From contig NC_012623.1 of the NCBI RefSeq assembly GCF_000022485.1, positions 2,666,674 through 2,730,673 on the forward strand: a stretch of 64,000 nucleotides of DNA. The letters run 5' to 3'. Of this stretch, positions 1-64,000 are shown one piece after another. The position numbers and the translations under genes are program-made. The first letter of the stretch is position 1. Each line of letters opens with the position of its first letter. The notes under the pieces were generated by a model, which was not told the DNA's origin, made no database searches, and worked only from the letters and a program-made list of their open reading frames with translations. The DNA comes from Sulfolobus islandicus Y.N.15.51. GTDB lineage: Archaea > Thermoproteota > Thermoprotei_A > Sulfolobales > Sulfolobaceae.

Positions 1-157
1 TCACAACTGGAAATCCTTGTGCTCCTTCTTCGGCCAAGGAAATGGTATCCTTTAGAGCGTATACTACTAGAGAAGAATAGAGATACGTGAAAATTACATC
101 TATCAGACCTATAGCTAATATTACAATTGAAACTGCTAAAATTGTTCTCCTTCTCAT
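1..157 (-). CDS. N-terminal part of a membrane protein, cut by the window edge
   Basis: An open frame begins at an ATG (157 down to 155) and runs off the left edge after 52 codons. It starts with a basic stretch (MRRR), followed by a hydrophobic helix at about residues 5-30 ([15 protein letters not shown]), as in an N-terminal anchor or signal sequence. A TATA-like T-rich stretch lies about 25-30 nt upstream on the minus strand, inside the divergent promoter shared with the dehydratase-like gene. The family is not recognisable from this fragment. The start is inferred from the hydrophobic N-terminus. Confidence 0.5.
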
Positions 158-221
158 ACAATATATACCCTATTTTCTAGCTGATAAAAACTTTATTTTT
201 TCTAAACCTTTACTTACATAC

Positions 222-1403
222 ATGACAAAGATTTCGGAAATTGAAGCGTATATTTTAGGTAAGGAGATTACGAGCGCCCAATGGGCGTCATTAATGATAC
301 TGGTAAAGGTTACAACAAGCGATGGTAGAGTAGGCTGGGGAGAAACTGTAAGCGCGTTGAGAGCCGAAGCTGTGGCAAATTTTGTAAAGAAGATAAATAC
401 TGTATTAAAAGGAAGTGACGTATTTAACGTGGAAAAGAACAAGCTAGAATGGTACAAGCATGATTTCAATATGACCATCTCCTTAGAGTCTACAACAGCC
501 TATAGTGCAGTAGATATAGCGTCCTGGGATGTAATTGGAAAAGAATGGGGAGCTCCATTATATAAATTGCTTGGAGGAAAAACGAGAGATAAAATACTTG
601 TCTACGCAAATGGATGGTATCAAAATTGCGTTATGCCAGAGGACTTTGCGGATAAGGCCAAAGAAGTCGTAAAAAAGGGGTACAAGGCTTTGAAATTCGA
701 TCCATTTGGCCCATACTTTAACGATATTTCAAAGAGAGGTCTAGATATGGCTGAGGAGAGGGTAAAGGCTGTTAGGGAGGCTGTAGGTGATAATGTGGAT
801 ATTTTAATAGAGCATCACGGTAGGTTTAATGCAAATTCAGCAATAATGATAGCGAAAAAGTTAGAGAAGTATAATCCATTGTTTATGGAGGAACCAGTTC
901 ACCCTGAGGATATGGAAGGGCTTAAAAAATATAGGGCTAATACGAGCTTAAGGATTGCATTAGGTGAGAGGATAATCAATAAACATCAAGCTTTGCACTT
1001 TATGAAAGAGGGATTGGTTGACTTCTTACAAGCTGATCTATACAGAATTGGTGGAGTTACCGAGACTAAGAAAGTAGTGGGAATTGCTGAAGTCTTTGAC
1101 GTACTGATGGCTTTCCACAATGCTCAAGGTCCGATATTAAATGCTGCAACACTACAATTTGATGCATTTATTCCCAACTTCTTAATACAAGAGTCCTTCT
1201 ATGATTGGTTCCCAAGTTGGAAGAGGGAGCTAATATATGATGGTACCCCAGTTGATAATGGATATGCAATAATACCGGAAAGACCAGGTTTGGGAGTTGA
1301 GGTAAACGAGAAAGTGTTAGAGAGTTTAAAGGTTAAGGGTGAGGAATACTTTAATCCAGAGGAACCGGTGTGGGTAGTTAAAGGAACGTGGAAGAATTAC
1401 TAG
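222..1403 (+). CDS. gluconate dehydratase-like enzyme (enolase superfamily, MR/MLE group)
   Basis: This 393-residue protein belongs to the mandelate racemase/muconate lactonising branch of the enolase superfamily. From memory it closely resembles Sulfolobus gluconate dehydratase (GnaD) of the branched Entner-Doudoroff pathway. Family signatures are readable in order: an N-terminal capping domain, KALKFDPF, the metal-ligand strand [20 protein letters not shown] and the FHNAQGP histidine. The C-terminus [12 protein letters not shown] matches my recollection of GnaD. The frame is open from 87, but the ATG at 222 gives the usual family length and has an AT-rich TATA-like stretch 26 nt upstream; the region before it encodes the divergent membrane gene. 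It may be a paralogue acting on another sugar acid. Dehydratase family is sure, substrate is not. Confidence 0.85.
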
Positions 1404-2162
1404 TTAGACCTCACCTTTAGAAATTTCCTCTGGATCTGGTTTTCTACTTATTAGCCTGCCTCCATCTATTACAATCTCAGTTCCAGTAATAAAGGTGTTT
1501 AAGTCTGATGCTAGAAAGGCCAATAGGTAAGAGGCCTCTATTGTCCTTCCCATTCTTCCTAATAGAGTTGCCGCTCTTTCATCTAAACCTGCTGGAGGTT
1601 CATTATCTTTGGAGTAAATTGGACCTGGTAACACGGTAATAACTTGTATTCCGTATTTTCCCAAATCCACAGCCATACTTCTAGTCATAGATATCAAACC
1701 ACCTTTAGTAGTGACATAGGCGAAGGATCTCTGTAATGGAAACTTAGATTGAATTGCAGAGATATTAATTATTTTTCCCTTAATGCAGTTTTTAATCATA
1801 AGCCTTGCAGCCATTCTTGATAAGAGAAAAGGCGCAGTCAAGTTTAAGCTAATCATTTCATCCCACTCTTCCATTGGAATATCAAGCACTGAATATCGTG
1901 AATTTCGTGACGCATTATTTATCAAAACGTGAATTATTCCCACGTTTTTCTCATACCATTCAATAAATGAAATAACTTCTTCTCTCCTTGTTAAATCGAC
2001 CTTTTTGAAATGTACACCTTTAGGTAGAGAACCAACTTCTCTCCTTCCTATAACGTAAACATTTGCACCTAATTTACTGAAGAGCTCAGCAGTCTTTAGA
2101 CCTATACCGGAAGTTCCACCAGTTATAAGAGAAACTTTTCCGCTTAAATCCAACTTAATCAT
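1404..2162 (-). CDS. short-chain dehydrogenase/reductase (SDR)
   Basis: This is a classical 252-residue SDR, an NAD(P)-dependent oxidoreductase. The Rossmann glycine motif TGGTSGIG lies at residues 14-21, the NNAS motif near residue 87, and the catalytic YVTTK (Tyr-x3-Lys) near residue 149, preceded by the active-site serine in INISAIQS. The C-terminal [10 protein letters not shown] is typical of the family. It converges on the dehydratase-like gene with no gap between the stop codons. That pairing suggests, but does not show, that it reduces or oxidises a sugar or sugar acid. Confidence 0.85.
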
Positions 2163-2457
2163 ATAGAATAATCTTAAACTTGAATAAATAAACTTTGAAG
2201 ATGTGTAGACTACATTATATACTTTCCAATTATTACGGCTTGTAATATATAAGTATATAAATAGTATACTCCATAATTATCTAAGACGTAGAAACCAGCC
2301 TCTTATATGTATATAAAGATCGTATTGTACTCTGATGCTTTAAAACGATTAATCATTTACGCTATACTTTAAAAAGTTAATAATGGTAGTTCTCAGACAA
2401 AGTAGAAAATTACTCATTACTATAAAAGTTCTTAAACCGATTACGTTACTTTATAAT
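2163..2457. promoter_or_regulatory. intergenic promoter region
   Basis: An AT-rich stretch between the SDR gene (leftward) and the membrane gene (rightward). A TATA-like box TATAAAAG at 2421-2428 lies about 33 nt before the ATG at 2458. A second one (CTTTAAAAAG, about 2368-2377) is too close to the ATG at 2383 to serve a leaderless message from it. I see no RNA gene or repeat here. Confidence 0.35.
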
Positions 2458-3024
2458 ATGATCTTAAGTTTAATCAAGAATGAGAATACCACATTTAAAC
2501 CACTAATCCTTCCTATAGTTCTTCTTGCAATTTCTGTTAACCCATACACAGAAAGTCTAGAATTTCACTATCCTGCAATTTATATGATTTCTCACTATCT
2601 AGTTTACTTCTCTGGAATATTTGTCGGTTATAAGTACTTTAAGGGCGACGAAATTTCATTAGCACTTGGGTTGATACCACCTATCTTGTGGCACTTACCA
2701 TATTTTTTCGCATTAGGTGCAGCTTTCGCAACGTATAGGGTAATTCTCGAAATAACACTTCTTGTCGGTGGAATTCTTGCGGGTTCCTCAATTAAATACG
2801 TAAAGTTTTACCTAAAAGTTACATTATTCGCACTCTGGATGTTGGGAGACAGTGCACTAGCAATAATATTCATCGTATCGAGTCCGATATATTCAAATGT
2901 TGCTTACAATTTCTCTCCATATTCTCCATCATCCCTTCCAATCGCTGGTGTAGCGATGTTCATTGCAATGAATGTGTTCCTAGGGTACGTTATAGCTAAA
3001 TACATAAAAGGAATAGTAGGGTGA
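2458..3024 (+). CDS. multispanning membrane protein, unknown (possibly DUF1404 family)
   Basis: This is a 188-residue, strongly hydrophobic protein with about five or six predicted transmembrane segments and little extramembrane sequence. The frame is open from 2383, but the ATG at 2458 sits below a TATA box and directly before the first hydrophobic segment, so I prefer it. It converges with the two small membrane genes behind soxL. Small Sulfolobales-specific membrane proteins are common near terminal oxidases; membership of DUF1404 is a guess from overall look. No catalytic or metal-binding motif is visible. Confidence 0.6.
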   Translation: MILSLIKNENTTFKPLILPIVLLAISVNPYTESLEFHYPAIYMISHYLVYFSGIFVGYKYFKGDEISLALGLIPPILWHLPYFFALGAAFATYRVILEITLLVGGILAGSSIKYVKFYLKVTLFALWMLGDSALAIIFIVSSPIYSNVAYNFSPYSPSSLPIAGVAMFIAMNVFLGYVIAKYIKGIVG

Positions 3025-3064
3025 GCCGAAAGGTCTTTCACTAAAAAGGGGGTTCTTTAAAAAA

Positions 3065-3475
3065 TTAAATTGCGTAAAATAGAACAGACGATGTACAAAA
3101 TAGCGATCCGAAGAATCCTAGTGCCATTAAATAGGCATAGTCTGGAATTAATAAGCCATAAAAAGCTAGACCACCAGCTGCTGCTATTCCTATAAACAAT
3201 AAATTCAAGAGGGAAAATAGGTATACTGATCTTATACCTTCTCTAACAGATTGAGCAAGCATTGCAGCACCGAAAAACCCCACAAGCATGGCAAGGGTTA
3301 TATGACTTGACAATGTCAACGCCTCTGAATAGGCATTTAGTGGGAATTTATCATAAAATAATGTAGCTATCCCCGCGTAGAATAATCCAGCTAACAGTAT
3401 AGTCTCAGTTAAGGAGATATATAACATCAGCCTACTTGGCCTTATTCTAGACTGTGAAACTACCAATTTACTCAC
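3065..3475 (-). CDS. small four-helix membrane protein, paralogue of the upstream gene
   Basis: This 136-residue membrane protein has about four hydrophobic helices. It is the last gene of the soxL transcription unit. Its ATG overlaps the stop codon of the preceding gene by four bases (ATGA), which indicates translational coupling. Along its whole length it aligns by eye with the preceding protein: a helix starting ETILLAGLFYAG against EVAILLALYAG, similar helix spacing and the same C-terminal helix ending near the stop. No redox motif is seen. The position suggests an accessory role in the Rieske/quinol-oxidase complex, which is inference only. Confidence 0.7.
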   Translation of the reverse strand: MSKLVVSQSRIRPSRLMLYISLTETILLAGLFYAGIATLFYDKFPLNAYSEALTLSSHITLAMLVGFFGAAMLAQSVREGIRSVYLFSLLNLLFIGIAAAGGLAFYGLLIPDYAYLMALGFFGSLFCTSSVLFYAI

Positions 3476-3900
3476 CCCTTACTTATACTATATATTAAAC
3501 AACCGGAGGCAGTTATAAGTGCAAATACAAAACTCATTCCCATTTGAAGCAAGTAATTCACATCTATCACACCTCCAAAATAAAATGATCCAGCAAACGC
3601 TGCAAAAAGGACTGAAAGAACGTTTAGAATAGAGATTATAATTGCACCCTTATCCTTATAACTAACTGCGGATGCGAGCAAACCTATGCTTAATATAGCA
3701 ACTAGAATCGCACCATATAAATGTATTATTAAGGGTACCCCTTGAAGAGGAAGGTTGTATACAGCTAATAACATGCCTCCAGCGTAGAGAGCCAATAATA
3801 TTGCCACCTCACCAGAAGCTATTGCTGGCATATAATTCATTCTGGACATCATCTTACTTATTTGGATATACTTCTCATATATTAATTCAATAGTTCCCAA
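3472..3900 (-). CDS. small four-helix membrane protein downstream of soxL
   Basis: This membrane protein of about 142 residues is cotranscribed with soxL. The open frame extends back to 4044, but that part overlaps the conserved C-terminus of SoxL in another frame. A GGTGAT ribosome site just after the soxL stop is followed by a TTG at 3900, which I take as the start; the ATG at 3852 is the alternative. The protein has four hydrophobic segments and aligns throughout with the next gene, so the two arose by tandem duplication. Its function is unknown; a structural partner of the Rieske protein or oxidase is possible. Confidence 0.6.
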   Translation of the reverse strand: MGTIELIYEKYIQISKMMSRMNYMPAIASGEVAILLALYAGGMLLAVYNLPLQGVPLIIHLYGAILVAILSIGLLASAVSYKDKGAIIISILNVLSVLFAAFAGSFYFGGVIDVNYLLQMGMSFVFALITASGCLIYSISKG

Positions 3901-3910
3901 CACAATCACC

Positions 3911-4897
3911 CTACTGATAGGTGTTTCCAGCATTCTGAAGCTCTGTATAGCAATTACTCGGAGTTTGACCAGATTGTAATAGCATTTTTTGACATCCAGT
4001 TGCTTGGTCATATGAAGATAGATATGCATATCCAGAAAGATCATTAGTGCGTCCTAATATTGTAGGAGCATTTAAGTTCATGCCAATTGCGTAAAGGTAA
4101 TCAGTATTAGAATCCCAATATAATTGCACGTAAGGTAATGGTCTAACTGTGGGACCAGTCAGTACAGAAGCTCCGTGGTAAGGATCATAAGTAGAACCGT
4201 GGCAATCACAATGTATAACTCCGGGTGCATTTGCTTGTTGAGCCGCTTGAAGTGCCACTTCGGGCAAGAAGTTAGGAGTAGGTAAACCAACTTTCATGTA
4301 TTTTGGCGGAAAGAAGTGAATCTCAGGTGGCGTACATCCCAAATGTTGGCATATGGCTGAAAAAGCTACTATTGAATTATTGGGTCCAACTCCGCCAGGA
4401 AAAGTATAAGTCTTACCGTTTTCCGGAATTACAACCGTAGTTGGAGGGATTTTTATAGGATTATCGTTGTCATCGCCTAAATTCAAGAGGAAAGTTATAT
4501 CACCTTGCATTGGATATTCAAATAATAAGATCTCCGGATTATTTACTGGAATTTGAGACGTCTTAATTGGATTACCGCTGGAGTCGACTATTATTACCCA
4601 AGGAAATTGTTTCAAACTTATTTCAGGTTGATTTAGATACGAAATGACCGGAATTGCACTTAATACTGCAGCTGCACCTATACCTATGAGAACGCCCTTT
4701 AGGAAAGCTCTCTTGCTGGGATCAAGAGGACCTACATTTTTCTCAGCGTAATTGTACAAATAATCTCTTCCACTTTTCATAAACTCCTTCTCATCAAACC
4801 TAGTTTTTGGATCTCTCATTTTTCTCAGAAGTTTAATGACAAATATAAGATCATCACGCTTAATGATAGGTATTCCCTTAGCCATATTACTTACCAA
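3911..4897 (-). CDS. soxL: Rieske iron-sulfur protein SoxL
   Basis: A 328-residue Rieske [2Fe-2S] protein that passes electrons from quinol in the archaeal respiratory chain. The two cluster-binding loops are intact: CQHLGC at about residue 183 and CDCHG at about residue 232. Near residues 62-85 a basic SKRAFLKG is followed by one hydrophobic helix, the membrane anchor or Tat-like signal that holds the domain on the outer face. It is transcribed divergently from soxABCD, the known arrangement of soxL in Sulfolobus, and heads a three-gene unit with two small membrane proteins. Confidence 0.93.
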   Translation of the reverse strand: MVSNMAKGIPIIKRDDLIFVIKLLRKMRDPKTRFDEKEFMKSGRDYLYNYAEKNVGPLDPSKRAFLKGVLIGIGAAAVLSAIPVISYLNQPEISLKQFPWVIIVDSSGNPIKTSQIPVNNPEILLFEYPMQGDITFLLNLGDDNDNPIKIPPTTVVIPENGKTYTFPGGVGPNNSIVAFSAICQHLGCTPPEIHFFPPKYMKVGLPTPNFLPEVALQAAQQANAPGVIHCDCHGSTYDPYHGASVLTGPTVRPLPYVQLYWDSNTDYLYAIGMNLNAPTILGRTNDLSGYAYLSSYDQATGCQKMLLQSGQTPSNCYTELQNAGNTYQ

Positions 4898-4918
4898 TTT
4901 TAGAATGCGAGCTATGCC

Positions 4919-4931
4919 TTAAAAAATTTTA
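4919..4931 (-). promoter_or_regulatory. TATA box of soxL
   Basis: On the minus strand an AAATTTTTTAAGG-like element is centred about 26 nt upstream of the soxL ATG at 4897. This is the normal archaeal spacing for a start at or near the initiation codon. Confidence 0.5.
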
Positions 4932-5281
4932 TTTTAAAATTTTCCATTGCAAATGTTAGCTTTATTTATTGCACAAAGTTTTTAGTAATTTTATAGTAAC
5001 ATACCTTTTACGAGGGAGTTTATTATGCAATGAAATTAACTAAATAAATAAGTAAAAATAAGCACAAACCTTTACGTGTTAGAAATTATATGATAAAGTG
5101 AATAACATATTTATATTTATTTGGGTAAAACTATTATGTTAGTAAATTAAGATTTGACATAATAGTAAATGCCAGTACCTACAATTTTTCTTATAGTAAA
5201 CTAGATTATGTAATTCTAATTTTAATTAACTTAACTTTAACGGAGTTTAAGTTATTAAATCTTCGAAAAATTTCAAATAAA
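4932..5281. other. divergent intergenic region soxL/soxA
   Basis: About 430 bases separate the start codons of soxL and soxA, an unusually long control region for this genome. The middle is very AT-rich, with no reading frame of note, no tRNA-like structure and no clear inverted repeat. Long AT-rich spacers of this type usually hold regulator sites; I cannot name one. Confidence 0.4.
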
Positions 5282-5292
5282 GATTTATAAGC
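5282..5292 (+). promoter_or_regulatory. TATA box and ribosome site of soxA
   Basis: ATTTATAAGCC is centred about 39 nt before the soxA ATG at 5326. It predicts a transcript with a leader of roughly 13 nt. The leader contains AGGTG at 5315-5319, a usable Shine-Dalgarno sequence, so this operon appears not to be leaderless. Confidence 0.45.
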
Positions 5293-5325
5293 CTCGGTAC
5301 TGTAAAAAAGAATTAGGTGTAAATT

Positions 5326-5832
5326 ATGGATATTAAGGAACACGCCGAGGAAGTGTGGTTTATAATTATGTTGATCTTGGTTGCAACATTCTTCAGTTGG
5401 AACGTTTACTATATTCTAACTGGAAAGAGCTTCAGTTTAAGATATGGTTTACCAGAATTCTCTGGCTTACCTCCACAAGGACAAGAGGCAGTAAAGTATT
5501 TTGAAACTCACCCTCCACCTCCCGGGGAGTATTCTGAGGTCATAAATGGTACACTAGTAGTTAATATTACTGCAGTACAATACAAGTGGATTCCAAACGT
5601 TATAGTAGCTAACGTGAGTGAACCAGTAGTACTGATAGTAAACTCTCCACAAGCGGATACTGGATTCTACTTAAGGCTCCCAAATGGGCTAATTAATATA
5701 AATGATGTTCCAGGGATTACAAGCTATGTTTATTTTATAACTCCTAATCAGCCGGGAAATTACACGTGGTATAATGCAGAATATGATGGTTATGCTTCTT
5801 CATATATGACTGGAACTCTGGAGGTGATATAA
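5326..5832 (+). CDS. soxA: quinol oxidase subunit II, SoxA
   Basis: A 168-residue subunit II of the SoxABCD quinol oxidase. One N-terminal transmembrane helix (about residues 10-32) precedes a cupredoxin-fold domain on the outer face. The C-terminal part contains no cysteine, so the binuclear Cu-A site of cytochrome c oxidases is missing. This is what is known for quinol-oxidising SoxA and it shows that the enzyme takes electrons from caldariella quinol. The stop codon shares one base with the ATG of soxB. Confidence 0.92.
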   Translation: MDIKEHAEEVWFIIMLILVATFFSWNVYYILTGKSFSLRYGLPEFSGLPPQGQEAVKYFETHPPPPGEYSEVINGTLVVNITAVQYKWIPNVIVANVSEPVVLIVNSPQADTGFYLRLPNGLININDVPGITSYVYFITPNQPGNYTWYNAEYDGYASSYMTGTLEVI

Positions 5833-7361
5833 TGAGTATTATAAAACAAATAAAAAATACTATAATGCCTAAAAACACGTTAAACGTAGTTTGGCTTTAC
5901 ACAATAGGTTCCATATTCTGGCTAGGAGTTTTAGGAATTGCAGCCATGAATCTAAGGACTTATTTAACGTTTAATAGTAATTCCCCCAACGTGGGAGAAC
6001 TATACTATAGTGCATTAACTATTCACGGCTGGGCCGGTATGTTTGGATTTGTACCTTTAGCTGCGGTAGCTGTAATCGCGTTTGCAATGTATAAGAGTAA
6101 CTTATCAATTGTACACACTAAGTTAATGTCTATTTTCTTCTGGTTGTCTAACATATTCTTAGCAATTGGGTTTGCTGGATCTCCTGATATGGGTTGGTAC
6201 ATGTACCCTCCACTAGCAATAGAATCGGATAGTAACTTCCACGCCTTTCTGTTTTATACTTCGCCAGCCTTGATGGGTATGGCTTACTTATCCCTAACTT
6301 TAGCCTTCATATTACAGATAGCGATGTTCATAACACTGATTGCAGATGCATACGCTACAAAACCAAGAAATGAAAGACTGAACATATTTGGAGCTTATGG
6401 AGTAGCTTTTGCAATAGTTATTGCAATAACTCTTCCCGCATTAGCAGCATCTACATTATGGTATACGTTATATTTCTTTGCAGGAGTTCCAGTTAACCCA
6501 TTGTTATGGGCATTGCTATTTTGGTTCTATGGACATCCCGTAGTATATTACCTTCCATTCCCGTTGTTTGGCGCTTTGTACTACTATGTACCAAAATACG
6601 CTGGAAGGGCACTCTTCAGTGAGAAGTGGGCTAGATGGAATATATACTTACTATCAATAGGCTCAATGCTTATATGGGTTCACCATCTGCAAACTTGGCC
6701 ATTACCTATAGATCTGAGAATATGGGTAAACTTATCCACACTGATTTTAGCCTCAGGGTCTGGTCTTACCGTGCTGAACTTAGGGTTAACAATACTTCTT
6801 TCTCAAAAATATAACTGGAAAGACCCAGTGGGAATGGGAGCACTGATTGCATTAGTAGGATTCATATTAGCTGGTGTTCAAGCATTAGTTTTACCAGAGA
6901 ATTCGATAAATCCACTATTCCACAATACCTATTACATAGTAGGGCATTTCCACCTAATGATATGGACATTAATAGTAATGGGCTTCACTACAGCATTTTT
7001 AGATATGTTAAGAAGCACATTTGGTGGATTCAACTTCAGCGAACAAGCTTCTAAGTGGATGAGAATTGGAATGATATGGTGGACTGCGCCATTTTTGGGT
7101 GTAGGTTATACCATGTCAGTTATTGGCTATCTAGGAATGTTAAGGAGAATGATAGCTTATCCAGCAATGTTCCAACCATATAACTTGCTAGAGTCGTTCC
7201 TAGCTGAAATAGGAATTCCAGGGTTATTAGTAACGATATTTGTAGGTATTTTCGATGCGTTAGCTTATGCCTCTAAGCAAAATGTTTTTTCCACTTCTAC
7301 CCCCTCAACTCCCTCTAATTTACCCGTAATGGCGGAAGATGGGGTGAGTAAAAATGGGTGA
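5832..7361 (+). CDS. soxB: heme-copper quinol oxidase subunit I, SoxB
   Basis: A 509-residue catalytic subunit with about 12 transmembrane helices. All histidine ligands can be read: HGWAGM (low-spin heme), GHPVVYY (Cu-B with the cross-linked Tyr region), VHHLQTW (the Cu-B histidine pair) and VGHFHLMIW (high-spin and low-spin heme ligands). The enzyme reduces oxygen to water with aa3 hemes and pumps protons. The family is the B-type heme-copper oxidases found in Sulfolobales. It begins on the last base of soxA and overlaps soxC by eight bases. Confidence 0.95.
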   Translation: MSIIKQIKNTIMPKNTLNVVWLYTIGSIFWLGVLGIAAMNLRTYLTFNSNSPNVGELYYSALTIHGWAGMFGFVPLAAVAVIAFAMYKSNLSIVHTKLMSIFFWLSNIFLAIGFAGSPDMGWYMYPPLAIESDSNFHAFLFYTSPALMGMAYLSLTLAFILQIAMFITLIADAYATKPRNERLNIFGAYGVAFAIVIAITLPALAASTLWYTLYFFAGVPVNPLLWALLFWFYGHPVVYYLPFPLFGALYYYVPKYAGRALFSEKWARWNIYLLSIGSMLIWVHHLQTWPLPIDLRIWVNLSTLILASGSGLTVLNLGLTILLSQKYNWKDPVGMGALIALVGFILAGVQALVLPENSINPLFHNTYYIVGHFHLMIWTLIVMGFTTAFLDMLRSTFGGFNFSEQASKWMRIGMIWWTAPFLGVGYTMSVIGYLGMLRRMIAYPAMFQPYNLLESFLAEIGIPGLLVTIFVGIFDALAYASKQNVFSTSTPSTPSNLPVMAEDGVSKNG

Positions 7362-9027
7362 GGAAAAGAAGGGAATTATAGATACTATAATTGATAGAGT
7401 AGGTGTAACTGAAGCACCACTGTTTAAGACACCAGATTACATGTATAATCTATCCTATTGGCTAGGTGCAATGGTATCTGCTGCTTTCATTTATACCGTT
7501 ATTACTGGACTATTCCTCTTAATGTATTACCAACCGGCCTTTGCATATCAATCTACACAAAGTATCATATCTAGCGTACCCTATGGCCCAGTATTATTAT
7601 TTAGCCATTTATATGGCTCATACATAATGATAATATTAGCATATATACACATGTTTAGAAACTTCTACAAGGGGGCATACAAAAAGCCGAGAGAATTGCA
7701 GTGGATAACCGGAGTGATTCTCCTTTTACTAACATTAGGGGCATCGTTCTTTGGATACAGCTTAGTAAGTGATGTCCTTGGAGTAAACGCGATAGATATT
7801 GGAGATCAATTATTGGTTGGTACTGGTATTCCAGGTGCAACAACTATAGTAGGCTGGCTGTTTGGTCCAGGAGGAAGTGCAGCATTATCTTCAGATCCCT
7901 TAGTGAGATCAGAATTGTTTGATAGATTATTAGGGTGGCATATATTGCTAGTATTTCTGCTGGGAGCTCTATTCCTATTCCACTTCATGCTGGCAGAGAG
8001 GTATGGAATGACACCTTCAGCTAAGGATAAACCTAAAGTACCAGCATATTACACTAAGGAAGAACAGCAAAGATTTAATGAGTGGTGGCCTAGGAACTTT
8101 GTTTATATGCTATCAGTTGTATTACTAACATGGGGAATAATATTATTTGTTCCCAACTTATTAGCAAATATAAATGGATTACCAATAGTGATTAATCCCT
8201 ATCCAGCCCCGCAAGCAGGTTCGCCAGAGTCTACGAGTGTGCAACCCTATCCACCATGGTTCTTCTTATTCCTATACAAATTTGTTGATTTCCTATTACC
8301 TAACGGAATGCCAATCACTCCAATATTAGTTTTGGCGGTGCTCATTATAGGTCTTTTAGTACTAATCTTCCTTCCATTCTTAGATCCCAGTGACGACTTA
8401 CGTGTTACTAGGAGAAAGTTCTGGACATGGATAGTTAGTACTTTAGCTGTATATCTGATAGAGCTATCTGTTTGGGGATACTTGGAACCAGGTGTGCCAG
8501 TTCCGTTCTCACAAGAGATAGAATACTTAGGGTTACCGTTAATTGTTATAGGAATACTTGTCTACTTATGGCCAGTAAAGCAAAATAATACTCCAATTAC
8601 AAGGACTGAAACAAAGGTAATTAAAATGAACATAACTCCAATGGAAATACTCTTAGCTTCTGTATCCGCATTATCCTTGGCAGGGACATTTGTAAACTTC
8701 CTAGAATTCCCTACAATTATAAACGGAATTATTTTAATACCAGTGGGATTATTTACATTGTATATGCTAAGAAGAGTTGCCGCATTTATAGTCGGAAAAA
8801 AACCAGTAGCAGCTGTAGGAAGCAGTGTAGCAGCCAGTTGGAACAAGAAAGCTGCGTTTTATGGAATAGTAATAATTTTTATCGTCTCCTTATTCCTATT
8901 AGGTCTAATGTGGACATTACCAAGTATAGGGCCACAATCAACTTATGCTGGAATGGATTTAGGCGTAATTCTAATGCTGTGGGGAATAGCAGTGCAACTT
9001 TATCATTATGAAATCTATGTAAAATAG
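7354..9027 (+). CDS. soxC: cytochrome b-like subunit SoxC (diheme cytochrome a587)
   Basis: A 557-residue membrane protein homologous to cytochrome b of bc1 complexes. Two histidine pairs of the form His-x13-His lie on helices B and D (HLYGSY...YIH near residue 78 and WHILLV...LFH near residue 195), which bind two hemes. The Q-outer-site-like PYPPWFFLFLYK occurs near residue 300, followed by further helices up to the C-terminus. It passes quinol electrons to the oxidase within the SoxABCD supercomplex. A GGTGA ribosome site precedes the ATG, inside the end of soxB. Confidence 0.93.
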   Translation: MGEEKKGIIDTIIDRVGVTEAPLFKTPDYMYNLSYWLGAMVSAAFIYTVITGLFLLMYYQPAFAYQSTQSIISSVPYGPVLLFSHLYGSYIMIILAYIHMFRNFYKGAYKKPRELQWITGVILLLLTLGASFFGYSLVSDVLGVNAIDIGDQLLVGTGIPGATTIVGWLFGPGGSAALSSDPLVRSELFDRLLGWHILLVFLLGALFLFHFMLAERYGMTPSAKDKPKVPAYYTKEEQQRFNEWWPRNFVYMLSVVLLTWGIILFVPNLLANINGLPIVINPYPAPQAGSPESTSVQPYPPWFFLFLYKFVDFLLPNGMPITPILVLAVLIIGLLVLIFLPFLDPSDDLRVTRRKFWTWIVSTLAVYLIELSVWGYLEPGVPVPFSQEIEYLGLPLIVIGILVYLWPVKQNNTPITRTETKVIKMNITPMEILLASVSALSLAGTFVNFLEFPTIINGIILIPVGLFTLYMLRRVAAFIVGKKPVAAVGSSVAASWNKKAAFYGIVIIFIVSLFLLGLMWTLPSIGPQSTYAGMDLGVILMLWGIAVQLYHYEIYVK

Positions 9028-9039
9028 GGGTGAGTGAGA

Positions 9040-9162
9040 ATGAACAAGCTAGGTATAGCAATTTTGGCTCTAATATTTGGAGCCACCGCATTCATGGCTG
9101 GATTTATGGCGTATAACTTGTTATGGGACTCTGTTAAAATTATAGCGATAATGGTGGGATAA
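9040..9162 (+). CDS. soxD: small membrane subunit SoxD
   Basis: A 40-residue protein with one long hydrophobic helix (ILALIFGATAFMAGFMAYNLL) starting at MNKLG. Size, composition and place directly behind soxC match the tiny SoxD subunit described in the Sulfolobus quinol oxidase. A GGGGTGAGTGAGA ribosome site stands just before the ATG. Single-helix subunits of this kind stabilise the oxidase; a catalytic role is not expected. Confidence 0.85.
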   Translation: MNKLGIAILALIFGATAFMAGFMAYNLLWDSVKIIAIMVG

Positions 9163-9163
9163 A

Positions 9164-9358
9164 ATGAAAAACTATACCATAGCTGGAATTATATCGGGAA
9201 TAATGACTATATTTTTTATAATACTCTCCTTACCTCTTAACTTCATTTCGGCACGTAGTATAGGAGTTGATCCAACAAGTATAATAATGGCAACAGTATA
9301 CATGCTCTTAGCGAGCATAATATTCATAATACTCTTTAAGGGAATAAACAAGCTATGA
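9164..9358 (+). CDS. small two-helix membrane protein of the sox operon
   Basis: A 64-residue protein with two hydrophobic helices (about residues 6-27 and 40-59). It starts two bases after the soxD stop, so it belongs to the same operon. No motif is visible. It is probably a small accessory subunit or assembly factor of the quinol oxidase, judged from position only. Confidence 0.65.
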   Translation: MKNYTIAGIISGIMTIFFIILSLPLNFISARSIGVDPTSIIMATVYMLLASIIFIILFKGINKL

Positions 9359-9368
9359 AGGTCTATAA

Positions 9369-9393
9369 GCTTTTTTAAATTATTTTTTATTTA
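9369..9393 (+). terminator. T-rich terminator after the sox operon
   Basis: Directly after the last sox gene come two runs of six T residues within a short AT-rich stretch (CTTTTTTAAATTATTTTTTATTT). Runs of T on the coding strand are the usual transcription end signal in Sulfolobus. There is no hairpin. Confidence 0.5.
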
Positions 9394-9572
9394 TAACTCA
9401 AGTTTAACTAACATATATTAATTACAATCACCGTAAACTAGTAGTTAGTTTTAAATATCTTATGCGTCTATATAAAACATTTTTCATAGAAAGATATAAA
9501 AAGAAATAGCGTCATGAACTCAGATTTGGATTAACTATATATACTAAATAGTTCTATGATAGTCTATTAGAC

Positions 9573-10232
9573 ATGAAGTGGAAATACATTGCATCAATTT
9601 ATGCAATATACATAATTATATCTGTAATGGTTAAAATTGTAGGAGAAGCTAATTTTCCAGGGAATATGTATTTCCTTTATTTGATCAACCATTCCCAACT
9701 TCCAGCATTTAACCCTGTAATGTTATTCTTCAGTAAATACGGCAGGGAGTATATTTGGATACCAGTAACTGCGATCTTGTTCATTATGGGTGGGAAGTTT
9801 AGGCGAAGTTCACTCTTATTAATTGGAGGATTTATAATAGCTATAATTTTGGGAGAGGTTTCAAAATATGTAATGGCTCAGCCAAGACCATTTCTAATTC
9901 TACATAACGTAAATTTACTAGTTCCAGAATCCACTGATTATTCTTATCCTTCCGGACACGCATTGATAGTGTCTGTAGGTGCAATGATAGTTCTCTTAAC
10001 TTTACCATATTACATCTCAATACCGTTACTTATAGAAGCACTGCTCACAAGCTATTCTAGAGTTTATATAGGAGTTCATTGGCCTTTAGATGTATTAACT
10101 GGGTGGATATTAGGAATAGCAGTAACTTTAACTGCAATGAATCTTGAAAAGTTTATTTCAACAATTTATAATAGACTAGTTAACTCCATTGTTGGTAATA
10201 GAAGAAAAACAAATTTAAAACGGCAAAAGTAA
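9573..10232 (+). CDS. PAP2-family membrane phosphatase
   Basis: A 219-residue PAP2/type 2 phosphatidic acid phosphatase-like membrane protein. The tripartite active site is intact: K-x6-RP (KYVMAQPRP, about residue 102), PSGH (about residue 127) and SR-x5-H-x3-D (SRVYIGVHWPLD, about residue 165). It has five or six transmembrane helices. Such enzymes recycle polyprenyl (dolichyl) diphosphate for glycan synthesis or act on lipid phosphates; the substrate is not determined here. It is followed closely by copT but appears to have its own promoter. Confidence 0.85.
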   Translation: MKWKYIASIYAIYIIISVMVKIVGEANFPGNMYFLYLINHSQLPAFNPVMLFFSKYGREYIWIPVTAILFIMGGKFRRSSLLLIGGFIIAIILGEVSKYVMAQPRPFLILHNVNLLVPESTDYSYPSGHALIVSVGAMIVLLTLPYYISIPLLIEALLTSYSRVYIGVHWPLDVLTGWILGIAVTLTAMNLEKFISTIYNRLVNSIVGNRRKTNLKRQK

Positions 10233-10244
10233 AGGAAAAATCTT

Positions 10245-10736
10245 GTGGAAAAGCTAACAGATTTAGAATTTAGAGCATTGGAAATTTTAAGAGAAGACTC
10301 TAGGATAAGTGTTACGGAACTGGCAAAAAGGCTTAATATTAGTAGGAGTACTGCCACAAGGCTTTTAAGAAATCTTAGCAGAAAGGGTGTAAAATTTACT
10401 ATTAAATTTCAGAATGAACCCCTTATCGCTTTTACAATTTCAGAGTCTTGTCAAAGTGACGAGTGTTATAAACTGTTGGATGGTAGATTTATCAACATAA
10501 TAAGAGCTAATACATTAGAAGATTTAGAAAATAAACTAAAAAATGTGAAGGGAAAAGATCTAGTATTCATAGGCAAGAGTAGCTTTGTAGTTAAATGTGA
10601 TTACTGCGGTAAGGAAATATACGATAATCCCTTAACATATAAAATTGGAAGAAGAACGTATTACGCTTGTTGTAACTCTTGTTTGACTGGGTTAAAGGAA
10701 AAGTTTGCACGTAATAATGATTTGAATTTACATTAG
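10245..10736 (+). CDS. copT: copper-responsive regulator CopT/CopR (HTH plus TRASH)
   Basis: A 163-residue regulator. The N-terminus holds a Lrp/AsnC-like winged helix-turn-helix (about residues 5-55: LEILREDSRISVTELAKRLN). The C-terminus is a TRASH metal-binding domain (about residues 108-150) with the pattern VKCDYCGK...YYACCNSC. This is the architecture of the known Sulfolobus copper regulator that controls copMA. The GTG start at 10245 lies 29 nt below a TATA box (AAATTTAAAA, 10211-10220), fitting a leaderless message. Confidence 0.9.
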   Translation: MEKLTDLEFRALEILREDSRISVTELAKRLNISRSTATRLLRNLSRKGVKFTIKFQNEPLIAFTISESCQSDECYKLLDGRFINIIRANTLEDLENKLKNVKGKDLVFIGKSSFVVKCDYCGKEIYDNPLTYKIGRRTYYACCNSCLTGLKEKFARNNDLNLH

Positions 10737-10798
10737 TTTTAGATTCACTTTGACTCTTCTGAATTTCGAGTAGATACGAATTGACAGAAGAAAAAGTT

Positions 10799-10807
10799 CT
10801 TTATAAT
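10799..10807 (+). promoter_or_regulatory. TATA box of copMA
   Basis: CTTTATAATAAA is centred about 24 nt before the copM ATG at 10827. The preceding 60 bases (from 10737) form the copT-copM spacer, where the copper regulator is known to bind in Sulfolobus; I see no perfect palindrome in it. Confidence 0.5.
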
Positions 10808-10826
10808 AAAACCAATAATTAATATT

Positions 10827-10997
10827 ATGATAATCGATCTTGTTTGTGGAATGGAAGTAGATGAAAAAAGCCAATATAAGACAATGTATAAAGGAAAAGT
10901 CTACTATTTTTGCTCATCACATTGCCTTAAGGAGTTTCAGAAGAACCCAGAAGAATATCTAAGGGGTGGACCTAAGGGGATGCCTCATGGTCACTGA
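10827..10997 (+). CDS. copM: copper metallochaperone CopM (TRASH/YHS-type)
   Basis: A 56-residue protein consisting almost entirely of a TRASH/YHS metal-binding domain. It has an N-terminal CGMEVD motif, a central YYFCSSHC and a C-terminal F-x-K-NPEEY signature, and it ends in an extra His-containing tail (GMPHGH). It matches the small copper chaperone gene of the archaeal cop cluster in size, content and position between copT and copA. Its last 11 bases overlap the copA start codon region, so the two are translationally coupled. Confidence 0.88.
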   Translation: MIIDLVCGMEVDEKSQYKTMYKGKVYYFCSSHCLKEFQKNPEEYLRGGPKGMPHGH

Positions 10998-13233
10998 GAA
11001 GAAAGAGGAGTTGAGAATTACAGATAAGGAGGAACAGCTAAAGATAATTGGAATGCATTGCGCCACATGCGTAATGAGTGTATCTAAGTCTTTGAAGTCA
11101 GTTAGTGGTGTTAAAGATGCGGAAGTAAATCTAGCAACTGGTAGTGCAAAAGTAATCCTAAGTGGTAACGTTAGATTAAAGGAATTAGTAAAAGCTGTGA
11201 GAAAGGCTGGTTATGATGTTGCCACAGAAAAGTTCACTATAAAATTGAATGTCAACCCAGAGGAAATGCCTAAAATAAAGAGGAAGTTCGAAAACGTTAA
11301 GGGGGTAGTCGATGTAAAATCCAATCTTGGTCTAGGAATAGTAAGTGTGGAGTATAATCCTGAATCCACTACTCCGGGGGAAATATTGAAGGAAGCTGGA
11401 GTAAAGTGGGAAATAATAAATGAACAACGTAGTGAAAGAAGTATACTCTATAAAGACTTCTATGACTTATTAAAGAGATTGGTAATAGGCATAACATTTA
11501 CACCTTTAACGTATCTATTTCCATTCTTTTTAGGTATCTTACTATCGATACCGATACAATTTTACTCAGGATTGAGATTTCATAAAGGTGCTTATAGAGC
11601 CTTAAAGAATAGAACTACTAACATGGATGTGCTTGTCTCCTTAGCGTCAAACATATTGTGGTTCTCTGGTATTTTCCTTCATAGCACATTTTACGCTGAT
11701 GCTTCATTATTGATAACCTTCATACTCGTTGGTAAAACGTTAGAAGCTTATATTAAAGCAAAGATGAGTTCCGAAATACGTATAGAGCCTTACAAGGCTA
11801 CTCTGAAAGACGGAAGAGTAGTTAACTCCAATGAACTAAAGGTAGGTGATATAGTAATTGTTAGGACAGGAGAGAGAATACCAGCTGATGGAATTATTGA
11901 GAGTGGGAAGGGAGAAGTAAACGAGGCAATAATTACTGGGGAACAGAAACCAGTATTAAAGAGAAAAGGAGATAACGTCTTAGCTGGTGGTATCTTAGTA
12001 AATGGATACCTAGAAATATACGTAACTAGAAACTGGGATAGGAGCTATATTATACAAGTGATAGAGAGTGTAAGAGGAGCCTATAATGCCAGAGTTTCTA
12101 TCCAAAATCTGGTGGACAAAGTTTCCTCCGTATTCGTACCCATAGTTATTACTCTTTCAGCACTTACGTTTCTTGTTTGGAAATTTGTACTGGGCTATAA
12201 CTTGTATTCCTCTCTATTTTTCAGTGTAGCTGTATTAGCTGCAGCGTGCCCTTGCGCATTAGGCTTAGCGTCACCTATGGCGATGTTAGTTAGTGTTCGT
12301 AGAGCATTAAAAAGAGGTATTATAATTAGGGATGGTAGTATTTTAGAGGAAATAAGGAATGTTAACGTTGCGGTCTTAGACAAAACTGGTACTGTAACTG
12401 AAGGTGAGTATGTGATTGTTAGTAAGAAGGAGTTCATTAACGGAGCGTTAGATTTAGCCGCAATTGCAGAAAGTAGAAGTATACATCCTATTGCTAAAGC
12501 TTTTCATAAAATGAATATGAAAGATGGTAAGGTTGAACAGTTTGAGGAATTCCCGGGAAGAGGAATATATGCTAGAATAAATGGAAATGATGTAATTGTA
12601 GGAAGTAAGGATTTCGTGAAAAGCAATTGTGATTGGAATGTTGAAGACGAAGGAGATATTTTAGTTTGTATTAATGGGAGAGCTGGAGGGATAGTTAACA
12701 TAAGGGACAAGCTTAGGGATGATGCTAAAAGAGTGATAAATTATATGAAAGAAAGGGGAATTATGGTGATAATAGCCACTGGAGATAGTAGTAATTATGC
12801 CGATGAAATAGGGAAGGAGTTAGGTATTGAAGTTCGTAAGGGATTAACTCCAGATAACAAAGCGGAGTTAGTGAAGGAATTGAGGGAAAATGGTAATAAA
12901 GTCATATTTATAGGTGATGGGATAAATGATGCAATTGCTATGAGAGAGGCTGACGTAGGTATAGCTATCTCTAGTGGTACTGATTTGGCTAAGAGTGCTG
13001 GTAAAGTCGTGATTAACTCATTAGGTGACGTAATAGGATTATTTGAACAAGCAAAATTGGGAGTTAGGAAAATTAAGGAGAATTTGGCGTGGGCATTTGG
13101 CTATAATACAGTAATAATACCTATTGCGGCAGGATTATTTTACCCAACCATATATTTACCGCCAGAATACGCAGCTCTCGCAATGGGATTCAGTAGTGTG
13201 ATAGTGAGTTTATGGTCTCTAGTACCAATTTAA
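10987..13233 (+). CDS. copA: copper-exporting P1B-type ATPase CopA
   Basis: A 748-residue heavy-metal ATPase that pumps copper out of the cell. An N-terminal HMA domain carries GMHCATC (about residue 22). Then follow the transmembrane helices, the actuator TGEQ (about residue 313), the metal-channel motif CPCALGLASP (about residue 420), the phosphorylation site DKTGTVTEG (about residue 461) and the hinge GDGINDA (about residue 645). CPC indicates copper/silver specificity. The frame is open from 10966, but the ATG at 10987 is the likelier start; it lies inside copM. Confidence 0.93.
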   Translation: MVTEKKEELRITDKEEQLKIIGMHCATCVMSVSKSLKSVSGVKDAEVNLATGSAKVILSGNVRLKELVKAVRKAGYDVATEKFTIKLNVNPEEMPKIKRKFENVKGVVDVKSNLGLGIVSVEYNPESTTPGEILKEAGVKWEIINEQRSERSILYKDFYDLLKRLVIGITFTPLTYLFPFFLGILLSIPIQFYSGLRFHKGAYRALKNRTTNMDVLVSLASNILWFSGIFLHSTFYADASLLITFILVGKTLEAYIKAKMSSEIRIEPYKATLKDGRVVNSNELKVGDIVIVRTGERIPADGIIESGKGEVNEAIITGEQKPVLKRKGDNVLAGGILVNGYLEIYVTRNWDRSYIIQVIESVRGAYNARVSIQNLVDKVSSVFVPIVITLSALTFLVWKFVLGYNLYSSLFFSVAVLAAACPCALGLASPMAMLVSVRRALKRGIIIRDGSILEEIRNVNVAVLDKTGTVTEGEYVIVSKKEFINGALDLAAIAESRSIHPIAKAFHKMNMKDGKVEQFEEFPGRGIYARINGNDVIVGSKDFVKSNCDWNVEDEGDILVCINGRAGGIVNIRDKLRDDAKRVINYMKERGIMVIIATGDSSNYADEIGKELGIEVRKGLTPDNKAELVKELRENGNKVIFIGDGINDAIAMREADVGIAISSGTDLAKSAGKVVINSLGDVIGLFEQAKLGVRKIKENLAWAFGYNTVIIPIAAGLFYPTIYLPPEYAALAMGFSSVIVSLWSLVPI

Positions 13234-13314
13234 CATAGAGGGAAAAAGAAGTAAAAAGTATATCTTAAAAATTAGAACATAAAATTTTTGTATATACAAA
13301 AATACTATCTTTTA

Positions 13315-13752
13315 TTAGGCGTTAACGACAACTTCTTTCTTATTAGCCTCTTCTTGTTTCTTCTTTCCTTCAACCTTAGACATAATGTAATTTATCGCTC
13401 TTTGTAACTCTGCCTTATGCTTAGTCGTAATGTGTTTTTCTAATTTCCCTTCGTCAAGTTTTTCATTGCAGAGAAGGCATGTGTACATTCCATCTGTTTT
13501 ATATACAATAGGACTCACTTTGGCATTTGATTGCTTTATCAACGCTATTAGTTTTTTAGCCTTCCCTTCTCCACTAGCTTTCTCCACGAATCTCATTATG
13601 TTTCCTCTGATTGTGTGCTTTGTTATTCCATATTTGTATGCCAGTACACTTGGTCTTTCTCCCTCTACTAGATAGCTATATATAGCATCAACTACATATG
13701 CTTTATCAGCTAGCATCTTTATGGCTATATATTTTATACTCTCATTAGTCAT
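13315..13752 (-). CDS. HTH protein with a C2H2-type zinc finger
   Basis: A 145-residue protein that looks like a DNA-binding protein. Residues about 20-60 contain a helix-turn-helix-like segment (ERPSVLAYKYGITKHTIRGNIMRFVEK). Residues about 90-112 carry C-x2-C-x12-H-x4-H (CLLCNEKLDEGKLEKHITTKH), a classical C2H2 finger. The C-terminus is a charged Lys/Glu tail. Such small HTH-finger proteins occur in Sulfolobales and their viruses. It stands alone, divergent from the ABC exporter operon, and could regulate it. The target is unknown. Confidence 0.7.
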   Translation of the reverse strand: MTNESIKYIAIKMLADKAYVVDAIYSYLVEGERPSVLAYKYGITKHTIRGNIMRFVEKASGEGKAKKLIALIKQSNAKVSPIVYKTDGMYTCLLCNEKLDEGKLEKHITTKHKAELQRAINYIMSKVEGKKKQEEANKKEVVVNA

Positions 13753-13927
13753 ACATGATATATTCTCCTAGTAGTTTTTAAACCTTTCTATTATAAGTAT
13801 CTAATACTTATACCCTATTAATCTTATCAACAATACTAATTTAGTATTAAAGGGAGTTAACTTAGAAAGAAAAATCCTTATGTTTTCTGCAAAAAGTTTT
13901 TTAGCATTATTGTCAATACTTTAACTA

Positions 13928-14857
13928 ATGATTAAAACAATTGACATTTCAAAGACTTTTAAAATAAAGTATAAGGTGATAAAAGCTGTAGATGATGTTT
14001 CCTTTGAGATAGAAAGAAATACGGCTGGGGCTTTAGTGGGACCAAATGGGGCAGGAAAAACAACCGTGATTAAAATGCTTTCGACTCTCATAATACCTAG
14101 TTCTGGAGATGCGATAGTTAATGGTTACAGTATAACTAGGGAGGAAAAGAAAGTTAGAGAATCAATAGGTTTAGTTACAGTGAGTGAAAGGTTATTCTAT
14201 TATAGATTGACTGCCTTGGAAAACTTAGTATTCTTCGCTAGTTTGCAAAACCTATCCCTATCCGATGCTAGGAGAAGAGCAAGGGAGGTATTGGAAATTG
14301 TAGGATTATCTGAATGGGAAAACATACCATATATGAAGTTTAGTACTGGGATGCAGAGAAAATTGGCATTAGCTAGAGCACTAATAACGGATCCGCCAGT
14401 GCTACTATTGGATGAACCTACCTTAGGTTTAGATCCACTTTCAGCTAGAATGTTTAGAGATTTAGTTAGAAGAATTGGTAGAGATAAGACTATTCTCCTT
14501 ACCTCACATTACATGAAGGAGATTGAGGAGTTAGCAGAGAAGATAATACTATTAAAGAAAGGCAAAGTAATAGCTGAAGGAAACAAGGAGAATTTAAAGA
14601 ATTACTTAGGCAAAGTAATAGAAGTAGAAGTAAACGAGTATCCATTAGCGTTAGGTAAATATGTAGTAGAAACTTCAACAAACTACTACATTTTGAGGAT
14701 ACCAGAGAAGGAACTTGATGAATTAAAGGATTATAGGGTAATTAAGGAGGAAGAGCCATCATTAGAAGATGTGTATATATTTTTAATAGGAGATGTTGAG
14801 GATTCGGCAAGGTTAGAAGTGGTAAGGAGAGGAGGGTGGAGAGGAAGATGGGGATAA
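13928..14857 (+). CDS. ABC transporter ATP-binding subunit (exporter type)
   Basis: A 309-residue ABC ATPase. Walker A is GPNGAGKTT (about residue 38), the signature is [15 protein letters not shown] (about residue 140), Walker B is VLLLDEP (about residue 160), and the switch histidine is in [11 protein letters not shown]-terminal extension of about 90 residues is present, as in DrrA/ABC-2 exporters. It overlaps the permease gene. The substrate (a lipid, drug or glycan) is not determinable. Confidence 0.88.
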
Positions 14858-15651
14858 GCGGAAAACTCTACTCTTTCTTATATTTGAGAGGATTTAAGGT
14901 ATGGGTATCGTATAGAACCCAAACAATATTAACGGTATTAGGTTGGATTCTCCCAGTCTTCACGTATTACTTCACTGGAACTGCATTAGGAAATAGACTA
15001 GTGAGTGAAGTAGGAGTAAGTAATTATACAGCATTTTTCACTATAGGTTTAGCTTTCCAAGGATATGTATCTTCCGTAATTTCAACCATAAGTCAAAGGT
15101 TAAGTAATGAACAGCTTTATGGAACAATAGAGTATTATGTTATTTCAAGAACTGGAACGTTTGGATTTTTGTTGTATTCAGCACTTTGGGGTCTTACTCT
15201 AAATACAATAAATGCGATTATAATTTTGGCCGTAGGATTTGCGTTAAATATACATTATAACGTTAATGCACTCAGTGCAATAGTGATTATATTACTGTTG
15301 ATATTATCAACATTAGGTATAGGTATGATAGCTGGGGCTGTAACAATGATAACAAAACAAGGTAATCCCATTTCATTCTTCTTCAACACCTTTACAAATC
15401 TTATTGGGGGTACAGTATTTCCAGTCACAGTGCTTCCACTATTTGTTAGGTATATAAGTTACGGAATTCCTTTAACATGGGCATTAGAGGGATTAAGAGA
15501 GGCATTTTTAAATGGAACTCCTATAACTGCTGTTGCCCAATTTATTATAATATTAGCCATATTTGATATAGTTCTATTGCCATTAGGCATATTTTCATAT
15601 AATTATGCATTCAAAAAAGCTAGAGAAAAGGGTACTCTAGCAGAATACTAA
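14848..15651 (+). CDS. ABC-2 type transporter permease
   Basis: A 267-residue membrane protein with six hydrophobic segments, the layout of ABC-2 exporters of the DrrB kind. The frame can start with GTG at 14836, but the ATG at 14848, ten bases inside the ATPase gene, follows a GGAGG-like ribosome site and gives a normal N-terminus. With the preceding ATPase it forms a complete two-gene exporter. Confidence 0.85.
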
Positions 15652-15718
15652 TAGACAAATGACTATTGACCACTATGGCAATACCTTAAAAACTATAAGA
15701 GGAAAGATTACTCGTGAG

Positions 15719-16141
15719 TCAAAATGTTATACCGAGAGAGTATAGATTTAGATGAGTTTTTGACCCTAGAGGCTCTAGGTGCTTACTAATCATGTTATTT
15801 TTGTTACTATCGATTTCACTATGAACAGTTTTATTAACAACAGTACGAAATCCGACAACTATTCTATCTTTCTGCAATCTATTACTATATAATACAATTA
15901 TTGAACAATCAGTCCTTATCCTAATTAATTCGTTTTTGATTGTATTGCCTAAATCATCGTTACTAATTGGTAATATAACAAGGACGTCACTTACATCTTT
16001 AGGCAGTATGAGGTTAAAGAACTTCGTATAATCAGAAATTATCCTTAAACTATAACTTTTAAGGTTGAAAATCTCTCTGCTTCTCACTACAGTCATAATG
16101 AAGTCTTCGAGGTTTCTAATATCGGCAGAATTAGCTAGCAT
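15719..16141 (-). CDS. unknown 140-residue protein
   Basis: A soluble 140-residue protein that I do not recognise. It has alternating hydrophobic strands in the middle (DVLVILPI, CSIIVLYS, RIVVGFRTVV), suggesting an alpha/beta fold. No cysteine-rich or catalytic motif stands out, and the C-terminus is polar. It converges on the ABC exporter genes and lies next to the ISH3-like insertion, which separates it from the rubrerythrin operon. That it is expressed is inferred only from codon use and frame length. Confidence 0.45.
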   Translation of the reverse strand: MLANSADIRNLEDFIMTVVRSREIFNLKSYSLRIISDYTKFFNLILPKDVSDVLVILPISNDDLGNTIKNELIRIRTDCSIIVLYSNRLQKDRIVVGFRTVVNKTVHSEIDSNKNNMISKHLEPLGSKTHLNLYSLGITF

Positions 16142-16326
16142 AACTCCTTACCTTTAATTAAAAATAGTTAACATTTGGCTTTTTAAAGTTTATATATATA
16201 TGGCACTTTTTATGCTCTATACAAAAGTTATAGCGTAATACATTATTATTAGGTCCAATTATAGTGGTATTCCTTAAAAGACTTTTAACTTTCTGGGGAT
16301 TAAGGGGGCGGAAGTCCCCCTCCGTA
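16142..16326. other. spacer with palindrome and hairpin beside the IS
   Basis: This short spacer holds a perfect palindrome TTAAAAG-A-CTTTTAA at 16274-16288. It also holds a GC-rich hairpin at 16303-16321 (AGGGGG, 7-nt loop, CCCCCT) just outside the left inverted repeat of the IS. The hairpin stands out in AT-rich DNA and could stop transcription leaving the IS, or be part of a larger element end. No gene is seen. Confidence 0.4.
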
Positions 16327-16340
16327 CGGTAGACCCAAAA

Positions 16341-17315
16341 TCACCTCCTTGAAAATAAACCTATAGTGTAAATAAGTGTTTCTACTAGATTAAATGTAAA
16401 ATTCTCTGGATTGAATAAATCAGGAAATAAAAGAATTAATAATAATCTAAACTCCTCTCTCCCCACCTCCCCCTTGAATATGGTATATAAGGAGTAGAGT
16501 ACAAGGGCCAGCACGAAGATCAACGTGCGAAAAACAAACTTAGTAGAACCAGTAAATGGAAGAAAAGCCTTAATGTTCCTATAAGAGGTCTCTATGGGAC
16601 CCCTTACCTTATTATACAAATCCAACACTTCCCTCTTGGATAGGTCTAGATTAGTAGCCCTAGCAAAATAAACAACACTCTTTCTCCTCACTTTTTCCTT
16701 GCTGTACACGAGAAGCCTGAACTCGACCTGCTCATCCCTCCTATGCCTCTTACTATTAGTTGTGTAATCCCCGTCAAACTCCTCAAACACCTTAACATCC
16801 CCAACAGGCACAGCAACTATATACTTAAACTGTGAAATGAAATTGAGCACATCAACTGTGTAGAAACCAGCGTCAAGAGTCATCAACCTTATCTTGAATC
16901 CCATTGCCATTACTTGCTCCACAAGAACCTTCACTATCTCGTCCTTAGTCATACCGTTCACTTGCGGAATAAAGGCAAGTAAAAGTACTTTCCCCTTATA
17001 CTTGGTTGTTGCGTAGTTCCACGAGTTTCCTTTTTCAGAGCTCCCTTTCACTGGTTTCCCATACCACGTCTTGGTTGTCCAGTCTATTGAAAGATCTATC
17101 TCCTTTACCCCCTTTAATATCTCCAAGGATATTTTCCTAGCTCTTTCCAATAGCTTTTCAATCACTTCCATCCCTTGTTTCTCTACGTAATTCCTCACGT
17201 TCTGTGGGGATACGTCATACGCTCTGGACTTGTTCTCTACAGAGTCGTTCCACAAACACGCGGAGATGAGAGTTTTTGCTACCTTCTCTACCTTTTCCCC
17301 TTGGAAGTTCAACAT
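16341..17315 (-). CDS. transposase, ISH3/IS4-like DDE family
   Basis: An intact 324-residue DDE transposase. Candidate acidic residues are D in LSIDWTTK (about residue 79), D in LMTLDAGFY (about residue 145) and E in RGPIETSYRNIK (about residue 240). The last lies in the Y-(2)-R-(3)-E-(6)-K type region that marks IS4 relatives. Hydrophobic C-terminal helices (FVFRTLIFVLALVLYSLY) are usual for the ISH3 group. The start codon lies 209 bases from the right repeat. Confidence 0.85.
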   Translation of the reverse strand: MLNFQGEKVEKVAKTLISACLWNDSVENKSRAYDVSPQNVRNYVEKQGMEVIEKLLERARKISLEILKGVKEIDLSIDWTTKTWYGKPVKGSSEKGNSWNYATTKYKGKVLLLAFIPQVNGMTKDEIVKVLVEQVMAMGFKIRLMTLDAGFYTVDVLNFISQFKYIVAVPVGDVKVFEEFDGDYTTNSKRHRRDEQVEFRLLVYSKEKVRRKSVVYFARATNLDLSKREVLDLYNKVRGPIETSYRNIKAFLPFTGSTKFVFRTLIFVLALVLYSLYTIFKGEVGREEFRLLLILLFPDLFNPENFTFNLVETLIYTIGLFSRR

Positions 17316-17349
17316 GGAAAGTAATTTATATCCTATTTGTTGAATGTTT

Positions 17350-17412
17350 GGTGAGGGAGACCGGGTGTTATCATCTTCCTATGTCACGTGGTAATACTCC
17401 ATCTCCCTCACC
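17350..17412. repeat. inverted repeat inside the ISH3-like element, upstream of its transposase
   Basis: GGTGAGGGAGA at 17350-17360 is perfectly complementary to TCTCCCTCACC at 17402-17412 and encloses a 41-nt loop. It lies in the 209-bp non-coding leader of the element and could form a long hairpin in DNA or in the transposase leader RNA. Related GGTGAGGG also occurs just outside the right end (17523-17530). Confidence 0.5.
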
Positions 17413-17540
17413 TTAAGCCTTTCTTCAATTGAATTCTTTATACTCTTATAAATTTCTTTATCTTTTATAAATTCGATATTATCCTACCAGAAATATTTTT
17501 TCTAATATGATTTTGGGTCTACCGGTGAGGGCGGAGTAGT

Positions 17541-18113
17541 TCACATCTTTTCACAAACATCATACGCTTCTCTGATCAAATCCTCTGCTAGGCTCTTATC
17601 TATTTTAGTTGAATATCTATAATTCTCATGAATTACATGAACTTCCATATCAGTGCTTTTCTCGCCCTCAAGATCAAATGTTAAATATTGGACTGTGGAG
17701 AACTCTCTACCTTGTTCCCTTCCTCCTTCTGGGATTCCTTGAATTAGCTTGTTTCCTACCTTTAGAAATATTGAATTATATATTCCTCTCAGATTATCGT
17801 AGACCCAATCCAAGTCCTTAAAATCATAGGAATGAATATAAAGAGAGGCCTTTATCTTACCGTCGCATGGAAGCAATGTTGAGTAAATTCTTATCTCTTC
17901 TAGTATATCCTCCTTCTTTCCCTTCTTATCTAGATATACCATCTCTTGAATCTGTTGAAGAACTGTATCCCTATTTTCAAACAATAACGTCAATCTATCT
18001 CCTAACTCTATTCTTCTTTTGCTCTTTATCTCAATAATTCTCCTTATTCTATCCATTCTTACTTTTTCGTATATCTCCCAAGGTAGGATATCTTGTAAGG
18101 TTATTTTAACCAT
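17541..18113 (-). CDS. DUF3501 family protein
   Basis: A 190-residue soluble protein recognised as DUF3501, beginning with the characteristic D-I-x-P-W-E-x-Y-E-x-x-R pattern (LPWEIYEKVRMDR) and containing VEVH-like (MEVHVIHENYRY) near residue 165. In many bacteria and archaea it forms an operon with a GlpC/HdrD-like Fe-S protein and rubrerythrin, exactly as here. Its biochemical role is unknown. It overlaps the upstream Fe-S gene by eight bases. Confidence 0.75.
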   Translation of the reverse strand: MVKITLQDILPWEIYEKVRMDRIRRIIEIKSKRRIELGDRLTLLFENRDTVLQQIQEMVYLDKKGKKEDILEEIRIYSTLLPCDGKIKASLYIHSYDFKDLDWVYDNLRGIYNSIFLKVGNKLIQGIPEGGREQGREFSTVQYLTFDLEGEKSTDMEVHVIHENYRYSTKIDKSLAEDLIREAYDVCEKM

Positions 18114-19293
18114 TTTTCATCGCCTCCTTTAGCAATTGAATCGGATGTAAGGGTCTTCTGCCAGAAGACTTCTCTATTTGAAGCCCCGCAAGAGGGCATT
18201 CAGTTGAAAAAAGATCAGCTTTACTTTGTTTGAAAGCTTCCATCATTTTACTTCCTACCCTTTTAGCAGTGTCATAATTTCTTAATCCCCAGCCCCCATC
18301 TATACCGGAACAACCGTTATTGGAAATATCAACTTTCGCTCCCATAGACCTCAACAGTCTAACCCCAGGTAAACCTACTTGTAAGAACTTAAGATGGCAT
18401 GGAGGATGGTAATACACGTTCTTCTCAATCTTACCCTTTAATTCTATCTTACCTTCATTCTTCAATTTAAATAGGTACTCCGTTGCATCATAAACCTTAG
18501 GTATTTCATTATCAAGAATCTTCTTATACTCCCTAATCATCAAAGTACAAGTTGGTATGGGCGAAACCACGTCATAACCTTTCTTTACCAAATCCTCTAT
18601 GATTTTGGTATTATACTCAGCGTTTTTCTTAAGCCTATCAACGTCCCCAGAATCAAGCATTGGAGCCCCACAACAAACAAAATTAGGAATAATTACTTCT
18701 ATACCCAATTCGTTATATAACTCTATTAAATCCTCACCGATTTCTGGGAAGAAATTCTCAATTAAGCAAGTGGGAAATAGTGCAACCTTTGCTTTAGGAT
18801 TATCAATAGTTCTCTGCTTAACTCTTTCCCTTAAACCTTTCTCCGCAACGGGTAGCGTGGGAGCTTCTTTATGAATACCTAATAGCTCCTTATTCTTCTC
18901 CATAATTACTTTGGCCAAGGGTCTTGCGAACTTCACACCATCTAACATCTCAAATATAAAGTCCCTTACTGTCAGTCCTCTCTTTTTCTTATAATATAGC
19001 CACGCCCATTCCATTAGACTTGGAAAGTCCATGTTAAATTCGTGAGGAGGAACATAGGGACAATTAACGTAACACATCTTACAGTGGAAGCACTTAGAGG
19101 CCACATTAAATAAGTCATCTAAGGTTAAGTTTTTGGGACCTTTTTTATCAGTATAAGTAAACATAAGGGGAAAGGAGTCACAATAATTAAAGCATAACCT
19201 ACAACCGTGACAAACACTTGCTTGTCTTATAAACTCTGACAATAATTTATCGGAATCAAAAAAAGTAGGATTACTTGGATTTAAAGAATACAT
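18106..19293 (-). CDS. Fe-S oxidoreductase, HdrD/GlpC-like
   Basis: A 395-residue iron-sulfur protein. The N-terminus contains two [4Fe-4S] ferredoxin motifs of the C-x2-C-x2-C-x3-C type (CHGCRLCFNYC at about residue 33; CFHCKMCYVNCP at about residue 68). The C-terminal half has two cysteine-rich CCG-domain regions (VCCGAPMLDSG near residue 206 and NNGCSGIDGG near residue 308), though the second is divergent. Such proteins pass electrons from a reductant to rubrerythrin or to a thiol/disulfide partner. It shares one base with the rubrerythrin stop and is thus coupled to it. Confidence 0.85.
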   Translation of the reverse strand: MYSLNPSNPTFFDSDKLLSEFIRQASVCHGCRLCFNYCDSFPLMFTYTDKKGPKNLTLDDLFNVASKCFHCKMCYVNCPYVPPHEFNMDFPSLMEWAWLYYKKKRGLTVRDFIFEMLDGVKFARPLAKVIMEKNKELLGIHKEAPTLPVAEKGLRERVKQRTIDNPKAKVALFPTCLIENFFPEIGEDLIELYNELGIEVIIPNFVCCGAPMLDSGDVDRLKKNAEYNTKIIEDLVKKGYDVVSPIPTCTLMIREYKKILDNEIPKVYDATEYLFKLKNEGKIELKGKIEKNVYYHPPCHLKFLQVGLPGVRLLRSMGAKVDISNNGCSGIDGGWGLRNYDTAKRVGSKMMEAFKQSKADLFSTECPLAGLQIEKSSGRRPLHPIQLLKEAMKNG

Positions 19294-19727
19294 TACTTGC
19301 CTCCCTTTAGTTGATTAAGTACAGCAGTGAATTTCTCTGCATGGCTCTTTTCTGCTCTTGCCAAGGTTTCAAACCACTCAGCAACTTCATTGAATCCTTC
19401 TTCCCTAGCTATCTTAGCATAGCCTGGATACATTTGAGTCCATTCATAAGTTTCTCCTGCTACCGCTGATTCTATCATTTGCTCTAATGTCCCTATTGGC
19501 TTGTCAGTAGCTGGATCACCAATTCCTCCTTGCCTTATGAAATCTAAGTGACCAAATGCGTGGGCAGTTTCACCTTCTGCTATGCTTCTCAATAACCCAG
19601 CAATTTCGGGGTATCCTTCCTCATCAGCCCTCCTAGCGAAATATAGATATCTTCTATTTGCCATAGCCTCTCCGCAGAATGCATGTTTTAAGTTCTCGGC
19701 AGTTTTAGTTCCTTTTATCTCTTTCAT
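19293..19727 (-). CDS. rubrerythrin (diiron domain only)
   Basis: A 144-residue ferritin-like diiron protein. The ligand motifs EAMANRRYLYFARRADEEG (E-x-x-[RH] helix), EGETAHAFGH and the second-half repeat AGETYEW...ARAEKSHAEKF are visible. The C-terminal rubredoxin domain of classical rubrerythrins is absent, as in sulerythrin, the Sulfolobus form that reduces hydrogen peroxide. It is the first gene of a three-gene operon with the Fe-S protein that could supply electrons. Confidence 0.9.
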   Translation of the reverse strand: MKEIKGTKTAENLKHAFCGEAMANRRYLYFARRADEEGYPEIAGLLRSIAEGETAHAFGHLDFIRQGGIGDPATDKPIGTLEQMIESAVAGETYEWTQMYPGYAKIAREEGFNEVAEWFETLARAEKSHAEKFTAVLNQLKGGK

Positions 19728-19809
19728 CTTCTCACGCTATACTACTTTATTACTGCTAGTTTTTAAAAGTTTCTATCATTACTATATACAAGTGTATTTT
19801 AAAAAAGAG

Positions 19810-20286
19810 TTATTCTAACCTATAGGAGAAGGTAGATTTGGAAAGTGCTAGGAATATTACTCCTATTAATAATAGGATTGTTGGTATATAAATGCGAGGC
19901 TCTGGAGCGATAAAGTCAAACACAGAGGTAAGAAGTCCGTAATAGAATAGTAATATCGAAAGTATAACTAATACAACACCTGTTATTATAAAGGTCTTGT
20001 TGTAGGTATAATACGTGAATAAATCCTGCCAATCAGCTTTCTCATTATCAACAATTATACATAGACCTTTCATAAAGGTTAAAGACTTACCACTGCCGAA
20101 CATTGCAAAGCCATTTATCTTGTTAAAACCTAATTCTTTTGCCTCTTCATTACCTTTTTTCAAATTAAATTTTATTATATCAACTAATTTTGATGGATAA
20201 TCAATATTTGAACTTTCTTCAATTTTTCCTTCCTCATTAATTTTTATATGCCCAATATATCCTTTCAGCTTCTTTATATTATCCAC
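19810..20286 (-). CDS. membrane-anchored paralogue of the adjacent small protein
   Basis: A 158-residue protein. Its first ~95 residues resemble the preceding 103-residue protein (shared pattern DxxK...N-E-A-K-E-L-x-F...GFAM...GLCIIVDNxKADWxxL). Two hydrophobic helices (about residues 100-118 and 133-152) follow, so it is tethered to the membrane. The shared domain looks like a small alpha/beta roadblock-like fold, perhaps DUF2173; I am not certain. The pair overlaps by eight bases and forms one operon. Confidence 0.6.
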   Translation of the reverse strand: MDNIKKLKGYIGHIKINEEGKIEESSNIDYPSKLVDIIKFNLKKGNEEAKELGFNKINGFAMFGSGKSLTFMKGLCIIVDNEKADWQDLFTYYTYNKTFIITGVVLVILSILLFYYGLLTSVFDFIAPEPRIYIPTILLLIGVIFLALSKSTFSYRLE

Positions 20287-20590
20287 TTCTTATCACCTCA
20301 CCTTTTAGGATAGCCTTTATTAATAAGTCCCAATTGGTTTTCTTGGCATTAGTTATTACTAAGTAATCATCTACGAATACAACTCCCATGTCATCTAATA
20401 TCATTGCAAACCCTCTAAATGACTCTAGAAATTTTAACTCTTTAGCTTCATTTTCTCCAATTCTCATATTCTCCATTATAATGTTGCTTAATTTATCAAG
20501 ATCGATCAAGATATCTTGCCCTTGTATTTTAGTGAGCTTACCCTCACGAAATCTAAAGATGGCAATTATACCTGGTATATTATCTAGCAT
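20279..20590 (-). CDS. small soluble protein, possibly DUF2173-like
   Basis: A 103-residue protein that starts MLDNIPGIIAIFRFREGKL and contains GFAMILDDMGVVFVDDYLVITN. The repeated beta-hairpin pattern suggests a profilin/roadblock-like sensor or scaffold domain. Its tandem paralogue downstream carries the same domain plus two membrane helices. No enzymatic motif is seen. The DUF2173 name is from memory and unverified. Confidence 0.6.
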   Translation of the reverse strand: MLDNIPGIIAIFRFREGKLTKIQGQDILIDLDKLSNIIMENMRIGENEAKELKFLESFRGFAMILDDMGVVFVDDYLVITNAKKTNWDLLIKAILKGEVIRSG

Positions 20591-20721
20591 TTTCCTTCAC
20601 TCATTATCTAAATATGATATTTTACATAAATAAGCTTTTCCTTCAAAATATTAATTTATTACACTAGATCCAAAAGTTATTTATTAATTATATTCCTAAA
20701 AAATAATTAAGAGAGAAGTTA

Positions 20722-22971
20722 TTATCTTTTACTCATGATTGCCTTCATAATTTCCTCTGGAGTAGTTGGAGTTTTGGTGAATCTGGCACCAACGGCGTCC
20801 TCCAATGCTCTAATTATTACTGCTGGACCTACTATCAATGCAGCTTCACCAACTCCTTTACTTCCAGTTGGATAGTTAGATGGATGATATTGATCAGCAA
20901 ATATTGAGGTGAACTTAGGCACCTCGACAGCTGTAGGAACATAATAGTCAGCGTAAGTTACGATTAATTGGCCATTCTCGTTAAGCAAGGCTTGTTCATA
21001 TAGTGCTTGCCCAACAGCTTGAACACCTCCTCCATGAATTTGTGCCTCTGCTAATGCTGGATTTACAACATTTCCAATATCGTCGTACGCTCTATACTCC
21101 AACACTCTAGCAATTCCAGTATCATCCACTTCCACTGTCGCTATATGGACTCCATATGGGAAAGTTACATCGTTCTCGTATATTATCTTCTCTACCAGTC
21201 CCGGATCATGACTTCTATAAGCTATATTAGCAACATCGTCCCAACTCATCCTCTTACTTGGGTCACTCCTTAACTTGAACTCTCCTTTTTCATATTGAAC
21301 TTCTTGAACATCGACATTCCAAGTAGATGCAGCGATTCTCTTCATCTTATCCAAAATCTTTTCCGCAACTTTAATCGCTGCAGAGCCGCCTATTGTTACA
21401 GATCTTGAACCGTAAGTTCCCATACTAGCTGCAACAGTATCAGTATCTCCCCATATTACCCTAACCCTGCTTATATCTATTTGCAATGCATCAGCGACTA
21501 TTTGAGCTATGGCAGTTTCCGTTCCTTGTCCATGTGGTGTAGTACCAGTTATTACTAATACATCTCCCCTCTCATCCACTCTAACTTCAGCATATTCCCA
21601 CGGACCAAAACTGCATATCTCCAGATAATATGCTAACCCTACTCCAACCCTATGCCCTTTCTTTCTCTCCTCTTCAGCCCACTTCTTAAGTTCGTAATAA
21701 CCTAACCTCTTTACGCCTTCTCTTAATAATCCCACATAGTCTCCACTATCGTACCTTAAACCAAATGGATTTGCATATGGTAATTCAGTGACTAGATTCT
21801 TTTCCCTAATACTAACATCGTCTAAGCCTAACTCGTCAGCTACTGTACTCATTATCCTTTCAATTATATATGTTGCTTCTGGTCTACTAGCTCCTCTGTA
21901 CATAGTAATTGGGGGAGTATTGGTGTAAACTGCAACACTTTCAATATTTAAGTTACGTATCTTGTAGGGACCGGGTATCATCATTGGTATTATCAATGGT
22001 TGGATTCCAGCAGTTACTGTTATATAAGCTCCTAGATCTAGTAACAATTTACCCTTGATACCTAAAATGGTACCATCTCTTTTAACTGCTACCTCACCAG
22101 TGAAAACATTATGCCTAGCTTCACTGGCTAACATTTCCTCACTTCTGGTAGCCGTCCATCTCACTGGCCTTCCTAAAATGACTGATGAAGCTACAACTGC
22201 TAGTTCTTCTGGCATTAAATGAACTTTAGCTCCAAAGGCACCCCCAACATCCGGCATGCTAACCTTTATCTTACTTTCGGGTATACCAAGTATTCTGGAA
22301 AATTCTGAACGCATATAGTGGGGTACTTGCGTAGAATACCATACTGACAGTGTACCTGCTTCATATCTAGCCACTATTCCCCTAGGTTCCATAGGATTAG
22401 GAATTAATCTTTCATTTATGGCCTCAACTCTAACTACCTTATCGGCTTCGTTAAACGCCTTATCTACTTCTCCTGCTTTAAATGGAATCTTATAAGATAT
22501 ATTAGTCTTTAACTCTTCATGGATTATCACTTGATCTTTCTCCGCTTCTTCCATTTTAGTTACTGGTTTTAAGGGTTCATAATCAACTACCACCTTATCT
22601 ATGGCATCCCTAACACTATACTTATCTTGGCCAAGAACAATTGCAACTGGTTCGCCTACGTATTTAACCTTATTGTTTGGAAACGCCTTCCTCTCACTAT
22701 ACCTAAATGATCTTATATCTATATACGTTGGCCAAGGTCTAATTCCACCCTTTAATAAGGGGTTGATTTCCTTTGCAGTAAATACTGCAACTATACCATT
22801 AACCTTTAATGCGTCTCTAATATCAATTCTCTTAATGATTGCATGAGGATAAGTGCTCCTAACAAAGCCGGCATATAGGGCTGGTATCCTTATATCGTCA
22901 ACGTATGTACTTTTACCAGTCACGAACTTATCATCGTATAGTCTTTTTATTGGTTTACCCACGTAGCTCAT
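20722..22971 (-). CDS. cutA: glyceraldehyde oxidoreductase, molybdopterin-binding large subunit
   Basis: A 749-residue large subunit of the xanthine/aldehyde oxidase family. It binds molybdopterin and holds the active site. Visible family landmarks are PMEPRG (about residue 192), GGAFGAKVH (about residue 244), [12 protein letters not shown] (about residue 357), [15 protein letters not shown]-like [13 protein letters not shown] and the catalytic Glu in GVGEAAL (about residue 714). In Sulfolobus this trimer oxidises glyceraldehyde to glycerate in the non-phosphorylative Entner-Doudoroff pathway. It is third in the operon, after the FAD and Fe-S subunits. Confidence 0.9.
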
Positions 22972-23459
22972 GTTCTTAACCTCCTTGCAGCATCTAAAAC
23001 TGCCTTAACAATGTTTTGATATCCAGTACACCTACAAATATTACCGTGAAGTCCATCCCTAACCTCCTCTTCAGAAGGATTTGGATTTTCCTTTAATAAG
23101 AAATACGTCTGCATTATCATTCCCGGTGTACAGAAACCACACTGAAGAGCGAAATTTTCCTTGAACGCCTCTTGAATTGGATGAAGTTTAGAATCTACTG
23201 AGAGACCCTCAATTGTAGTTATTTCCGCACCATCAGCTTGTACTGCAAACAATGTACAAGATTTCACTGATTTGCCGTTTAGTATAACTGTACATGCGCC
23301 GCAAGTCGTAGTATCACAACCGATTTTTGTTCCCGTTAAACCTAACTCTTCCCTTAAGAAGTCCACTAACAACATCCTTGGACTTACGTATCTCTCATAC
23401 AATACTCCATTTACCTTAACTTTTATTTTAACTTTCTCTCCTTGATTAACCATTAACAT
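22968..23459 (-). CDS. cutC: glyceraldehyde oxidoreductase, [2Fe-2S] small subunit
   Basis: A 163-residue subunit with two [2Fe-2S] clusters. The plant-type ferredoxin motif is C-x4-C-x2-C (CDTTTCGAC, about residue 48), with a further Cys at KSCTLF. The second cluster motif is CGFCTPG (about residue 112) and CRCTGY (about residue 146). It transfers electrons from the molybdenum centre to the FAD subunit. Its start directly follows the cutB stop, and its end overlaps cutA by four bases. Confidence 0.92.
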
Positions 23460-24308
23460 TTAACTTAACACCTCCTTTAAGGCTTTTCTAGTTATAACCT
23501 TCATAAGTTCCCTCCTATACCAAGAACTCCCCCTAGTATCGGAAGGGGGATTTACTTGACTTGAAACCTTACTTACAATTTCCTCTATTAACTCATCATT
23601 TAGCCTTTTACTTGTTACACTTTTTTCAACTTCTAATGCTCTGAATGGTCTCTCCCCAACTCCACCATAGGCTAATCTAATATCCTCTATCTCATTTTGC
23701 CTTAATTTTATGGCTAATGCTAGGGATACAAGTGCAAAATCTCCAGCTCTTCTGACAATTTTTTTATAAATTGTTCGATATCCCTCCAAGTTTGGTAAAA
23801 CAATTTCAGATATAATTTCACCTTTTCTTAAATCTGTGGTAAATGCACCTTTGAAGAAATCTAGAGCGTTGACTGATCTATTGCCAGATGCCGATAATAA
23901 AACAATTTCAGCATTTAACGCAGTAAGTACAGTGGGCATATCAGCAGATGGATCAGCATTTGCAGCGCTACCACCAATAGTACCTAAGTTTCTAACTTGC
24001 ATATCTCCTACAACCTTAACTGCTTGGTGAAGTAATGGCACGTTTACCTTTACTAGATCGTTCTTTAGTATTTCATTATATCGAGTTAAAGCGCCGATTC
24101 TAGTTGAATTATATGAACTTCTTACATAACTTAATGACGTTACAGGATTTAGGTCAACTATGTAATTGGGCGATATTACACGAAGTTTAAGCATTGGAAT
24201 TAGACTCTGCCCTCCAGCTAGAGGCCTTGCATCTTCGTGAGACTCTAGGAATTTTGTAGCTTCCTCAGTGCTACTGACCCTAACATATGTAAAATCTGGC
24301 GGATACAC
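23460..24308 (-). CDS. cutB: glyceraldehyde oxidoreductase, FAD-binding medium subunit
   Basis: A 282-residue FAD subunit of the CO-dehydrogenase/xanthine-oxidase type. The FAD-binding motifs AGGQSLIPMLKLR (about residue 31) and NLGTIGGSAANADPSAD (about residue 105) are intact. It is the first gene of the cutBCA operon and uses a GTG start. The Sulfolobus enzyme is a soluble, cytoplasmic alpha-beta-gamma protein. Confidence 0.92.
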   Translation of the reverse strand: MYPPDFTYVRVSSTEEATKFLESHEDARPLAGGQSLIPMLKLRVISPNYIVDLNPVTSLSYVRSSYNSTRIGALTRYNEILKNDLVKVNVPLLHQAVKVVGDMQVRNLGTIGGSAANADPSADMPTVLTALNAEIVLLSASGNRSVNALDFFKGAFTTDLRKGEIISEIVLPNLEGYRTIYKKIVRRAGDFALVSLALAIKLRQNEIEDIRLAYGGVGERPFRALEVEKSVTSKRLNDELIEEIVSKVSSQVNPPSDTRGSSWYRRELMKVITRKALKEVLS

Positions 24309-24489
24309 ATATTATATTGTACTTTTAGCTATTTATTTTATCACGTAAAAAATGTTTAGGTAGGAATATTAGGTAATAAAATGTTTCTTTATTTTTCTAC
24401 ATCTAAGTCACAAGGAGAGTTCTAATATAAAAACCAATAGTTGAACATTTTACATTAACATAGATAAAAAGATTAAATATATGCGATGA

Positions 24490-24515
24490 GAAATATTTTT
24501 CTAGAGAAATATTTC
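24490..24515. repeat. near-perfect palindrome at the stop of the SelD-like gene
   Basis: A 26-base inverted repeat (GAAATATTT/AAATATTTC arms around TTCTAGAG) overlaps the TGA stop codon of the SelD-like gene and extends into the 200-bp spacer before cutB. It may act as a transcript-end hairpin. The rest of 24309-24489 is AT-rich DNA with the cutB promoter and nothing else that I can support. Confidence 0.4.
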
Positions 24516-25911
24516 ACTTTATTTTGAACTGTCTTAACACATTGTTTCTATGAATGTACTTTGTAATAGTTGGTGGGACTATAACAGTACCATTTCCCTT
24601 ACCTATAACCTTACCTATAATGTGAGGCTCTAGCGACTTTCTCTTCAACTCATCGAAAATTTCATCAATAACCTTCTTATGAGCAAAAATAACTATAGCC
24701 CCATTTGTCCCTGCAGTAGAATTTGGTATGATAAAATTCTCTGTTGCGAATTCATGTATATCTGGGTCTATTACTGGGATATCGAACAGCTCTACATCTA
24801 CTTGTGCCTTTTCAGCAAATTCCTTTATCACAAATAACCCTGGACCAGTAACATCAGTGGTCATAGCTATATGAGAGTTTTCGTCAATTGTCCCTCCAAA
24901 TGGTGGTAGATGATCATATATTATCTTAGCTATCTCAGTATTAGGTTCTCTCATGTAATTTAGAGCCTTTTTCTTAGCTTCTTCCACTCTCTGTATGGTA
25001 ATTCCCCTAGCTTCCATATCTTCTATTAGCTCTGGTACAGTCAGCATCCACATAAAGACGTTTATTGGCGTTAATTCACCAACTGGTCTAGTCACTAAGA
25101 TTTCCATATTCTCATTAACCATATTGTAGTATGTCGGTAATTCGTGATCGGACTTACCTATTACAGTAGCTCCTATCATCAACGTCTTGGAATTGGGTTG
25201 AACGTCACTTAATAATTCAATTGAATACTCTCTAGAGTAATTTTCAGCATTTCTTAGCAATTGTTGCTTTAGATCATCAGTTGGAGCATCAACAACGGGG
25301 ATCATTCTTAAATCTTGAAAAACGCCCTTAGTGAAAAGATCATTTAGAGAATTGGAAATGGCAACATCGACTTGCATCTGAGATCCTGGATCATCCAAGG
25401 GATCTACTATTTGAATCGTATCATTATTTGCAACAGTGTAAGATTTCTCCTTTCCTCCATCAAGTCTGAACAGATCCAATACTGCCACTTCACCCTTGGG
25501 ATTTGAGGTAACTATTGAATGTCCTTTACCTATTGTGAGCTTTCTGCTAGTTTTTATCGAAGTGTAAACTTTCAGTAGAAACTCAGCGAATTTATCTGGA
25601 TTCCCTGAAGTCTCCTGATTGACTTGAATAAGGCTAACAGCCCTATCCGCATCAAATTCCCCACCGTTTATTACTCTCTTTATATAAATTTTCTCTCTGC
25701 TTACGAAAATATCAGCGTCTTCTCTAGGTAGTATTTCTATATTTCTTCTAACCAGCTCATCTCTTATCTTATGTATGGCTGGGTAAACTGTATCTATTAG
25801 ATCTACTTTTACTGCACAACCGGTTGCGAGGGATAATGGATTCAGTCCCATTTTTTTGTACTTATCTAAATTAACTCTAAATTTATCAATCAGCTTATCA
25901 ATAGCCATCAA
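24514..25911 (-). CDS. SelD-like protein (AIR synthase/PurM superfamily)
   Basis: A 465-residue protein resembling archaeal selenophosphate synthetase-related proteins of the PurM fold. The N-terminal [12 protein letters not shown] corresponds to the SelD glycine/cysteine loop, with Cys retained in [13 protein letters not shown] and [14 protein letters not shown] carry the Asp residues expected to bind Mg-[12 protein letters not shown] near residue 345 matches the T-D-V-T-G-x-G motif of the superfamily. Sulfolobus is not known to make selenoproteins, so a role in sulfur activation is more likely. Divergent from a rhodanese gene, in line with that idea. Confidence 0.65.
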
Positions 25912-26049
25912 GTTAGCATATTCTCCTAAGAAAATAAAAAGTTAGCTATCATAATGTTTATACATTTTTGTAACTTTCATTTTAAATAAAAGTAGTTTTG
26001 AAAATCAAAAATTCCAACAAATTTAAATTCTCAATAAAAGGTTTAGATT

Positions 26050-26457
26050 ATGATGTTAATAACCGAGAGAAGGTCCCCTTTTTATCCTAATATACAAAAC
26101 GTACCGCCATCGGTAATTAGAAAACTTGTCAAGAATAAGGAAATTCAACTAATTGATATTAGACAACCGTGGGAATACGAAGATCACCATATACCGGGAT
26201 CAATATTATTACCTTTGGATTACTTTGAAGACTTATTTCAGTTAATGTTAAACAAAAGTAATATAGGGATTATATGTGAACACGCAAATAGGTCTACATG
26301 GCTAGTTTATACTAAACCTTCTCTGTTTAAAGAAGTAAAAGTTTACAATATGTTAGGTGGAATAGAATTGTGGATGATGATGGGCTATGAAGTTGAAAAA
26401 GGAATGGATGATAATGGCACATTATGGTATAAATTACTAACTAAAAATTTAAGATGA
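26050..26457 (+). CDS. rhodanese-domain sulfurtransferase
   Basis: A single-domain rhodanese of 135 residues. DIRQPWEYEDHHIPGSILLPL (about residues 36-56) is the standard CH2A-like region, and the active-site loop CEHANRS (Cys about residue 77) holds the persulfide-forming cysteine. It transfers sulfane sulfur and stands at the start of a sulfur-metabolism region. A helix of about 20 residues precedes the domain. Confidence 0.85.
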   Translation: MMLITERRSPFYPNIQNVPPSVIRKLVKNKEIQLIDIRQPWEYEDHHIPGSILLPLDYFEDLFQLMLNKSNIGIICEHANRSTWLVYTKPSLFKEVKVYNMLGGIELWMMMGYEVEKGMDDNGTLWYKLLTKNLR

Positions 26458-26510
26458 AGCTACTTTTTGCATATAGCGAAAGTCTTAAGAAATATGAATA
26501 AAAACATAAA

Positions 26511-26750
26511 ATGATGGAAAGACTTCCGCCCTCAGCAAAACTTGTATTAAAGGTTATCTTGGAAAAGAAGGTAATTAGATTTAAAGAATTGCAGGAGCAA
26601 ACTAAATTACCTACACGTACGTTAAGATATGCTCTAAGAGTACTTAGGGAAAAAGGCCTAATAAAAACACTACCTTGTTTAGATGACGCAAGAGAAAGAA
26701 TGTACTCAGTATATGAGGTAGACGAGTGCTATAAACTGTTTAACGATTAA
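26511..26750 (+). CDS. winged-HTH transcriptional regulator, 79 residues
   Basis: A minimal winged helix-turn-helix protein. SAKLVLKVILEKKVIRFKELQEQTKLPTRTLRYALRVL... is a MarR/ArsR-like recognition-helix region, followed by a wing (EKGLIKTLPCLDDARERMYSV). Two cysteines (in LPCLDD and DECYKL) could sense redox or metal, which is speculation. It overlaps the 3' end of the convergent NifX-like gene by four bases. Confidence 0.75.
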   Translation: MMERLPPSAKLVLKVILEKKVIRFKELQEQTKLPTRTLRYALRVLREKGLIKTLPCLDDARERMYSVYEVDECYKLFND

Positions 26751-27100
26751 AACTCTTCTATTTCTTCTGCATACATTTCTTCTTCTAATTCTTCCTTCAT
26801 GTTTTTCTTTATCTCCTCTAAATGCTCCAATACTTCCTTGAGATTTCCATATTTTGTAGGAATATATCTTAGTCTACCGTACGACATCATATAAGAACCG
26901 GGGCATAAGAACTTCGGGCCTACCACTATTGCATCTACATTTAGATCTAAAATTACTGACATGGTAGCCTCTTTGCTACCTACTCCAGGGTTCTCATACT
27001 GTTCAACTTCCCTTTTCTCCTCATCAATGATTCCTATAATTTCCGCTTCGTCGAGAGGTTTTAATTCTTGTGACTTATCATATGTTAAAGCTATTCTCAT
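26747..27100 (-). CDS. NifX/NifB-C-like (dinitrogenase iron-molybdenum cofactor) domain protein
   Basis: A 117-residue protein with the RNase H-like NifX/NafY fold. MRIALTYDKS at the N-terminus, then GIIDEEKREVEQYENPG, and the A-I-V-V-G-x-x-x-x-PG pattern (DAIVVGPKFLCPGSYM) near residue 60. The C-terminus is a very acidic helix. In archaea such proteins carry Fe-S or metal clusters outside nitrogen fixation. It lies within the sulfur region. A Cys in FLCPG could be a ligand. Confidence 0.65.
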   Translation of the reverse strand: MRIALTYDKSQELKPLDEAEIIGIIDEEKREVEQYENPGVGSKEATMSVILDLNVDAIVVGPKFLCPGSYMMSYGRLRYIPTKYGNLKEVLEHLEEIKKNMKEELEEEMYAEEIEEF

Positions 27101-27169
27101 AAGCCTCTATTTCAAAACATTTCTTAAATATTTTGTGATCAATAGAGTTAGAAAAATTAGGAAAAAAAC

Positions 27170-28677
<1,508 letters not shown>

Positions 28678-28678
28678 C

Positions 28679-29836
28679 TTAAACCACAGCTTTAGCTGTA
28701 ACAGTCCAGTACATCTTATTGTACATTATCTTTCCCCACCAATGTACATATGAAGGTGGTGGTGGACTCTCGTTCATAGTATAGCTGAATCTTATGTAAG
28801 TCGCTTGATCAGTGCCAGTAGCTATATAGCATAGAACATCTCCTCCATAGTGTTTAACTCCAAGATTACCCTTTATGTCGTTTGCAATATTGTGAGCAAC
28901 AACATAAGATTCGAAATCTGCAGTTGAACCTGCCTTAGAAACTGGCAAATCAGTAGCATCACCCATTACGTAAACGTTAGAGTGATCCTTCATTCTAAGT
29001 GTAAATTTGTCTGTTGGAACCCATCTCCTTCTATCACCTATTCCAGAGTCCTCAATAACCTTAGCACCCATATTGGGCGGTATGCCAATCAGCATATCGA
29101 ACTTTAACTTCTCACCTTCTTGGGATTCTATAACTTTGTTACTAGGATCAACACTGGTTACCGTAAATGGTGAGTGAACCTCTATTCCTCTTTGTTCAAA
29201 TAATCTCAGCATAAACTTGTTAGTTATCGGCCTACCAAATACTCCTTGAACGGGATATGTGTAAATTATTTTAGTTTTATCCCTAATCCCTCTCTTTCTT
29301 AAATAATCGTCCAAAATTAATGTAACTTCTAATGGAGCTACTGGGCATCTATGAGGTAGTTTTGCCGTGTTAACAACAATTGTACCTCCATCAAATTTCT
29401 CCAGTGCTTCCCTCATTTTAATAGCAGCATCATACTCGTATACCGTATGTGCAGCAGATCTATAGCCTGGAATCTCGTCCCATGTGTAATCCACACCCGT
29501 AGTTATTACCAAGTAGTCATAGTTATGTGACGCTCCATCCGCGGTTTGAACTGAATGATTAGCAACATCTATCTTACTAATCGTACCCTTCTCTCCATGT
29601 AGGAATTTGATTCTAGGATCCAGTAATTCGCTCTCTTTTCTAACTAATTCACCTGGAGTTTCGAGACCAAAACCAACTAATAGTTGTCCTGGCAAATAGA
29701 TGTGCTCATCTGATTTATTTAACGCTACTATTTCAACGTCTCCTCTATTAACCTCGTGTTCTAGCTTTTGAACTAATCTGTTTGCTACAATCGTACCCGC
29801 AACGTTTCCTCCTGCTATTATAATCCTTTTAGCCAT
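28679..29836 (-). CDS. sulfide:quinone oxidoreductase-like flavoprotein
   Basis: A 385-residue FAD-dependent NAD(P)/FAD disulfide-type oxidoreductase of the SQR/FCSD group. The dinucleotide-binding motif is [11 protein letters not shown] (residues 4-14), ATG-like [13 protein letters not shown] lies near residue 111, and the second FAD motif [16 protein letters not shown] near residue 289. A conserved Cys lies in HRCPVAP (about residue 163); a further Cys is in VLCYIATG. It would oxidise sulfide to sulfane sulfur and pass electrons to quinone. No membrane helix is seen; a C-terminal amphipathic part may bind the membrane. Confidence 0.8.
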
Positions 29837-29848
29837 TTACTTCATCTC

Positions 29849-30094
29849 CTATTTACTTATCAATAACACGTATTTGCTACCTTCTTGCGATTCTTGGACG
29901 ATCTTTAAACCCCTCTTCTTACTCCACAAAGTAATGTCCTTTTTAGTAGCATCATCACCCAAAATAACCTTAACTGCTTCGCCCTCCCTCAACTCATCAA
30001 CAACACTAGACAACTCACCAATAGGCCCAGCACATGAAGAACTAGTTAGATCAAGCTCCTTATATATCTTAAGACTACTCAATTTTTGACTCAC
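29849..30094 (-). CDS. TusA-family sulfur carrier with CAGP active site
   Basis: An 81-residue TusA-like protein with a beta-alpha-beta-alpha-beta-beta fold. Position of the active cysteine is clear (LDLTSSSCAGPIGEL, Cys about residue 18), but the usual C-P-x-P is replaced by C-A-G-P. The C-terminal GLKIVQESQEGSKYVLLISK is the normal final hairpin. It heads the operon with the flavoprotein, DsrE and DUF1641 genes, so it probably accepts or donates persulfide in that set. Confidence 0.8.
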   Translation of the reverse strand: MSQKLSSLKIYKELDLTSSSCAGPIGELSSVVDELREGEAVKVILGDDATKKDITLWSKKRGLKIVQESQEGSKYVLLISK

Positions 30095-30252
30095 CTATAT
30101 TCTATGTTACATTCATACTTTATAAATATTACGTTTATTTCAACAATATATTTTTTCAAGAATGTTATTACTTAATTTAGTTATACCTAAAATTACAAAT
30201 GTTTTTAAATTTAAGTATTTCTATACTGTATATAATTATACATAAAACTACA

Positions 30253-30615
30253 TTATGAAATTATAAGCTGGAAATCTTTGTTAATCAAATCAGTGAAAGC
30301 GTAATGATGTTCCTCATCTCCAATCAATTTTATTGTGTTAGATAGTTTATCCCTAATGTTCAAATGAGGTGGAGATGCGCAATAACCACACACACCTAAT
30401 ACAATGCCTTCTCTTAACGCCTTTTCATAGGCCGGTCTTAATCCTTTATAGGGACTTTCAGATACTGGTATTTTAGTACCTAATCCATCAAAATAGACGT
30501 AAACCTCATGTCCTTCTTTCTTAAGCTCTACTGCATAATGTAGGGCATGAGCTGCCCTTATGGATTCAGATAGATTATTTGGATCATCCATTATTACGAA
30601 AAGAAGTTTAGTCAT
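30253..30615 (-). CDS. DsrE-like protein with paired cysteines
   Basis: A 120-residue DsrE/DsrF-superfamily protein. The N-terminal KLLFVIMDDPNN...RAAHALHYAVELKKEGHEVYVYFDG and the central GVCGYCASPP (Cys near residues 80 and 83) are visible. The C-x2-C pair could be the persulfide site or bind a metal. It is the first of the sulfur genes on this strand but is separated from tusA by 158 bases and so probably has its own promoter. Confidence 0.7.
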   Translation of the reverse strand: MTKLLFVIMDDPNNLSESIRAAHALHYAVELKKEGHEVYVYFDGLGTKIPVSESPYKGLRPAYEKALREGIVLGVCGYCASPPHLNIRDKLSNTIKLIGDEEHHYAFTDLINKDFQLIIS

Positions 30616-30669
30616 GTTTATTATTTCTCTTAATTAGTTTTAAAATTAACTATTTTTGCTTATTATAAA

Positions 30670-31980
30670 TTACTCTTTAATAACTACCCTCTTAGATTTA
30701 CCCTCAAATCTAGGCAATGTGCCCAAACTTACAAACTCCACTTCTGGCGTTACAAATGCTACTGTTCTAATTTCTTCTATCAGTTTTTCAACTAACTTTT
30801 CTGATGGTTTTTCAGTTTCTACTTTAATTATTAATCTATTCTCTCTATTAGTCTTATCGACAACTATTTGAAACTCTTTCACTTCCTCGTAAGACATTAA
30901 AACATTAGCAATAGCAGTAGGGAAAAGCTTAACCCCTTTATAGAATATAACATCATCTAATCTCCCCTTTAACATTCTGATCTTAGGAAACGGTATTTCA
31001 TCATCGCTTTCAATAAGACTAGTGATATCTCTTGTCCTATATCGGATTAGTGGCATCGCCTCTTTACTAAGCGTAGTTATCACCATTTCTCCTTCTTTAT
31101 CTTCAGAAACTCTCTCACCGGTCTCTGGGTCAATAATCTCAACCAAATAATGATCAGTCCATATATGTAACCATTCGTGATTATCGTCTGGACACTCTTG
31201 CGCAACTCCTGGTCCTAAAGCTTCAGTCAAACCATAAATTTCTAATGCTCTTCCTCCCCTAGTCTTTAGGCTTAATTCATCCTCAATTCTCTCCAACATC
31301 TCTTTCGTCATCGCCTCAGCACCGGGAATTGCTAGCCTAAGTTGCAATTCCTTCTCAGCATCTATGTTAAGTTTACGCAGAGTCTCAGCAACTAGTAATT
31401 CGTAAGAGGGAGTACCAGTTATTACAGTAGTTTTAAAATCCTTTAATGCTCTAGCTAACGCTTCTGTTCTACCGGTACTCCACGGCATTACCTTTGCACC
31501 TATTCTCTGAATACCTTGATGCAAACCTATCCCACCAGTGAATAGCCCGTAACCATAAATGTTCATAACAATATCGTTCTTTGTAACTCCGGCAGCGACT
31601 AGACTTCTTGCCACGAGGTTCGACCACACTTCAACGTCACTCCAGGTGTAAGCGTTTACTGTAGGAATTCCCGTCGTCCCAGACGTCATGTGCCATCCAA
31701 CTAAATTTTCAAAAGGTACTGCTAAGAAATCACCACCATGTGGATAAGCATGCCTCCTTAGATCATCCTTATATGTAAAAGGAAGTTTAACCAAATCTTC
31801 TGGGGCTTTTATATCATCTGGCGTTAATCCCCTTTCTTTAAACAACTTATGATAATATGGGGAATTTTCATAAACTCTCTTGATTAAACTCCTAAGTCTA
31901 AATCTCTGAACCTCTCTAACCTCTTCCTTAGTTAATGCCTTGGGATCTACCTCGTTATAAGTTAACTTAAGGCTCATCAA
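30670..31980 (-). CDS. phenylacetate-CoA ligase-like (PaaK family) enzyme
   Basis: A 436-residue adenylate-forming acyl-CoA ligase. The ATP motif MTSGTTGIPT lies near residue 98, GLTEALGPG near residue 249, and the A8-like region LKGRLDDVI near residue 348; the C-terminal lysine lies in FEGKSKRVV. It activates an aryl or short-chain acid to its CoA ester using ATP. Grouped with a DUF35 protein, thiolase, two crotonases and a PaaI thioesterase, it suggests aromatic or branched acid breakdown. The gene overlaps the DUF35 gene by four bases. Confidence 0.85.
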   Translation of the reverse strand: MMSLKLTYNEVDPKALTKEEVREVQRFRLRSLIKRVYENSPYYHKLFKERGLTPDDIKAPEDLVKLPFTYKDDLRRHAYPHGGDFLAVPFENLVGWHMTSGTTGIPTVNAYTWSDVEVWSNLVARSLVAAGVTKNDIVMNIYGYGLFTGGIGLHQGIQRIGAKVMPWSTGRTEALARALKDFKTTVITGTPSYELLVAETLRKLNIDAEKELQLRLAIPGAEAMTKEMLERIEDELSLKTRGGRALEIYGLTEALGPGVAQECPDDNHEWLHIWTDHYLVEIIDPETGERVSEDKEGEMVITTLSKEAMPLIRYRTRDITSLIESDDEIPFPKIRMLKGRLDDVIFYKGVKLFPTAIANVLMSYEEVKEFQIVVDKTNRENRLIIKVETEKPSEKLVEKLIEEIRTVAFVTPEVEFVSLGTLPRFEGKSKRVVIKE

Positions 31981-32360
31981 ACCACCTCGCCAATTATTCT
32001 CGTGCCATCCGTAATTAGTCTTACCTTACCACCCACCTTAGGCTGGCCTTTAATCCACGCCATTAGATTTATCCCATCTTTCGCCCTCACTATTCCTATA
32101 ATGTAATCCTCATAATTTTCGAAACCTTGGGGTTTCTGAGATACTATACTATATGTCATTATTTCACCCTCATTAGATACCTTAATCCACTCCATCTCGT
32201 TCTTGCCACAATTGTAACAATCCTTTTGAGGGGGAAAGTAGACCGAACCGCAATTCTTACATCTAGTAGCTACGATTTCCCCTCGCTTTACAGCTTCAAT
32301 AAATTCGTCGGGGTACTTAATCTTGTACTTTATTGATAACGGTATTGCGTCTACTTGCAT
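31977..32360 (-). CDS. DUF35 OB-fold zinc-ribbon protein (thiolase partner)
   Basis: A 127-residue DUF35 protein. A rubredoxin-like zinc ribbon (CKNCGSVYFPPQKDCYNCG, about residues 34-52) is followed by an OB fold (GEIMTYSIV...PKVGGKVRLI). DUF35 proteins bind acyl-CoA and pair with a thiolase or HMG-CoA synthase encoded beside them; the thiolase gene lies six bases upstream. Together they would form an acyl-CoA condensing or cleaving complex. Confidence 0.85.
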   Translation of the reverse strand: MQVDAIPLSIKYKIKYPDEFIEAVKRGEIVATRCKNCGSVYFPPQKDCYNCGKNEMEWIKVSNEGEIMTYSIVSQKPQGFENYEDYIIGIVRAKDGINLMAWIKGQPKVGGKVRLITDGTRIIGEVV

Positions 32361-32366
32361 TCAAGA

Positions 32367-33530
32367 TCACCTTCTTAAAACCATAACATATGCAAAGTGA
32401 CCAGTACCGCCTACATTGTGGACAAGCCCGATATACTTTTTAAGAGGCTGTTGTAATTTGTCAGCCTCATCCCTCAATTGTTTAGTTATCTCGTAAATCA
32501 TCGAAAGTCCAGTAGCCCCTAATGGATGTCCCTTAGCTTTTAGACCACCGAATAAATTCACTCCTACTTTGCCTCCTTTCTCGCTTTGCCCCTCTTCTAT
32601 GAACTTGCCTCCCTTTCCCTTTTCTGTAAAACCTAAATCTTCATATCCCATTATCTCAGCAATTGTAAATGCGTCATGTACTGTTGCTACTTCAATATCG
32701 TTAGGAGTTACCTTAGCCATGTTATAAGCTTGCCTTGCCGCCAATTGAGTCGCTTTAAATCCAACCCACTCTCCCCTTCTTGCAACGTAAGCGTAGTCAT
32801 TCGCATAGCCAATTCCAGTTATCCAAACCGGGGAATCAATTTTCAATTCCTTCACTTTCTCCTCTGATGCAAATATTGCAGTGGCCGAACCATCACTTAT
32901 GGGACAAGAGTCAAGTAGCTTTATTGGCCATGAGATTGCTCTGGACTTGAGAACTTCTTCTACGGTGACTGGTTTTTGAAAGTGGGCTTTAGGGTTCATT
33001 GCACCGTACTTATGCGCTTTTACCGAAACTAGAGCCATCTGCTCTTCAGTCGTACCATAAACTGCCATATGTCTTGTGGCATAAAGGGCGTAATAGGTTG
33101 GGAAGGTGGTTCCATAAAAGTGGTATTCCCATTGATAATTACCCCCTCTACCTCCTATTGCCAACGATGTTGAAGTGTCAACTTCAGTCATCTTATCAAC
33201 TCCTACAGCAATTGCCATATCAACTAAGCCTGAAGCGACAGCGGTATATGCAGATAAGCTTGCGGCTAATCCCGTTGCACACATTGCCTCTACACGTAAG
33301 GGAACCTTCCCTGTCAATCCAGAGTATTCAGCAACAATTGGAGCAGGGTATAATTCTATACCCCTATAAGCAGTACTACCTACAACGACTAGTTCTATAT
33401 CAGTTTGAGATACGCCACTATCATTTAATGCTTCTTTAATAGATTCCCAAGCTAACTCTTGAACGGAAACGTCATCTCTTCTCCCGAATTTTGAATTACC
33501 TACTCCTATTACAGCGACTCTTCTTGTCAT
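32367..33530 (-). CDS. thiolase (SCP-x type acetyl-CoA acetyltransferase)
   Basis: A 387-residue archaeal thiolase. The nucleophile Cys is in EAMCATGLAAS (about residue 86), the active-site His in TVHDAFTIAE (about residue 286) and the C-terminal GGLKAKGHPLGATG (about residue 338). It cleaves 3-ketoacyl-CoA or condenses acetyl-CoA. It works with the DUF35 protein just downstream. The gene is transcribed divergently from the crotonase operon through a 60-bp shared promoter. Confidence 0.88.
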   Translation of the reverse strand: MTRRVAVIGVGNSKFGRRDDVSVQELAWESIKEALNDSGVSQTDIELVVVGSTAYRGIELYPAPIVAEYSGLTGKVPLRVEAMCATGLAASLSAYTAVASGLVDMAIAVGVDKMTEVDTSTSLAIGGRGGNYQWEYHFYGTTFPTYYALYATRHMAVYGTTEEQMALVSVKAHKYGAMNPKAHFQKPVTVEEVLKSRAISWPIKLLDSCPISDGSATAIFASEEKVKELKIDSPVWITGIGYANDYAYVARRGEWVGFKATQLAARQAYNMAKVTPNDIEVATVHDAFTIAEIMGYEDLGFTEKGKGGKFIEEGQSEKGGKVGVNLFGGLKAKGHPLGATGLSMIYEITKQLRDEADKLQQPLKKYIGLVHNVGGTGHFAYVMVLRR

Positions 33531-33560
33531 ATTGGACTAACCAAGATTTCTTACAATACT

Positions 33561-33570
33561 AAACTATATA
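33561..33570 (+). promoter_or_regulatory. TATA box of the crotonase operon
   Basis: AAACTATATA-AAC is centred about 25 nt before the ATG at 33592, which fits a leaderless start and supports that ATG over the internal one at 33613. The same 61-bp gap drives the thiolase gene on the other strand. Confidence 0.55.
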
Positions 33571-33591
33571 AACTTTTGTGAATAGTACTAT

Positions 33592-34389
33592 ATGCGGGTG
33601 AATTACATATATATGTATAGTACAATACAAATAGAAGCTAGAGAAAATATAGCAATTATAAAACTTAACAGACCAGATAAGTTAAATGCAATCAATTTCC
33701 AGATGGTTGATGAATTAGTTGATGCCTTGAATAAGTTAGATAGTGATGACAAGATTAAGGTCATAATAATAACAGGAAATGGTAAAGCGTTTTCTGCTGG
33801 AGCAGATGTTAAAGAAATGCTGGAAACACCTCTCGAGGAGATAATGAAAAAGGGTCATATGCCATTATGGGAAAAATTGAGGACATTTAAAAAACCAGTG
33901 ATAGCTGCATTAAATGGCATTACAGCTGGAGGTGGGCTGGAATTGGCAATGGCTTGTGATATCATAATTGCTTCAGAATCTGCAAAATTAGGTCAACCGG
34001 AAATAAACTTAGGAATCATGCCAGGAGCAGGGGGAACTCAGAGATTAACTAGGGTATTAGGAAAGTATAAGGCTATGGAGCTAGTACTCACTGGGAAGTT
34101 AATTGACTCTAAAGAAGCGGAAAGATACGGTTTAGTGAACAAGGTAGTACCAGATAATGCGTTAATTGACGAGGCAATTAGGTTAGCAAAGGAAATAGCT
34201 GAAAAACCAATGATATCCTCGATGTTAGCCAAAGAGGCTGTTGCCAAAGCGTGGGATACCTTACTACAACAAGGATTGGATTTCGAAAGAAGGAATTTCT
34301 ATTTGGCTTTAAGCTCGGAGGAAGCTAAAGAAGGTATGAGAGCGTTTTTAGAGAAGAGAAAGCCCAGGTGGGAGAATGATAAAAGTTGA
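33592..34389 (+). CDS. enoyl-CoA hydratase
   Basis: A 265-residue crotonase. The oxyanion-hole motifs AFSAGADVKEM and NGITAGGGLELAMACD are present. Both catalytic glutamates can be placed: one in GGLELA (about residue 119) and one in QPEINLGIMPGAGG (about residue 141). It hydrates 2-enoyl-CoA in beta-oxidation. The next crotonase overlaps it by 14 bases. Confidence 0.88.
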   Translation: MRVNYIYMYSTIQIEARENIAIIKLNRPDKLNAINFQMVDELVDALNKLDSDDKIKVIIITGNGKAFSAGADVKEMLETPLEEIMKKGHMPLWEKLRTFKKPVIAALNGITAGGGLELAMACDIIIASESAKLGQPEINLGIMPGAGGTQRLTRVLGKYKAMELVLTGKLIDSKEAERYGLVNKVVPDNALIDEAIRLAKEIAEKPMISSMLAKEAVAKAWDTLLQQGLDFERRNFYLALSSEEAKEGMRAFLEKRKPRWENDKS

Positions 34390-35125
34390 GAGTAGGGAAG
34401 GTTATGCAATAGTCACAATGAGTAGAGCTGATAAACTAAATGCATTGAACTTGCAAATGAGAAATGAATTTATATCAAAACTTAAGCAAATTAACGCGGA
34501 TCCGAAAATTAGGACTGTAATAGTAACTGGAGAAGGAAGGGCATTTTGTGTGGGAGCTGACGTAAATGAGTTCGCTCCGGATTTCGCCATAGACTTACGG
34601 GAGACATTTTATCCAATAATTAGGGAGATTCGTTTCTCAGATAAAATCTATATAGCTGCAATAAATGGCATTACAGCTGGAGCTTGTATAGGAATAAGCT
34701 TATCTACAGATTTTAAATTCGCCAAGCGTGATGTGAAATTCGTTACTGCATTTCAAAGACTTGGGCTAGCTTCAGATACTGGAGTAGCCTATTTCCTTTT
34801 GAAGTTGACTAGAGATCAAAGAGCTTATGAAATAGCTGTCCTAGGTGGGGAATTCACTGCTGAAGAGGCTGAGAGATGGGGCCTATTGAAGGTATCAGAA
34901 AATCCGCTTCACGATGCTGAGGAGATGGCGAATAGAATAAATAATGGACCATTTCAGTCTTATATTGCTGCAAAGAGGATGGCTAATCTAGTATTATATA
35001 ATGATCTAGAAAGGTTCTTAGAGTACGAATCCGCCATACAAGGTTATTTAGGCAAAACGGAAGATTTTAAAGAAGGTATATCATCGTTCAAAGAGAAAAG
35101 AGAGCCTAAATTTAAGGGAATTTAA
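34376..35125 (+). CDS. PaaG-like enoyl-CoA isomerase (crotonase family)
   Basis: A 249-residue crotonase that lacks both hydratase glutamates: the positions read ITAGACIGISLS and FQRLGLASDTG. The Asp in ASDTG (about residue 136) agrees with isomerases of the PaaG/ECI kind, which keep an Asp at this place. It therefore probably shifts a double bond or isomerises a ring epoxide-CoA rather than hydrating. Its partners are the ligase and PaaI-type thioesterase nearby. Confidence 0.8.
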   Translation: MIKVESREGYAIVTMSRADKLNALNLQMRNEFISKLKQINADPKIRTVIVTGEGRAFCVGADVNEFAPDFAIDLRETFYPIIREIRFSDKIYIAAINGITAGACIGISLSTDFKFAKRDVKFVTAFQRLGLASDTGVAYFLLKLTRDQRAYEIAVLGGEFTAEEAERWGLLKVSENPLHDAEEMANRINNGPFQSYIAAKRMANLVLYNDLERFLEYESAIQGYLGKTEDFKEGISSFKEKREPKFKGI

Positions 35126-35500
35126 ATGCTGAAAGAAAGTCCTTTCCTTAAATTTCTTGACATAGAATTAGAGGAGATAAGGGAAGGTTATGCTAGAGTT
35201 TCTGGAGTTATAACTAAAGATTTCCTAAACGTGCATAACACTGCCCATGGCTCGTTTATCTTCGCTATTGCTGATGCCGCTTTCGAGTACGTTAGTAACT
35301 TTACCCGTGATTCAGTAGCCTTACATATGGATATTGATTTTAGAAGACTTGTAAAAGAAGGAGAGAAAGTTATAGCAGAGGCATTTGAGGAGAGTACCGG
35401 AAAAACTACTTCTCTATATAGAATAATTGTAAAAAATGAAGAGGGAAAACTTGTAGCATACGTTACTGCTTTAGTTTTCCATCTAGACGATAGAAAGTGA
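35126..35500 (+). CDS. PaaI-type hotdog-fold thioesterase
   Basis: A 124-residue hotdog protein. NVHNTAHGSFIFAIADAAFEY contains the family motif H-G-x-x-x-x-x-x-D-x-x (HGSFIFAIADA). It hydrolyses a (hydroxy)phenylacetyl- or short acyl-CoA, often as a rescue enzyme for dead-end CoA esters. Its ATG directly follows the stop of the isomerase gene, so it belongs to that operon. Confidence 0.88.
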   Translation: MLKESPFLKFLDIELEEIREGYARVSGVITKDFLNVHNTAHGSFIFAIADAAFEYVSNFTRDSVALHMDIDFRRLVKEGEKVIAEAFEESTGKTTSLYRIIVKNEEGKLVAYVTALVFHLDDRK

Positions 35501-35621
35501 AGAAAATGTCGCCATTGACCTATTTTGCTTTTAAGACGTGTTTGCAAAGTCATATTTTACACTCTTACTCTAAGATGAGATCCCTTATATAAATTTAGGT
35601 TAATAACAACATTATCTTATA
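35501..35621. other. spacer behind paaI
   Basis: An AT-rich spacer of about 120 bases up to the left end of the IS630-type element. It holds a TTTTGCTTTT stretch near 35522 that may end the crotonase-operon transcript. Nothing else is seen. Confidence 0.3.
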
Positions 35622-35682
35622 TATAGTCTTTTTCATAATAGCTGCAACGGGGGCTAAAAGGGAGTTAAATCTAGTGTTAGTA

Positions 35683-36733
35683 ATGGGAGCTGTTGGGCTG
35701 AGTGTGCTAAGGACCTTAATTCGCTTTGAACCCAACAGCCCTCAAGATATATTAGACAAAATGCACTATTAAAACTAAATGAGTGTGCTAAGGACCTTAA
35801 AAAGGAAGCTAATTAGCAAGAAGCCCAAGAACCTAAACGAGACAAAAGCTAGGGCAATACTTGGAAGGAATGAAAATTAGCGAAATAGCAAAAATACTAC
35901 AAGTTCACAAGAGCACAAGTGGATCGACGAATTCGAAAAGGAGGGAGAAAAATGCCTATTCCACAAGGAAAGAAAAGGAAGAAAAAAGAAGGTAAACAAG
36001 AGGGAAATAAAGGTAGAAGAAATACAAGGAAAAACCATATGGGAAGCAAAAACATAGAGGAGAAATTCAACTTAAAAATAAGCTACAGCTTGGAGAATAG
36101 CGAGAAAAAGACTGAAAATACCCTACATAAAACCCTACAAGATCGACAAGCCAATAGATGCTGACTTAGGGAGAGGTTTAGGGGTGTTATTAAGAAGGGT
36201 GTAAAAGTGTTTTTCATGGACGAGTCTGGTATTCGTCATGATCCCTCTAGGGTTTATATGTTGTTAGGGTTGATTATCCAAGTGTTAATATTCTAGCTTG
36301 TATTCCCTTGTTTGATGGTAAGCCTTGTTTTATGCTCACAATGTTGATTCTAGGGTCTTTGTTGAGTTTCTTTACTTGCTTAGGGTTAGGAATTCTGGTA
36401 ATGTCGTGTTGATAATGCTAAGTTTCACAAGTCTTCTTATGTTCTCGCTACTGCTTCTAGGCTTAACATTACTTTGCTTTTCTTGCCTCCCTATTCTCCG
36501 GATTTAAACCCAATTGAGTTGGTTTGGAAGGATTTGAAGCGTTGGGTTAATACTTATTATTACTCGTGTTATGCTCTAGAATTGAGGATGAGTTCTATTA
36601 TTTGGTTTCTAAGGGTAATTATACTAGGTATTGGATTAATAAGTTTCATGACATGCTTGAGGAAGGTATAAGTATGGGAAAATTTTTCTCATATTTGATT
36701 TATTATCTATTAACAAGTTTTATCTCACAATAA
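35683..36733 (+). pseudogene. broken IS630-type transposase
   Basis: Pieces of one DDE transposase can be read across frames: an N-terminal HTH (GMKISEIAKILQVHKST at 35863-35917), then after a frameshift WIDEFEKEGEKCLFHKE, the first catalytic Asp in VFFMDESGIRHDPSR (about 36210), VDNAKFHKSS (about 36408), and LFLPPYSPDLNPIELVWK with the final Glu (about 36477-36530). At least four frame breaks and several stops separate the pieces. One extra G is visible near 35865, and two bases are missing or changed near 35918. Confidence 0.8.
35699..35800 (+). repeat. 20-bp direct repeat with 61-bp insert inside the IS630 remnant
   Basis: TGAGTGTGCTAAGGACCTTA occurs at 35699-35718 and again at 35780-35799, separated by 61 bases of unrelated sequence. 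Joining the copies restores the transposase N-terminus (SVLRTLKRKLISKK). A GCTGTTGGG/CCCAACAGC inverted repeat (arms near 35690 and 35730) overlaps the first copy. Confidence 0.55.
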
Positions 36734-36815
36734 TACAAGCTTTTCTCAATGTTTTTCTATATTTTGTATTGAGGGAAGTTAAAAGCCTGTTGCAACTATT
36801 ATGAAAAAGACTATA

Positions 36816-37100
36816 TTAGTATTACTTGGGTGAACACGGAATTTTCTACCTAGTTCCCATGCGATCACACAAGGAATACTCCCTCTCTCACTCTAAAAAG
36901 GCATTATACAAGATATTCTCTCAATAAAGCATAAATAATTCATATAATTTGCTTCAAATTAACAAAATCATTATCCACACTCAGATAATGAGAGAAATCT
37001 AATTTCCATCCTTTTTATAGTGTACCTAATCTTCATTAATTTCGTAAAGTATCTGGAAAAACTTATATATTAGAATCAATAACATATATATGGTGAACGG
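36816..37100 (+). promoter_or_regulatory. promoter and leader of the R2-like gene
   Basis: About 285 bases without a gene. Most is AT-rich DNA; a TATA box (ACTTATATAT, 37061-37070) predicts a start near 37090, followed by GGTGA (37092-37096), a Shine-Dalgarno sequence five bases before the ATG at 37101. Upstream of the box I see no further structure. Confidence 0.45.
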
Positions 37101-38111
37101 ATGGATATAAATTATGAGAATGATCCAATATATCCAGAGAATAATGTGTATCCACCAACATGGGAGTTTGATGACGAGAAAGCTATGAGACTTTATAGGA
37201 GAGCTAAAAAGGAGCAGTGGGACGAGGAAGATTTAAACTGGAAAAAGTACGAGGAAATAGTTTCAGGCCTTGATAGAAAACAGAGATTGGCGTTAGCGTA
37301 CTGGTGGGCTCTGCTATCTAACTTCGATAATGCGACACCGGTATTCGCTTACGCATTAGTTAAAGCCAGTGAAAGGAGTCTACCAGTAACTATCAGAGCT
37401 CTCCTAACAACCATAACTTATGATGAAAATAGGCATAACGTATTGTGCGGATTTGCAATAGATAAGGCTATGAAAGGATTTCCCTTTAATTTCAAACCGC
37501 AGGATGATTTGGAAAGAAAGGCTAAACTTAATGTCGAGTGGGTTTGGTGGAATGGTTCTAGATATTGGAAAGGTTATGTTGAAGCTTATAATAAATACAC
37601 ATTGGATATTTTATTTACCTCATTTATGATGGGCGAAGCAGCAGCTACAACAGTATTTAGCGGAATGAAGGATAAGACTAAAATACCTACCTTTAAGGAT
37701 ACCTTCAGAAATCTAACTGTAGACGAGACTAGACATTATGCTTTTACTTATCTTATATTAAATAATAACTTGAATAAGATGAATGAAGAGAAGAAAATGT
37801 TTGTAACTAAACAGATGAGAGCTGGATTTGTATTCCTATCACTGATAACTTATAAGCCTCCTAAGGAGTTCTGGAAATTACCTCCTTGGTATGAGGAGGT
37901 ACATGAGAAAATGGAGGAGCTAGCAATTGATGCTGGTTTAGGATTACCAACAATAGAGGAGAGAGAAAGGATATGGAGAGAGGCTGTAGCGAGAGTTGCT
38001 AGCAATGTTAAGAGGTTTAACGTTAAGGTTCCATCAATGCCAGAGATTGGCATAAATGGGGACGAGGATATAGAACTAAAAGAAGACGATTTAGTAGCTG
38101 CAATATTCTAA
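37101..38111 (+). CDS. R2-like ferritin-fold diiron protein
   Basis: A 336-residue protein of the ribonucleotide-reductase R2/R2lox-like ferritin superfamily. Two E-x2-H motifs (TYDENRHNVL near residue 113; TVDETRHYAF near residue 211), a carboxylate in MMGEAAATT (about residue 178) and an Asp in LSNFDNATPV (about residue 75) give the six-ligand diiron set. A short Glu/Asp-rich tail closes the protein. It may be a ligand-binding oxidase or a fatty acid or hydrocarbon oxidase; the lack of a neighbouring R1 gene argues against a standard reductase subunit. Confidence 0.7.
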   Translation: MDINYENDPIYPENNVYPPTWEFDDEKAMRLYRRAKKEQWDEEDLNWKKYEEIVSGLDRKQRLALAYWWALLSNFDNATPVFAYALVKASERSLPVTIRALLTTITYDENRHNVLCGFAIDKAMKGFPFNFKPQDDLERKAKLNVEWVWWNGSRYWKGYVEAYNKYTLDILFTSFMMGEAAATTVFSGMKDKTKIPTFKDTFRNLTVDETRHYAFTYLILNNNLNKMNEEKKMFVTKQMRAGFVFLSLITYKPPKEFWKLPPWYEEVHEKMEELAIDAGLGLPTIEERERIWREAVARVASNVKRFNVKVPSMPEIGINGDEDIELKEDDLVAAIF

Positions 38112-38153
38112 ATTCGCAAACCTTTTTAGTAGGTCTTTAATTTTTATATATTA

Positions 38154-39098
38154 ATGGAGAAGAATATGAGGAGAAGAATTCAGAAGATTAAAGGTGGCAG
38201 TTACATAATAACATTACCTCCAGAATGGGTTAGGAGAAATAGCTTAGATGCTAAAAGTGAGGTTTTTGTTATAGAAAAAGATGGAGAATTATTAATAAAA
38301 CCTATAAGAGATTACATTACCAAGAAGACCCTTGATCTTGATCTTATTGATTTAGAAACTAGCAAATACTTGATAACAGTATACTACATGCAAGGGATTT
38401 CTGAAATAGAAATAAAATCTAAGTCTGTAATATCAGCCTCTATAAAAGATGAGCTGAAAAATTTGCAATTGTACTTGCCAGGTTTAACAATTGAGAGTGA
38501 AAGTTTTAACTATATTACATTTAAAGTTCAAGATAGTTTTAACACCAATCTGGCTGAAAGGATGAAAACTTTCTCTAGTAAATTATTGAGACTACTGGAG
38601 GATCTGGAAAAGATAATTGAAAATCCTAACAAGGAAATGGCTGTAGATTTGAAAAATCGAGCTGAGGAGTTAAATAAATTATACAATTCAATAATAAGGG
38701 AAATAGCCATAGTTTCACAAAAAGAGGAGGAATTTGAGATAAAAAATCTACCCACTAGAGATTTAATACTCTATGCTATAGCAATGCGTGACATGGGAAG
38801 AATGCTATCTCATATAAAAACCACATCCCTAGCCGTAACTGAATGTATAAACACATCCAATAAAGAACTAAAATTCATAATTAAAACCATCGTGAATATG
38901 TTTAAGAGATCTCAAGAGGTGTTTTTTGATAAAGATATAGATCACATAAGGGACATAAGGGAAAGTATGAAAGAAATAAACAAGATAGTGTATGGAAACG
39001 AGATAGAATGTAAAGAACTGGCAAGAGAGTTGGCTAGGATAGCGAGCTACTGTGTAGCTCTAATGGATGATGGAGTGCATAAAAGTGTTAAGATATAG
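38154..39098 (+). CDS. AbrB-type DNA-binding domain plus PhoU-like domain regulator
   Basis: A 314-residue archaeal PhoU-like protein. The N-terminal MRRRIQKIKGGSYIITLPPEWVRRNSLDAKSEVFVIEKDGELLIKP is a SpoVT/AbrB DNA-binding fold; here only its layout is cited. The remaining ~220 residues are helical, with a PhoU repeat (MKTFSSKLLRLLEDLEKII... and RDMGRMLSHIKTTS). Such proteins link phosphate or metal status to transcription. A second ATG lies at 38166 and could be the true start, judged by the TATA box near 38146. Confidence 0.8.
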   Translation: MEKNMRRRIQKIKGGSYIITLPPEWVRRNSLDAKSEVFVIEKDGELLIKPIRDYITKKTLDLDLIDLETSKYLITVYYMQGISEIEIKSKSVISASIKDELKNLQLYLPGLTIESESFNYITFKVQDSFNTNLAERMKTFSSKLLRLLEDLEKIIENPNKEMAVDLKNRAEELNKLYNSIIREIAIVSQKEEEFEIKNLPTRDLILYAIAMRDMGRMLSHIKTTSLAVTECINTSNKELKFIIKTIVNMFKRSQEVFFDKDIDHIRDIRESMKEINKIVYGNEIECKELARELARIASYCVALMDDGVHKSVKI

Positions 39099-39241
39099 TG
39101 TAGATATTTCTCTACGATAAGATCAAGTAAATTTTAATTCATAAAGTCCTATCATTATTATTTTAAAAAAGTCTACATATAAACGATGCATATTTCCATA
39201 AATTTTTTAAACATAGAATGATAAGCATCTTGGGATTATAA

Positions 39242-41347
39242 ATGTCTAGCCTAAAGGGTTTAGCTTTTTTATTAGTAATTTTAACAAGCATGATTATACC
39301 ATCACTATTTTTCTTACAAACTTCAGCACAAACATCACTCACAATATCTCCATCAAACTCATCTATACTTGTCGACGTTTCCCAAGTAGCGCCTCCAGAT
39401 GCACTTGACCCAGCGACTGGGTTTTACGTTCAAGATGGACCATTATATCAAGCAATCTTTCAAGAGCTAGTGGAATATAACGGTTCGAATTACTTACAAG
39501 TTGTCCCAGTTATAGCCCAGAACTGGTCAACAACAAACTATGAGAACTGGACATTCTACATCAGACATGGAGTATACTTTCCAGATGGAGTACAAGTAAA
39601 TGCTAGTACTGTTTGGTTCTCTTTTTACAGGATTATACTAATGGGACAAGGTCCTGGTGTGGCTAACTATATTGAACTATTATTCAATTCAACTCAGTAT
39701 GGGCAGACTGGATATGCCTTACCGTGGGGTGTCGCAGCAGCAATACAAAATGTTACTGGATTACCAACTACTAAGAACGCAACGCTAGCTGCGAAGGTAC
39801 TTGCATCGATACTATCCCATTTCAACGCTGCAAACACTACAATACAGAAAATCATGGAATACCCGTATCAAGCAGTAGTGGTTGAGGGGCCTTATAAGGT
39901 TAAGATAAGTACACTTGAACCCTATAGGTATTTCCTATTAGATATAGCTAGCTGGTGGGGAGCGATAGTTAATCCAGTCTTTATTGATGAACATGGCGGA
40001 GTTCAACCAAATACTCCTAACTCATATATTAATGATAATGGCATGGAAGGGACTGGTCCCTATGTGATCAAAAGTGTGGGACCTAGTTTATCTGAAATTG
40101 TATTAGTGAAGAATCCAAACTACTGGGCTAACAATTTATCTAACATACCAGTTGTAGCTCAACCTGGACATATACCAGTTATTGACATAAAATACGGATT
40201 AAGCCACAACGCTAGAGTGGAAGATTTTGCAACGAATCAAGCCCAAATTTCATATGTTAGCTTACCATTCCTACAGCAGATATACTCTGCATATCAGTAT
40301 AATAAATATGTAAGTTTCAATCAAATATTTGTGAATTTAGGTTATGAGGCAGCAGTATTCTATATCGCAATGAATACACAAATCTTCCCTACTAACATTA
40401 CTGCATTTAGACAAGCAATAGTTCACGCTATAAACTATACTGCAGAGTTAGATGTATTCAAATTCCAAAATCAAACACTAGCAATAGAGTATTTAGGTCC
40501 AATATCTCCAGTATTCCCACTGTATAATGAAGTTATGCAATTAGATAAATTACATCCCTACACCTATAACTTATCCTTAGCCTTACACTACCTGAATGAA
40601 GCTGGATACGAGGGACACTTCTATGTTGTGTTGCCTAATGGAACTACGATAGGTGATACCAATGGTAAGCAATTAAGCACATTAACTATATATGCTTTAG
40701 CACCTGTGAATGAGTTAGAGCAAGAGCAATTAACAATAGTTCAGGATAGTTTACAAAAGATAGGGATTTCAACATCAATACAATATGTCTTACCTTCCGT
40801 AACCGATAACTGGATAACACCAAATGGTACACCAGCGCTAATAGATTTAGGGTGGTTCCCAGATTGGCCAGATCCGATTTTCCAAGAATTAATGGCACAA
40901 ACTGATGTATTATATGGTGGAATATCTGGAGATTTAGCTTGGGTTAATATTTCAACATTACAGCAAATATATGAGAATTTATCATTCTTAACAAATCAGA
41001 CACAACAAACTTTAGAGGTTGCTAAAGTATATCAAATATTGTATCAAGAAGCGCCATACGCTTGGTTACCAAATCCTGTAGTATATTACTTTGTCCAGCC
41101 TTATGTGAAAGGATTTGTATACAACCCATTTATAGGCTATTACTATAACTTAATGTACTATCAACCATACACTGTAACCATATCAACTTCAACTAGCATA
41201 ACCTCTTCTACTACAACAACAACTACCTCATCTTCACCATCCACACTAATTTATGCAACAATAGGAATAGTAGTCGTGATAGTTATAATAGTAGTTGCGA
41301 TAGTCCTCTTAAGAGGAAGAGGTAGAGGAGGAGGCCCAGGATTTTAA
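39242..41347 (+). CDS. dppA: ABC transporter substrate-binding protein, peptide/oligosaccharide type
   Basis: A 701-residue SBP_bac_5-family (DppA/OppA) binding protein. An N-terminal hydrophobic signal (about residues 5-28) precedes the solute-binding domain. The family motif region is near residues 90-130 (NWTFYIRHGVYFPDGVQVNASTVWFSF). The C-terminus is a Ser/Thr-rich linker (residues about 645-670) followed by a transmembrane helix and a basic tail. This is the Sulfolobus arrangement, with the protein anchored at its C-terminus in the membrane. The ligand could be a peptide or a sugar such as a glucooligosaccharide. Confidence 0.85.
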   Translation: MSSLKGLAFLLVILTSMIIPSLFFLQTSAQTSLTISPSNSSILVDVSQVAPPDALDPATGFYVQDGPLYQAIFQELVEYNGSNYLQVVPVIAQNWSTTNYENWTFYIRHGVYFPDGVQVNASTVWFSFYRIILMGQGPGVANYIELLFNSTQYGQTGYALPWGVAAAIQNVTGLPTTKNATLAAKVLASILSHFNAANTTIQKIMEYPYQAVVVEGPYKVKISTLEPYRYFLLDIASWWGAIVNPVFIDEHGGVQPNTPNSYINDNGMEGTGPYVIKSVGPSLSEIVLVKNPNYWANNLSNIPVVAQPGHIPVIDIKYGLSHNARVEDFATNQAQISYVSLPFLQQIYSAYQYNKYVSFNQIFVNLGYEAAVFYIAMNTQIFPTNITAFRQAIVHAINYTAELDVFKFQNQTLAIEYLGPISPVFPLYNEVMQLDKLHPYTYNLSLALHYLNEAGYEGHFYVVLPNGTTIGDTNGKQLSTLTIYALAPVNELEQEQLTIVQDSLQKIGISTSIQYVLPSVTDNWITPNGTPALIDLGWFPDWPDPIFQELMAQTDVLYGGISGDLAWVNISTLQQIYENLSFLTNQTQQTLEVAKVYQILYQEAPYAWLPNPVVYYFVQPYVKGFVYNPFIGYYYNLMYYQPYTVTISTSTSITSSTTTTTTSSSPSTLIYATIGIVVVIVIIVVAIVLLRGRGRGGGPGF

Positions 41348-41354
41348 AGTCATT

Positions 41355-41375
41355 CCTTTTTTCTTTTTTCCTTTC
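41355..41375 (+). terminator. T-rich stretch between dppA and dppB
   Basis: Just behind the dppA stop lies TTCCTTTTTTCTTTTTTCC, two runs of six T. It may end part of the transcripts, so that the binding protein is made in excess over the permeases, as is usual for ABC importers. Confidence 0.4.
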
Positions 41376-41436
41376 CACGTTATTCTGTGAGAATAAATAT
41401 ATTAGTACCTTCAAACTTTATTTAAATGGACATGGT

Positions 41437-42468
41437 ATGTCCATAAATACTGTCTTCTTTATTATAAGAAGGATCATTAATGCTTTCATTACCTTACTAT
41501 TACTAATTATATTAGTTTTTATTATGATACATATCATAGCACCAAATCCTTTAGCCTTGGCAAGGCTATATACTGGACCACATGCAACTTATACAGAGTT
41601 AGAACAAGTAGCGAAACAATACGGACTAGATCAGCCTCTTTATATCCAAATAATTAACTACATAATTAATGTATTGCATGGAAATTTAGGTATAGATCCA
41701 ACATATAAGGTACCAGTAGTAACGCTTATCGGTAAATATTTGCCAAGAACTCTAGAATTGGTAATACCAGCAACAATACTTTCCGTAGTTATTGGCTTAT
41801 TCACTGGTGCTATAGCAGCATCAAACAGGAATAAACCACTGGATTATCTAGTCCGTGGCGTTTACTTAGTTACTTGGGCATCTCCGCCATTCTTAATCGC
41901 TGTTATATTACAATTAGTGATAGCGTATTATCTCAGATTATTACCTCCTACCGGTACTGTTAATCCCGTTCTTACTCCACCAAAGCCTATAACACCTTTT
42001 CCTTTGCTAAACGCAATGTTAGCAGGAGATTGGCCTTATTTTTCTAGTCTAGTTCACCATATGGTCTTACCAGTTATAGCAATAGCATTAGTCAGTTTTG
42101 GAATAGTGACCCGAATAGCCAGAGCTTCAATGCTAGACTATATGGAGTCTGATTTCGCTAAACTTAGTCTTATGAAAGGGCTAAGTAGAAGAAAAGTGGT
42201 ATATGGTGTGGTTCTAAGAAATGCTTCAATACCATTAGTAACCTTAATTGCGTTGCTTTTCGGATACTCGGTAGCGGGAGCAGTTGTAATTGAGGATATA
42301 TTCCAATATCATGGAATGGGGTATTTCATTACTCAGGCTATAGAAAGTCTAGATTACACGTCAATTTTGGGAACAACAGTAATTGTAGGAATTGCTATAA
42401 TTATAGCAAATCTAGTTGCAGATATACTTTATGGGGTTCTAGATCCAAGGGTGAGGATAGTTGAGTGA
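41437..42468 (+). CDS. dppB: ABC transporter permease DppB
   Basis: A 343-residue inner-membrane permease of the DppB/OppB type with six transmembrane segments. The coupling-loop EAA motif SLMKGLSRRKVVYGVVLRNASIPL is at about residue 250, and an N-terminal PLA-type segment (about residues 31-45) is present. Together with DppC it forms the channel that accepts substrate from DppA. Confidence 0.88.
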   Translation: MSINTVFFIIRRIINAFITLLLLIILVFIMIHIIAPNPLALARLYTGPHATYTELEQVAKQYGLDQPLYIQIINYIINVLHGNLGIDPTYKVPVVTLIGKYLPRTLELVIPATILSVVIGLFTGAIAASNRNKPLDYLVRGVYLVTWASPPFLIAVILQLVIAYYLRLLPPTGTVNPVLTPPKPITPFPLLNAMLAGDWPYFSSLVHHMVLPVIAIALVSFGIVTRIARASMLDYMESDFAKLSLMKGLSRRKVVYGVVLRNASIPLVTLIALLFGYSVAGAVVIEDIFQYHGMGYFITQAIESLDYTSILGTTVIVGIAIIIANLVADILYGVLDPRVRIVE

Positions 42469-43357
42469 AAATTCTGGAATTAGGTTCATGCTAAAGGCTT
42501 TAATTAGAGATAAGGCTGGATTATTGGGCTTAATAATAGTAAGCCTATTTCTACTGTGGTCTTTAATACAAGGAATATTAGAGATATTGTCCAGTTATCT
42601 TAGGAAACAGTATTTAGGTTATATACTCCTTCCTCATAATCCATATCAATATAATTTGCAGTTAGCCTTCCATCCTCCTTCGTCCACCTTTCTTTTAGGT
42701 ACTAATGCAGAAGGAGAGGACATTTTTTCAAGAATTTTATATGCACTACCCAGAGATGCATTCGTGGCCATAGTAGTAGTGTTTTCAGCAATAATCATAG
42801 GAGGAATACTAGGAATACTTGCAGGCTATCTAGGTGGTATAATAGATGAAATCTTAATGAGAGTTACAGATGCCTTTCTATCCTTACCGGCATTAATATT
42901 AGTTATTGCAATAACTGTGCCATTGAAAGCTACGTTCTTAGCTACCATATTAGGCTTGGCAATAGTATGGTGGCCAACCTATGCTAGATTTTATAGAGCC
43001 CAAACGTTAAGGATAAAGAATATGGATTATATTTCTGCAGCTAAATTAAGTGGAGTCTCTCGAATATCATTGTTCTATAGATATATCTTTCTAAATTCCG
43101 TAGATCCAGTATTAGCATATGCCGCATTAGACTTCGGTAACGTAATATTAACTTACTCAACCTTAGCGTTCTTAGGAATAGGTATAACACCTCCAATCCC
43201 GGAGTTAGGAGAAATGGCAGCAAACGGTGTTACTGGGTTACCCCAATATTGGTGGTGGGCGCTATTTCCAGGGTTAACTATTCTAATTATTGTTATAGGG
43301 TTCGTGTTGCTAGGTGATAGATTGCAGGATGTGGTAGCTGGAAGAATAGCCTATTAG
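42461..43357 (+). CDS. dppC: ABC transporter permease DppC
   Basis: A 298-residue permease of the DppC/OppC type, with six transmembrane segments and the EAA loop SAAKLSGVSRISLFYRYIFLNSVDPV near residue 195. The TTG at 42461, preceded by GGGTGAGGA, is the likely start and lies inside the end of dppB. It pairs with DppB. Confidence 0.88.
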   Translation: MSENSGIRFMLKALIRDKAGLLGLIIVSLFLLWSLIQGILEILSSYLRKQYLGYILLPHNPYQYNLQLAFHPPSSTFLLGTNAEGEDIFSRILYALPRDAFVAIVVVFSAIIIGGILGILAGYLGGIIDEILMRVTDAFLSLPALILVIAITVPLKATFLATILGLAIVWWPTYARFYRAQTLRIKNMDYISAAKLSGVSRISLFYRYIFLNSVDPVLAYAALDFGNVILTYSTLAFLGIGITPPIPELGEMAANGVTGLPQYWWWALFPGLTILIIVIGFVLLGDRLQDVVAGRIAY

Positions 43358-43366
43358 GTGAGTAAA

Positions 43367-44332
43367 ATGGTATTGCTTCAGATTAGAAACTTAAACGTTT
43401 ATTATAATACAATAATAAGTTGGATTAAAGTATTAAGTGATGTAAATCTAGATGTAGAAAAAGGGGAAATAGTAGGAGTTGTTGGAGAAAGCGGTTCTGG
43501 GAAATCCACATTAGGTCACGCAATCTCCAGAATCCTACCTCCGAATGCGAGAATTCAAGGCGATATCATAATAGATGGAGTTAATTTAGCTAAGTTAAAA
43601 GACAATGAATTGCAGAAATATAGAGGAACATGGGTTTTCATGATATTTCAAAATCCATTAAACAGCTTGAATCCAGTAAAGAAGGTAGGTCATCAGCTAT
43701 TAGAAGCTGTTAAAATAAGGTATCAAAGAGATGGAAAGAAAGTAGAAGAAGAAAGTTTAATGAAAGATGTTATTGAAGTTCTCAAAGATTTAAGACTTCC
43801 AGATCCTTATTCCATTATTGATCGATACCCTCATCAACTCTCAGGTGGACAAGTTCAAAGAATAGTTATTTCAATGGCTTTATTACTAAAGCCCAAATTG
43901 CTCATAACTGATGAACCAACATCTGCATTGGACGTTACAATACAAGCGCAAGTGGTTAATCTATTTAAACAATTAAATAAAGAAATAAATACAAGCATAA
44001 TCTTTATAACCCATGATATTTCCTTAGCTTACGTAGTTTCGGATAGAATAGTAGTAATGTATGCTGGAAGAATTATGGAGGATGGAAAAGTTGAAGAAGT
44101 CTTAAAATCGCCAATGCACCCATATACACAAGGGTTAGTGGCAAGTATACCAACTGGAGATAAAAATCAAAAGTTAACTGCAATTCCAAGTAACCCGCCA
44201 TCGTTTTTTGCATTACCTACTGGATGTAAGTTTAGTAATAGATGCAGTAAAGTTTTTGATGTTTGTAGGAAGAAAGAGCCCAGTATTATTGAGAAAAATG
44301 GAAGAAAAATAAGGTGTTGGTTATATGAGTGA
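43367..44332 (+). CDS. dppD: ABC transporter ATPase DppD
   Basis: A 321-residue ATPase. Walker A GESGSGKST (about residue 41), signature LSGGQVQRIVISMAL (about residue 155), Walker B LLITDEP and a C-terminal oligopeptide domain with the cysteines of GCKFSNRCSKVFDVC. These cysteines bind an Fe-S cluster in DppD/OppD relatives. GTG at 43358 is possible, but the ATG at 43367 follows GGTGA by normal distance. Confidence 0.9.
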   Translation: MVLLQIRNLNVYYNTIISWIKVLSDVNLDVEKGEIVGVVGESGSGKSTLGHAISRILPPNARIQGDIIIDGVNLAKLKDNELQKYRGTWVFMIFQNPLNSLNPVKKVGHQLLEAVKIRYQRDGKKVEEESLMKDVIEVLKDLRLPDPYSIIDRYPHQLSGGQVQRIVISMALLLKPKLLITDEPTSALDVTIQAQVVNLFKQLNKEINTSIIFITHDISLAYVVSDRIVVMYAGRIMEDGKVEEVLKSPMHPYTQGLVASIPTGDKNQKLTAIPSNPPSFFALPTGCKFSNRCSKVFDVCRKKEPSIIEKNGRKIRCWLYE

Positions 44333-45296
44333 TAATGTACTTTACAAGGCAGTCAATATAAACAAATACTATCTTGCAAAGAAGAGGGGAATACTGGAGT
44401 CGTTAGCTAGAGAACCCCCAATATATGTTAGGGCATTAGATAACGTATCCGTGGAAATAAGAAGAGGCGAAGTCTTAGGTGTTGTGGGTGAAAGTGGTTC
44501 TGGTAAAACCACATTAGGTAAAGTACTAGCTACACTAGAAAAACCCACTAGTGGAAACCTATTCTTTATGGGAATGGAGGTAAATGGTCATAACGTAAAT
44601 CATGTTAGAAAGCATATACATATGGTTTTTCAAAATCCTATGACATCCATAAATCCAAGAATGAAAGTCAAGGATATAGTTAAAGAAGCTATGAAGGAGA
44701 AAAGGGAAGAAAGAATCAAGAAGGTGTTAGAGGAAGTTGGGCTAGATTATAATTACGTAAAAGATAAGTATCCTAGAGAGCTATCTGGAGGGCAAACACA
44801 GAGAGTCGCAATAGCTAGAGCGCTTGCAAAAGAGCCGGATTTTTTAATTCTAGATGAACCAACTTCGGCTTTAGATGCCTCAGTACAAGCGCAAATCCTT
44901 AATCTACTTGTAGACTTACAAAAAGAAAGAAAACTCACATACCTCTTCATTACCCATAATATTGCAGTAGCTAGATACATCTCTGATAGAGTCATAATTA
45001 TGTATGCTGGAAAAATTGTGGAAGAAGGAAATACAAAAGAAGTTATTTCGGAACCAATGCATCCATATACTCAATCACTGCTTAGCTCAGTACCAGAATT
45101 GGGAAAGAAGGAGCTTAAACCACCTAGCGGGGAAGTGCCCAGCTTAATAAACCCACCTAGCGGATGCAGATTCAATCCTAGATGTCCTTTTGCTATGCCA
45201 ATATGTAAGGAAAAGGAACCACCATTGGTGGAAATAAATGGAAGAAAAGTCGCTTGTTGGTTGTACGAAACCAACTGGAAGAAGGCTTCTAGTTGA
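44325..45296 (+). CDS. dppF: ABC transporter ATPase DppF
   Basis: A 323-residue ATPase with Walker A GESGSGKTT (about residue 59), LSGGQTQRVAIARAL (about residue 155) and Walker B FLILDEPTSALD (about residue 178). The C-terminal cysteines in SGCRFNPRCPFAMPIC match the Fe-S domain of DppF. It overlaps dppD by eight bases and completes the five-gene importer. Confidence 0.9.
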   Translation: MSDNVLYKAVNINKYYLAKKRGILESLAREPPIYVRALDNVSVEIRRGEVLGVVGESGSGKTTLGKVLATLEKPTSGNLFFMGMEVNGHNVNHVRKHIHMVFQNPMTSINPRMKVKDIVKEAMKEKREERIKKVLEEVGLDYNYVKDKYPRELSGGQTQRVAIARALAKEPDFLILDEPTSALDASVQAQILNLLVDLQKERKLTYLFITHNIAVARYISDRVIIMYAGKIVEEGNTKEVISEPMHPYTQSLLSSVPELGKKELKPPSGEVPSLINPPSGCRFNPRCPFAMPICKEKEPPLVEINGRKVACWLYETNWKKASS

Positions 45297-45645
45297 GGGA
45301 ACTATTATACTTGTGATTTTTTCTTTATCCTTGGAGATAACTAGCATAATTAATTATCTTATTTTCGTTGGAATATGGTACGCTATATTATTTATTATAA
45401 TTGCGTGGTTTAAGAGCCATACTTACTGTATCTCGGAAAAAGAGATAATAATAAAATCATTCTTAGGTAAAAAAGTAGTCAAAGCAGAAAATTTTAAAGA
45501 AACATTTATATCACAGGGACCTATAGCGAAGAAATTAAATTGTGGCTCAATTTACATTATATTAAAAAACGGAAAGGCCACAATCTTATATGATATAAAA
45601 AACCCAGAAAAATTCCTTGAAAGAATTCAGAATTCCCGCCCTTAA
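45238..45645 (+). CDS. small membrane protein with a PH-like cytoplasmic domain
   Basis: A 135-residue protein with two hydrophobic helices (about residues 21-38 and 41-59), followed by a beta-rich domain (HTYCISEKEIIIKSFLGKKVVKAENFKET) that looks like a bacterial PH (bPH2) domain. Its ATG lies 59 bases inside dppF. No better start is visible in this frame, apart from a GTG near 45310 that would lose the first helix. The function is unknown. Confidence 0.55.
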   Translation: MEEKSLVGCTKPTGRRLLVEGTIILVIFSLSLEITSIINYLIFVGIWYAILFIIIAWFKSHTYCISEKEIIIKSFLGKKVVKAENFKETFISQGPIAKKLNCGSIYIILKNGKATILYDIKNPEKFLERIQNSRP

Positions 45646-45681
45646 ATCATCACGTTATTCAGTGCCTAGCCATGACATCAT

Positions 45682-46152
45682 TTAAGATAATTTAGATATA
45701 ACGTCTTTTATCTCATCGTAGTTTGGTTCCTTTGTTGGATCTTCGGAAACCCACTTATACCTTATTATACCGTTTTTGTCAATTACGAATACTGATCTCT
45801 TAGCGAGTACATATCCCTTTAGGATTGGCAATTCACCAGCTACACCATAGGCTTTTACAGCTTCCCTATTAAAATCACTAACAATAGTGAAATTTAGCTT
45901 ATTCTGCTCCTTAAACGCCTTATTACTAAATGGCGGATCTACACTAACTCCTATAACTACTGCATTAACTTCGTTAAATTTAGCCATAGAGTCTCTAAAA
46001 GTACACATTTCTTTCGTACAAACTGAAGTAAACGCTGCTGGGTAAAATGCTAGGACTACTACTTTACCTTTGAAATCAGATGGTATTTTAACTTTTTTCA
46101 AATCTGTATCTACTAATTCTAATTCCGGAGCTTTCTGTCCTATTTCTACCAT
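45682..46152 (-). CDS. peroxiredoxin (AhpC/TSA, Bcp-like)
   Basis: A 156-residue thiol peroxidase. Peroxidatic Cys lies in PAAFTSVCTKEMCTFRD (about residue 46) with a second Cys five residues on (51); the active-site Pro-Thr/Ser-Cys-Arg set is present (Arg in FRD and later REAVKAYG). It detoxifies hydrogen peroxide and alkyl hydroperoxides. It converges with the PH-like membrane protein gene. Confidence 0.88.
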   Translation of the reverse strand: MVEIGQKAPELELVDTDLKKVKIPSDFKGKVVVLAFYPAAFTSVCTKEMCTFRDSMAKFNEVNAVVIGVSVDPPFSNKAFKEQNKLNFTIVSDFNREAVKAYGVAGELPILKGYVLAKRSVFVIDKNGIIRYKWVSEDPTKEPNYDEIKDVISKLS

Positions 46153-46209
46153 ATAAAAGATTTAGCAATTAGAGATAAAAAGCTCAACACTAAAAGACTT
46201 TTAAAAAGT

Positions 46210-47124
46210 TTAAGTAGATATTCCAGGAACTGGTATAGAAAGATCAATCTCCCTAGAATCCCTTAGCATTTTTACATTAACTTCTGAACCAACCATCTCT
46301 TCCAGTATTGCTAGTAAATCTATAGGAGATTTAACTTCTTGGTTATTGACTTTTAGTATAATGTCACCTCGTCTTATGCCATATTTATAGGCACTTCCAT
46401 TTGGATCTATGTTCATTACAAGTAAACCACTTTGTTTCCTTACTCCCAGATACGTCGCTAATGCTTTGTTTAACTTTATTACTCCAACTCCTATATAAGG
46501 TCTTATATATCTGCCAAACTTCATGACGTTTTTTACGAAGCTATCAATAAGTTTAGACGGTATTGCAAAACCTATATTCTGAGCTTCTCTTATCATGGCA
46601 GTAACAGTACCCACGACCTCACCTTTGGTATTTATAAGAGGCCCTCCACTATTGCCAGGGTTAACGGCGGCATCTGTTTGAATCACATATATAGGAAGAC
46701 CATTAGGTGTCATTATAGCCCTTTCTTCACTGCTGATTATTCCCATGCTCACACTGTATAAACCCAAAGGATTTCCCACTGCTAATACTACCTCTCCAGT
46801 TTTGTATTCCTTAGCAAATTTCAAACTAGGCAAGTTTAGTGTAGTGCTTAACATTGCTAAATCATGATAGGGATTTATGGCAACTACTTGCGCTTCCTCT
46901 CTGAATCCATCTTCAGATATTACTACTATCTCTTCAGAATTTGATATAACGTGATAAGATGTTATTAGAACATTTTTCCCTATAGAGTAGCCGGATCCTA
47001 TACCTTCAGCAACTTGAGGCATAAAAAACTGGTCTAGAGCAATCTGCTTCGTTATTATGGTGACCACTGATGGAGTTACTTTTTCTACTAAATCCTCATA
47101 CATCGTATATGTTAAGCTTGGCAA
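46210..47124 (-). CDS. HtrA-like serine protease with PDZ domain
   Basis: A 304-residue trypsin-like protease. The catalytic triad is visible: His in ITSYHVIS (about residue 58), Asp in YHDLAML (about residue 88), and Ser in NPGNSGGPL (about residue 160). A PDZ domain follows (about residues 205-298: RRGDIILKVNNQEVKSPIDLL). No signal peptide or membrane helix is present, so it acts in the cytoplasm, probably in protein quality control. Confidence 0.88.
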   Translation of the reverse strand: MPSLTYTMYEDLVEKVTPSVVTIITKQIALDQFFMPQVAEGIGSGYSIGKNVLITSYHVISNSEEIVVISEDGFREEAQVVAINPYHDLAMLSTTLNLPSLKFAKEYKTGEVVLAVGNPLGLYSVSMGIISSEERAIMTPNGLPIYVIQTDAAVNPGNSGGPLINTKGEVVGTVTAMIREAQNIGFAIPSKLIDSFVKNVMKFGRYIRPYIGVGVIKLNKALATYLGVRKQSGLLVMNIDPNGSAYKYGIRRGDIILKVNNQEVKSPIDLLAILEEMVGSEVNVKMLRDSREIDLSIPVPGIST

Positions 47125-47298
47125 GCTATTTATATTCTTTCACCTTACGAGAAAATAGAAAAAGATACTTAAAAATATATAAATTGTTGAAAAACTCACA
47201 GTAGTCTTCATTACATTCTTCTAAAGTCTGAAATACCACCAAGTGGAACGAAAATAAACTCAAAAATCCTTTTAAGGTATCTGATCGACATTGAACCT

Positions 47299-47799
47299 AT
47301 GAATAAGGGGATAATAGGTATCGTAATAGTGTTATTAGTATTAGTTAGTGGAATATACTACGGTTACTATTACTTTACTACTGGAGTTGTAAATGTATAC
47401 GTCCAAGATCCTCCAACCACTCAAGGATATAAAATATACTTAACCATCTCTTCCATTATGCTACATAAAGTTAATGCTAGTAATGACTCTTGGATAACAA
47501 TTTCCAATAAGACAATTACTATACTATTAACTTCTAATATGACATTTCTAGCCTCTTCTAGAATACCTTCTGGGGAATACAATGAGATATTTCTAGAGAT
47601 ATCTGCGGCTCAAGTTCAACTTGGAAATATCAATATCTCAGCGAAAATACCTAGCGGAGTATTTAAAATACATATTATAAACGGTATGGATCTAAAAGGA
47701 GGTTCTTCACAATCGCTACTGATAAGCTTTCCTCATATAACCTATACCAATGGACAAATAATAATAAGTCCTTCAATTACTGCTGAAGTTATTAGCTAA
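47299..47799 (+). CDS. DUF4382 domain lipoprotein-like or anchored protein
   Basis: A 166-residue protein. A hydrophobic N-terminal helix (about residues 4-22) precedes a beta-sandwich domain of the DUF4382 type. Its motif (VNVYVQDPPT... ITISSIMLHKVN...SWITI...LPSGEYNEIFLEI) is readable in the first 110 residues. It is probably exposed outside the cell. The ligand is unknown; a TATA box near 47272 leads to its own start. Confidence 0.65.
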   Translation: MNKGIIGIVIVLLVLVSGIYYGYYYFTTGVVNVYVQDPPTTQGYKIYLTISSIMLHKVNASNDSWITISNKTITILLTSNMTFLASSRIPSGEYNEIFLEISAAQVQLGNINISAKIPSGVFKIHIINGMDLKGGSSQSLLISFPHITYTNGQIIISPSITAEVIS

Positions 47800-47854
47800 A
47801 TTACAATATCATATGTAGATAGGTTAATATGCTTTAGATACGCAAATATACTTA

Positions 47855-48511
47855 ATGATGGATCTAGACTCAAAAGGTAAAGGAACACCTTTTATCTTTT
47901 ACGCTGCTTACTATCCTCCACTTTATTCTAAACTTAAAGCCAAAACTTTAAGGGAACTAGTTGAGGGTATCAAGAAAGCTGACAAGTATATGTTATTTTA
48001 CCACGTTTTCCACCCAATTTTTAGTTCTCATCTTATACCAGAAGAGTATTCTAACGATTTCGCACACTGGATAGCTGAGAGTTTAGGAGATAAAGAATTA
48101 GCCGAATTGGTTTCTGACATACCTGGTGCTGAGCCTAGAACTATAGAAGATATTAGAAATGATTTGATAGAAATCCTGAAACCAAGAGTAGATGAGAGAA
48201 GGGGAATAGAGAACTTTGTGTTTGTTTCATGTATGCCAATAGTATACAAGACAAATTACATTGCAAATACTCTTGCAGAGTTCTTAGATTTAATACAGAC
48301 AATATCCGGTGGAGCATTGGTTTGGCATTTTGTAAGCAAAAGAGTACTTGGAATTTCAAAGAGAAATGATTTTTCAGAATGGCTAGATTCTAATTTTGGA
48401 CTCTCAGAACTAGCTGAGAAATTAAGCAAGATTGACCCACAAACCTATATTGATGAGGAAGTGCTTAGGAGAGACATAATTAGAGTATTAGAAAGGTGGT
48501 TATTAAGATGA
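47855..48511 (+). CDS. DUF5752 family protein linked to TreT
   Basis: A 218-residue protein recognised as DUF5752. It shows two halves with the same pattern: FYAAYYPPLYSKLKAKTLRELVEGIKKADKYMLFYHVFHPIF... and a second A-N-T-L-A-E-F-L-D-L-I-Q-x-x-x...W-H-F-V. Proteins of this family are commonly encoded next to TreT-type trehalose synthase or other GT4 enzymes; its function is unknown. The stop codon overlaps the treT-like ATG (ATGA). Confidence 0.65.
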   Translation: MMDLDSKGKGTPFIFYAAYYPPLYSKLKAKTLRELVEGIKKADKYMLFYHVFHPIFSSHLIPEEYSNDFAHWIAESLGDKELAELVSDIPGAEPRTIEDIRNDLIEILKPRVDERRGIENFVFVSCMPIVYKTNYIANTLAEFLDLIQTISGGALVWHFVSKRVLGISKRNDFSEWLDSNFGLSELAEKLSKIDPQTYIDEEVLRRDIIRVLERWLLR

Positions 48512-49713
48512 TAGAGAAATACGTAGAATTTATAGGAGAGCATGAGCTCGATGCTATCTTTAAGATAGCTGAAAAGATCAAGGATCTATCAATACTTCAC
48601 GTAAACTCCACTAAGGCAGGAGGAGGAGTAGCTGAGATATTAAATAGAATGTTGCCTTTAATGAAAGAATTAGGTCTCAATGTTGATTGGAAAGTAATAA
48701 AAGGGGATAGTGAATTCTTTAACGTAACCAAATCCTTTCATAATTCACTACAAAATGGAACTGGGAACATACCAGAGGAATACTTTAAAATTTACGATAA
48801 ATGGCAAGAGATAAACCTATCTGAAATTCCATTAGATTACGATATAATTTTTATACACGACCCTCAGCCTGCGGGGCTTATAAAATTCAAAAAAGGTAAT
48901 AATAAGTGGATTTGGAGATGTCACATTGATATTTCAAATCCTTATCCATCAGTATGGAACTTCTTACAGAAGTATATTTCACAATATGATAGCATGATAA
49001 TCTCAGTTCCCTCGTTTGGGAGAGATAATATCGAGATTCCGCAATTCATAGTTCCCCCATCAATAGACCCATTAAGTGTAAAGAATAGGGATATCGCTGA
49101 GACTACTGTATTCAGAATATTATATAAGTTTGGTATTAATCTTGAAAAACCATTAATAACCCAAGTATCGAGATTTGACTACGCTAAAGATCCTTTAGGC
49201 GTTATACAAGCTTATAAGTTAGCCAAAAGGCATGTAGACATACAATTACTATACGTAGGAAGTCCAGCTACCGATGATCCAGAAGGTGAAAAGGTTTACA
49301 ATGAAGTAGTTAAGGCTTCCGAGGGACATAAAGATATACATCTCCTAATGTTACCACCATACAGCGATTTAGAAATAAATGCATTTCAAACAGCATCTAC
49401 GGTAGTTATGCAGAAGTCTATAAAAGAAGGTTTTGGTCTAACTGTAAGTGAGGCGATGTGGAAAAGAAAACCGGTAATAGGAGGAAATACTGGTGGAATT
49501 CCTTTACAAGTGATAAATGGAATTACTGGTTTCCTAGTCAATAGCCCACAAGGAGCAGCACACTACATAATATACTTAATTAGAAATGAGGAGATAAGGA
49601 AGAGACTCGGTATTAACGCTAGGGAACACGTAAGGAGGAATTTCCTCATAACTAGAGAATTGAGGGACTATCTAATGACAATGGCCTATGTAGCTAACAG
49701 ACACAACTCTTAA
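48508..49713 (+). CDS. treT: trehalose glycosyltransferring synthase TreT-like (GT4)
   Basis: A 401-residue GT4 glycosyltransferase. The N-terminal HVNSTKAGGGVAEILNRMLPL is the TreT donor-side motif, and the C-terminal E-x7-E pattern is present (KEGFGLTVSEAMWKRKPVIGGN, Glu about residues 307 and 315). TreT makes trehalose from NDP-glucose and glucose. The frame is open from GTG 48496, but the ATG at 48508, overlapping the DUF5752 stop, is preferred; GGTGG lies 12 bases before. Confidence 0.85.
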   Translation: MIEKYVEFIGEHELDAIFKIAEKIKDLSILHVNSTKAGGGVAEILNRMLPLMKELGLNVDWKVIKGDSEFFNVTKSFHNSLQNGTGNIPEEYFKIYDKWQEINLSEIPLDYDIIFIHDPQPAGLIKFKKGNNKWIWRCHIDISNPYPSVWNFLQKYISQYDSMIISVPSFGRDNIEIPQFIVPPSIDPLSVKNRDIAETTVFRILYKFGINLEKPLITQVSRFDYAKDPLGVIQAYKLAKRHVDIQLLYVGSPATDDPEGEKVYNEVVKASEGHKDIHLLMLPPYSDLEINAFQTASTVVMQKSIKEGFGLTVSEAMWKRKPVIGGNTGGIPLQVINGITGFLVNSPQGAAHYIIYLIRNEEIRKRLGINAREHVRRNFLITRELRDYLMTMAYVANRHNS

Positions 49714-49784
49714 CTTTCTTCTCACTCTAATGAGTGGAATTTGTTTTCTCTATATAATGATATTATATGAAGGAGTTTAGAAAC

Positions 49785-49794
49785 CTTATAAACC
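49785..49794 (+). promoter_or_regulatory. TATA box of the RHH-like gene pair
   Basis: CTTATAAACC is centred 25 nt upstream of the GTG at 49814, which fits a leaderless message and supports that GTG as the start. Confidence 0.5.
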
Positions 49795-49813
49795 TCTATT
49801 CTTATTTTATATA

Positions 49814-50878
49814 GTGTCAAGATCTTCCGATGTTAGACTAACGCCGATTAGCGAAAGTCTTAGGGAAAGAGCAGAGGCCATTATGAGGATGTATGGAATA
49901 AAGGATGAGAAAGATTTCTACTCTAACGCGCTTATGAGTGTCATGAATATGATGGAAAAGGATGAGTCTTTATTGGGAGTAGACCTCTGCTTTCTCGTCC
50001 CTTATATTCTGATTCACGAGAACTTCTCGTTTGTTCATTCTTCCTATATAGAGGATAAAGTTGATTTGCATTCCGATGACGAGATTACAAAATATCTAAT
50101 TAAAAAATATTTTAATTTCATAAATCCAATATATCTAAAACATCTTCTTGAGTATTTAATTCCATCCACATATACCCCGCTAGTAATTAGGAATGGGAAT
50201 AATTTAGTCTATAAAATCAGTTTAAATAATATAAATAAAAAGTTACGAGAATACGTAGAGAATTTTCTACAGAATATTGTTGCAGTATTAAACATAGGAA
50301 AGATAAATAGCTCAAAAGACAATCTAGAAATAATTTTACCATATCGGACTCTTATAGATTTTGCAAACCAAAATCATCATCTAGTGAGGGTTGAAAGCAG
50401 TGTGATCAGTAAGAGAAATCAAATAATAGCTAAATTCAATCTCAAAAATGATATTAAATCCGATAAATTCGTAAACGATTGGTCCCTATATCAAATACTC
50501 ACAATATATGATACTTTGTTCAAAAATAATTTACTTTTATATAACATATTGGATAGACTAAATGATATTTACACCTTGTTCTTAGAGCTGAGAAAGACAG
50601 GCCATATTTTATATCCTAATATAAAAGGAATCGAATATATTAATTATAGATTATTAGAGAAGGAAATAATCAACAAAAACCTTGACATTTTTGCCCTTCT
50701 TATGAGTCCTAAAATTAGAGTAATAAAGATAAATAGCCAAGAGCTAATTATTGCCGGCTTAGATGATTTTGATCAGAACCTCTCTAATTTTATAAGATAT
50801 ACTTTAAATGAAATAGAAATAGAAAAAGGTACTCATGGATACTTTAAAATAAGAACGAATGAGAGAATATTTTCATAA
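49814..50878 (+). CDS. ribbon-helix-helix-like protein, unknown (354 residues)
   Basis: A 354-residue protein with a GTG start. Its first ~50 residues read as a ribbon-helix-helix fold (VRLTPISESLRERAEAIMRMYGIKDEKDFYSNALMSVM), which binds DNA as a dimer. The rest is mixed alpha/beta without recognised motif, rich in Asn, Ile and Lys. It forms a pair with the next gene, which starts in the same style. Both converge on the CARF-like gene. Likely a transcription regulator; targets unknown. Confidence 0.5.
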   Translation: MSRSSDVRLTPISESLRERAEAIMRMYGIKDEKDFYSNALMSVMNMMEKDESLLGVDLCFLVPYILIHENFSFVHSSYIEDKVDLHSDDEITKYLIKKYFNFINPIYLKHLLEYLIPSTYTPLVIRNGNNLVYKISLNNINKKLREYVENFLQNIVAVLNIGKINSSKDNLEIILPYRTLIDFANQNHHLVRVESSVISKRNQIIAKFNLKNDIKSDKFVNDWSLYQILTIYDTLFKNNLLLYNILDRLNDIYTLFLELRKTGHILYPNIKGIEYINYRLLEKEIINKNLDIFALLMSPKIRVIKINSQELIIAGLDDFDQNLSNFIRYTLNEIEIEKGTHGYFKIRTNERIFS

Positions 50879-50923
50879 CTGATATGCAAAACCCATAATT
50901 ACTTTATCCCACCAATTAAACAT

Positions 50924-51505
50924 ATGGCATTACAATCTCGACCTTGGAGGATTAGAAGCGATATTTGGGAGAAATTGGATGAGATTTGCATAAAACTAGA
51001 TAATAAGAAATCATATAATTGTACAGATAAGATAATACAGAGCGCGTCTGAACTTATAATGGAAGATATCGATATAACTGATATTAGTATCAGAAATTCG
51101 ATACTTGGAATTAAATATCTCATTTCATCTAATGTGTTCTATAATCTTATCTCAAATATACAAGACGAAAAAATATACAAAGAAATAGCGAATTCGTTAT
51201 TGTCAACAATAACTAATAAAGTGCAAGAGACATTTTTACTGTATTTAGAGAACTTTGAAAATAATTGCAAAGAGAGGTCTATTTTAGAGAACGTTATAAG
51301 AGGACTAACGTATATTCTAGGAGAGAACATAAAATTAGTTGCAGATGGAAAAACAAGATTTGAGATAATTAATGCATCAACTAACCCAAATATAATCAAC
51401 TTCCTTCGCATAATAACGGAAATTCTCGATGAGAACTTTCAAATAATTGAAATGGATCATAGCTGTAAAAATGATAGGATTTGCATAAAGCTAGATTTCT
51501 GTTAA
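50924..51505 (+). CDS. ribbon-helix-helix-like protein, unknown (193 residues)
   Basis: A 193-residue protein whose N-terminus (RPWRIRSDIWEKLDEICIKLDNKKSYNCTDKIIQSASELI) again fits a ribbon-helix-helix. A C-terminal domain with an alpha/beta feel (KTRFEIINASTNPNIINFLRIITEIL) ends in the Cys pair of SCKNDRIC. Its last bases overlap the stop of the convergent CARF-like gene by four bases. Both this and the preceding protein look like small DNA-binding regulators; the RHH assignment is by eye. Confidence 0.5.
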   Translation: MALQSRPWRIRSDIWEKLDEICIKLDNKKSYNCTDKIIQSASELIMEDIDITDISIRNSILGIKYLISSNVFYNLISNIQDEKIYKEIANSLLSTITNKVQETFLLYLENFENNCKERSILENVIRGLTYILGENIKLVADGKTRFEIINASTNPNIINFLRIITEILDENFQIIEMDHSCKNDRICIKLDFC

Positions 51506-52764
51506 TCACCCATCAATTCCTTCACTTTGCTTAACACACTATCTTCACATTGTTCAGAGTAATATATGTAAATCTTATCTCTATCTATCTTTATAATAGT
51601 CGCGTTAGGATCTAGACCAATACCAGTTAGCTCGATGTTATCACATTCACCCTTGTATCCACTTAATATATTACCAATACTTTCCTCTTTTCGTATAATC
51701 TCAGCTAGAGGCTGTTTTACTAAGTTAAATATCTGTCCTAAGCTATACTCGGCTTCTTTTAATTCTAAATGCTTTATAAGATAGTTCAACTCTATCATTA
51801 CTTCGTCTATAATCTGATTGGAAATTCTTCTACATGTTGGAGAAGTTAAATTTAGAATATTTCTCAAATTATCAATGCTAAAAGGCTTTTCAACTTTATA
51901 CTTCTTTACTAAATGCGTAGCAAGGACATAGTAAGTTGCGCCTTCTAATAATTCAACGTTCTCTATTAATTTACTATCTCTTATTTCCAAGTTATTCATA
52001 ACTATGTCTATAATTTTCTCTTCGCTTAATAGCTTCTCTAGGTCTATTCTATTCAGAATATGAAGCATTACTAGAGGATAACAATTTTCTATACAAAAAC
52101 CAATTCTCCTAAATTCAGCTCTTCCTACAGGCTGAGGTAAATTAGTTTGCTTTTCGGACTTCATTATCTTCATTTCTCTTAAGAAGTATTCAGATAGTTT
52201 AATACTATATATATCCTTAAGCACATGACTAATTAATTGTATAGAATAGCCCTTTTTAGCTACTTTCGCATAGATATAGTCTTGAACTTGTTGTGTGAGA
52301 AGTGAATCAATTATCGCTATTTCTAACGCCGCTAAAACTACTGTAGAAAAGGAAGAAGTAGAATGTGATACATCTAAAAGTATTAAACTAGGTAAGAAAT
52401 TCTTTAGAACATCATGTATTTTCAGATAAGAGAAGAATAGAGAAGTGCCAAAACTTACTGAGTCCTCAAAAGGTATTACTTCAACTGTGATATCGTCACC
52501 GAATTTTAAGGTTTCTAAAATATTACTATCTAATTCATTATAATTATTGAATTTAATATTAAATCTTGTTTTTATCTCAGTTGGAACAAGAGTTAAAATT
52601 TTAACTTCATGTCTTTCTTCTTCTAGAAACTTCTTTTCAGCTAAAAAAGTATACTTAGAGCTAATTCCCACTGGTGAATTTGTCCAATTTGTAACTTCTA
52701 TAGGTTTAATTTCACTTTCTTCTTCCGATACCTCAGTTAATGGGGCAATTATTAGTATTTTCAC
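51502..52764 (-). CDS. orphan CARF/Csx1-like protein
   Basis: A 420-residue protein. The first ~150 residues look like a CARF ligand-binding domain: MKILIIAPLTEV (the P-L after the first strand), a middle VKILTLVP, and ILLDVSHSTSSFSTVVLAALEIA (about residues 131-154), matching the D-x-[TS]-H-[GS] turn of Csx1/Csm6 proteins that bind cyclic oligoadenylate. The ~230-residue C-terminal part is helical, but I find no intact R-x4-6-H HEPN RNase motif. No cas gene or CRISPR array is in the window. GTG start with a TATA-like GAATTTAATAA about 26 nt upstream. Confidence 0.5.
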   Translation of the reverse strand: MKILIIAPLTEVSEEESEIKPIEVTNWTNSPVGISSKYTFLAEKKFLEEERHEVKILTLVPTEIKTRFNIKFNNYNELDSNILETLKFGDDITVEVIPFEDSVSFGTSLFFSYLKIHDVLKNFLPSLILLDVSHSTSSFSTVVLAALEIAIIDSLLTQQVQDYIYAKVAKKGYSIQLISHVLKDIYSIKLSEYFLREMKIMKSEKQTNLPQPVGRAEFRRIGFCIENCYPLVMLHILNRIDLEKLLSEEKIIDIVMNNLEIRDSKLIENVELLEGATYYVLATHLVKKYKVEKPFSIDNLRNILNLTSPTCRRISNQIIDEVMIELNYLIKHLELKEAEYSLGQIFNLVKQPLAEIIRKEESIGNILSGYKGECDNIELTGIGLDPNATIIKIDRDKIYIYYSEQCEDSVLSKVKELMGD

Positions 52765-52967
52765 GTATATAGATAACTAACAGAATTATTAAATTCTTCC
52801 TAAAATAAACGTACAAATAAGTAAGATAATGGAATTCGTAATCATATCTAACTTCTTTGCCTTATTCTAAGATTAATTGCATCATTTAATCTTCATGAGC
52901 TTGAGAAGAATTTATTTCGAATAACTTAGAATAGGCACAAATACTCCCATTTTACCATATTATACTT

Positions 52968-54458
52968 GTGATTAAAAGATTACTGAAAGTATTCTTTAAA
53001 TTGACACCTAGAGTACTAGCATATAGGGAGTTCAGAAATAGAATCCTAAAGGAAATTCCAATCGATGAAAAGGAGATAGCGGAAGAAGCTAAGAAATTTG
53101 TTGACACTTTAATTGAACTAGGCCCCACATTTATCAAGTTTGGACAAATTCTTTCAGTTAGACCTGATATCATGCCGGAAGCGTATATAAAGGAACTGGC
53201 CAGATTACAAGACGAAGTCCCACCTGCTCCATTTAACCAAGTAAGTAAAATTATTAAAGAGGAACTTGGCAATAGTATAAAAATTTTAAAAGAAATATCT
53301 TCAGCCTCTTTAGGTCAAGTTTATCTAGGGGAGTATGATGGGAAAATAGTTGCAATTAAGGTAAATAGGCCTAGAATAAAGGAGATTGTGAATGAAGATA
53401 TTCAAGTAGTGAAGAAATTATTACCACTTCTTAGATTTGTATTTGATGAATCATTTACGGAAATAATAAAGGTGTTCTTAGAAGAATTTTCTAGAAGAAT
53501 ATTTGAAGAAATGGACTATACTAAGGAAGCGTTATATTTAAATAAGATCAAGGAGGAGTTGTCAGATTATCCATCCTTAAGAATACCTTCAATAATAAAG
53601 GCTACTAAAAGAGTGTTAGTGATGGAGTATATTAAAGGGTATAAAGTTACAAGCGAAGAAGCAAAAAAGATAGTTGATAACAGAATATTAGCATATAGAG
53701 TATTTAGATTGTTCATGTATATGTTACTAAATAAGGACTATTTTCATGCAGATCCTCACCCTGGTAATATAGCCGTAGACGAGCAAGGGAATTTAGTACT
53801 CTATGACTTTGGAATGTCTGGGAAAATAGATGAAAAGACTAGAAACTTATTGATTAGGGCATATGTGGCAATGATTAGAATGGATGCCGATTCACTAGTA
53901 AGGGTGCTAGACGAGTTAGGGGCAATACAACCTTTCGCGGATAGGAGGGTATTAGCGAAGGGACTGAAGCTCTTCATGCAAGCAATGCAAGGAATAGAAG
54001 TTAGTGAACTGGAACTGGAAGATTTTATGAAACTAGCCGATCAAGTATTCTTTAAGTTTCCGCTTAGAATGCCTTCTAAACTTGTTCTGCCTTTTAGAAT
54101 GATTAACGTTTTAGATGGAACATGTAGAGAAATAGACAAGGATTTTGACTTTGTTAAATCTTCGATAACTTTTTTAGAAGAAGAAGGGTATACAACAAAA
54201 GTTGTTATAGAACAAGTAAGAGAAATAGTAGATGGAATTTGGAATAGATTTAGGAGCTTTCTACTATCATATTCACAACAGCAAGAGTTAATAAACATAC
54301 AAAGCGGTAGGAAAGGTAGCGTAATAACTAATTATATTCCTCAAATGATATTAGTTATAACCATAATATTTTATGCTATAACAAAAGATATCATAATTAC
54401 CCTCCTTATGGTCATTCTGGCATTATCAATACCGCTTAGCGGAAGAAAAAATACATAA
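52968..54458 (+). CDS. UbiB/ABC1 (ADCK)-family atypical kinase-like protein
   Basis: A 496-residue UbiB-family protein. The N-terminal K-x-G-Q motif reads [14 protein letters not shown] (about residue 60), then [26 protein letters not shown] (A-rich loop and Lys near residue 126), and [31 protein letters not shown] (about residue 258) with the catalytic and Mg-binding Asp residues. Two C-terminal hydrophobic helices anchor it to the membrane. UbiB proteins support quinone biosynthesis or lipid transport. It begins with GTG. Confidence 0.88.
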   Translation: [496 protein letters not shown]

Positions 54459-54469
54459 CTTAAGGAAAA

Positions 54470-54844
54470 TTATTCTATTTTGATTGATACTGAACCATCT
54501 ACGGGTATCCTTATAGTCAATACTCCATTATCGTATTTCGCTGTAACTTGAGAATCTCTCTTAATCTTTACCGGTAAACGGATTACCTTATGTATCTTAA
54601 GAGGCCTCTGAGTAGTGTATTTAGTGCCGATATACTGTATTTCCCTTTCAGCGTTGATTATCAGTTCATTCTGTGCAGATAACCTTACACTTATCTTATC
54701 TTTATTAAAACCCGCTAAATCTGCTACTATTACTAACTCTCCCCCTTCTTCGTACATATCTATGGGTGGAAAAACTGATTCATATAATTCTCTAGACAAC
54801 TCATCTAACTTTTTACCTATTTCTCTCATTATTACATTCATCAT
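54470..54844 (-). CDS. hsp20: small heat shock protein Hsp20
   Basis: A 124-residue alpha-crystallin-family chaperone. The conserved domain runs from about residue 25 to 120: PPIDMYEEGGELVIVADLAGF at the start and YDNGVLTIRIPV with the G-V-L motif near the end. It has a short N-terminus and an almost absent C-terminal tail. It is the second ORF after a tiny leader ORF; AAGGTGAT lies five bases before its ATG and overlaps the leader ORF stop. It converges with the UbiB gene. Confidence 0.88.
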   Translation of the reverse strand: MMNVIMREIGKKLDELSRELYESVFPPIDMYEEGGELVIVADLAGFNKDKISVRLSAQNELIINAEREIQYIGTKYTTQRPLKIHKVIRLPVKIKRDSQVTAKYDNGVLTIRIPVDGSVSIKIE

Positions 54845-54850
54845 AACTTA

Positions 54851-54919
54851 TCACCTTCTTATCCTCCATAGAGCTCTGAGCAATCTATACATTAGATACC
54901 ATCTTAGAATTCTTCTCAT
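54851..54919 (-). CDS. 22-codon arginine-rich leader ORF upstream of hsp20
   Basis: A frame of 22 codons starts MRRILRWYLMYR and contains eight Arg and several Trp, Tyr and Leu residues, so the peptide would be a cationic amphipathic helix. A TATA box (CGATATAAAT, 54941-54950) is centred about 27 nt before its ATG, so the ATG is probably the first codon of a leaderless transcript. Its TGA stop lies inside the GGTGA ribosome site of hsp20. It may be a regulatory leader peptide. The translation is not proven. Confidence 0.5.
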   Translation of the reverse strand: MRRILRWYLMYRLLRALWRIRR

Positions 54920-54940
54920 AAATATATCTTAGTGGGATTG

Positions 54941-54950
54941 CGATATAAAT
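54941..54950 (-). promoter_or_regulatory. TATA box of the leader ORF-hsp20 unit
   Basis: On the minus strand the box reads ATTTATATCG. Its distance to the leader ATG (about 27 nt) is right for transcription starting on or just before that ATG, and too far (over 95 nt) for hsp20 itself. Confidence 0.5.
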
Positions 54951-55111
54951 TTACTTACATTTAGGCAAATCTGTCAAACTAAGTCATAATATTGTCATTG
55001 TATGATTTATATTTCTATAAGTTTTCGACATATAGTAATACCTTATTTAATATGCCTACTCTTTGTAAGGAAATATTCATTTAATAAATATTTATCCCAA
55101 CGACGATACTT

Positions 55112-55176
55112 TGAACTCAGTTAGCATGGCTCAGGTTCATCACAAATCAAGCCGAGCCCTTCTCAGCATCAGAGCA
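55112..55176 (-). ncRNA. probable C/D-box sRNA (2'-O-methylation guide)
   Basis: Read on the minus strand, a ~60-nt sequence contains, in order, box C TGATGC (55171-55166; one base off the consensus), a 14-nt guide, D' CTTGA (55151-55147), a three-base gap, box C' GTGATGA (55143-55137; perfect), a 16-nt guide and box D CTGA (55120-55117). The layout C-D'-C'-D with a three-base D'-C' gap matches archaeal C/D sRNAs. The box C overlaps the stop codon of the small membrane-protein gene upstream. Targets were not assigned. D' is imperfect, so this is a candidate. Confidence 0.5.
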
Positions 55177-55363
55177 AAACTAACGTGAGTATTACGAATG
55201 CTGTAGCTATTGCAACTAATGTAGAACCAATAATATATAAATCATTTCTAACTCGCGGAAAGAGATTAAAGTAAGCCAGGCCGACATAGGTAACTCCAAA
55301 TATAGCCATGACTAACGCTATAATCAAGAAGGAAATCTTAACAAATATTAGTGGTAAAATCAT
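55169..55363 (-). CDS. small two-helix membrane protein
   Basis: A 64-residue protein with two hydrophobic helices (about residues 7-34 and 45-64) joined by a charged loop (RVRNDLY). GTGATGAT just before the ATG gives a ribosome site. Its stop TGA is part of box C of the probable sRNA that follows, so the two are likely cotranscribed. The function is unknown. It shares a divergent promoter region with the large surface protein. Confidence 0.6.
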   Translation of the reverse strand: MILPLIFVKISFLIIALVMAIFGVTYVGLAYFNLFPRVRNDLYIIGSTLVAIATAFVILTLVLL

Positions 55364-55391
55364 TTATCATCACATTCTTTATTCTCAAGCG

Positions 55392-55410
55392 GAATATATA
55401 TATATATATC
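55392..55410. repeat. (TA)n dinucleotide run
   Basis: A run of alternating A and T (about eight TA units) between the small membrane gene and the surface protein gene. It lies where a promoter is expected on either strand, and can act as a TATA element. It is a simple repeat that may vary in length between strains. Confidence 0.6.
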
Positions 55411-55518
55411 TTATGATAATGAAGATAATTAACAAATATTATGATTCTGATATATAGTACTACTGAAGAAAGTTCTGTTGGAAAAACACTTAAAAAGTTT
55501 TATATAAAGACAAAAAAT

Positions 55519-58401
55519 ATGGAATGGAGAGTAATTATCATAACAATTCTTTTAATTATATCTCTTATCCCATTAACCTCAGTATATCATAGCAACGCCA
55601 AACCCTTGCCATTATCTCCGTTAAATTCTAATGACCCAGGGATAACTTTCTACGATGAGCAAATATTCATGACATTAAATGCGTATCCAGTTAGTACAAA
55701 TTTAATAGCTTATGTAAAAGTAATTTCGCAAACCAGCGATTCTGGTTACGGTCCGGCATATTTGCTAAACGCAATAACCAACAATGACTGGTGGTATCAA
55801 ATTGGTGTAGCCTATAATTGGCCTTATACAAATGGTTCATTTGACCCAGGATTCCATATGATCTACATGGTTTGGAATAGCAGTGGGGATCCGGTAATTG
55901 GACCAGTTTTGCTTAGTTTTAACGGAAATGTGAATAATGGAGATGAGATAACGTTGGAAATTGAAATATCGAATGGTAATATAGTACTTTCTGCCTATGA
56001 TAATAGCACTGGTGCTAAAGCCGTTGCGACTTTTAACACCAATGGTGCATCGAGTATCGTTACAGATCTTAACTTTTTACATGGCTACATAACTGGATTA
56101 ATGACGGAATGGTATCACCTTAGAGCATATTTCGGAGGTGAACTCGGAGTGGTGTATAGATTACAATATTTAACAACAAGCTTCACTTTAGGTATTAATG
56201 AAATGTATTTAACCTCCCCTCCACAAAGTATAGCGTCTAATGAGGTAGCATACTCAGTCTCAAATAACTATACCTTTTATGATTTATCCTATGTAGGAGC
56301 ATATGCTACGTCAAATGGATATTACTTTATAACTGGCGATTTATACCCGATATTCTTAAAATATAAGGTGGTTGGAGGCAGTTTTAATATACCAATAAAC
56401 GTTACGTATTTTTACGATAGTTTTAAGGAGACTGCGAGATTACCTTCCTTGATTTTTGTAGATTCTAATTCTAATATAAGTTTACCATCTATGGTTTTAA
56501 ATGGATTAAGTAGGATTGTTAGTTTAAATTCTACGCCAATTCTGGCAAATAGAAGTGGCAATCTAACAGTATACTATCAACTTCAGTATTTTATTAATAT
56601 AAACGTCCCAGTAAACGCTAGTATTAATGGAATTTATACAACTCTAAGTAGTGGGTGGTATAACGCATCCATAAAAGTTACAATCAGCCCATTTACATAT
56701 TATCCTAACAGTTCGAGAATAATGGTATTTCCATATCCAATGAGTCAGTTTACACTAAATAATCCTATTAATCTCAGCATAACTTATATTTTGCAGTATT
56801 ACGTACACGTTAACTCATTAATCCCGCTTTTTGGTTCAATAAATGGTACTAATAGTACTATTTTCTCAGGATGGTATAATCAGAATACTATTATACAAAT
56901 TTATAACATAACATTCTATCAGAGTAATGAAACTAGAGCGATAATTACTAAGATTTTACCCGCAAATAAAATCCTCGTAAACATGTCTTATACAATAACT
57001 GTAGATGAGTTGGTGCAATATTATATTGTTGTGAAATCACAAATACCCATTTATGCACTCATTAATGGAAGTAACAATACATTAACTAGTAACTGGTATA
57101 ATAGAGGGACAACTATTAGTGTAGAAAACATAACATATTATGGGCCAAATAATGAATATAGAGACATAATAATTGCTATTTTACCTTCCAAAAATATTAC
57201 GGTTGAAAATCCAGTCACAATATCAATCATAACTGTAAAGCAGTATCCTCTAACTGTTTATTCCAAGATTCCAGTTTACGCATTAGTCAATGGTACTAAC
57301 GAGACTTTACAAAAATACTCTTGGTTCAATGCTGGAAGTAGAATACAGATAGAGAATATCACATACTACATAAATAGTTCTGCAAGACTTCTCATGGAAA
57401 AAGTTTTACCCTACTCAAACTTTACATTACTGCAACCAATCAATGTAACTATAATTACACTACCTCAGTATTTCTTAAATATTAGTAGTAACTATCCCGT
57501 TTACATATTCTTCAACGGTAAAAATGCCACTCTAAGTAACGGATGGTATAATAACGGTACTGAAATTGAACTATATTCGACCTGGTATATCAATCAAACT
57601 GAAAGACAACACTTAGTTAGTATTAGTCTAAATGGAAAGTCGACTTCCGTTAGTGTTATAATAATTAATGAGCCAATCTCATTAAAACTACAATACGTGC
57701 TACAATATTATATAGACTTAATTTCCAATATACCAATTAAAGCCTTAATCAATTCAACCTTAATTACTTTTAGTCCAGGGTGGTATAATACCGGAACGCT
57801 TATTTCTTTCATAAACATGTCATATTACGTTTCCAACAATACGAGATATGTAATATTATCTATAGTACCATTTAACTTTACAGTAAATAGAAGCATAACT
57901 GTAAAGGTAACCACGATAAAAGAATACTTAGTTACTGTGAATACACCCGTATTGATTACAATAGCAAATAGAACCGTAAATACAAGCGAAATATGGGTAC
58001 CAGCTGGACAAACTATATTAATACCTAAGTACGTCAATATTAGCAATAATGTAAGGATATTTTATAACACTACTTCATACCTAATAAACGTAATCCAACC
58101 AACTAATATTAATGTTAAGCCAGTAAAGGAATATTTTGTAACTATAAATGGGAGTTCAGAATGGCTCCCAGCTGGAAGTGTGATAACGTTAACCCACTCT
58201 ATACCGATATACGAACAAGGCAAATGGATAGGCACTTATAACGTTAGTAATGGTATGACAATAACTGTAAATGAGCTAATAACTGAGACTTTGGTAAAGA
58301 CCTTAAATGGGACTTTTGTAGGAAGTATCGTAATAGTAATTGCAATTATCATTGGAGGAATACTGCTCTTAACTATAAGGAGATCCAGACCAAAGTTCTA
58401 A
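55519..58401 (+). CDS. large exported surface protein with tandem ~75-residue repeats (thermopsin-like N-terminus possible)
   Basis: A 960-residue exported protein. A signal peptide (MEWRVIIITILLIISLIPL) starts at ATG 55519, 26 nt below a TTAAAAAG box; the frame extends to 55441, but this would bury the signal. Residues ~40-280 form a beta-rich domain (GYGPAYLLNAITNNDWWYQIGV), perhaps related to thermopsin-type proteins. The rest holds seven or so repeats of ~75 residues with the pattern Q-Y-x4-V-x-S-x-I-P-x-x-A-L-I-N-G...L-x-x-G-W-Y-N-x-G-T. A single C-terminal transmembrane helix and a basic tail (RRSRPKF) anchor it. Many N-glycosylation sequons (N-x-S/T) are present. Confidence 0.75.
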   Translation: MEWRVIIITILLIISLIPLTSVYHSNAKPLPLSPLNSNDPGITFYDEQIFMTLNAYPVSTNLIAYVKVISQTSDSGYGPAYLLNAITNNDWWYQIGVAYNWPYTNGSFDPGFHMIYMVWNSSGDPVIGPVLLSFNGNVNNGDEITLEIEISNGNIVLSAYDNSTGAKAVATFNTNGASSIVTDLNFLHGYITGLMTEWYHLRAYFGGELGVVYRLQYLTTSFTLGINEMYLTSPPQSIASNEVAYSVSNNYTFYDLSYVGAYATSNGYYFITGDLYPIFLKYKVVGGSFNIPINVTYFYDSFKETARLPSLIFVDSNSNISLPSMVLNGLSRIVSLNSTPILANRSGNLTVYYQLQYFININVPVNASINGIYTTLSSGWYNASIKVTISPFTYYPNSSRIMVFPYPMSQFTLNNPINLSITYILQYYVHVNSLIPLFGSINGTNSTIFSGWYNQNTIIQIYNITFYQSNETRAIITKILPANKILVNMSYTITVDELVQYYIVVKSQIPIYALINGSNNTLTSNWYNRGTTISVENITYYGPNNEYRDIIIAILPSKNITVENPVTISIITVKQYPLTVYSKIPVYALVNGTNETLQKYSWFNAGSRIQIENITYYINSSARLLMEKVLPYSNFTLLQPINVTIITLPQYFLNISSNYPVYIFFNGKNATLSNGWYNNGTEIELYSTWYINQTERQHLVSISLNGKSTSVSVIIINEPISLKLQYVLQYYIDLISNIPIKALINSTLITFSPGWYNTGTLISFINMSYYVSNNTRYVILSIVPFNFTVNRSITVKVTTIKEYLVTVNTPVLITIANRTVNTSEIWVPAGQTILIPKYVNISNNVRIFYNTTSYLINVIQPTNINVKPVKEYFVTINGSSEWLPAGSVITLTHSIPIYEQGKWIGTYNVSNGMTITVNELITETLVKTLNGTFVGSIVIVIAIIIGGILLLTIRRSRPKF

Positions 58402-58402
58402 G

Positions 58403-59764
58403 TTATTTAACTTTTTTGTATATTACTATATTTATTATAATTAATGAGATAATTGAGAAAATTAGAGAGTAATATACGTTAGCAAAGAATACTAATAAAG
58501 CGGCTACGCCTATAATTGAGTTTATTTCTATTTCCCTTATTAGTAGCGATAATGGATCCGCAATCATTATTCCTTTTCCTTTAATAACATTATTATACGA
58601 TATGAAAAGACTAAGTTCCACACTAGCTATTAATGACGGTAACATAATCAGACTTAAATAAGCGTGATTAAAAAATGAAAAGATTAGAACATCTATCAGA
58701 TAGATTATCAAAATAATTAATAGTTTCGAAATATAAGAGCTTCTTAACCCTGATGGTAGGGATAGTAATAGTTGAATTCCAGAGGCTTCAAGTAATATTA
58801 GCATTATTGAGGATGTTGTTATCATAAAGATTGTATAAAAGATCGCATAAATGGGCACAAAAAACGAGAAAATGAATGCAAATACGGGTATGGTTAGTAA
58901 GAAACTAGCTTGAGGCACTCTAAGAAGACCCTTGATATCTTTATGAAGATATGTTATTAATGGAGACTGCAATTTTATACTATATTTTGTAGAATAATGA
59001 GAAGTAACCCTAAATGATAAGAATTTCAAGGCTTGATTATATGCAAAGACTATGGAAAGACCAGTGTAAAGCAGGGAGAGTAAAAGACCCTCAACATTTA
59101 AGAAACCAAAAGGAAAGATCAGTAAAATGTAGGGGGGAAGAATTAGGTATCTAAAGGTAAAACCGTAAGGTAGTATTATAAATATTATCCAAATTAGCGA
59201 TGTTCCTACCCTAAATAGCGCAGAAGTTATTCCTAATCTTATTCTTTTCCCCAAGAGTATTACCAACGCAAAGGAAAGTGAAAAGAAAAATACTATTTCA
59301 AGTTCAGCCATAAGGGCTTGTAAAACAGAAAGTGTTATTATATAAGTAGAAATAGGAGCAATTACTATCGATGCTAAAAAACCATAGTAAAAAAATTCAA
59401 ATATACCTCTAAATACAGCAATATTTATATCTCTCTCAGTAAGAGGAAGCGATAGTAAGAAAGTTTTTAGATCATAATTTGTTACGAAGAAAATTACATT
59501 CAATCCGGTAGTGAAAATATTGGCAAGTATAATTAAATCTAGAAATATAAAGGAAAAAGGAGCATCTTTATTTATTATAGAGATAGATGCCGAAACTACG
59601 GTTGCTATGGTGTATGCAATAATATTACTTATCTTGATTGTAACTGCATTTCTCTTGATTTTGCTAATCGCATCTGGCTTAGGTGATAAACCAAAAGACC
59701 TGCTTGTATACATTAAATAGATTATTTGCTTGTAAACCACATCATGAATCTTTACGTTACTCAT
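58403..59764 (-). CDS. ABC transporter membrane protein (exporter type)
   Basis: A 453-residue membrane protein with about ten or more transmembrane segments, of the ABC-2-like permease kind that pairs with a single ATPase. It has no recognised soluble domain. Its ATG overlaps the ATPase stop by four bases (ATGA). It converges on the surface protein gene with a one-base gap. The substrate is unknown; placement hints at envelope function. Confidence 0.7.
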   Translation of the reverse strand: MSNVKIHDVVYKQIIYLMYTSRSFGLSPKPDAISKIKRNAVTIKISNIIAYTIATVVSASISIINKDAPFSFIFLDLIILANIFTTGLNVIFFVTNYDLKTFLLSLPLTERDINIAVFRGIFEFFYYGFLASIVIAPISTYIITLSVLQALMAELEIVFFFSLSFALVILLGKRIRLGITSALFRVGTSLIWIIFIILPYGFTFRYLILPPYILLIFPFGFLNVEGLLLSLLYTGLSIVFAYNQALKFLSFRVTSHYSTKYSIKLQSPLITYLHKDIKGLLRVPQASFLLTIPVFAFIFSFFVPIYAIFYTIFMITTSSIMLILLEASGIQLLLSLPSGLRSSYISKLLIILIIYLIDVLIFSFFNHAYLSLIMLPSLIASVELSLFISYNNVIKGKGIMIADPLSLLIREIEINSIIGVAALLVFFANVYYSLIFSIISLIIINIVIYKKVK

Positions 59765-60489
59765 TCCAATCCCTTCAGTATATCCTTTATCTCCTCATCT
59801 AATCCAGTAACGGATAGGAAAACGTCTTCAAGAGATCTCCCGGCTTCTCTAATGTTATCTGAAGAAGCCTCCATTACCATTATTCCTCTATTCATTATAC
59901 CTATTCTATTACAGATTTTTTCTGCGACTTCCATTATATGCGTGGAAAACAATACTCCACCTCCATTCTTAACATGATTCTGAATTAGTTCCTTAAGGAC
60001 TCTAACCGATAGAACATCTAACGCGTTGAAAGGTTCGTCAAGGATTAATAATTTAGGTTCATGAATTAAGGATAATAATATAGAAACTTTTTGTTTATTC
60101 CCTATAGATAAGGAGGCTATGGGTGTATTCATGAACATTTCTAAGGAAAATGCCCTAATTAACGCGTTTATTCTGTTCACATCTTTAATTCCTCTTAAAC
60201 TTGAGACGAAACTTATTATCTCAGCCGGTGTCATGTATTCATAAAGAGCTGGTTGTTCAGGGACATAACCAACGTAATTTTTCACAATTTTGTCCTTATT
60301 ACTAATTCCTAAGATTTCTATCCCACCCACAAAAGGTACCATATCCATTATGGCCTTCAACGTACTGCTTTTCCCAGCTCCATTAGGACCTAAAAGACAA
60401 TATACTTCTGAGTTTATAGAAAAACTTAGCGAGTTAACTGCGATAAAAGAGCCATATTTCACTGTAAGGTTTCTAACACTTAAGAGCAT
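59761..60489 (-). CDS. ABC transporter ATP-binding protein
   Basis: A 242-residue ABC ATPase with Walker A GPNGAGKSS (about residue 34), Q-loop GYVPEQPALYE (about residue 74), signature LSIGNKQKVSILLSL (about residue 125), Walker B LLILDEP (about residue 147) and the switch His of STHIMEV. It powers the large permease encoded just downstream. A start ATG at 60489 is preceded by the spacer to the PCMT gene. Confidence 0.88.
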   Translation of the reverse strand: MLLSVRNLTVKYGSFIAVNSLSFSINSEVYCLLGPNGAGKSSTLKAIMDMVPFVGGIEILGISNKDKIVKNYVGYVPEQPALYEYMTPAEIISFVSSLRGIKDVNRINALIRAFSLEMFMNTPIASLSIGNKQKVSILLSLIHEPKLLILDEPFNALDVLSVRVLKELIQNHVKNGGGVLFSTHIMEVAEKICNRIGIMNRGIMVMEASSDNIREAGRSLEDVFLSVTGLDEEIKDILKGLE

Positions 60490-60535
60490 TATATAAATAA
60501 ACGTATCACACTATTATTAACCTTTAATCTTTAAG

Positions 60536-61246
60536 CTAATTTTGATTCATGAATTTTGACAGCAACCTATTTACCTTTTCCTCTAATTTTTTTATTCTCC
60601 TCTCGTTTGGATCGTCATTATCATAAAATCCAAATAATCCTCTCATTTTCATAAATATCACATCCCCAATTCTTTCTATCTTAGGCTCATAACCAGTTTT
60701 AGTAATTCTATAAAGACCTTGGGCTTTTTCACCTCCTATTGGTACTACCATGATCCCGTTTTCCTTAAGTTGATCGTATAGCTTACAAGGTATAGTTGGT
60801 GCAGCTGCCCATACTACGATCCGATCATAAGGGGCCTCTTTCTCATATCCTAAACTTCCATCCGTCTTCAGTAATTTAATTAGGGGGTATCTGATCAGAA
60901 GAACATTTTTAGCGTACTCAAACATCGTATCATCGATCTCGATAGATACAATGTTATTCTCACCAACTACTTCAGCTATCAGTGCTGTGTAATAACCTAT
61001 ACCAGTACCTATCTCTAAAACCTTCTGATTTTCTTCTAAATTAAGAATATCAAGAATATATATGCCTAAACTTAGCGCCGTTGTCGTAATGTTAGGTGTT
61101 ACATAAAAGGGTTTATCTATATAATTTGGCTCATATGCGTATTTTTTCAATAGTTGCGGCAAAAAGTCTTCTCTATTAACTTTGATAAATGCATTAGCCA
61201 ACTTTGAATTTTTTATAGATCTTAATAAGTCTTCTTTTGCACCCAT
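60536..61246 (-). CDS. pcm: protein-L-isoaspartate O-methyltransferase
   Basis: A 236-residue PCMT. VLEIGTGIGYYTALIAEV (about residue 72) is the SAM-binding motif; the family start FVKVNREDFLP (here AFIKVNREDFLPQ) is near residue 20. It repairs isoaspartyl residues in aged proteins, valuable for a thermophile. A C-terminal extension of about 40 residues with NDDPNERRIKKLEEKVNRLLSKF, probably a short coiled coil, is present. Confidence 0.88.
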   Translation of the reverse strand: MGAKEDLLRSIKNSKLANAFIKVNREDFLPQLLKKYAYEPNYIDKPFYVTPNITTTALSLGIYILDILNLEENQKVLEIGTGIGYYTALIAEVVGENNIVSIEIDDTMFEYAKNVLLIRYPLIKLLKTDGSLGYEKEAPYDRIVVWAAAPTIPCKLYDQLKENGIMVVPIGGEKAQGLYRITKTGYEPKIERIGDVIFMKMRGLFGFYDNDDPNERRIKKLEEKVNRLLSKFMNQN

Positions 61247-61479
61247 ACTTATTAACTATTTGAAGACATTTTTTAATAAATATGATGATAGACCCCTACC
61301 TAAAAGAAGATACTCCTACGGTTGCAAACTCAAGTCTATTAGAGGCGAAGCGTGTAGTGACTTCTCGATCCTACTTTGTGAATTTCTTCAATTTTTATCA
61401 AAACTAATCTAAAATTTACTTTTTAATCAACACTTGATTTTGAATTTAAGAAAAATTAACGAGTCAAATATCTAAGAAA
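61247..61479. other. unexplained spacer with a coding-like patch
   Basis: About 230 bases without a defined gene. Bases about 61290-61410 are less AT-rich and encode in one frame (PLPKRRYSYGCKLKS...RGEACSDFSILL) a peptide that looks like the relic of something repeated in the genome. I do not recognise its source. A GAAGCG...TGACTTC inverted repeat lies near 61347-61364. From 61415 on the DNA is plain AT-rich spacer. Confidence 0.35.
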
Positions 61480-61509
61480 GTTGAAGGATTCAACAAAACA
61501 TCTCGACCC
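61480..61509 (+). repeat. 30-bp direct repeat, left copy
   Basis: This 30-bp stretch, ending CAACAAAACATCTCGACCC, matches 63257-63286 at 25 of 30 positions (19-base end CAACAAA[AG]CATCTCGACCC). The two copies flank the IS5-type remnant together with the IS110 element inside it. Confidence 0.6.
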
Positions 61510-61592
61510 AGGGTTATGGTGTCAGGTGGAGGATTGAGTCCTTATTCTCTGCCGTGAAGCGTACTTTTGGGGAATCTGTTAGGGCTACAAGG
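61509..61592 (+). pseudogene. IS5-type transposase fragment, left piece
   Basis: The frame reads GYGVRWRIESLFSAVKRTFGESVRATR, typical of the C-terminal part of an IS5/Tnp_1 DDE transposase (RW-x-[IV]-E-x-x-FS-x-x-KR), with the final Glu in RIES. The 5' two thirds of the gene are absent. It is cut at 61592 by the IS110 element and continues in frame at 63075. Confidence 0.75.
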
Positions 61593-61619
61593 CACTACAT
61601 GCTGACGCCTCTAACAAAC

Positions 61620-62780
61620 CTATGGGGATAACGAGTCTAGCGCGTCTCCCACGTCGAAGTCCTTGACATTAACTTCCTTACCCCTAGGAATCCTAAAACT
61701 CTTCTTGACAACTCCCTTGTAAACACCGTCCTTTATAACATGATAACAAATGCTTGCAAGCTTTCCGGCAAGAGCACAAGTAGCTTGAGTAACACTCTTC
61801 CCCCTAGCAATAAGCCTCTCATAATACCCTTTAAAAGGCTCAAGACCCCTAGCAACCTTGGCAACCAAGTAGAGAGCTCTACGCAAATACTTATTACCCC
61901 TAATCATACCGGAGTGAGACTCGCTATCACCACTCTGCTTAGTTTTGGGTGCAAAGCTTGCATAAGCCCTAGCAGCCTTAGAACTGGAAAAACGGGAAAC
62001 ATCACCGAACTCAGCGTAAATAGTTGCAGCACTAATCAAACCAATCCCGGGGATCTTACTCAACTCAATTACTGGTTTTGGAATCTTGGAAATTATCATA
62101 TCCTCAACCTCCTTAATCATTTTCTCCAAGTTTTTTAACAGTTCAACTAATTGTTTTAACGCTAGTTTTTCCGCGTCGTTTAAGTTTCTCCCTAGTTTTT
62201 CTTTTAGTTCCTCCTTCTCTTCCTTGCTTAGTCCCTCCCCCTTTACTAGCTTTTCAAGTAGTTTTCTTCCCTTCTTGTCGAATGGTTGTATTTTATATCC
62301 CGCGAATTCTAATATTTTCCTTATCTCGTTCTTTACTTGTGTTGTCTTCTCTACTAAGCTTTCCCTATATCTCGTTAGTTCTCTTAGCTCCATTATTTCT
62401 CCTGTTGGTATGTATGATCCCTTGATTACTCCGGTCATGTGTGCTACTAGTAACCTTTGTGCGTCGAGTTTGTCTGTCTTTTTCCCTAGTATTTCTGTTA
62501 GGTGTAGTGGGTTTATTACTGTTACCTTGTATCCTTTTTCCGTTAGTTTTTCGTGTAGGTAGAAGTAATATATTCCAGTTGCCTCTATTATTCCTTCCTT
62601 ATATTCTCCTAGGAATTTAATTAGTTCCTCTATTCCCTCGTTGTCGTGGTTGAATTCCTTTACCTCCTTGACGTATACTGCTGATTTTTCTTGTTCTACT
62701 ACTAGTTCTCCCTTTGCTGCTGTTAGTTTGCTTTGTGAAATATCAATTGCGAAGGCCTTGTTTGTAACTTTTAATTCCAT
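61620..62780 (-). CDS. IS110-family transposase (DEDD/serine recombinase)
   Basis: A 386-residue intact IS110 transposase. The RuvC-like DEDD residues are visible: Asp in FAIDISQSKL (about residue 13), Glu in IIEATGIYY (about residue 66), and Asp pair in KTDKLDAQRL (about residues 102-105). The C-terminal Tnp domain contains KIPGIGLISAATIYAEFG and ASFAPKTKQSGDSESHSG, where the nucleophilic Ser lies, followed by RGNKYLRRALYLVA. No frameshift is visible. Such enzymes use a bridge RNA to pair with target and donor DNA. Confidence 0.9.
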   Translation of the reverse strand: MELKVTNKAFAIDISQSKLTAAKGELVVEQEKSAVYVKEVKEFNHDNEGIEELIKFLGEYKEGIIEATGIYYFYLHEKLTEKGYKVTVINPLHLTEILGKKTDKLDAQRLLVAHMTGVIKGSYIPTGEIMELRELTRYRESLVEKTTQVKNEIRKILEFAGYKIQPFDKKGRKLLEKLVKGEGLSKEEKEELKEKLGRNLNDAEKLALKQLVELLKNLEKMIKEVEDMIISKIPKPVIELSKIPGIGLISAATIYAEFGDVSRFSSSKAARAYASFAPKTKQSGDSESHSGMIRGNKYLRRALYLVAKVARGLEPFKGYYERLIARGKSVTQATCALAGKLASICYHVIKDGVYKGVVKKSFRIPRGKEVNVKDFDVGDALDSLSP

Positions 62781-62839
62781 GCTTGTGTATTACGCGTTTC
62801 TCGAGATATTTTTTGTTCTCATAATACCTTGTTTTCTTT

Positions 62840-62990
62840 GCATAGTGTTAAGTGTTTCAGCCCCTAGAGTATTTTGTTACAACCTCCTACTCGGGGGTTT
62901 TTATCCCCTCTTGTTAGATCGTTCTAGGGGCTTCACAGCTAGCCTTGTAGATGGGGTTTTATCCCCATGTTTTCTATGAGCTTATGTTGT
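62840..62990 (-). ncRNA. predicted bridge RNA of the IS110 element
   Basis: Read on the minus strand, the leader of the element folds into two loops. Loop 1 (about 62982-62937) has 5' side ATAGAAAAC, hairpin ATGGGG/CCCCAT (62968-62951) and 3' side CTACAAGG (62950-62943), closed by AGCT/AGCT. Loop 2 has a 9-bp stem (GCCCCTAGA at 62860-62868 with TCTAGGGGC at 62923-62931 on the plus strand), with an inner GGGG/CCCC hairpin. CTACAAGG is the complement of the right target CCTTGTAG, and TAGAAAAC matches the left target TAAAAAAC with one G-T wobble. Boundaries are approximate. Confidence 0.65.
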
Positions 62991-63074
62991 TTTTCTCCTT
63001 ACTTGTTTATTTCCTTTTCTCTTGTAATACTTGGTTTTATTCGTTCTCTTGTTTTGCGTGGATTGCCCCGTAGG

Positions 63075-63182
63075 AGTTTTTTAGGGCAAGTGGTTGAGGC
63101 TAAGCTCAAGTTCTGGGCTTACGCATGGATGGTCCACTTGGCTAATTCTGTAGTCGGTAGAGCTCCGGGTATTAGGGTGTGA
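63075..63182 (+). pseudogene. IS5-type transposase fragment, right piece
   Basis: The frame reads SFLGQVVEAKLKFWAYAWM then VHLANSVVGRAPGIRV and a TGA stop at 63180-63182. It is the C-terminal end of the same transposase as the left piece; the reading frame matches when the IS110 element is removed. The IS5 element's own right end may lie in the following 70 bases. Confidence 0.75.
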
Positions 63183-63256
63183 GCTTGCGAATAACGTTGA
63201 AATAAATATTAATTACTGAAAAATTCTCAGTGTATCATTTCATGCTTATGAAATAA

Positions 63257-63286
63257 ATTGAAGAGATCAACAAAGCATCTCGACCC
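63257..63286 (+). repeat. 30-bp direct repeat, right copy
   Basis: Same repeat as 61480-61509, with 25 of 30 bases identical and the same orientation. The copy ends CAACAAAGCATCTCGACCC. It lies about 37 bases before the start of the TenA-family gene. The pair may mark a duplication made when the IS5-type element or its host segment was inserted. Confidence 0.55.
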
Positions 63287-63322
63287 TGAAAATTTAAATA
63301 ATAGGCATATGCTATTTCCTTT

Positions 63323-64000
63323 ATGATGGAAAATAGTGAAAAGTTGTGGAATTCTATCAAAGATATTTACTCTTCAATCCTTAAACACCCATTTATTCTT
63401 GAACTGGTTGAAGGAACCCTAAGTAGAAATAAATTCGAGTACTATATCATTCAAGATTATCTGTATTTAAGGGAGTTCTCTAAGGCCTTGGCTTTATTAT
63501 CGGCAAAGGCTGAAGATGAGGAAAATGCTTTATTGTTTGCTATACACATACAAGATGCCATAAAGGTAGAAAAGGCGTTACATAAATTTTACATAAGTGA
63601 ATTCAATTTGGATGTGGAAGATTATGAAATGAGTCCGACTAATCTAGCTTATACATCTTACTTACTTGCTGTGGCTTATTCCAGACCTTTTCATGAAGTA
63701 ATATCTGCAGTATTACCTTGCTATTGGATATATATGGAAGTTGGAAAGGAATTGCTCAAAAAAGGATCTAGGGATAAATATTATCAAAAATGGATAGAAA
63801 CTTATGGTGGAGAGGATTACGAAAGGGGAGTTAGGGCAGTATTGGGTATTGTGAATGGTCTGAAAGTTAGTGAAGAGGAATTTAATAAGATGAAGATTCA
63901 TTTTAGAACTGCATCTATATACGAATATATGTTTTGGGACTCTGCGTATAGATTAGAGAGGTTTCCTTTCCTACAGAAAAAAATAAAGGAGTGTAACTAA
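63323..64000 (+). CDS. tenA: TenA/thiaminase II-family protein
   Basis: A 225-residue TenA-family protein whose TAA is exactly at the window end. The helical fold and the motifs QDYLYLREFSKALALLSAKAEDEEN, AVLPCYWIYMEVGKEL (Cys in the active site near residue 133) and ETYGGEDYE are typical. Thiaminase II salvages thiamin pyrimidine (HMP) from degraded thiamin. A T/A-rich stretch with GCATATGC precedes the ATG. Confidence 0.85.
   Translation: MMENSEKLWNSIKDIYSSILKHPFILELVEGTLSRNKFEYYIIQDYLYLREFSKALALLSAKAEDEENALLFAIHIQDAIKVEKALHKFYISEFNLDVEDYEMSPTNLAYTSYLLAVAYSRPFHEVISAVLPCYWIYMEVGKELLKKGSRDKYYQKWIETYGGEDYERGVRAVLGIVNGLKVSEEEFNKMKIHFRTASIYEYMFWDSAYRLERFPFLQKKIKECN

Follow-up and report, generated by a model that had tools for sequence, protein, structure and literature searches.

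The 420-residue protein encoded on the minus strand of this stretch of Sulfolobus islandicus, an archaeon of hot habitats, belongs, with about as much certainty as sequence allows, to the catalogued CARF9 family, of which it is an orphan chromosomal representative. CARF9 is a lineage sister to Csx1, a type III effector, and its alignment with Csx1 establishes that the HEPN RNase motif has been lost. We favor, with moderate confidence, the view that CARF9 is an RNase-dead binder of a nucleotide signal and that the two genes beside it, labeled RHH1 and RHH2 here, form a separate module.

The locus and its surroundings

The window, meaning the whole 64-kb stretch that was analyzed, comes from a genome of 2.85 Mb on two contigs. 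Three open reading frames (354 and 193 aa on the plus strand, 420 aa on the minus strand) were confirmed where an earlier note on this DNA had placed them:

49814-50878, plus strand: RHH1, 354 aa, GTG start; family not found, internal duplication
50924-51505, plus strand: RHH2, 193 aa; partner of RHH1, family not found
51502-52764, minus strand: CARF9-family CARF-HEPN protein, 420 aa, GTG start; Csx1-like, HEPN site eroded

RHH1 and RHH2 are co-directional and both are convergent with CARF9; the earlier description of convergent genes therefore holds for the pair against CARF9 and not for the pair's two members with each other. The 3′ ends of RHH2 and CARF9 overlap by four bases (TTAA, 51502-51505), as had been noticed, and the same overlap is present in three other genomes of the genus (G006, G002, and G004), while the two genes are separated by a 9-nt gap in G005 and a 42-nt gap in G003. 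The trio sits between genes that we take to encode a TreT-like glycosyltransferase and a UbiB-type kinase. By inference, the kinase would fit Sso2605 (PMC5682000). The remark that CRISPR neighbors are missing was accurate for the window, where no CRISPR array was found within the 64 kb and close direct repeats of at least 22 nt amount to a single imperfect pair near 14.6 kb. Type III genes of this genome (G000) are far from CARF9, with a cas10 match at ~800 kb and the nearest RAMP-family match at ~550 kb.

Identity of CARF9 and kinship with Csx1

Assignment to the family rests on a full-length match to the PADLOC profile PDLC01954, CARF9--CARF_HEPN (E 8.2e-257, 850 bits, residues 1-420 against profile positions 1-416 of 416); a second full-length PADLOC match is to PDLC01957 (E 3.6e-37). 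Pfam and NCBIfam gave no meaningful match for the protein, and a PDB search with the single CARF9 sequence gave none. A profile of 13 CARF9 sequences, when compared with the PDB, matched two solved Csx1 proteins: 2i71 at E 8e-9, in a match that extends, weakly, to the end of the HEPN region, and 4eog at E 1.3e-5. The CARF call that the earlier note had made by eye, and the relationship to Csx1 that it proposed, are both upheld by these matches, which together with an alignment to type III Csx1 delimit one further feature:

52165-52764, minus strand: N-terminal CARF region, approximately residues 1-200 (boundary approximate), from the match to the CARF regions of 2i71 and 4eog and the Csx1 alignment

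Judged by sequence, CARF9 thus has the CARF domain expected of a Csx1. It shares the same two-region layout and can be aligned with Csx1 as far as the HEPN end. Weak matches of its profile extend to type III Csx1 genes, including one that lies ~5 kb from where cas10 was matched in this genome. CARF9 forms a single clade (support 100/99) beside Csx1 when 31 proteins are placed in one tree. An AlphaFold2 model of CARF9 built from a three-row alignment was too poor for use (pLDDT 38).

Among ~200 genomes of the class that were searched, strong CARF9 matches were limited to one family (f1), and weaker matches were to other CARF proteins. A related-locus search found one locus in genome contigs and no relative in viral contigs, and tblastn of plasmids with CARF9 gave nothing convincing. 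Literature searches on CARF9 and on inactive CARF-HEPN proteins returned nothing usable; Makarova 2020 (NAR gkaa635) is the CARF classification.

Loss of the HEPN motif and change of the ligand turn

The R-x4-6-H motif was the ground for predicting that CARF-HEPN proteins linked to CRISPR are active RNases; standalone CARF-nuclease genes have already been noted, and a non-catalytic binding role was suggested for HEPN domains without the conserved polar residues (PMC3710099). The PADLOC label likewise implies a HEPN RNase, whereas the window protein has no R-x4-6-H in its C-terminal 100 residues by motif scan, in agreement with the earlier note. Two altered sites stand out when 19 CARF9 sequences are aligned with 14 Csx1 comparators:

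52360-52374, minus strand: DVSHS, residues 131-135, where Csx1 has the D-x-T-H-G turn (alignment)
51616-51645, minus strand: eroded HEPN motif region, residues 374-383 (CDNIELTGIG), where Csx1 has R-x4-H (alignment and motif scan)

The first of these had been read correctly from the letters. R-x4-6-H is present, as R-x4-H near the end, in 12 of the 14 Csx1 sequences, one of the other two being a truncated short frame, and the turn D-x-[TS]-H-G in 13 of 14; none of the 19 CARF9 proteins has the turn, and 18 of them, the window protein included, lack the Arg at the HEPN motif position. The window protein thus differs from Csx1 in lacking both motifs, in lying outside a CRISPR locus and in belonging to a separate clade. 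The exception among CARF9 proteins is that of G011, which alone has R-x4-6-H at the motif position (RNFSAH) and has a near-canonical ligand turn, DTTNG. G016 has a chance R-x4-H (RKRRCH) away from the motif position. SHAG is kept in eleven CARF9 proteins besides that of G011, accompanied by Asp, Glu or a shifted Arg, and the motif His is gone as well in five CARF9 proteins of this genus and in those of G007 and G016.

RNase activity has likely been lost along with the motif, a judgement on catalysis that rests on the missing motif. Because the G011 protein branches, at moderate support (91/91), from within the CARF9 clade, at least three losses of the HEPN site are suggested within CARF9, a count that assumes G011 kept the ancestral state and that is weakened by a long G011 branch of unsure placement. 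The residues P98, P125, D131, Y279, C374, G383, Y402, and C406 are invariant in CARF9. Two of them, C374 and C406, flank the HEPN hairpin, and such paired Cys are found also in many Csx1 proteins; a disulfide or a metal site is possible.

Co-occurrence and selection

RHH1 was found in 7/7 genomes of the genus and in three genomes of genus g3. Every carrier has RHH2 directly 3′ of it, and in G008 and G017 the two genes share 4 nt. In the seven genomes of the genus the pair always adjoins CARF9 or its remains. In two of them the pair is intact beside a broken CARF9: in G004 the gene is split by stops or frame changes, and in G001 only ~440 bases are left between RHH2 and the UbiB gene, where a C-terminal remnant was matched and, on our reading, the N-terminal end is also recognizable, which points to an internal deletion. 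CARF9 adjoins none of the three g3 pairs, and seven further genera carry CARF9 but not the pair. Its neighbors in other genera are ordinary genes, namely aconitase/DUF402, HerA/NurA or molybdopterin-enzyme genes. Its frames are open and full-length in nearly all carriers, across nine genera. No positive link between the presence of CARF9 and that of Cas10 was seen among the genomes compared, and G010 has CARF9 while Cas10 and RAMP matches are absent from it.

Since the pair and CARF9 each occur alone, and since the pair outlives a decayed CARF9, comparison of the genomes indicates that the trio is not a conserved unit and that RHH1-RHH2 is a separate module. The earlier proposal of a three-gene regulatory or defense unit is not supported by this comparison; joint conservation of the trio, which had been named as a check on it, holds inside the genus (7/7 adjacent, two with CARF9 broken) and fails outside it. 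The adjacency would date from the ancestor of the genus or before, with neither part requiring the other, and could reflect a genus-specific link. A lone g3 CARF9 (L015 and L060) lies on contig C113 of G024, a genome that is 71% complete; it groups tightly with CARF9 of genus g4 and has the same NurA neighbor, so the contig is probably a contaminant from g4.

dN/dS, taken as a Nei-Gojobori count, is 0.13 (G000-G002) and 0.16 (G000-G005) for CARF9, with dS near saturation past the closest genomes, and 0.59 for the closest pair, G000-G006, where there are very few changes. Elsewhere it is 0.06-0.35 for RHH1 and RHH2 and 0.03-0.08 for TreT and UbiB. The values of 0.13-0.16 demonstrate purifying selection on intact CARF9 copies, which are maintained yet evolve fast.

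The RHH1-RHH2 pair

Searches of Pfam, NCBIfam, PADLOC and PHROGs placed neither RHH1 nor RHH2 in a family. By eye, both start with a strand-helix-helix pattern like that of RHH_1 (PF01402), but hhalign comparison with nine of this genome's RHH proteins gave probabilities of 4% and 18%, compared with 16% for an unrelated control, the CARF N-terminus. The likeness exceeds that of column shuffles and not that of the unrelated control, and the RHH label therefore stays a guess. The similar beginnings that the earlier note saw in the two proteins are not supported, the profile comparison giving a probability of 1.9-2.6%. Within RHH1, residues 1-60 match residues 185-245 (hhalign score 32.1, probability 89%), and none of 150 column shuffles scored as high (mean 8.5, sd 1.6); the N-terminal module is therefore internally duplicated:

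49814-49993, plus strand: RHH1 repeat A, residues 1-60, RHH-like by eye only (hhalign to residues 185-245)
50366-50548, plus strand: RHH1 repeat B, residues 185-245 (hhalign to repeat A)

An AlphaFold2 model of RHH2 from a single sequence was too poor for use (pLDDT 44) and lends no support to the alpha/beta domains that the earlier note placed at the ends of both proteins. A tblastn search of phages with RHH1 and RHH2 gave nothing convincing; one RHH1 match, of E 0.09, was disregarded. A toxin-antitoxin reading of the pair was dropped, as the two genes stand alone in g3. In G005 a decayed, partial second copy resembling RHH2 (L069, G005:C1:2697365-2697685) has five stops (E 4.7e-5).

The region 5′ of RHH1 is well conserved in the genus, whereas that of CARF9 is poorly conserved, and the upstream alignments of the genus genomes revealed no element common to the two promoters. 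Archaeal promoters in general, together with the alignment, guided one assignment:

49785-49792, plus strand: TATA box CTTATAAA, ~26 nt before the RHH1 GTG (upstream alignment, seven genus genomes)

The RHH1 transcript is probably leaderless. The TATA box is spanned in this genome by a direct repeat of 9 nt (TTAGAAACC/TTATAAACC, window positions 49777-49794).

Function of CARF9

In the reading that we favor, CARF9 would form a CARF dimer that binds a messenger of the cyclic-oligoadenylate type and would soak up, slowly cleave or relay it instead of shredding RNA. Our confidence is moderate because we infer the buffering, cleaving or relaying role. The motif loss fits the RNase-dead binders suggested for other HEPN domains. 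The altered D-x-T-H-G turn means that the signal may not be cA4, or that binding may have been lost. A functional analogy is possible with the Crn1 ring nucleases (e.g., sso1393; CARF clade 7, PMC8699464), which are CARF proteins without a working RNase, although CARF9, unlike them, retains a HEPN-derived C-terminal region. A wider version, in which CARF9 descends from a Csx1-like ancestor, has lost its HEPN site repeatedly, serves RNase-independent signaling by cyclic oligoadenylate or another nucleotide outside CRISPR throughout the Sulfolobaceae and is coupled to the pair in this genus, would be a long shot.

Were RHH1 and RHH2 DNA-binding regulators of a signal-sensing CARF9, the three genes would mount a defense response in the genus. 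Their adjacency in all seven genomes and the four-base 3′ overlap kept in four would agree with this, as would the faster evolution of all three genes relative to flanking TreT and UbiB, accessory defense genes being often fast-evolving. We consider such a unit unlikely, given the g3 pairs that have no CARF9, the seven other genera in which CARF9 lacks the pair, pairs that stay intact where CARF9 is broken or internally deleted, the absence of a visible shared promoter element beside a poorly conserved CARF9 upstream region, and the unconfirmed RHH identity. Alternatively, CARF9 might dimerize with an active type III Csx1 present in the cell and lower the RNase activity of the latter, since two subunits make up the HEPN site; a Csx1 whose motif is intact (RNLIAH) is encoded near cas10 in this genome, and CARF9 has retained its two-region layout despite the motif loss. 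However, CARF9 and Csx1 are very divergent and lie in separate clades, which makes mixed dimers improbable, and G010 has CARF9 with no type III system detected; we give this explanation little weight.

The remaining alternatives deny either the loss of catalysis or a present role. CARF9 could still be an RNase through a rearranged HEPN site, using for example a His near residue 284 (17/19 members) or the His of SHAG (SHAG or AHAG in 12/19), and HEPN families with displaced residues have been described (PMC3710099). With the motif-position Arg missing in 18/19 and both motif residues gone in this genus, retained cleavage seems very unlikely. Equally doubtful is a decaying relic without a present role: the pseudogene in G004, the large internal deletion in G001 and the motif erosion are what a relic would leave, but dN/dS of 0.13-0.16 between intact copies, and full-length frames with invariant residues in nearly all carriers of nine genera, argue for maintenance.

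If CARF9 does bind cyclic oligoadenylate without cutting RNA, it would be a widespread chromosomal buffer or relay for a CRISPR alarm signal, and one carried even by G010, where no type III system was detected. The G011 protein, with its near-canonical motifs, would be a natural counterpart for studying how RNase function disappeared; its locus (L018, G011:C1:191181-192428) combines DTTNG and RNFSAH, unlike all other CARF9 genes examined.
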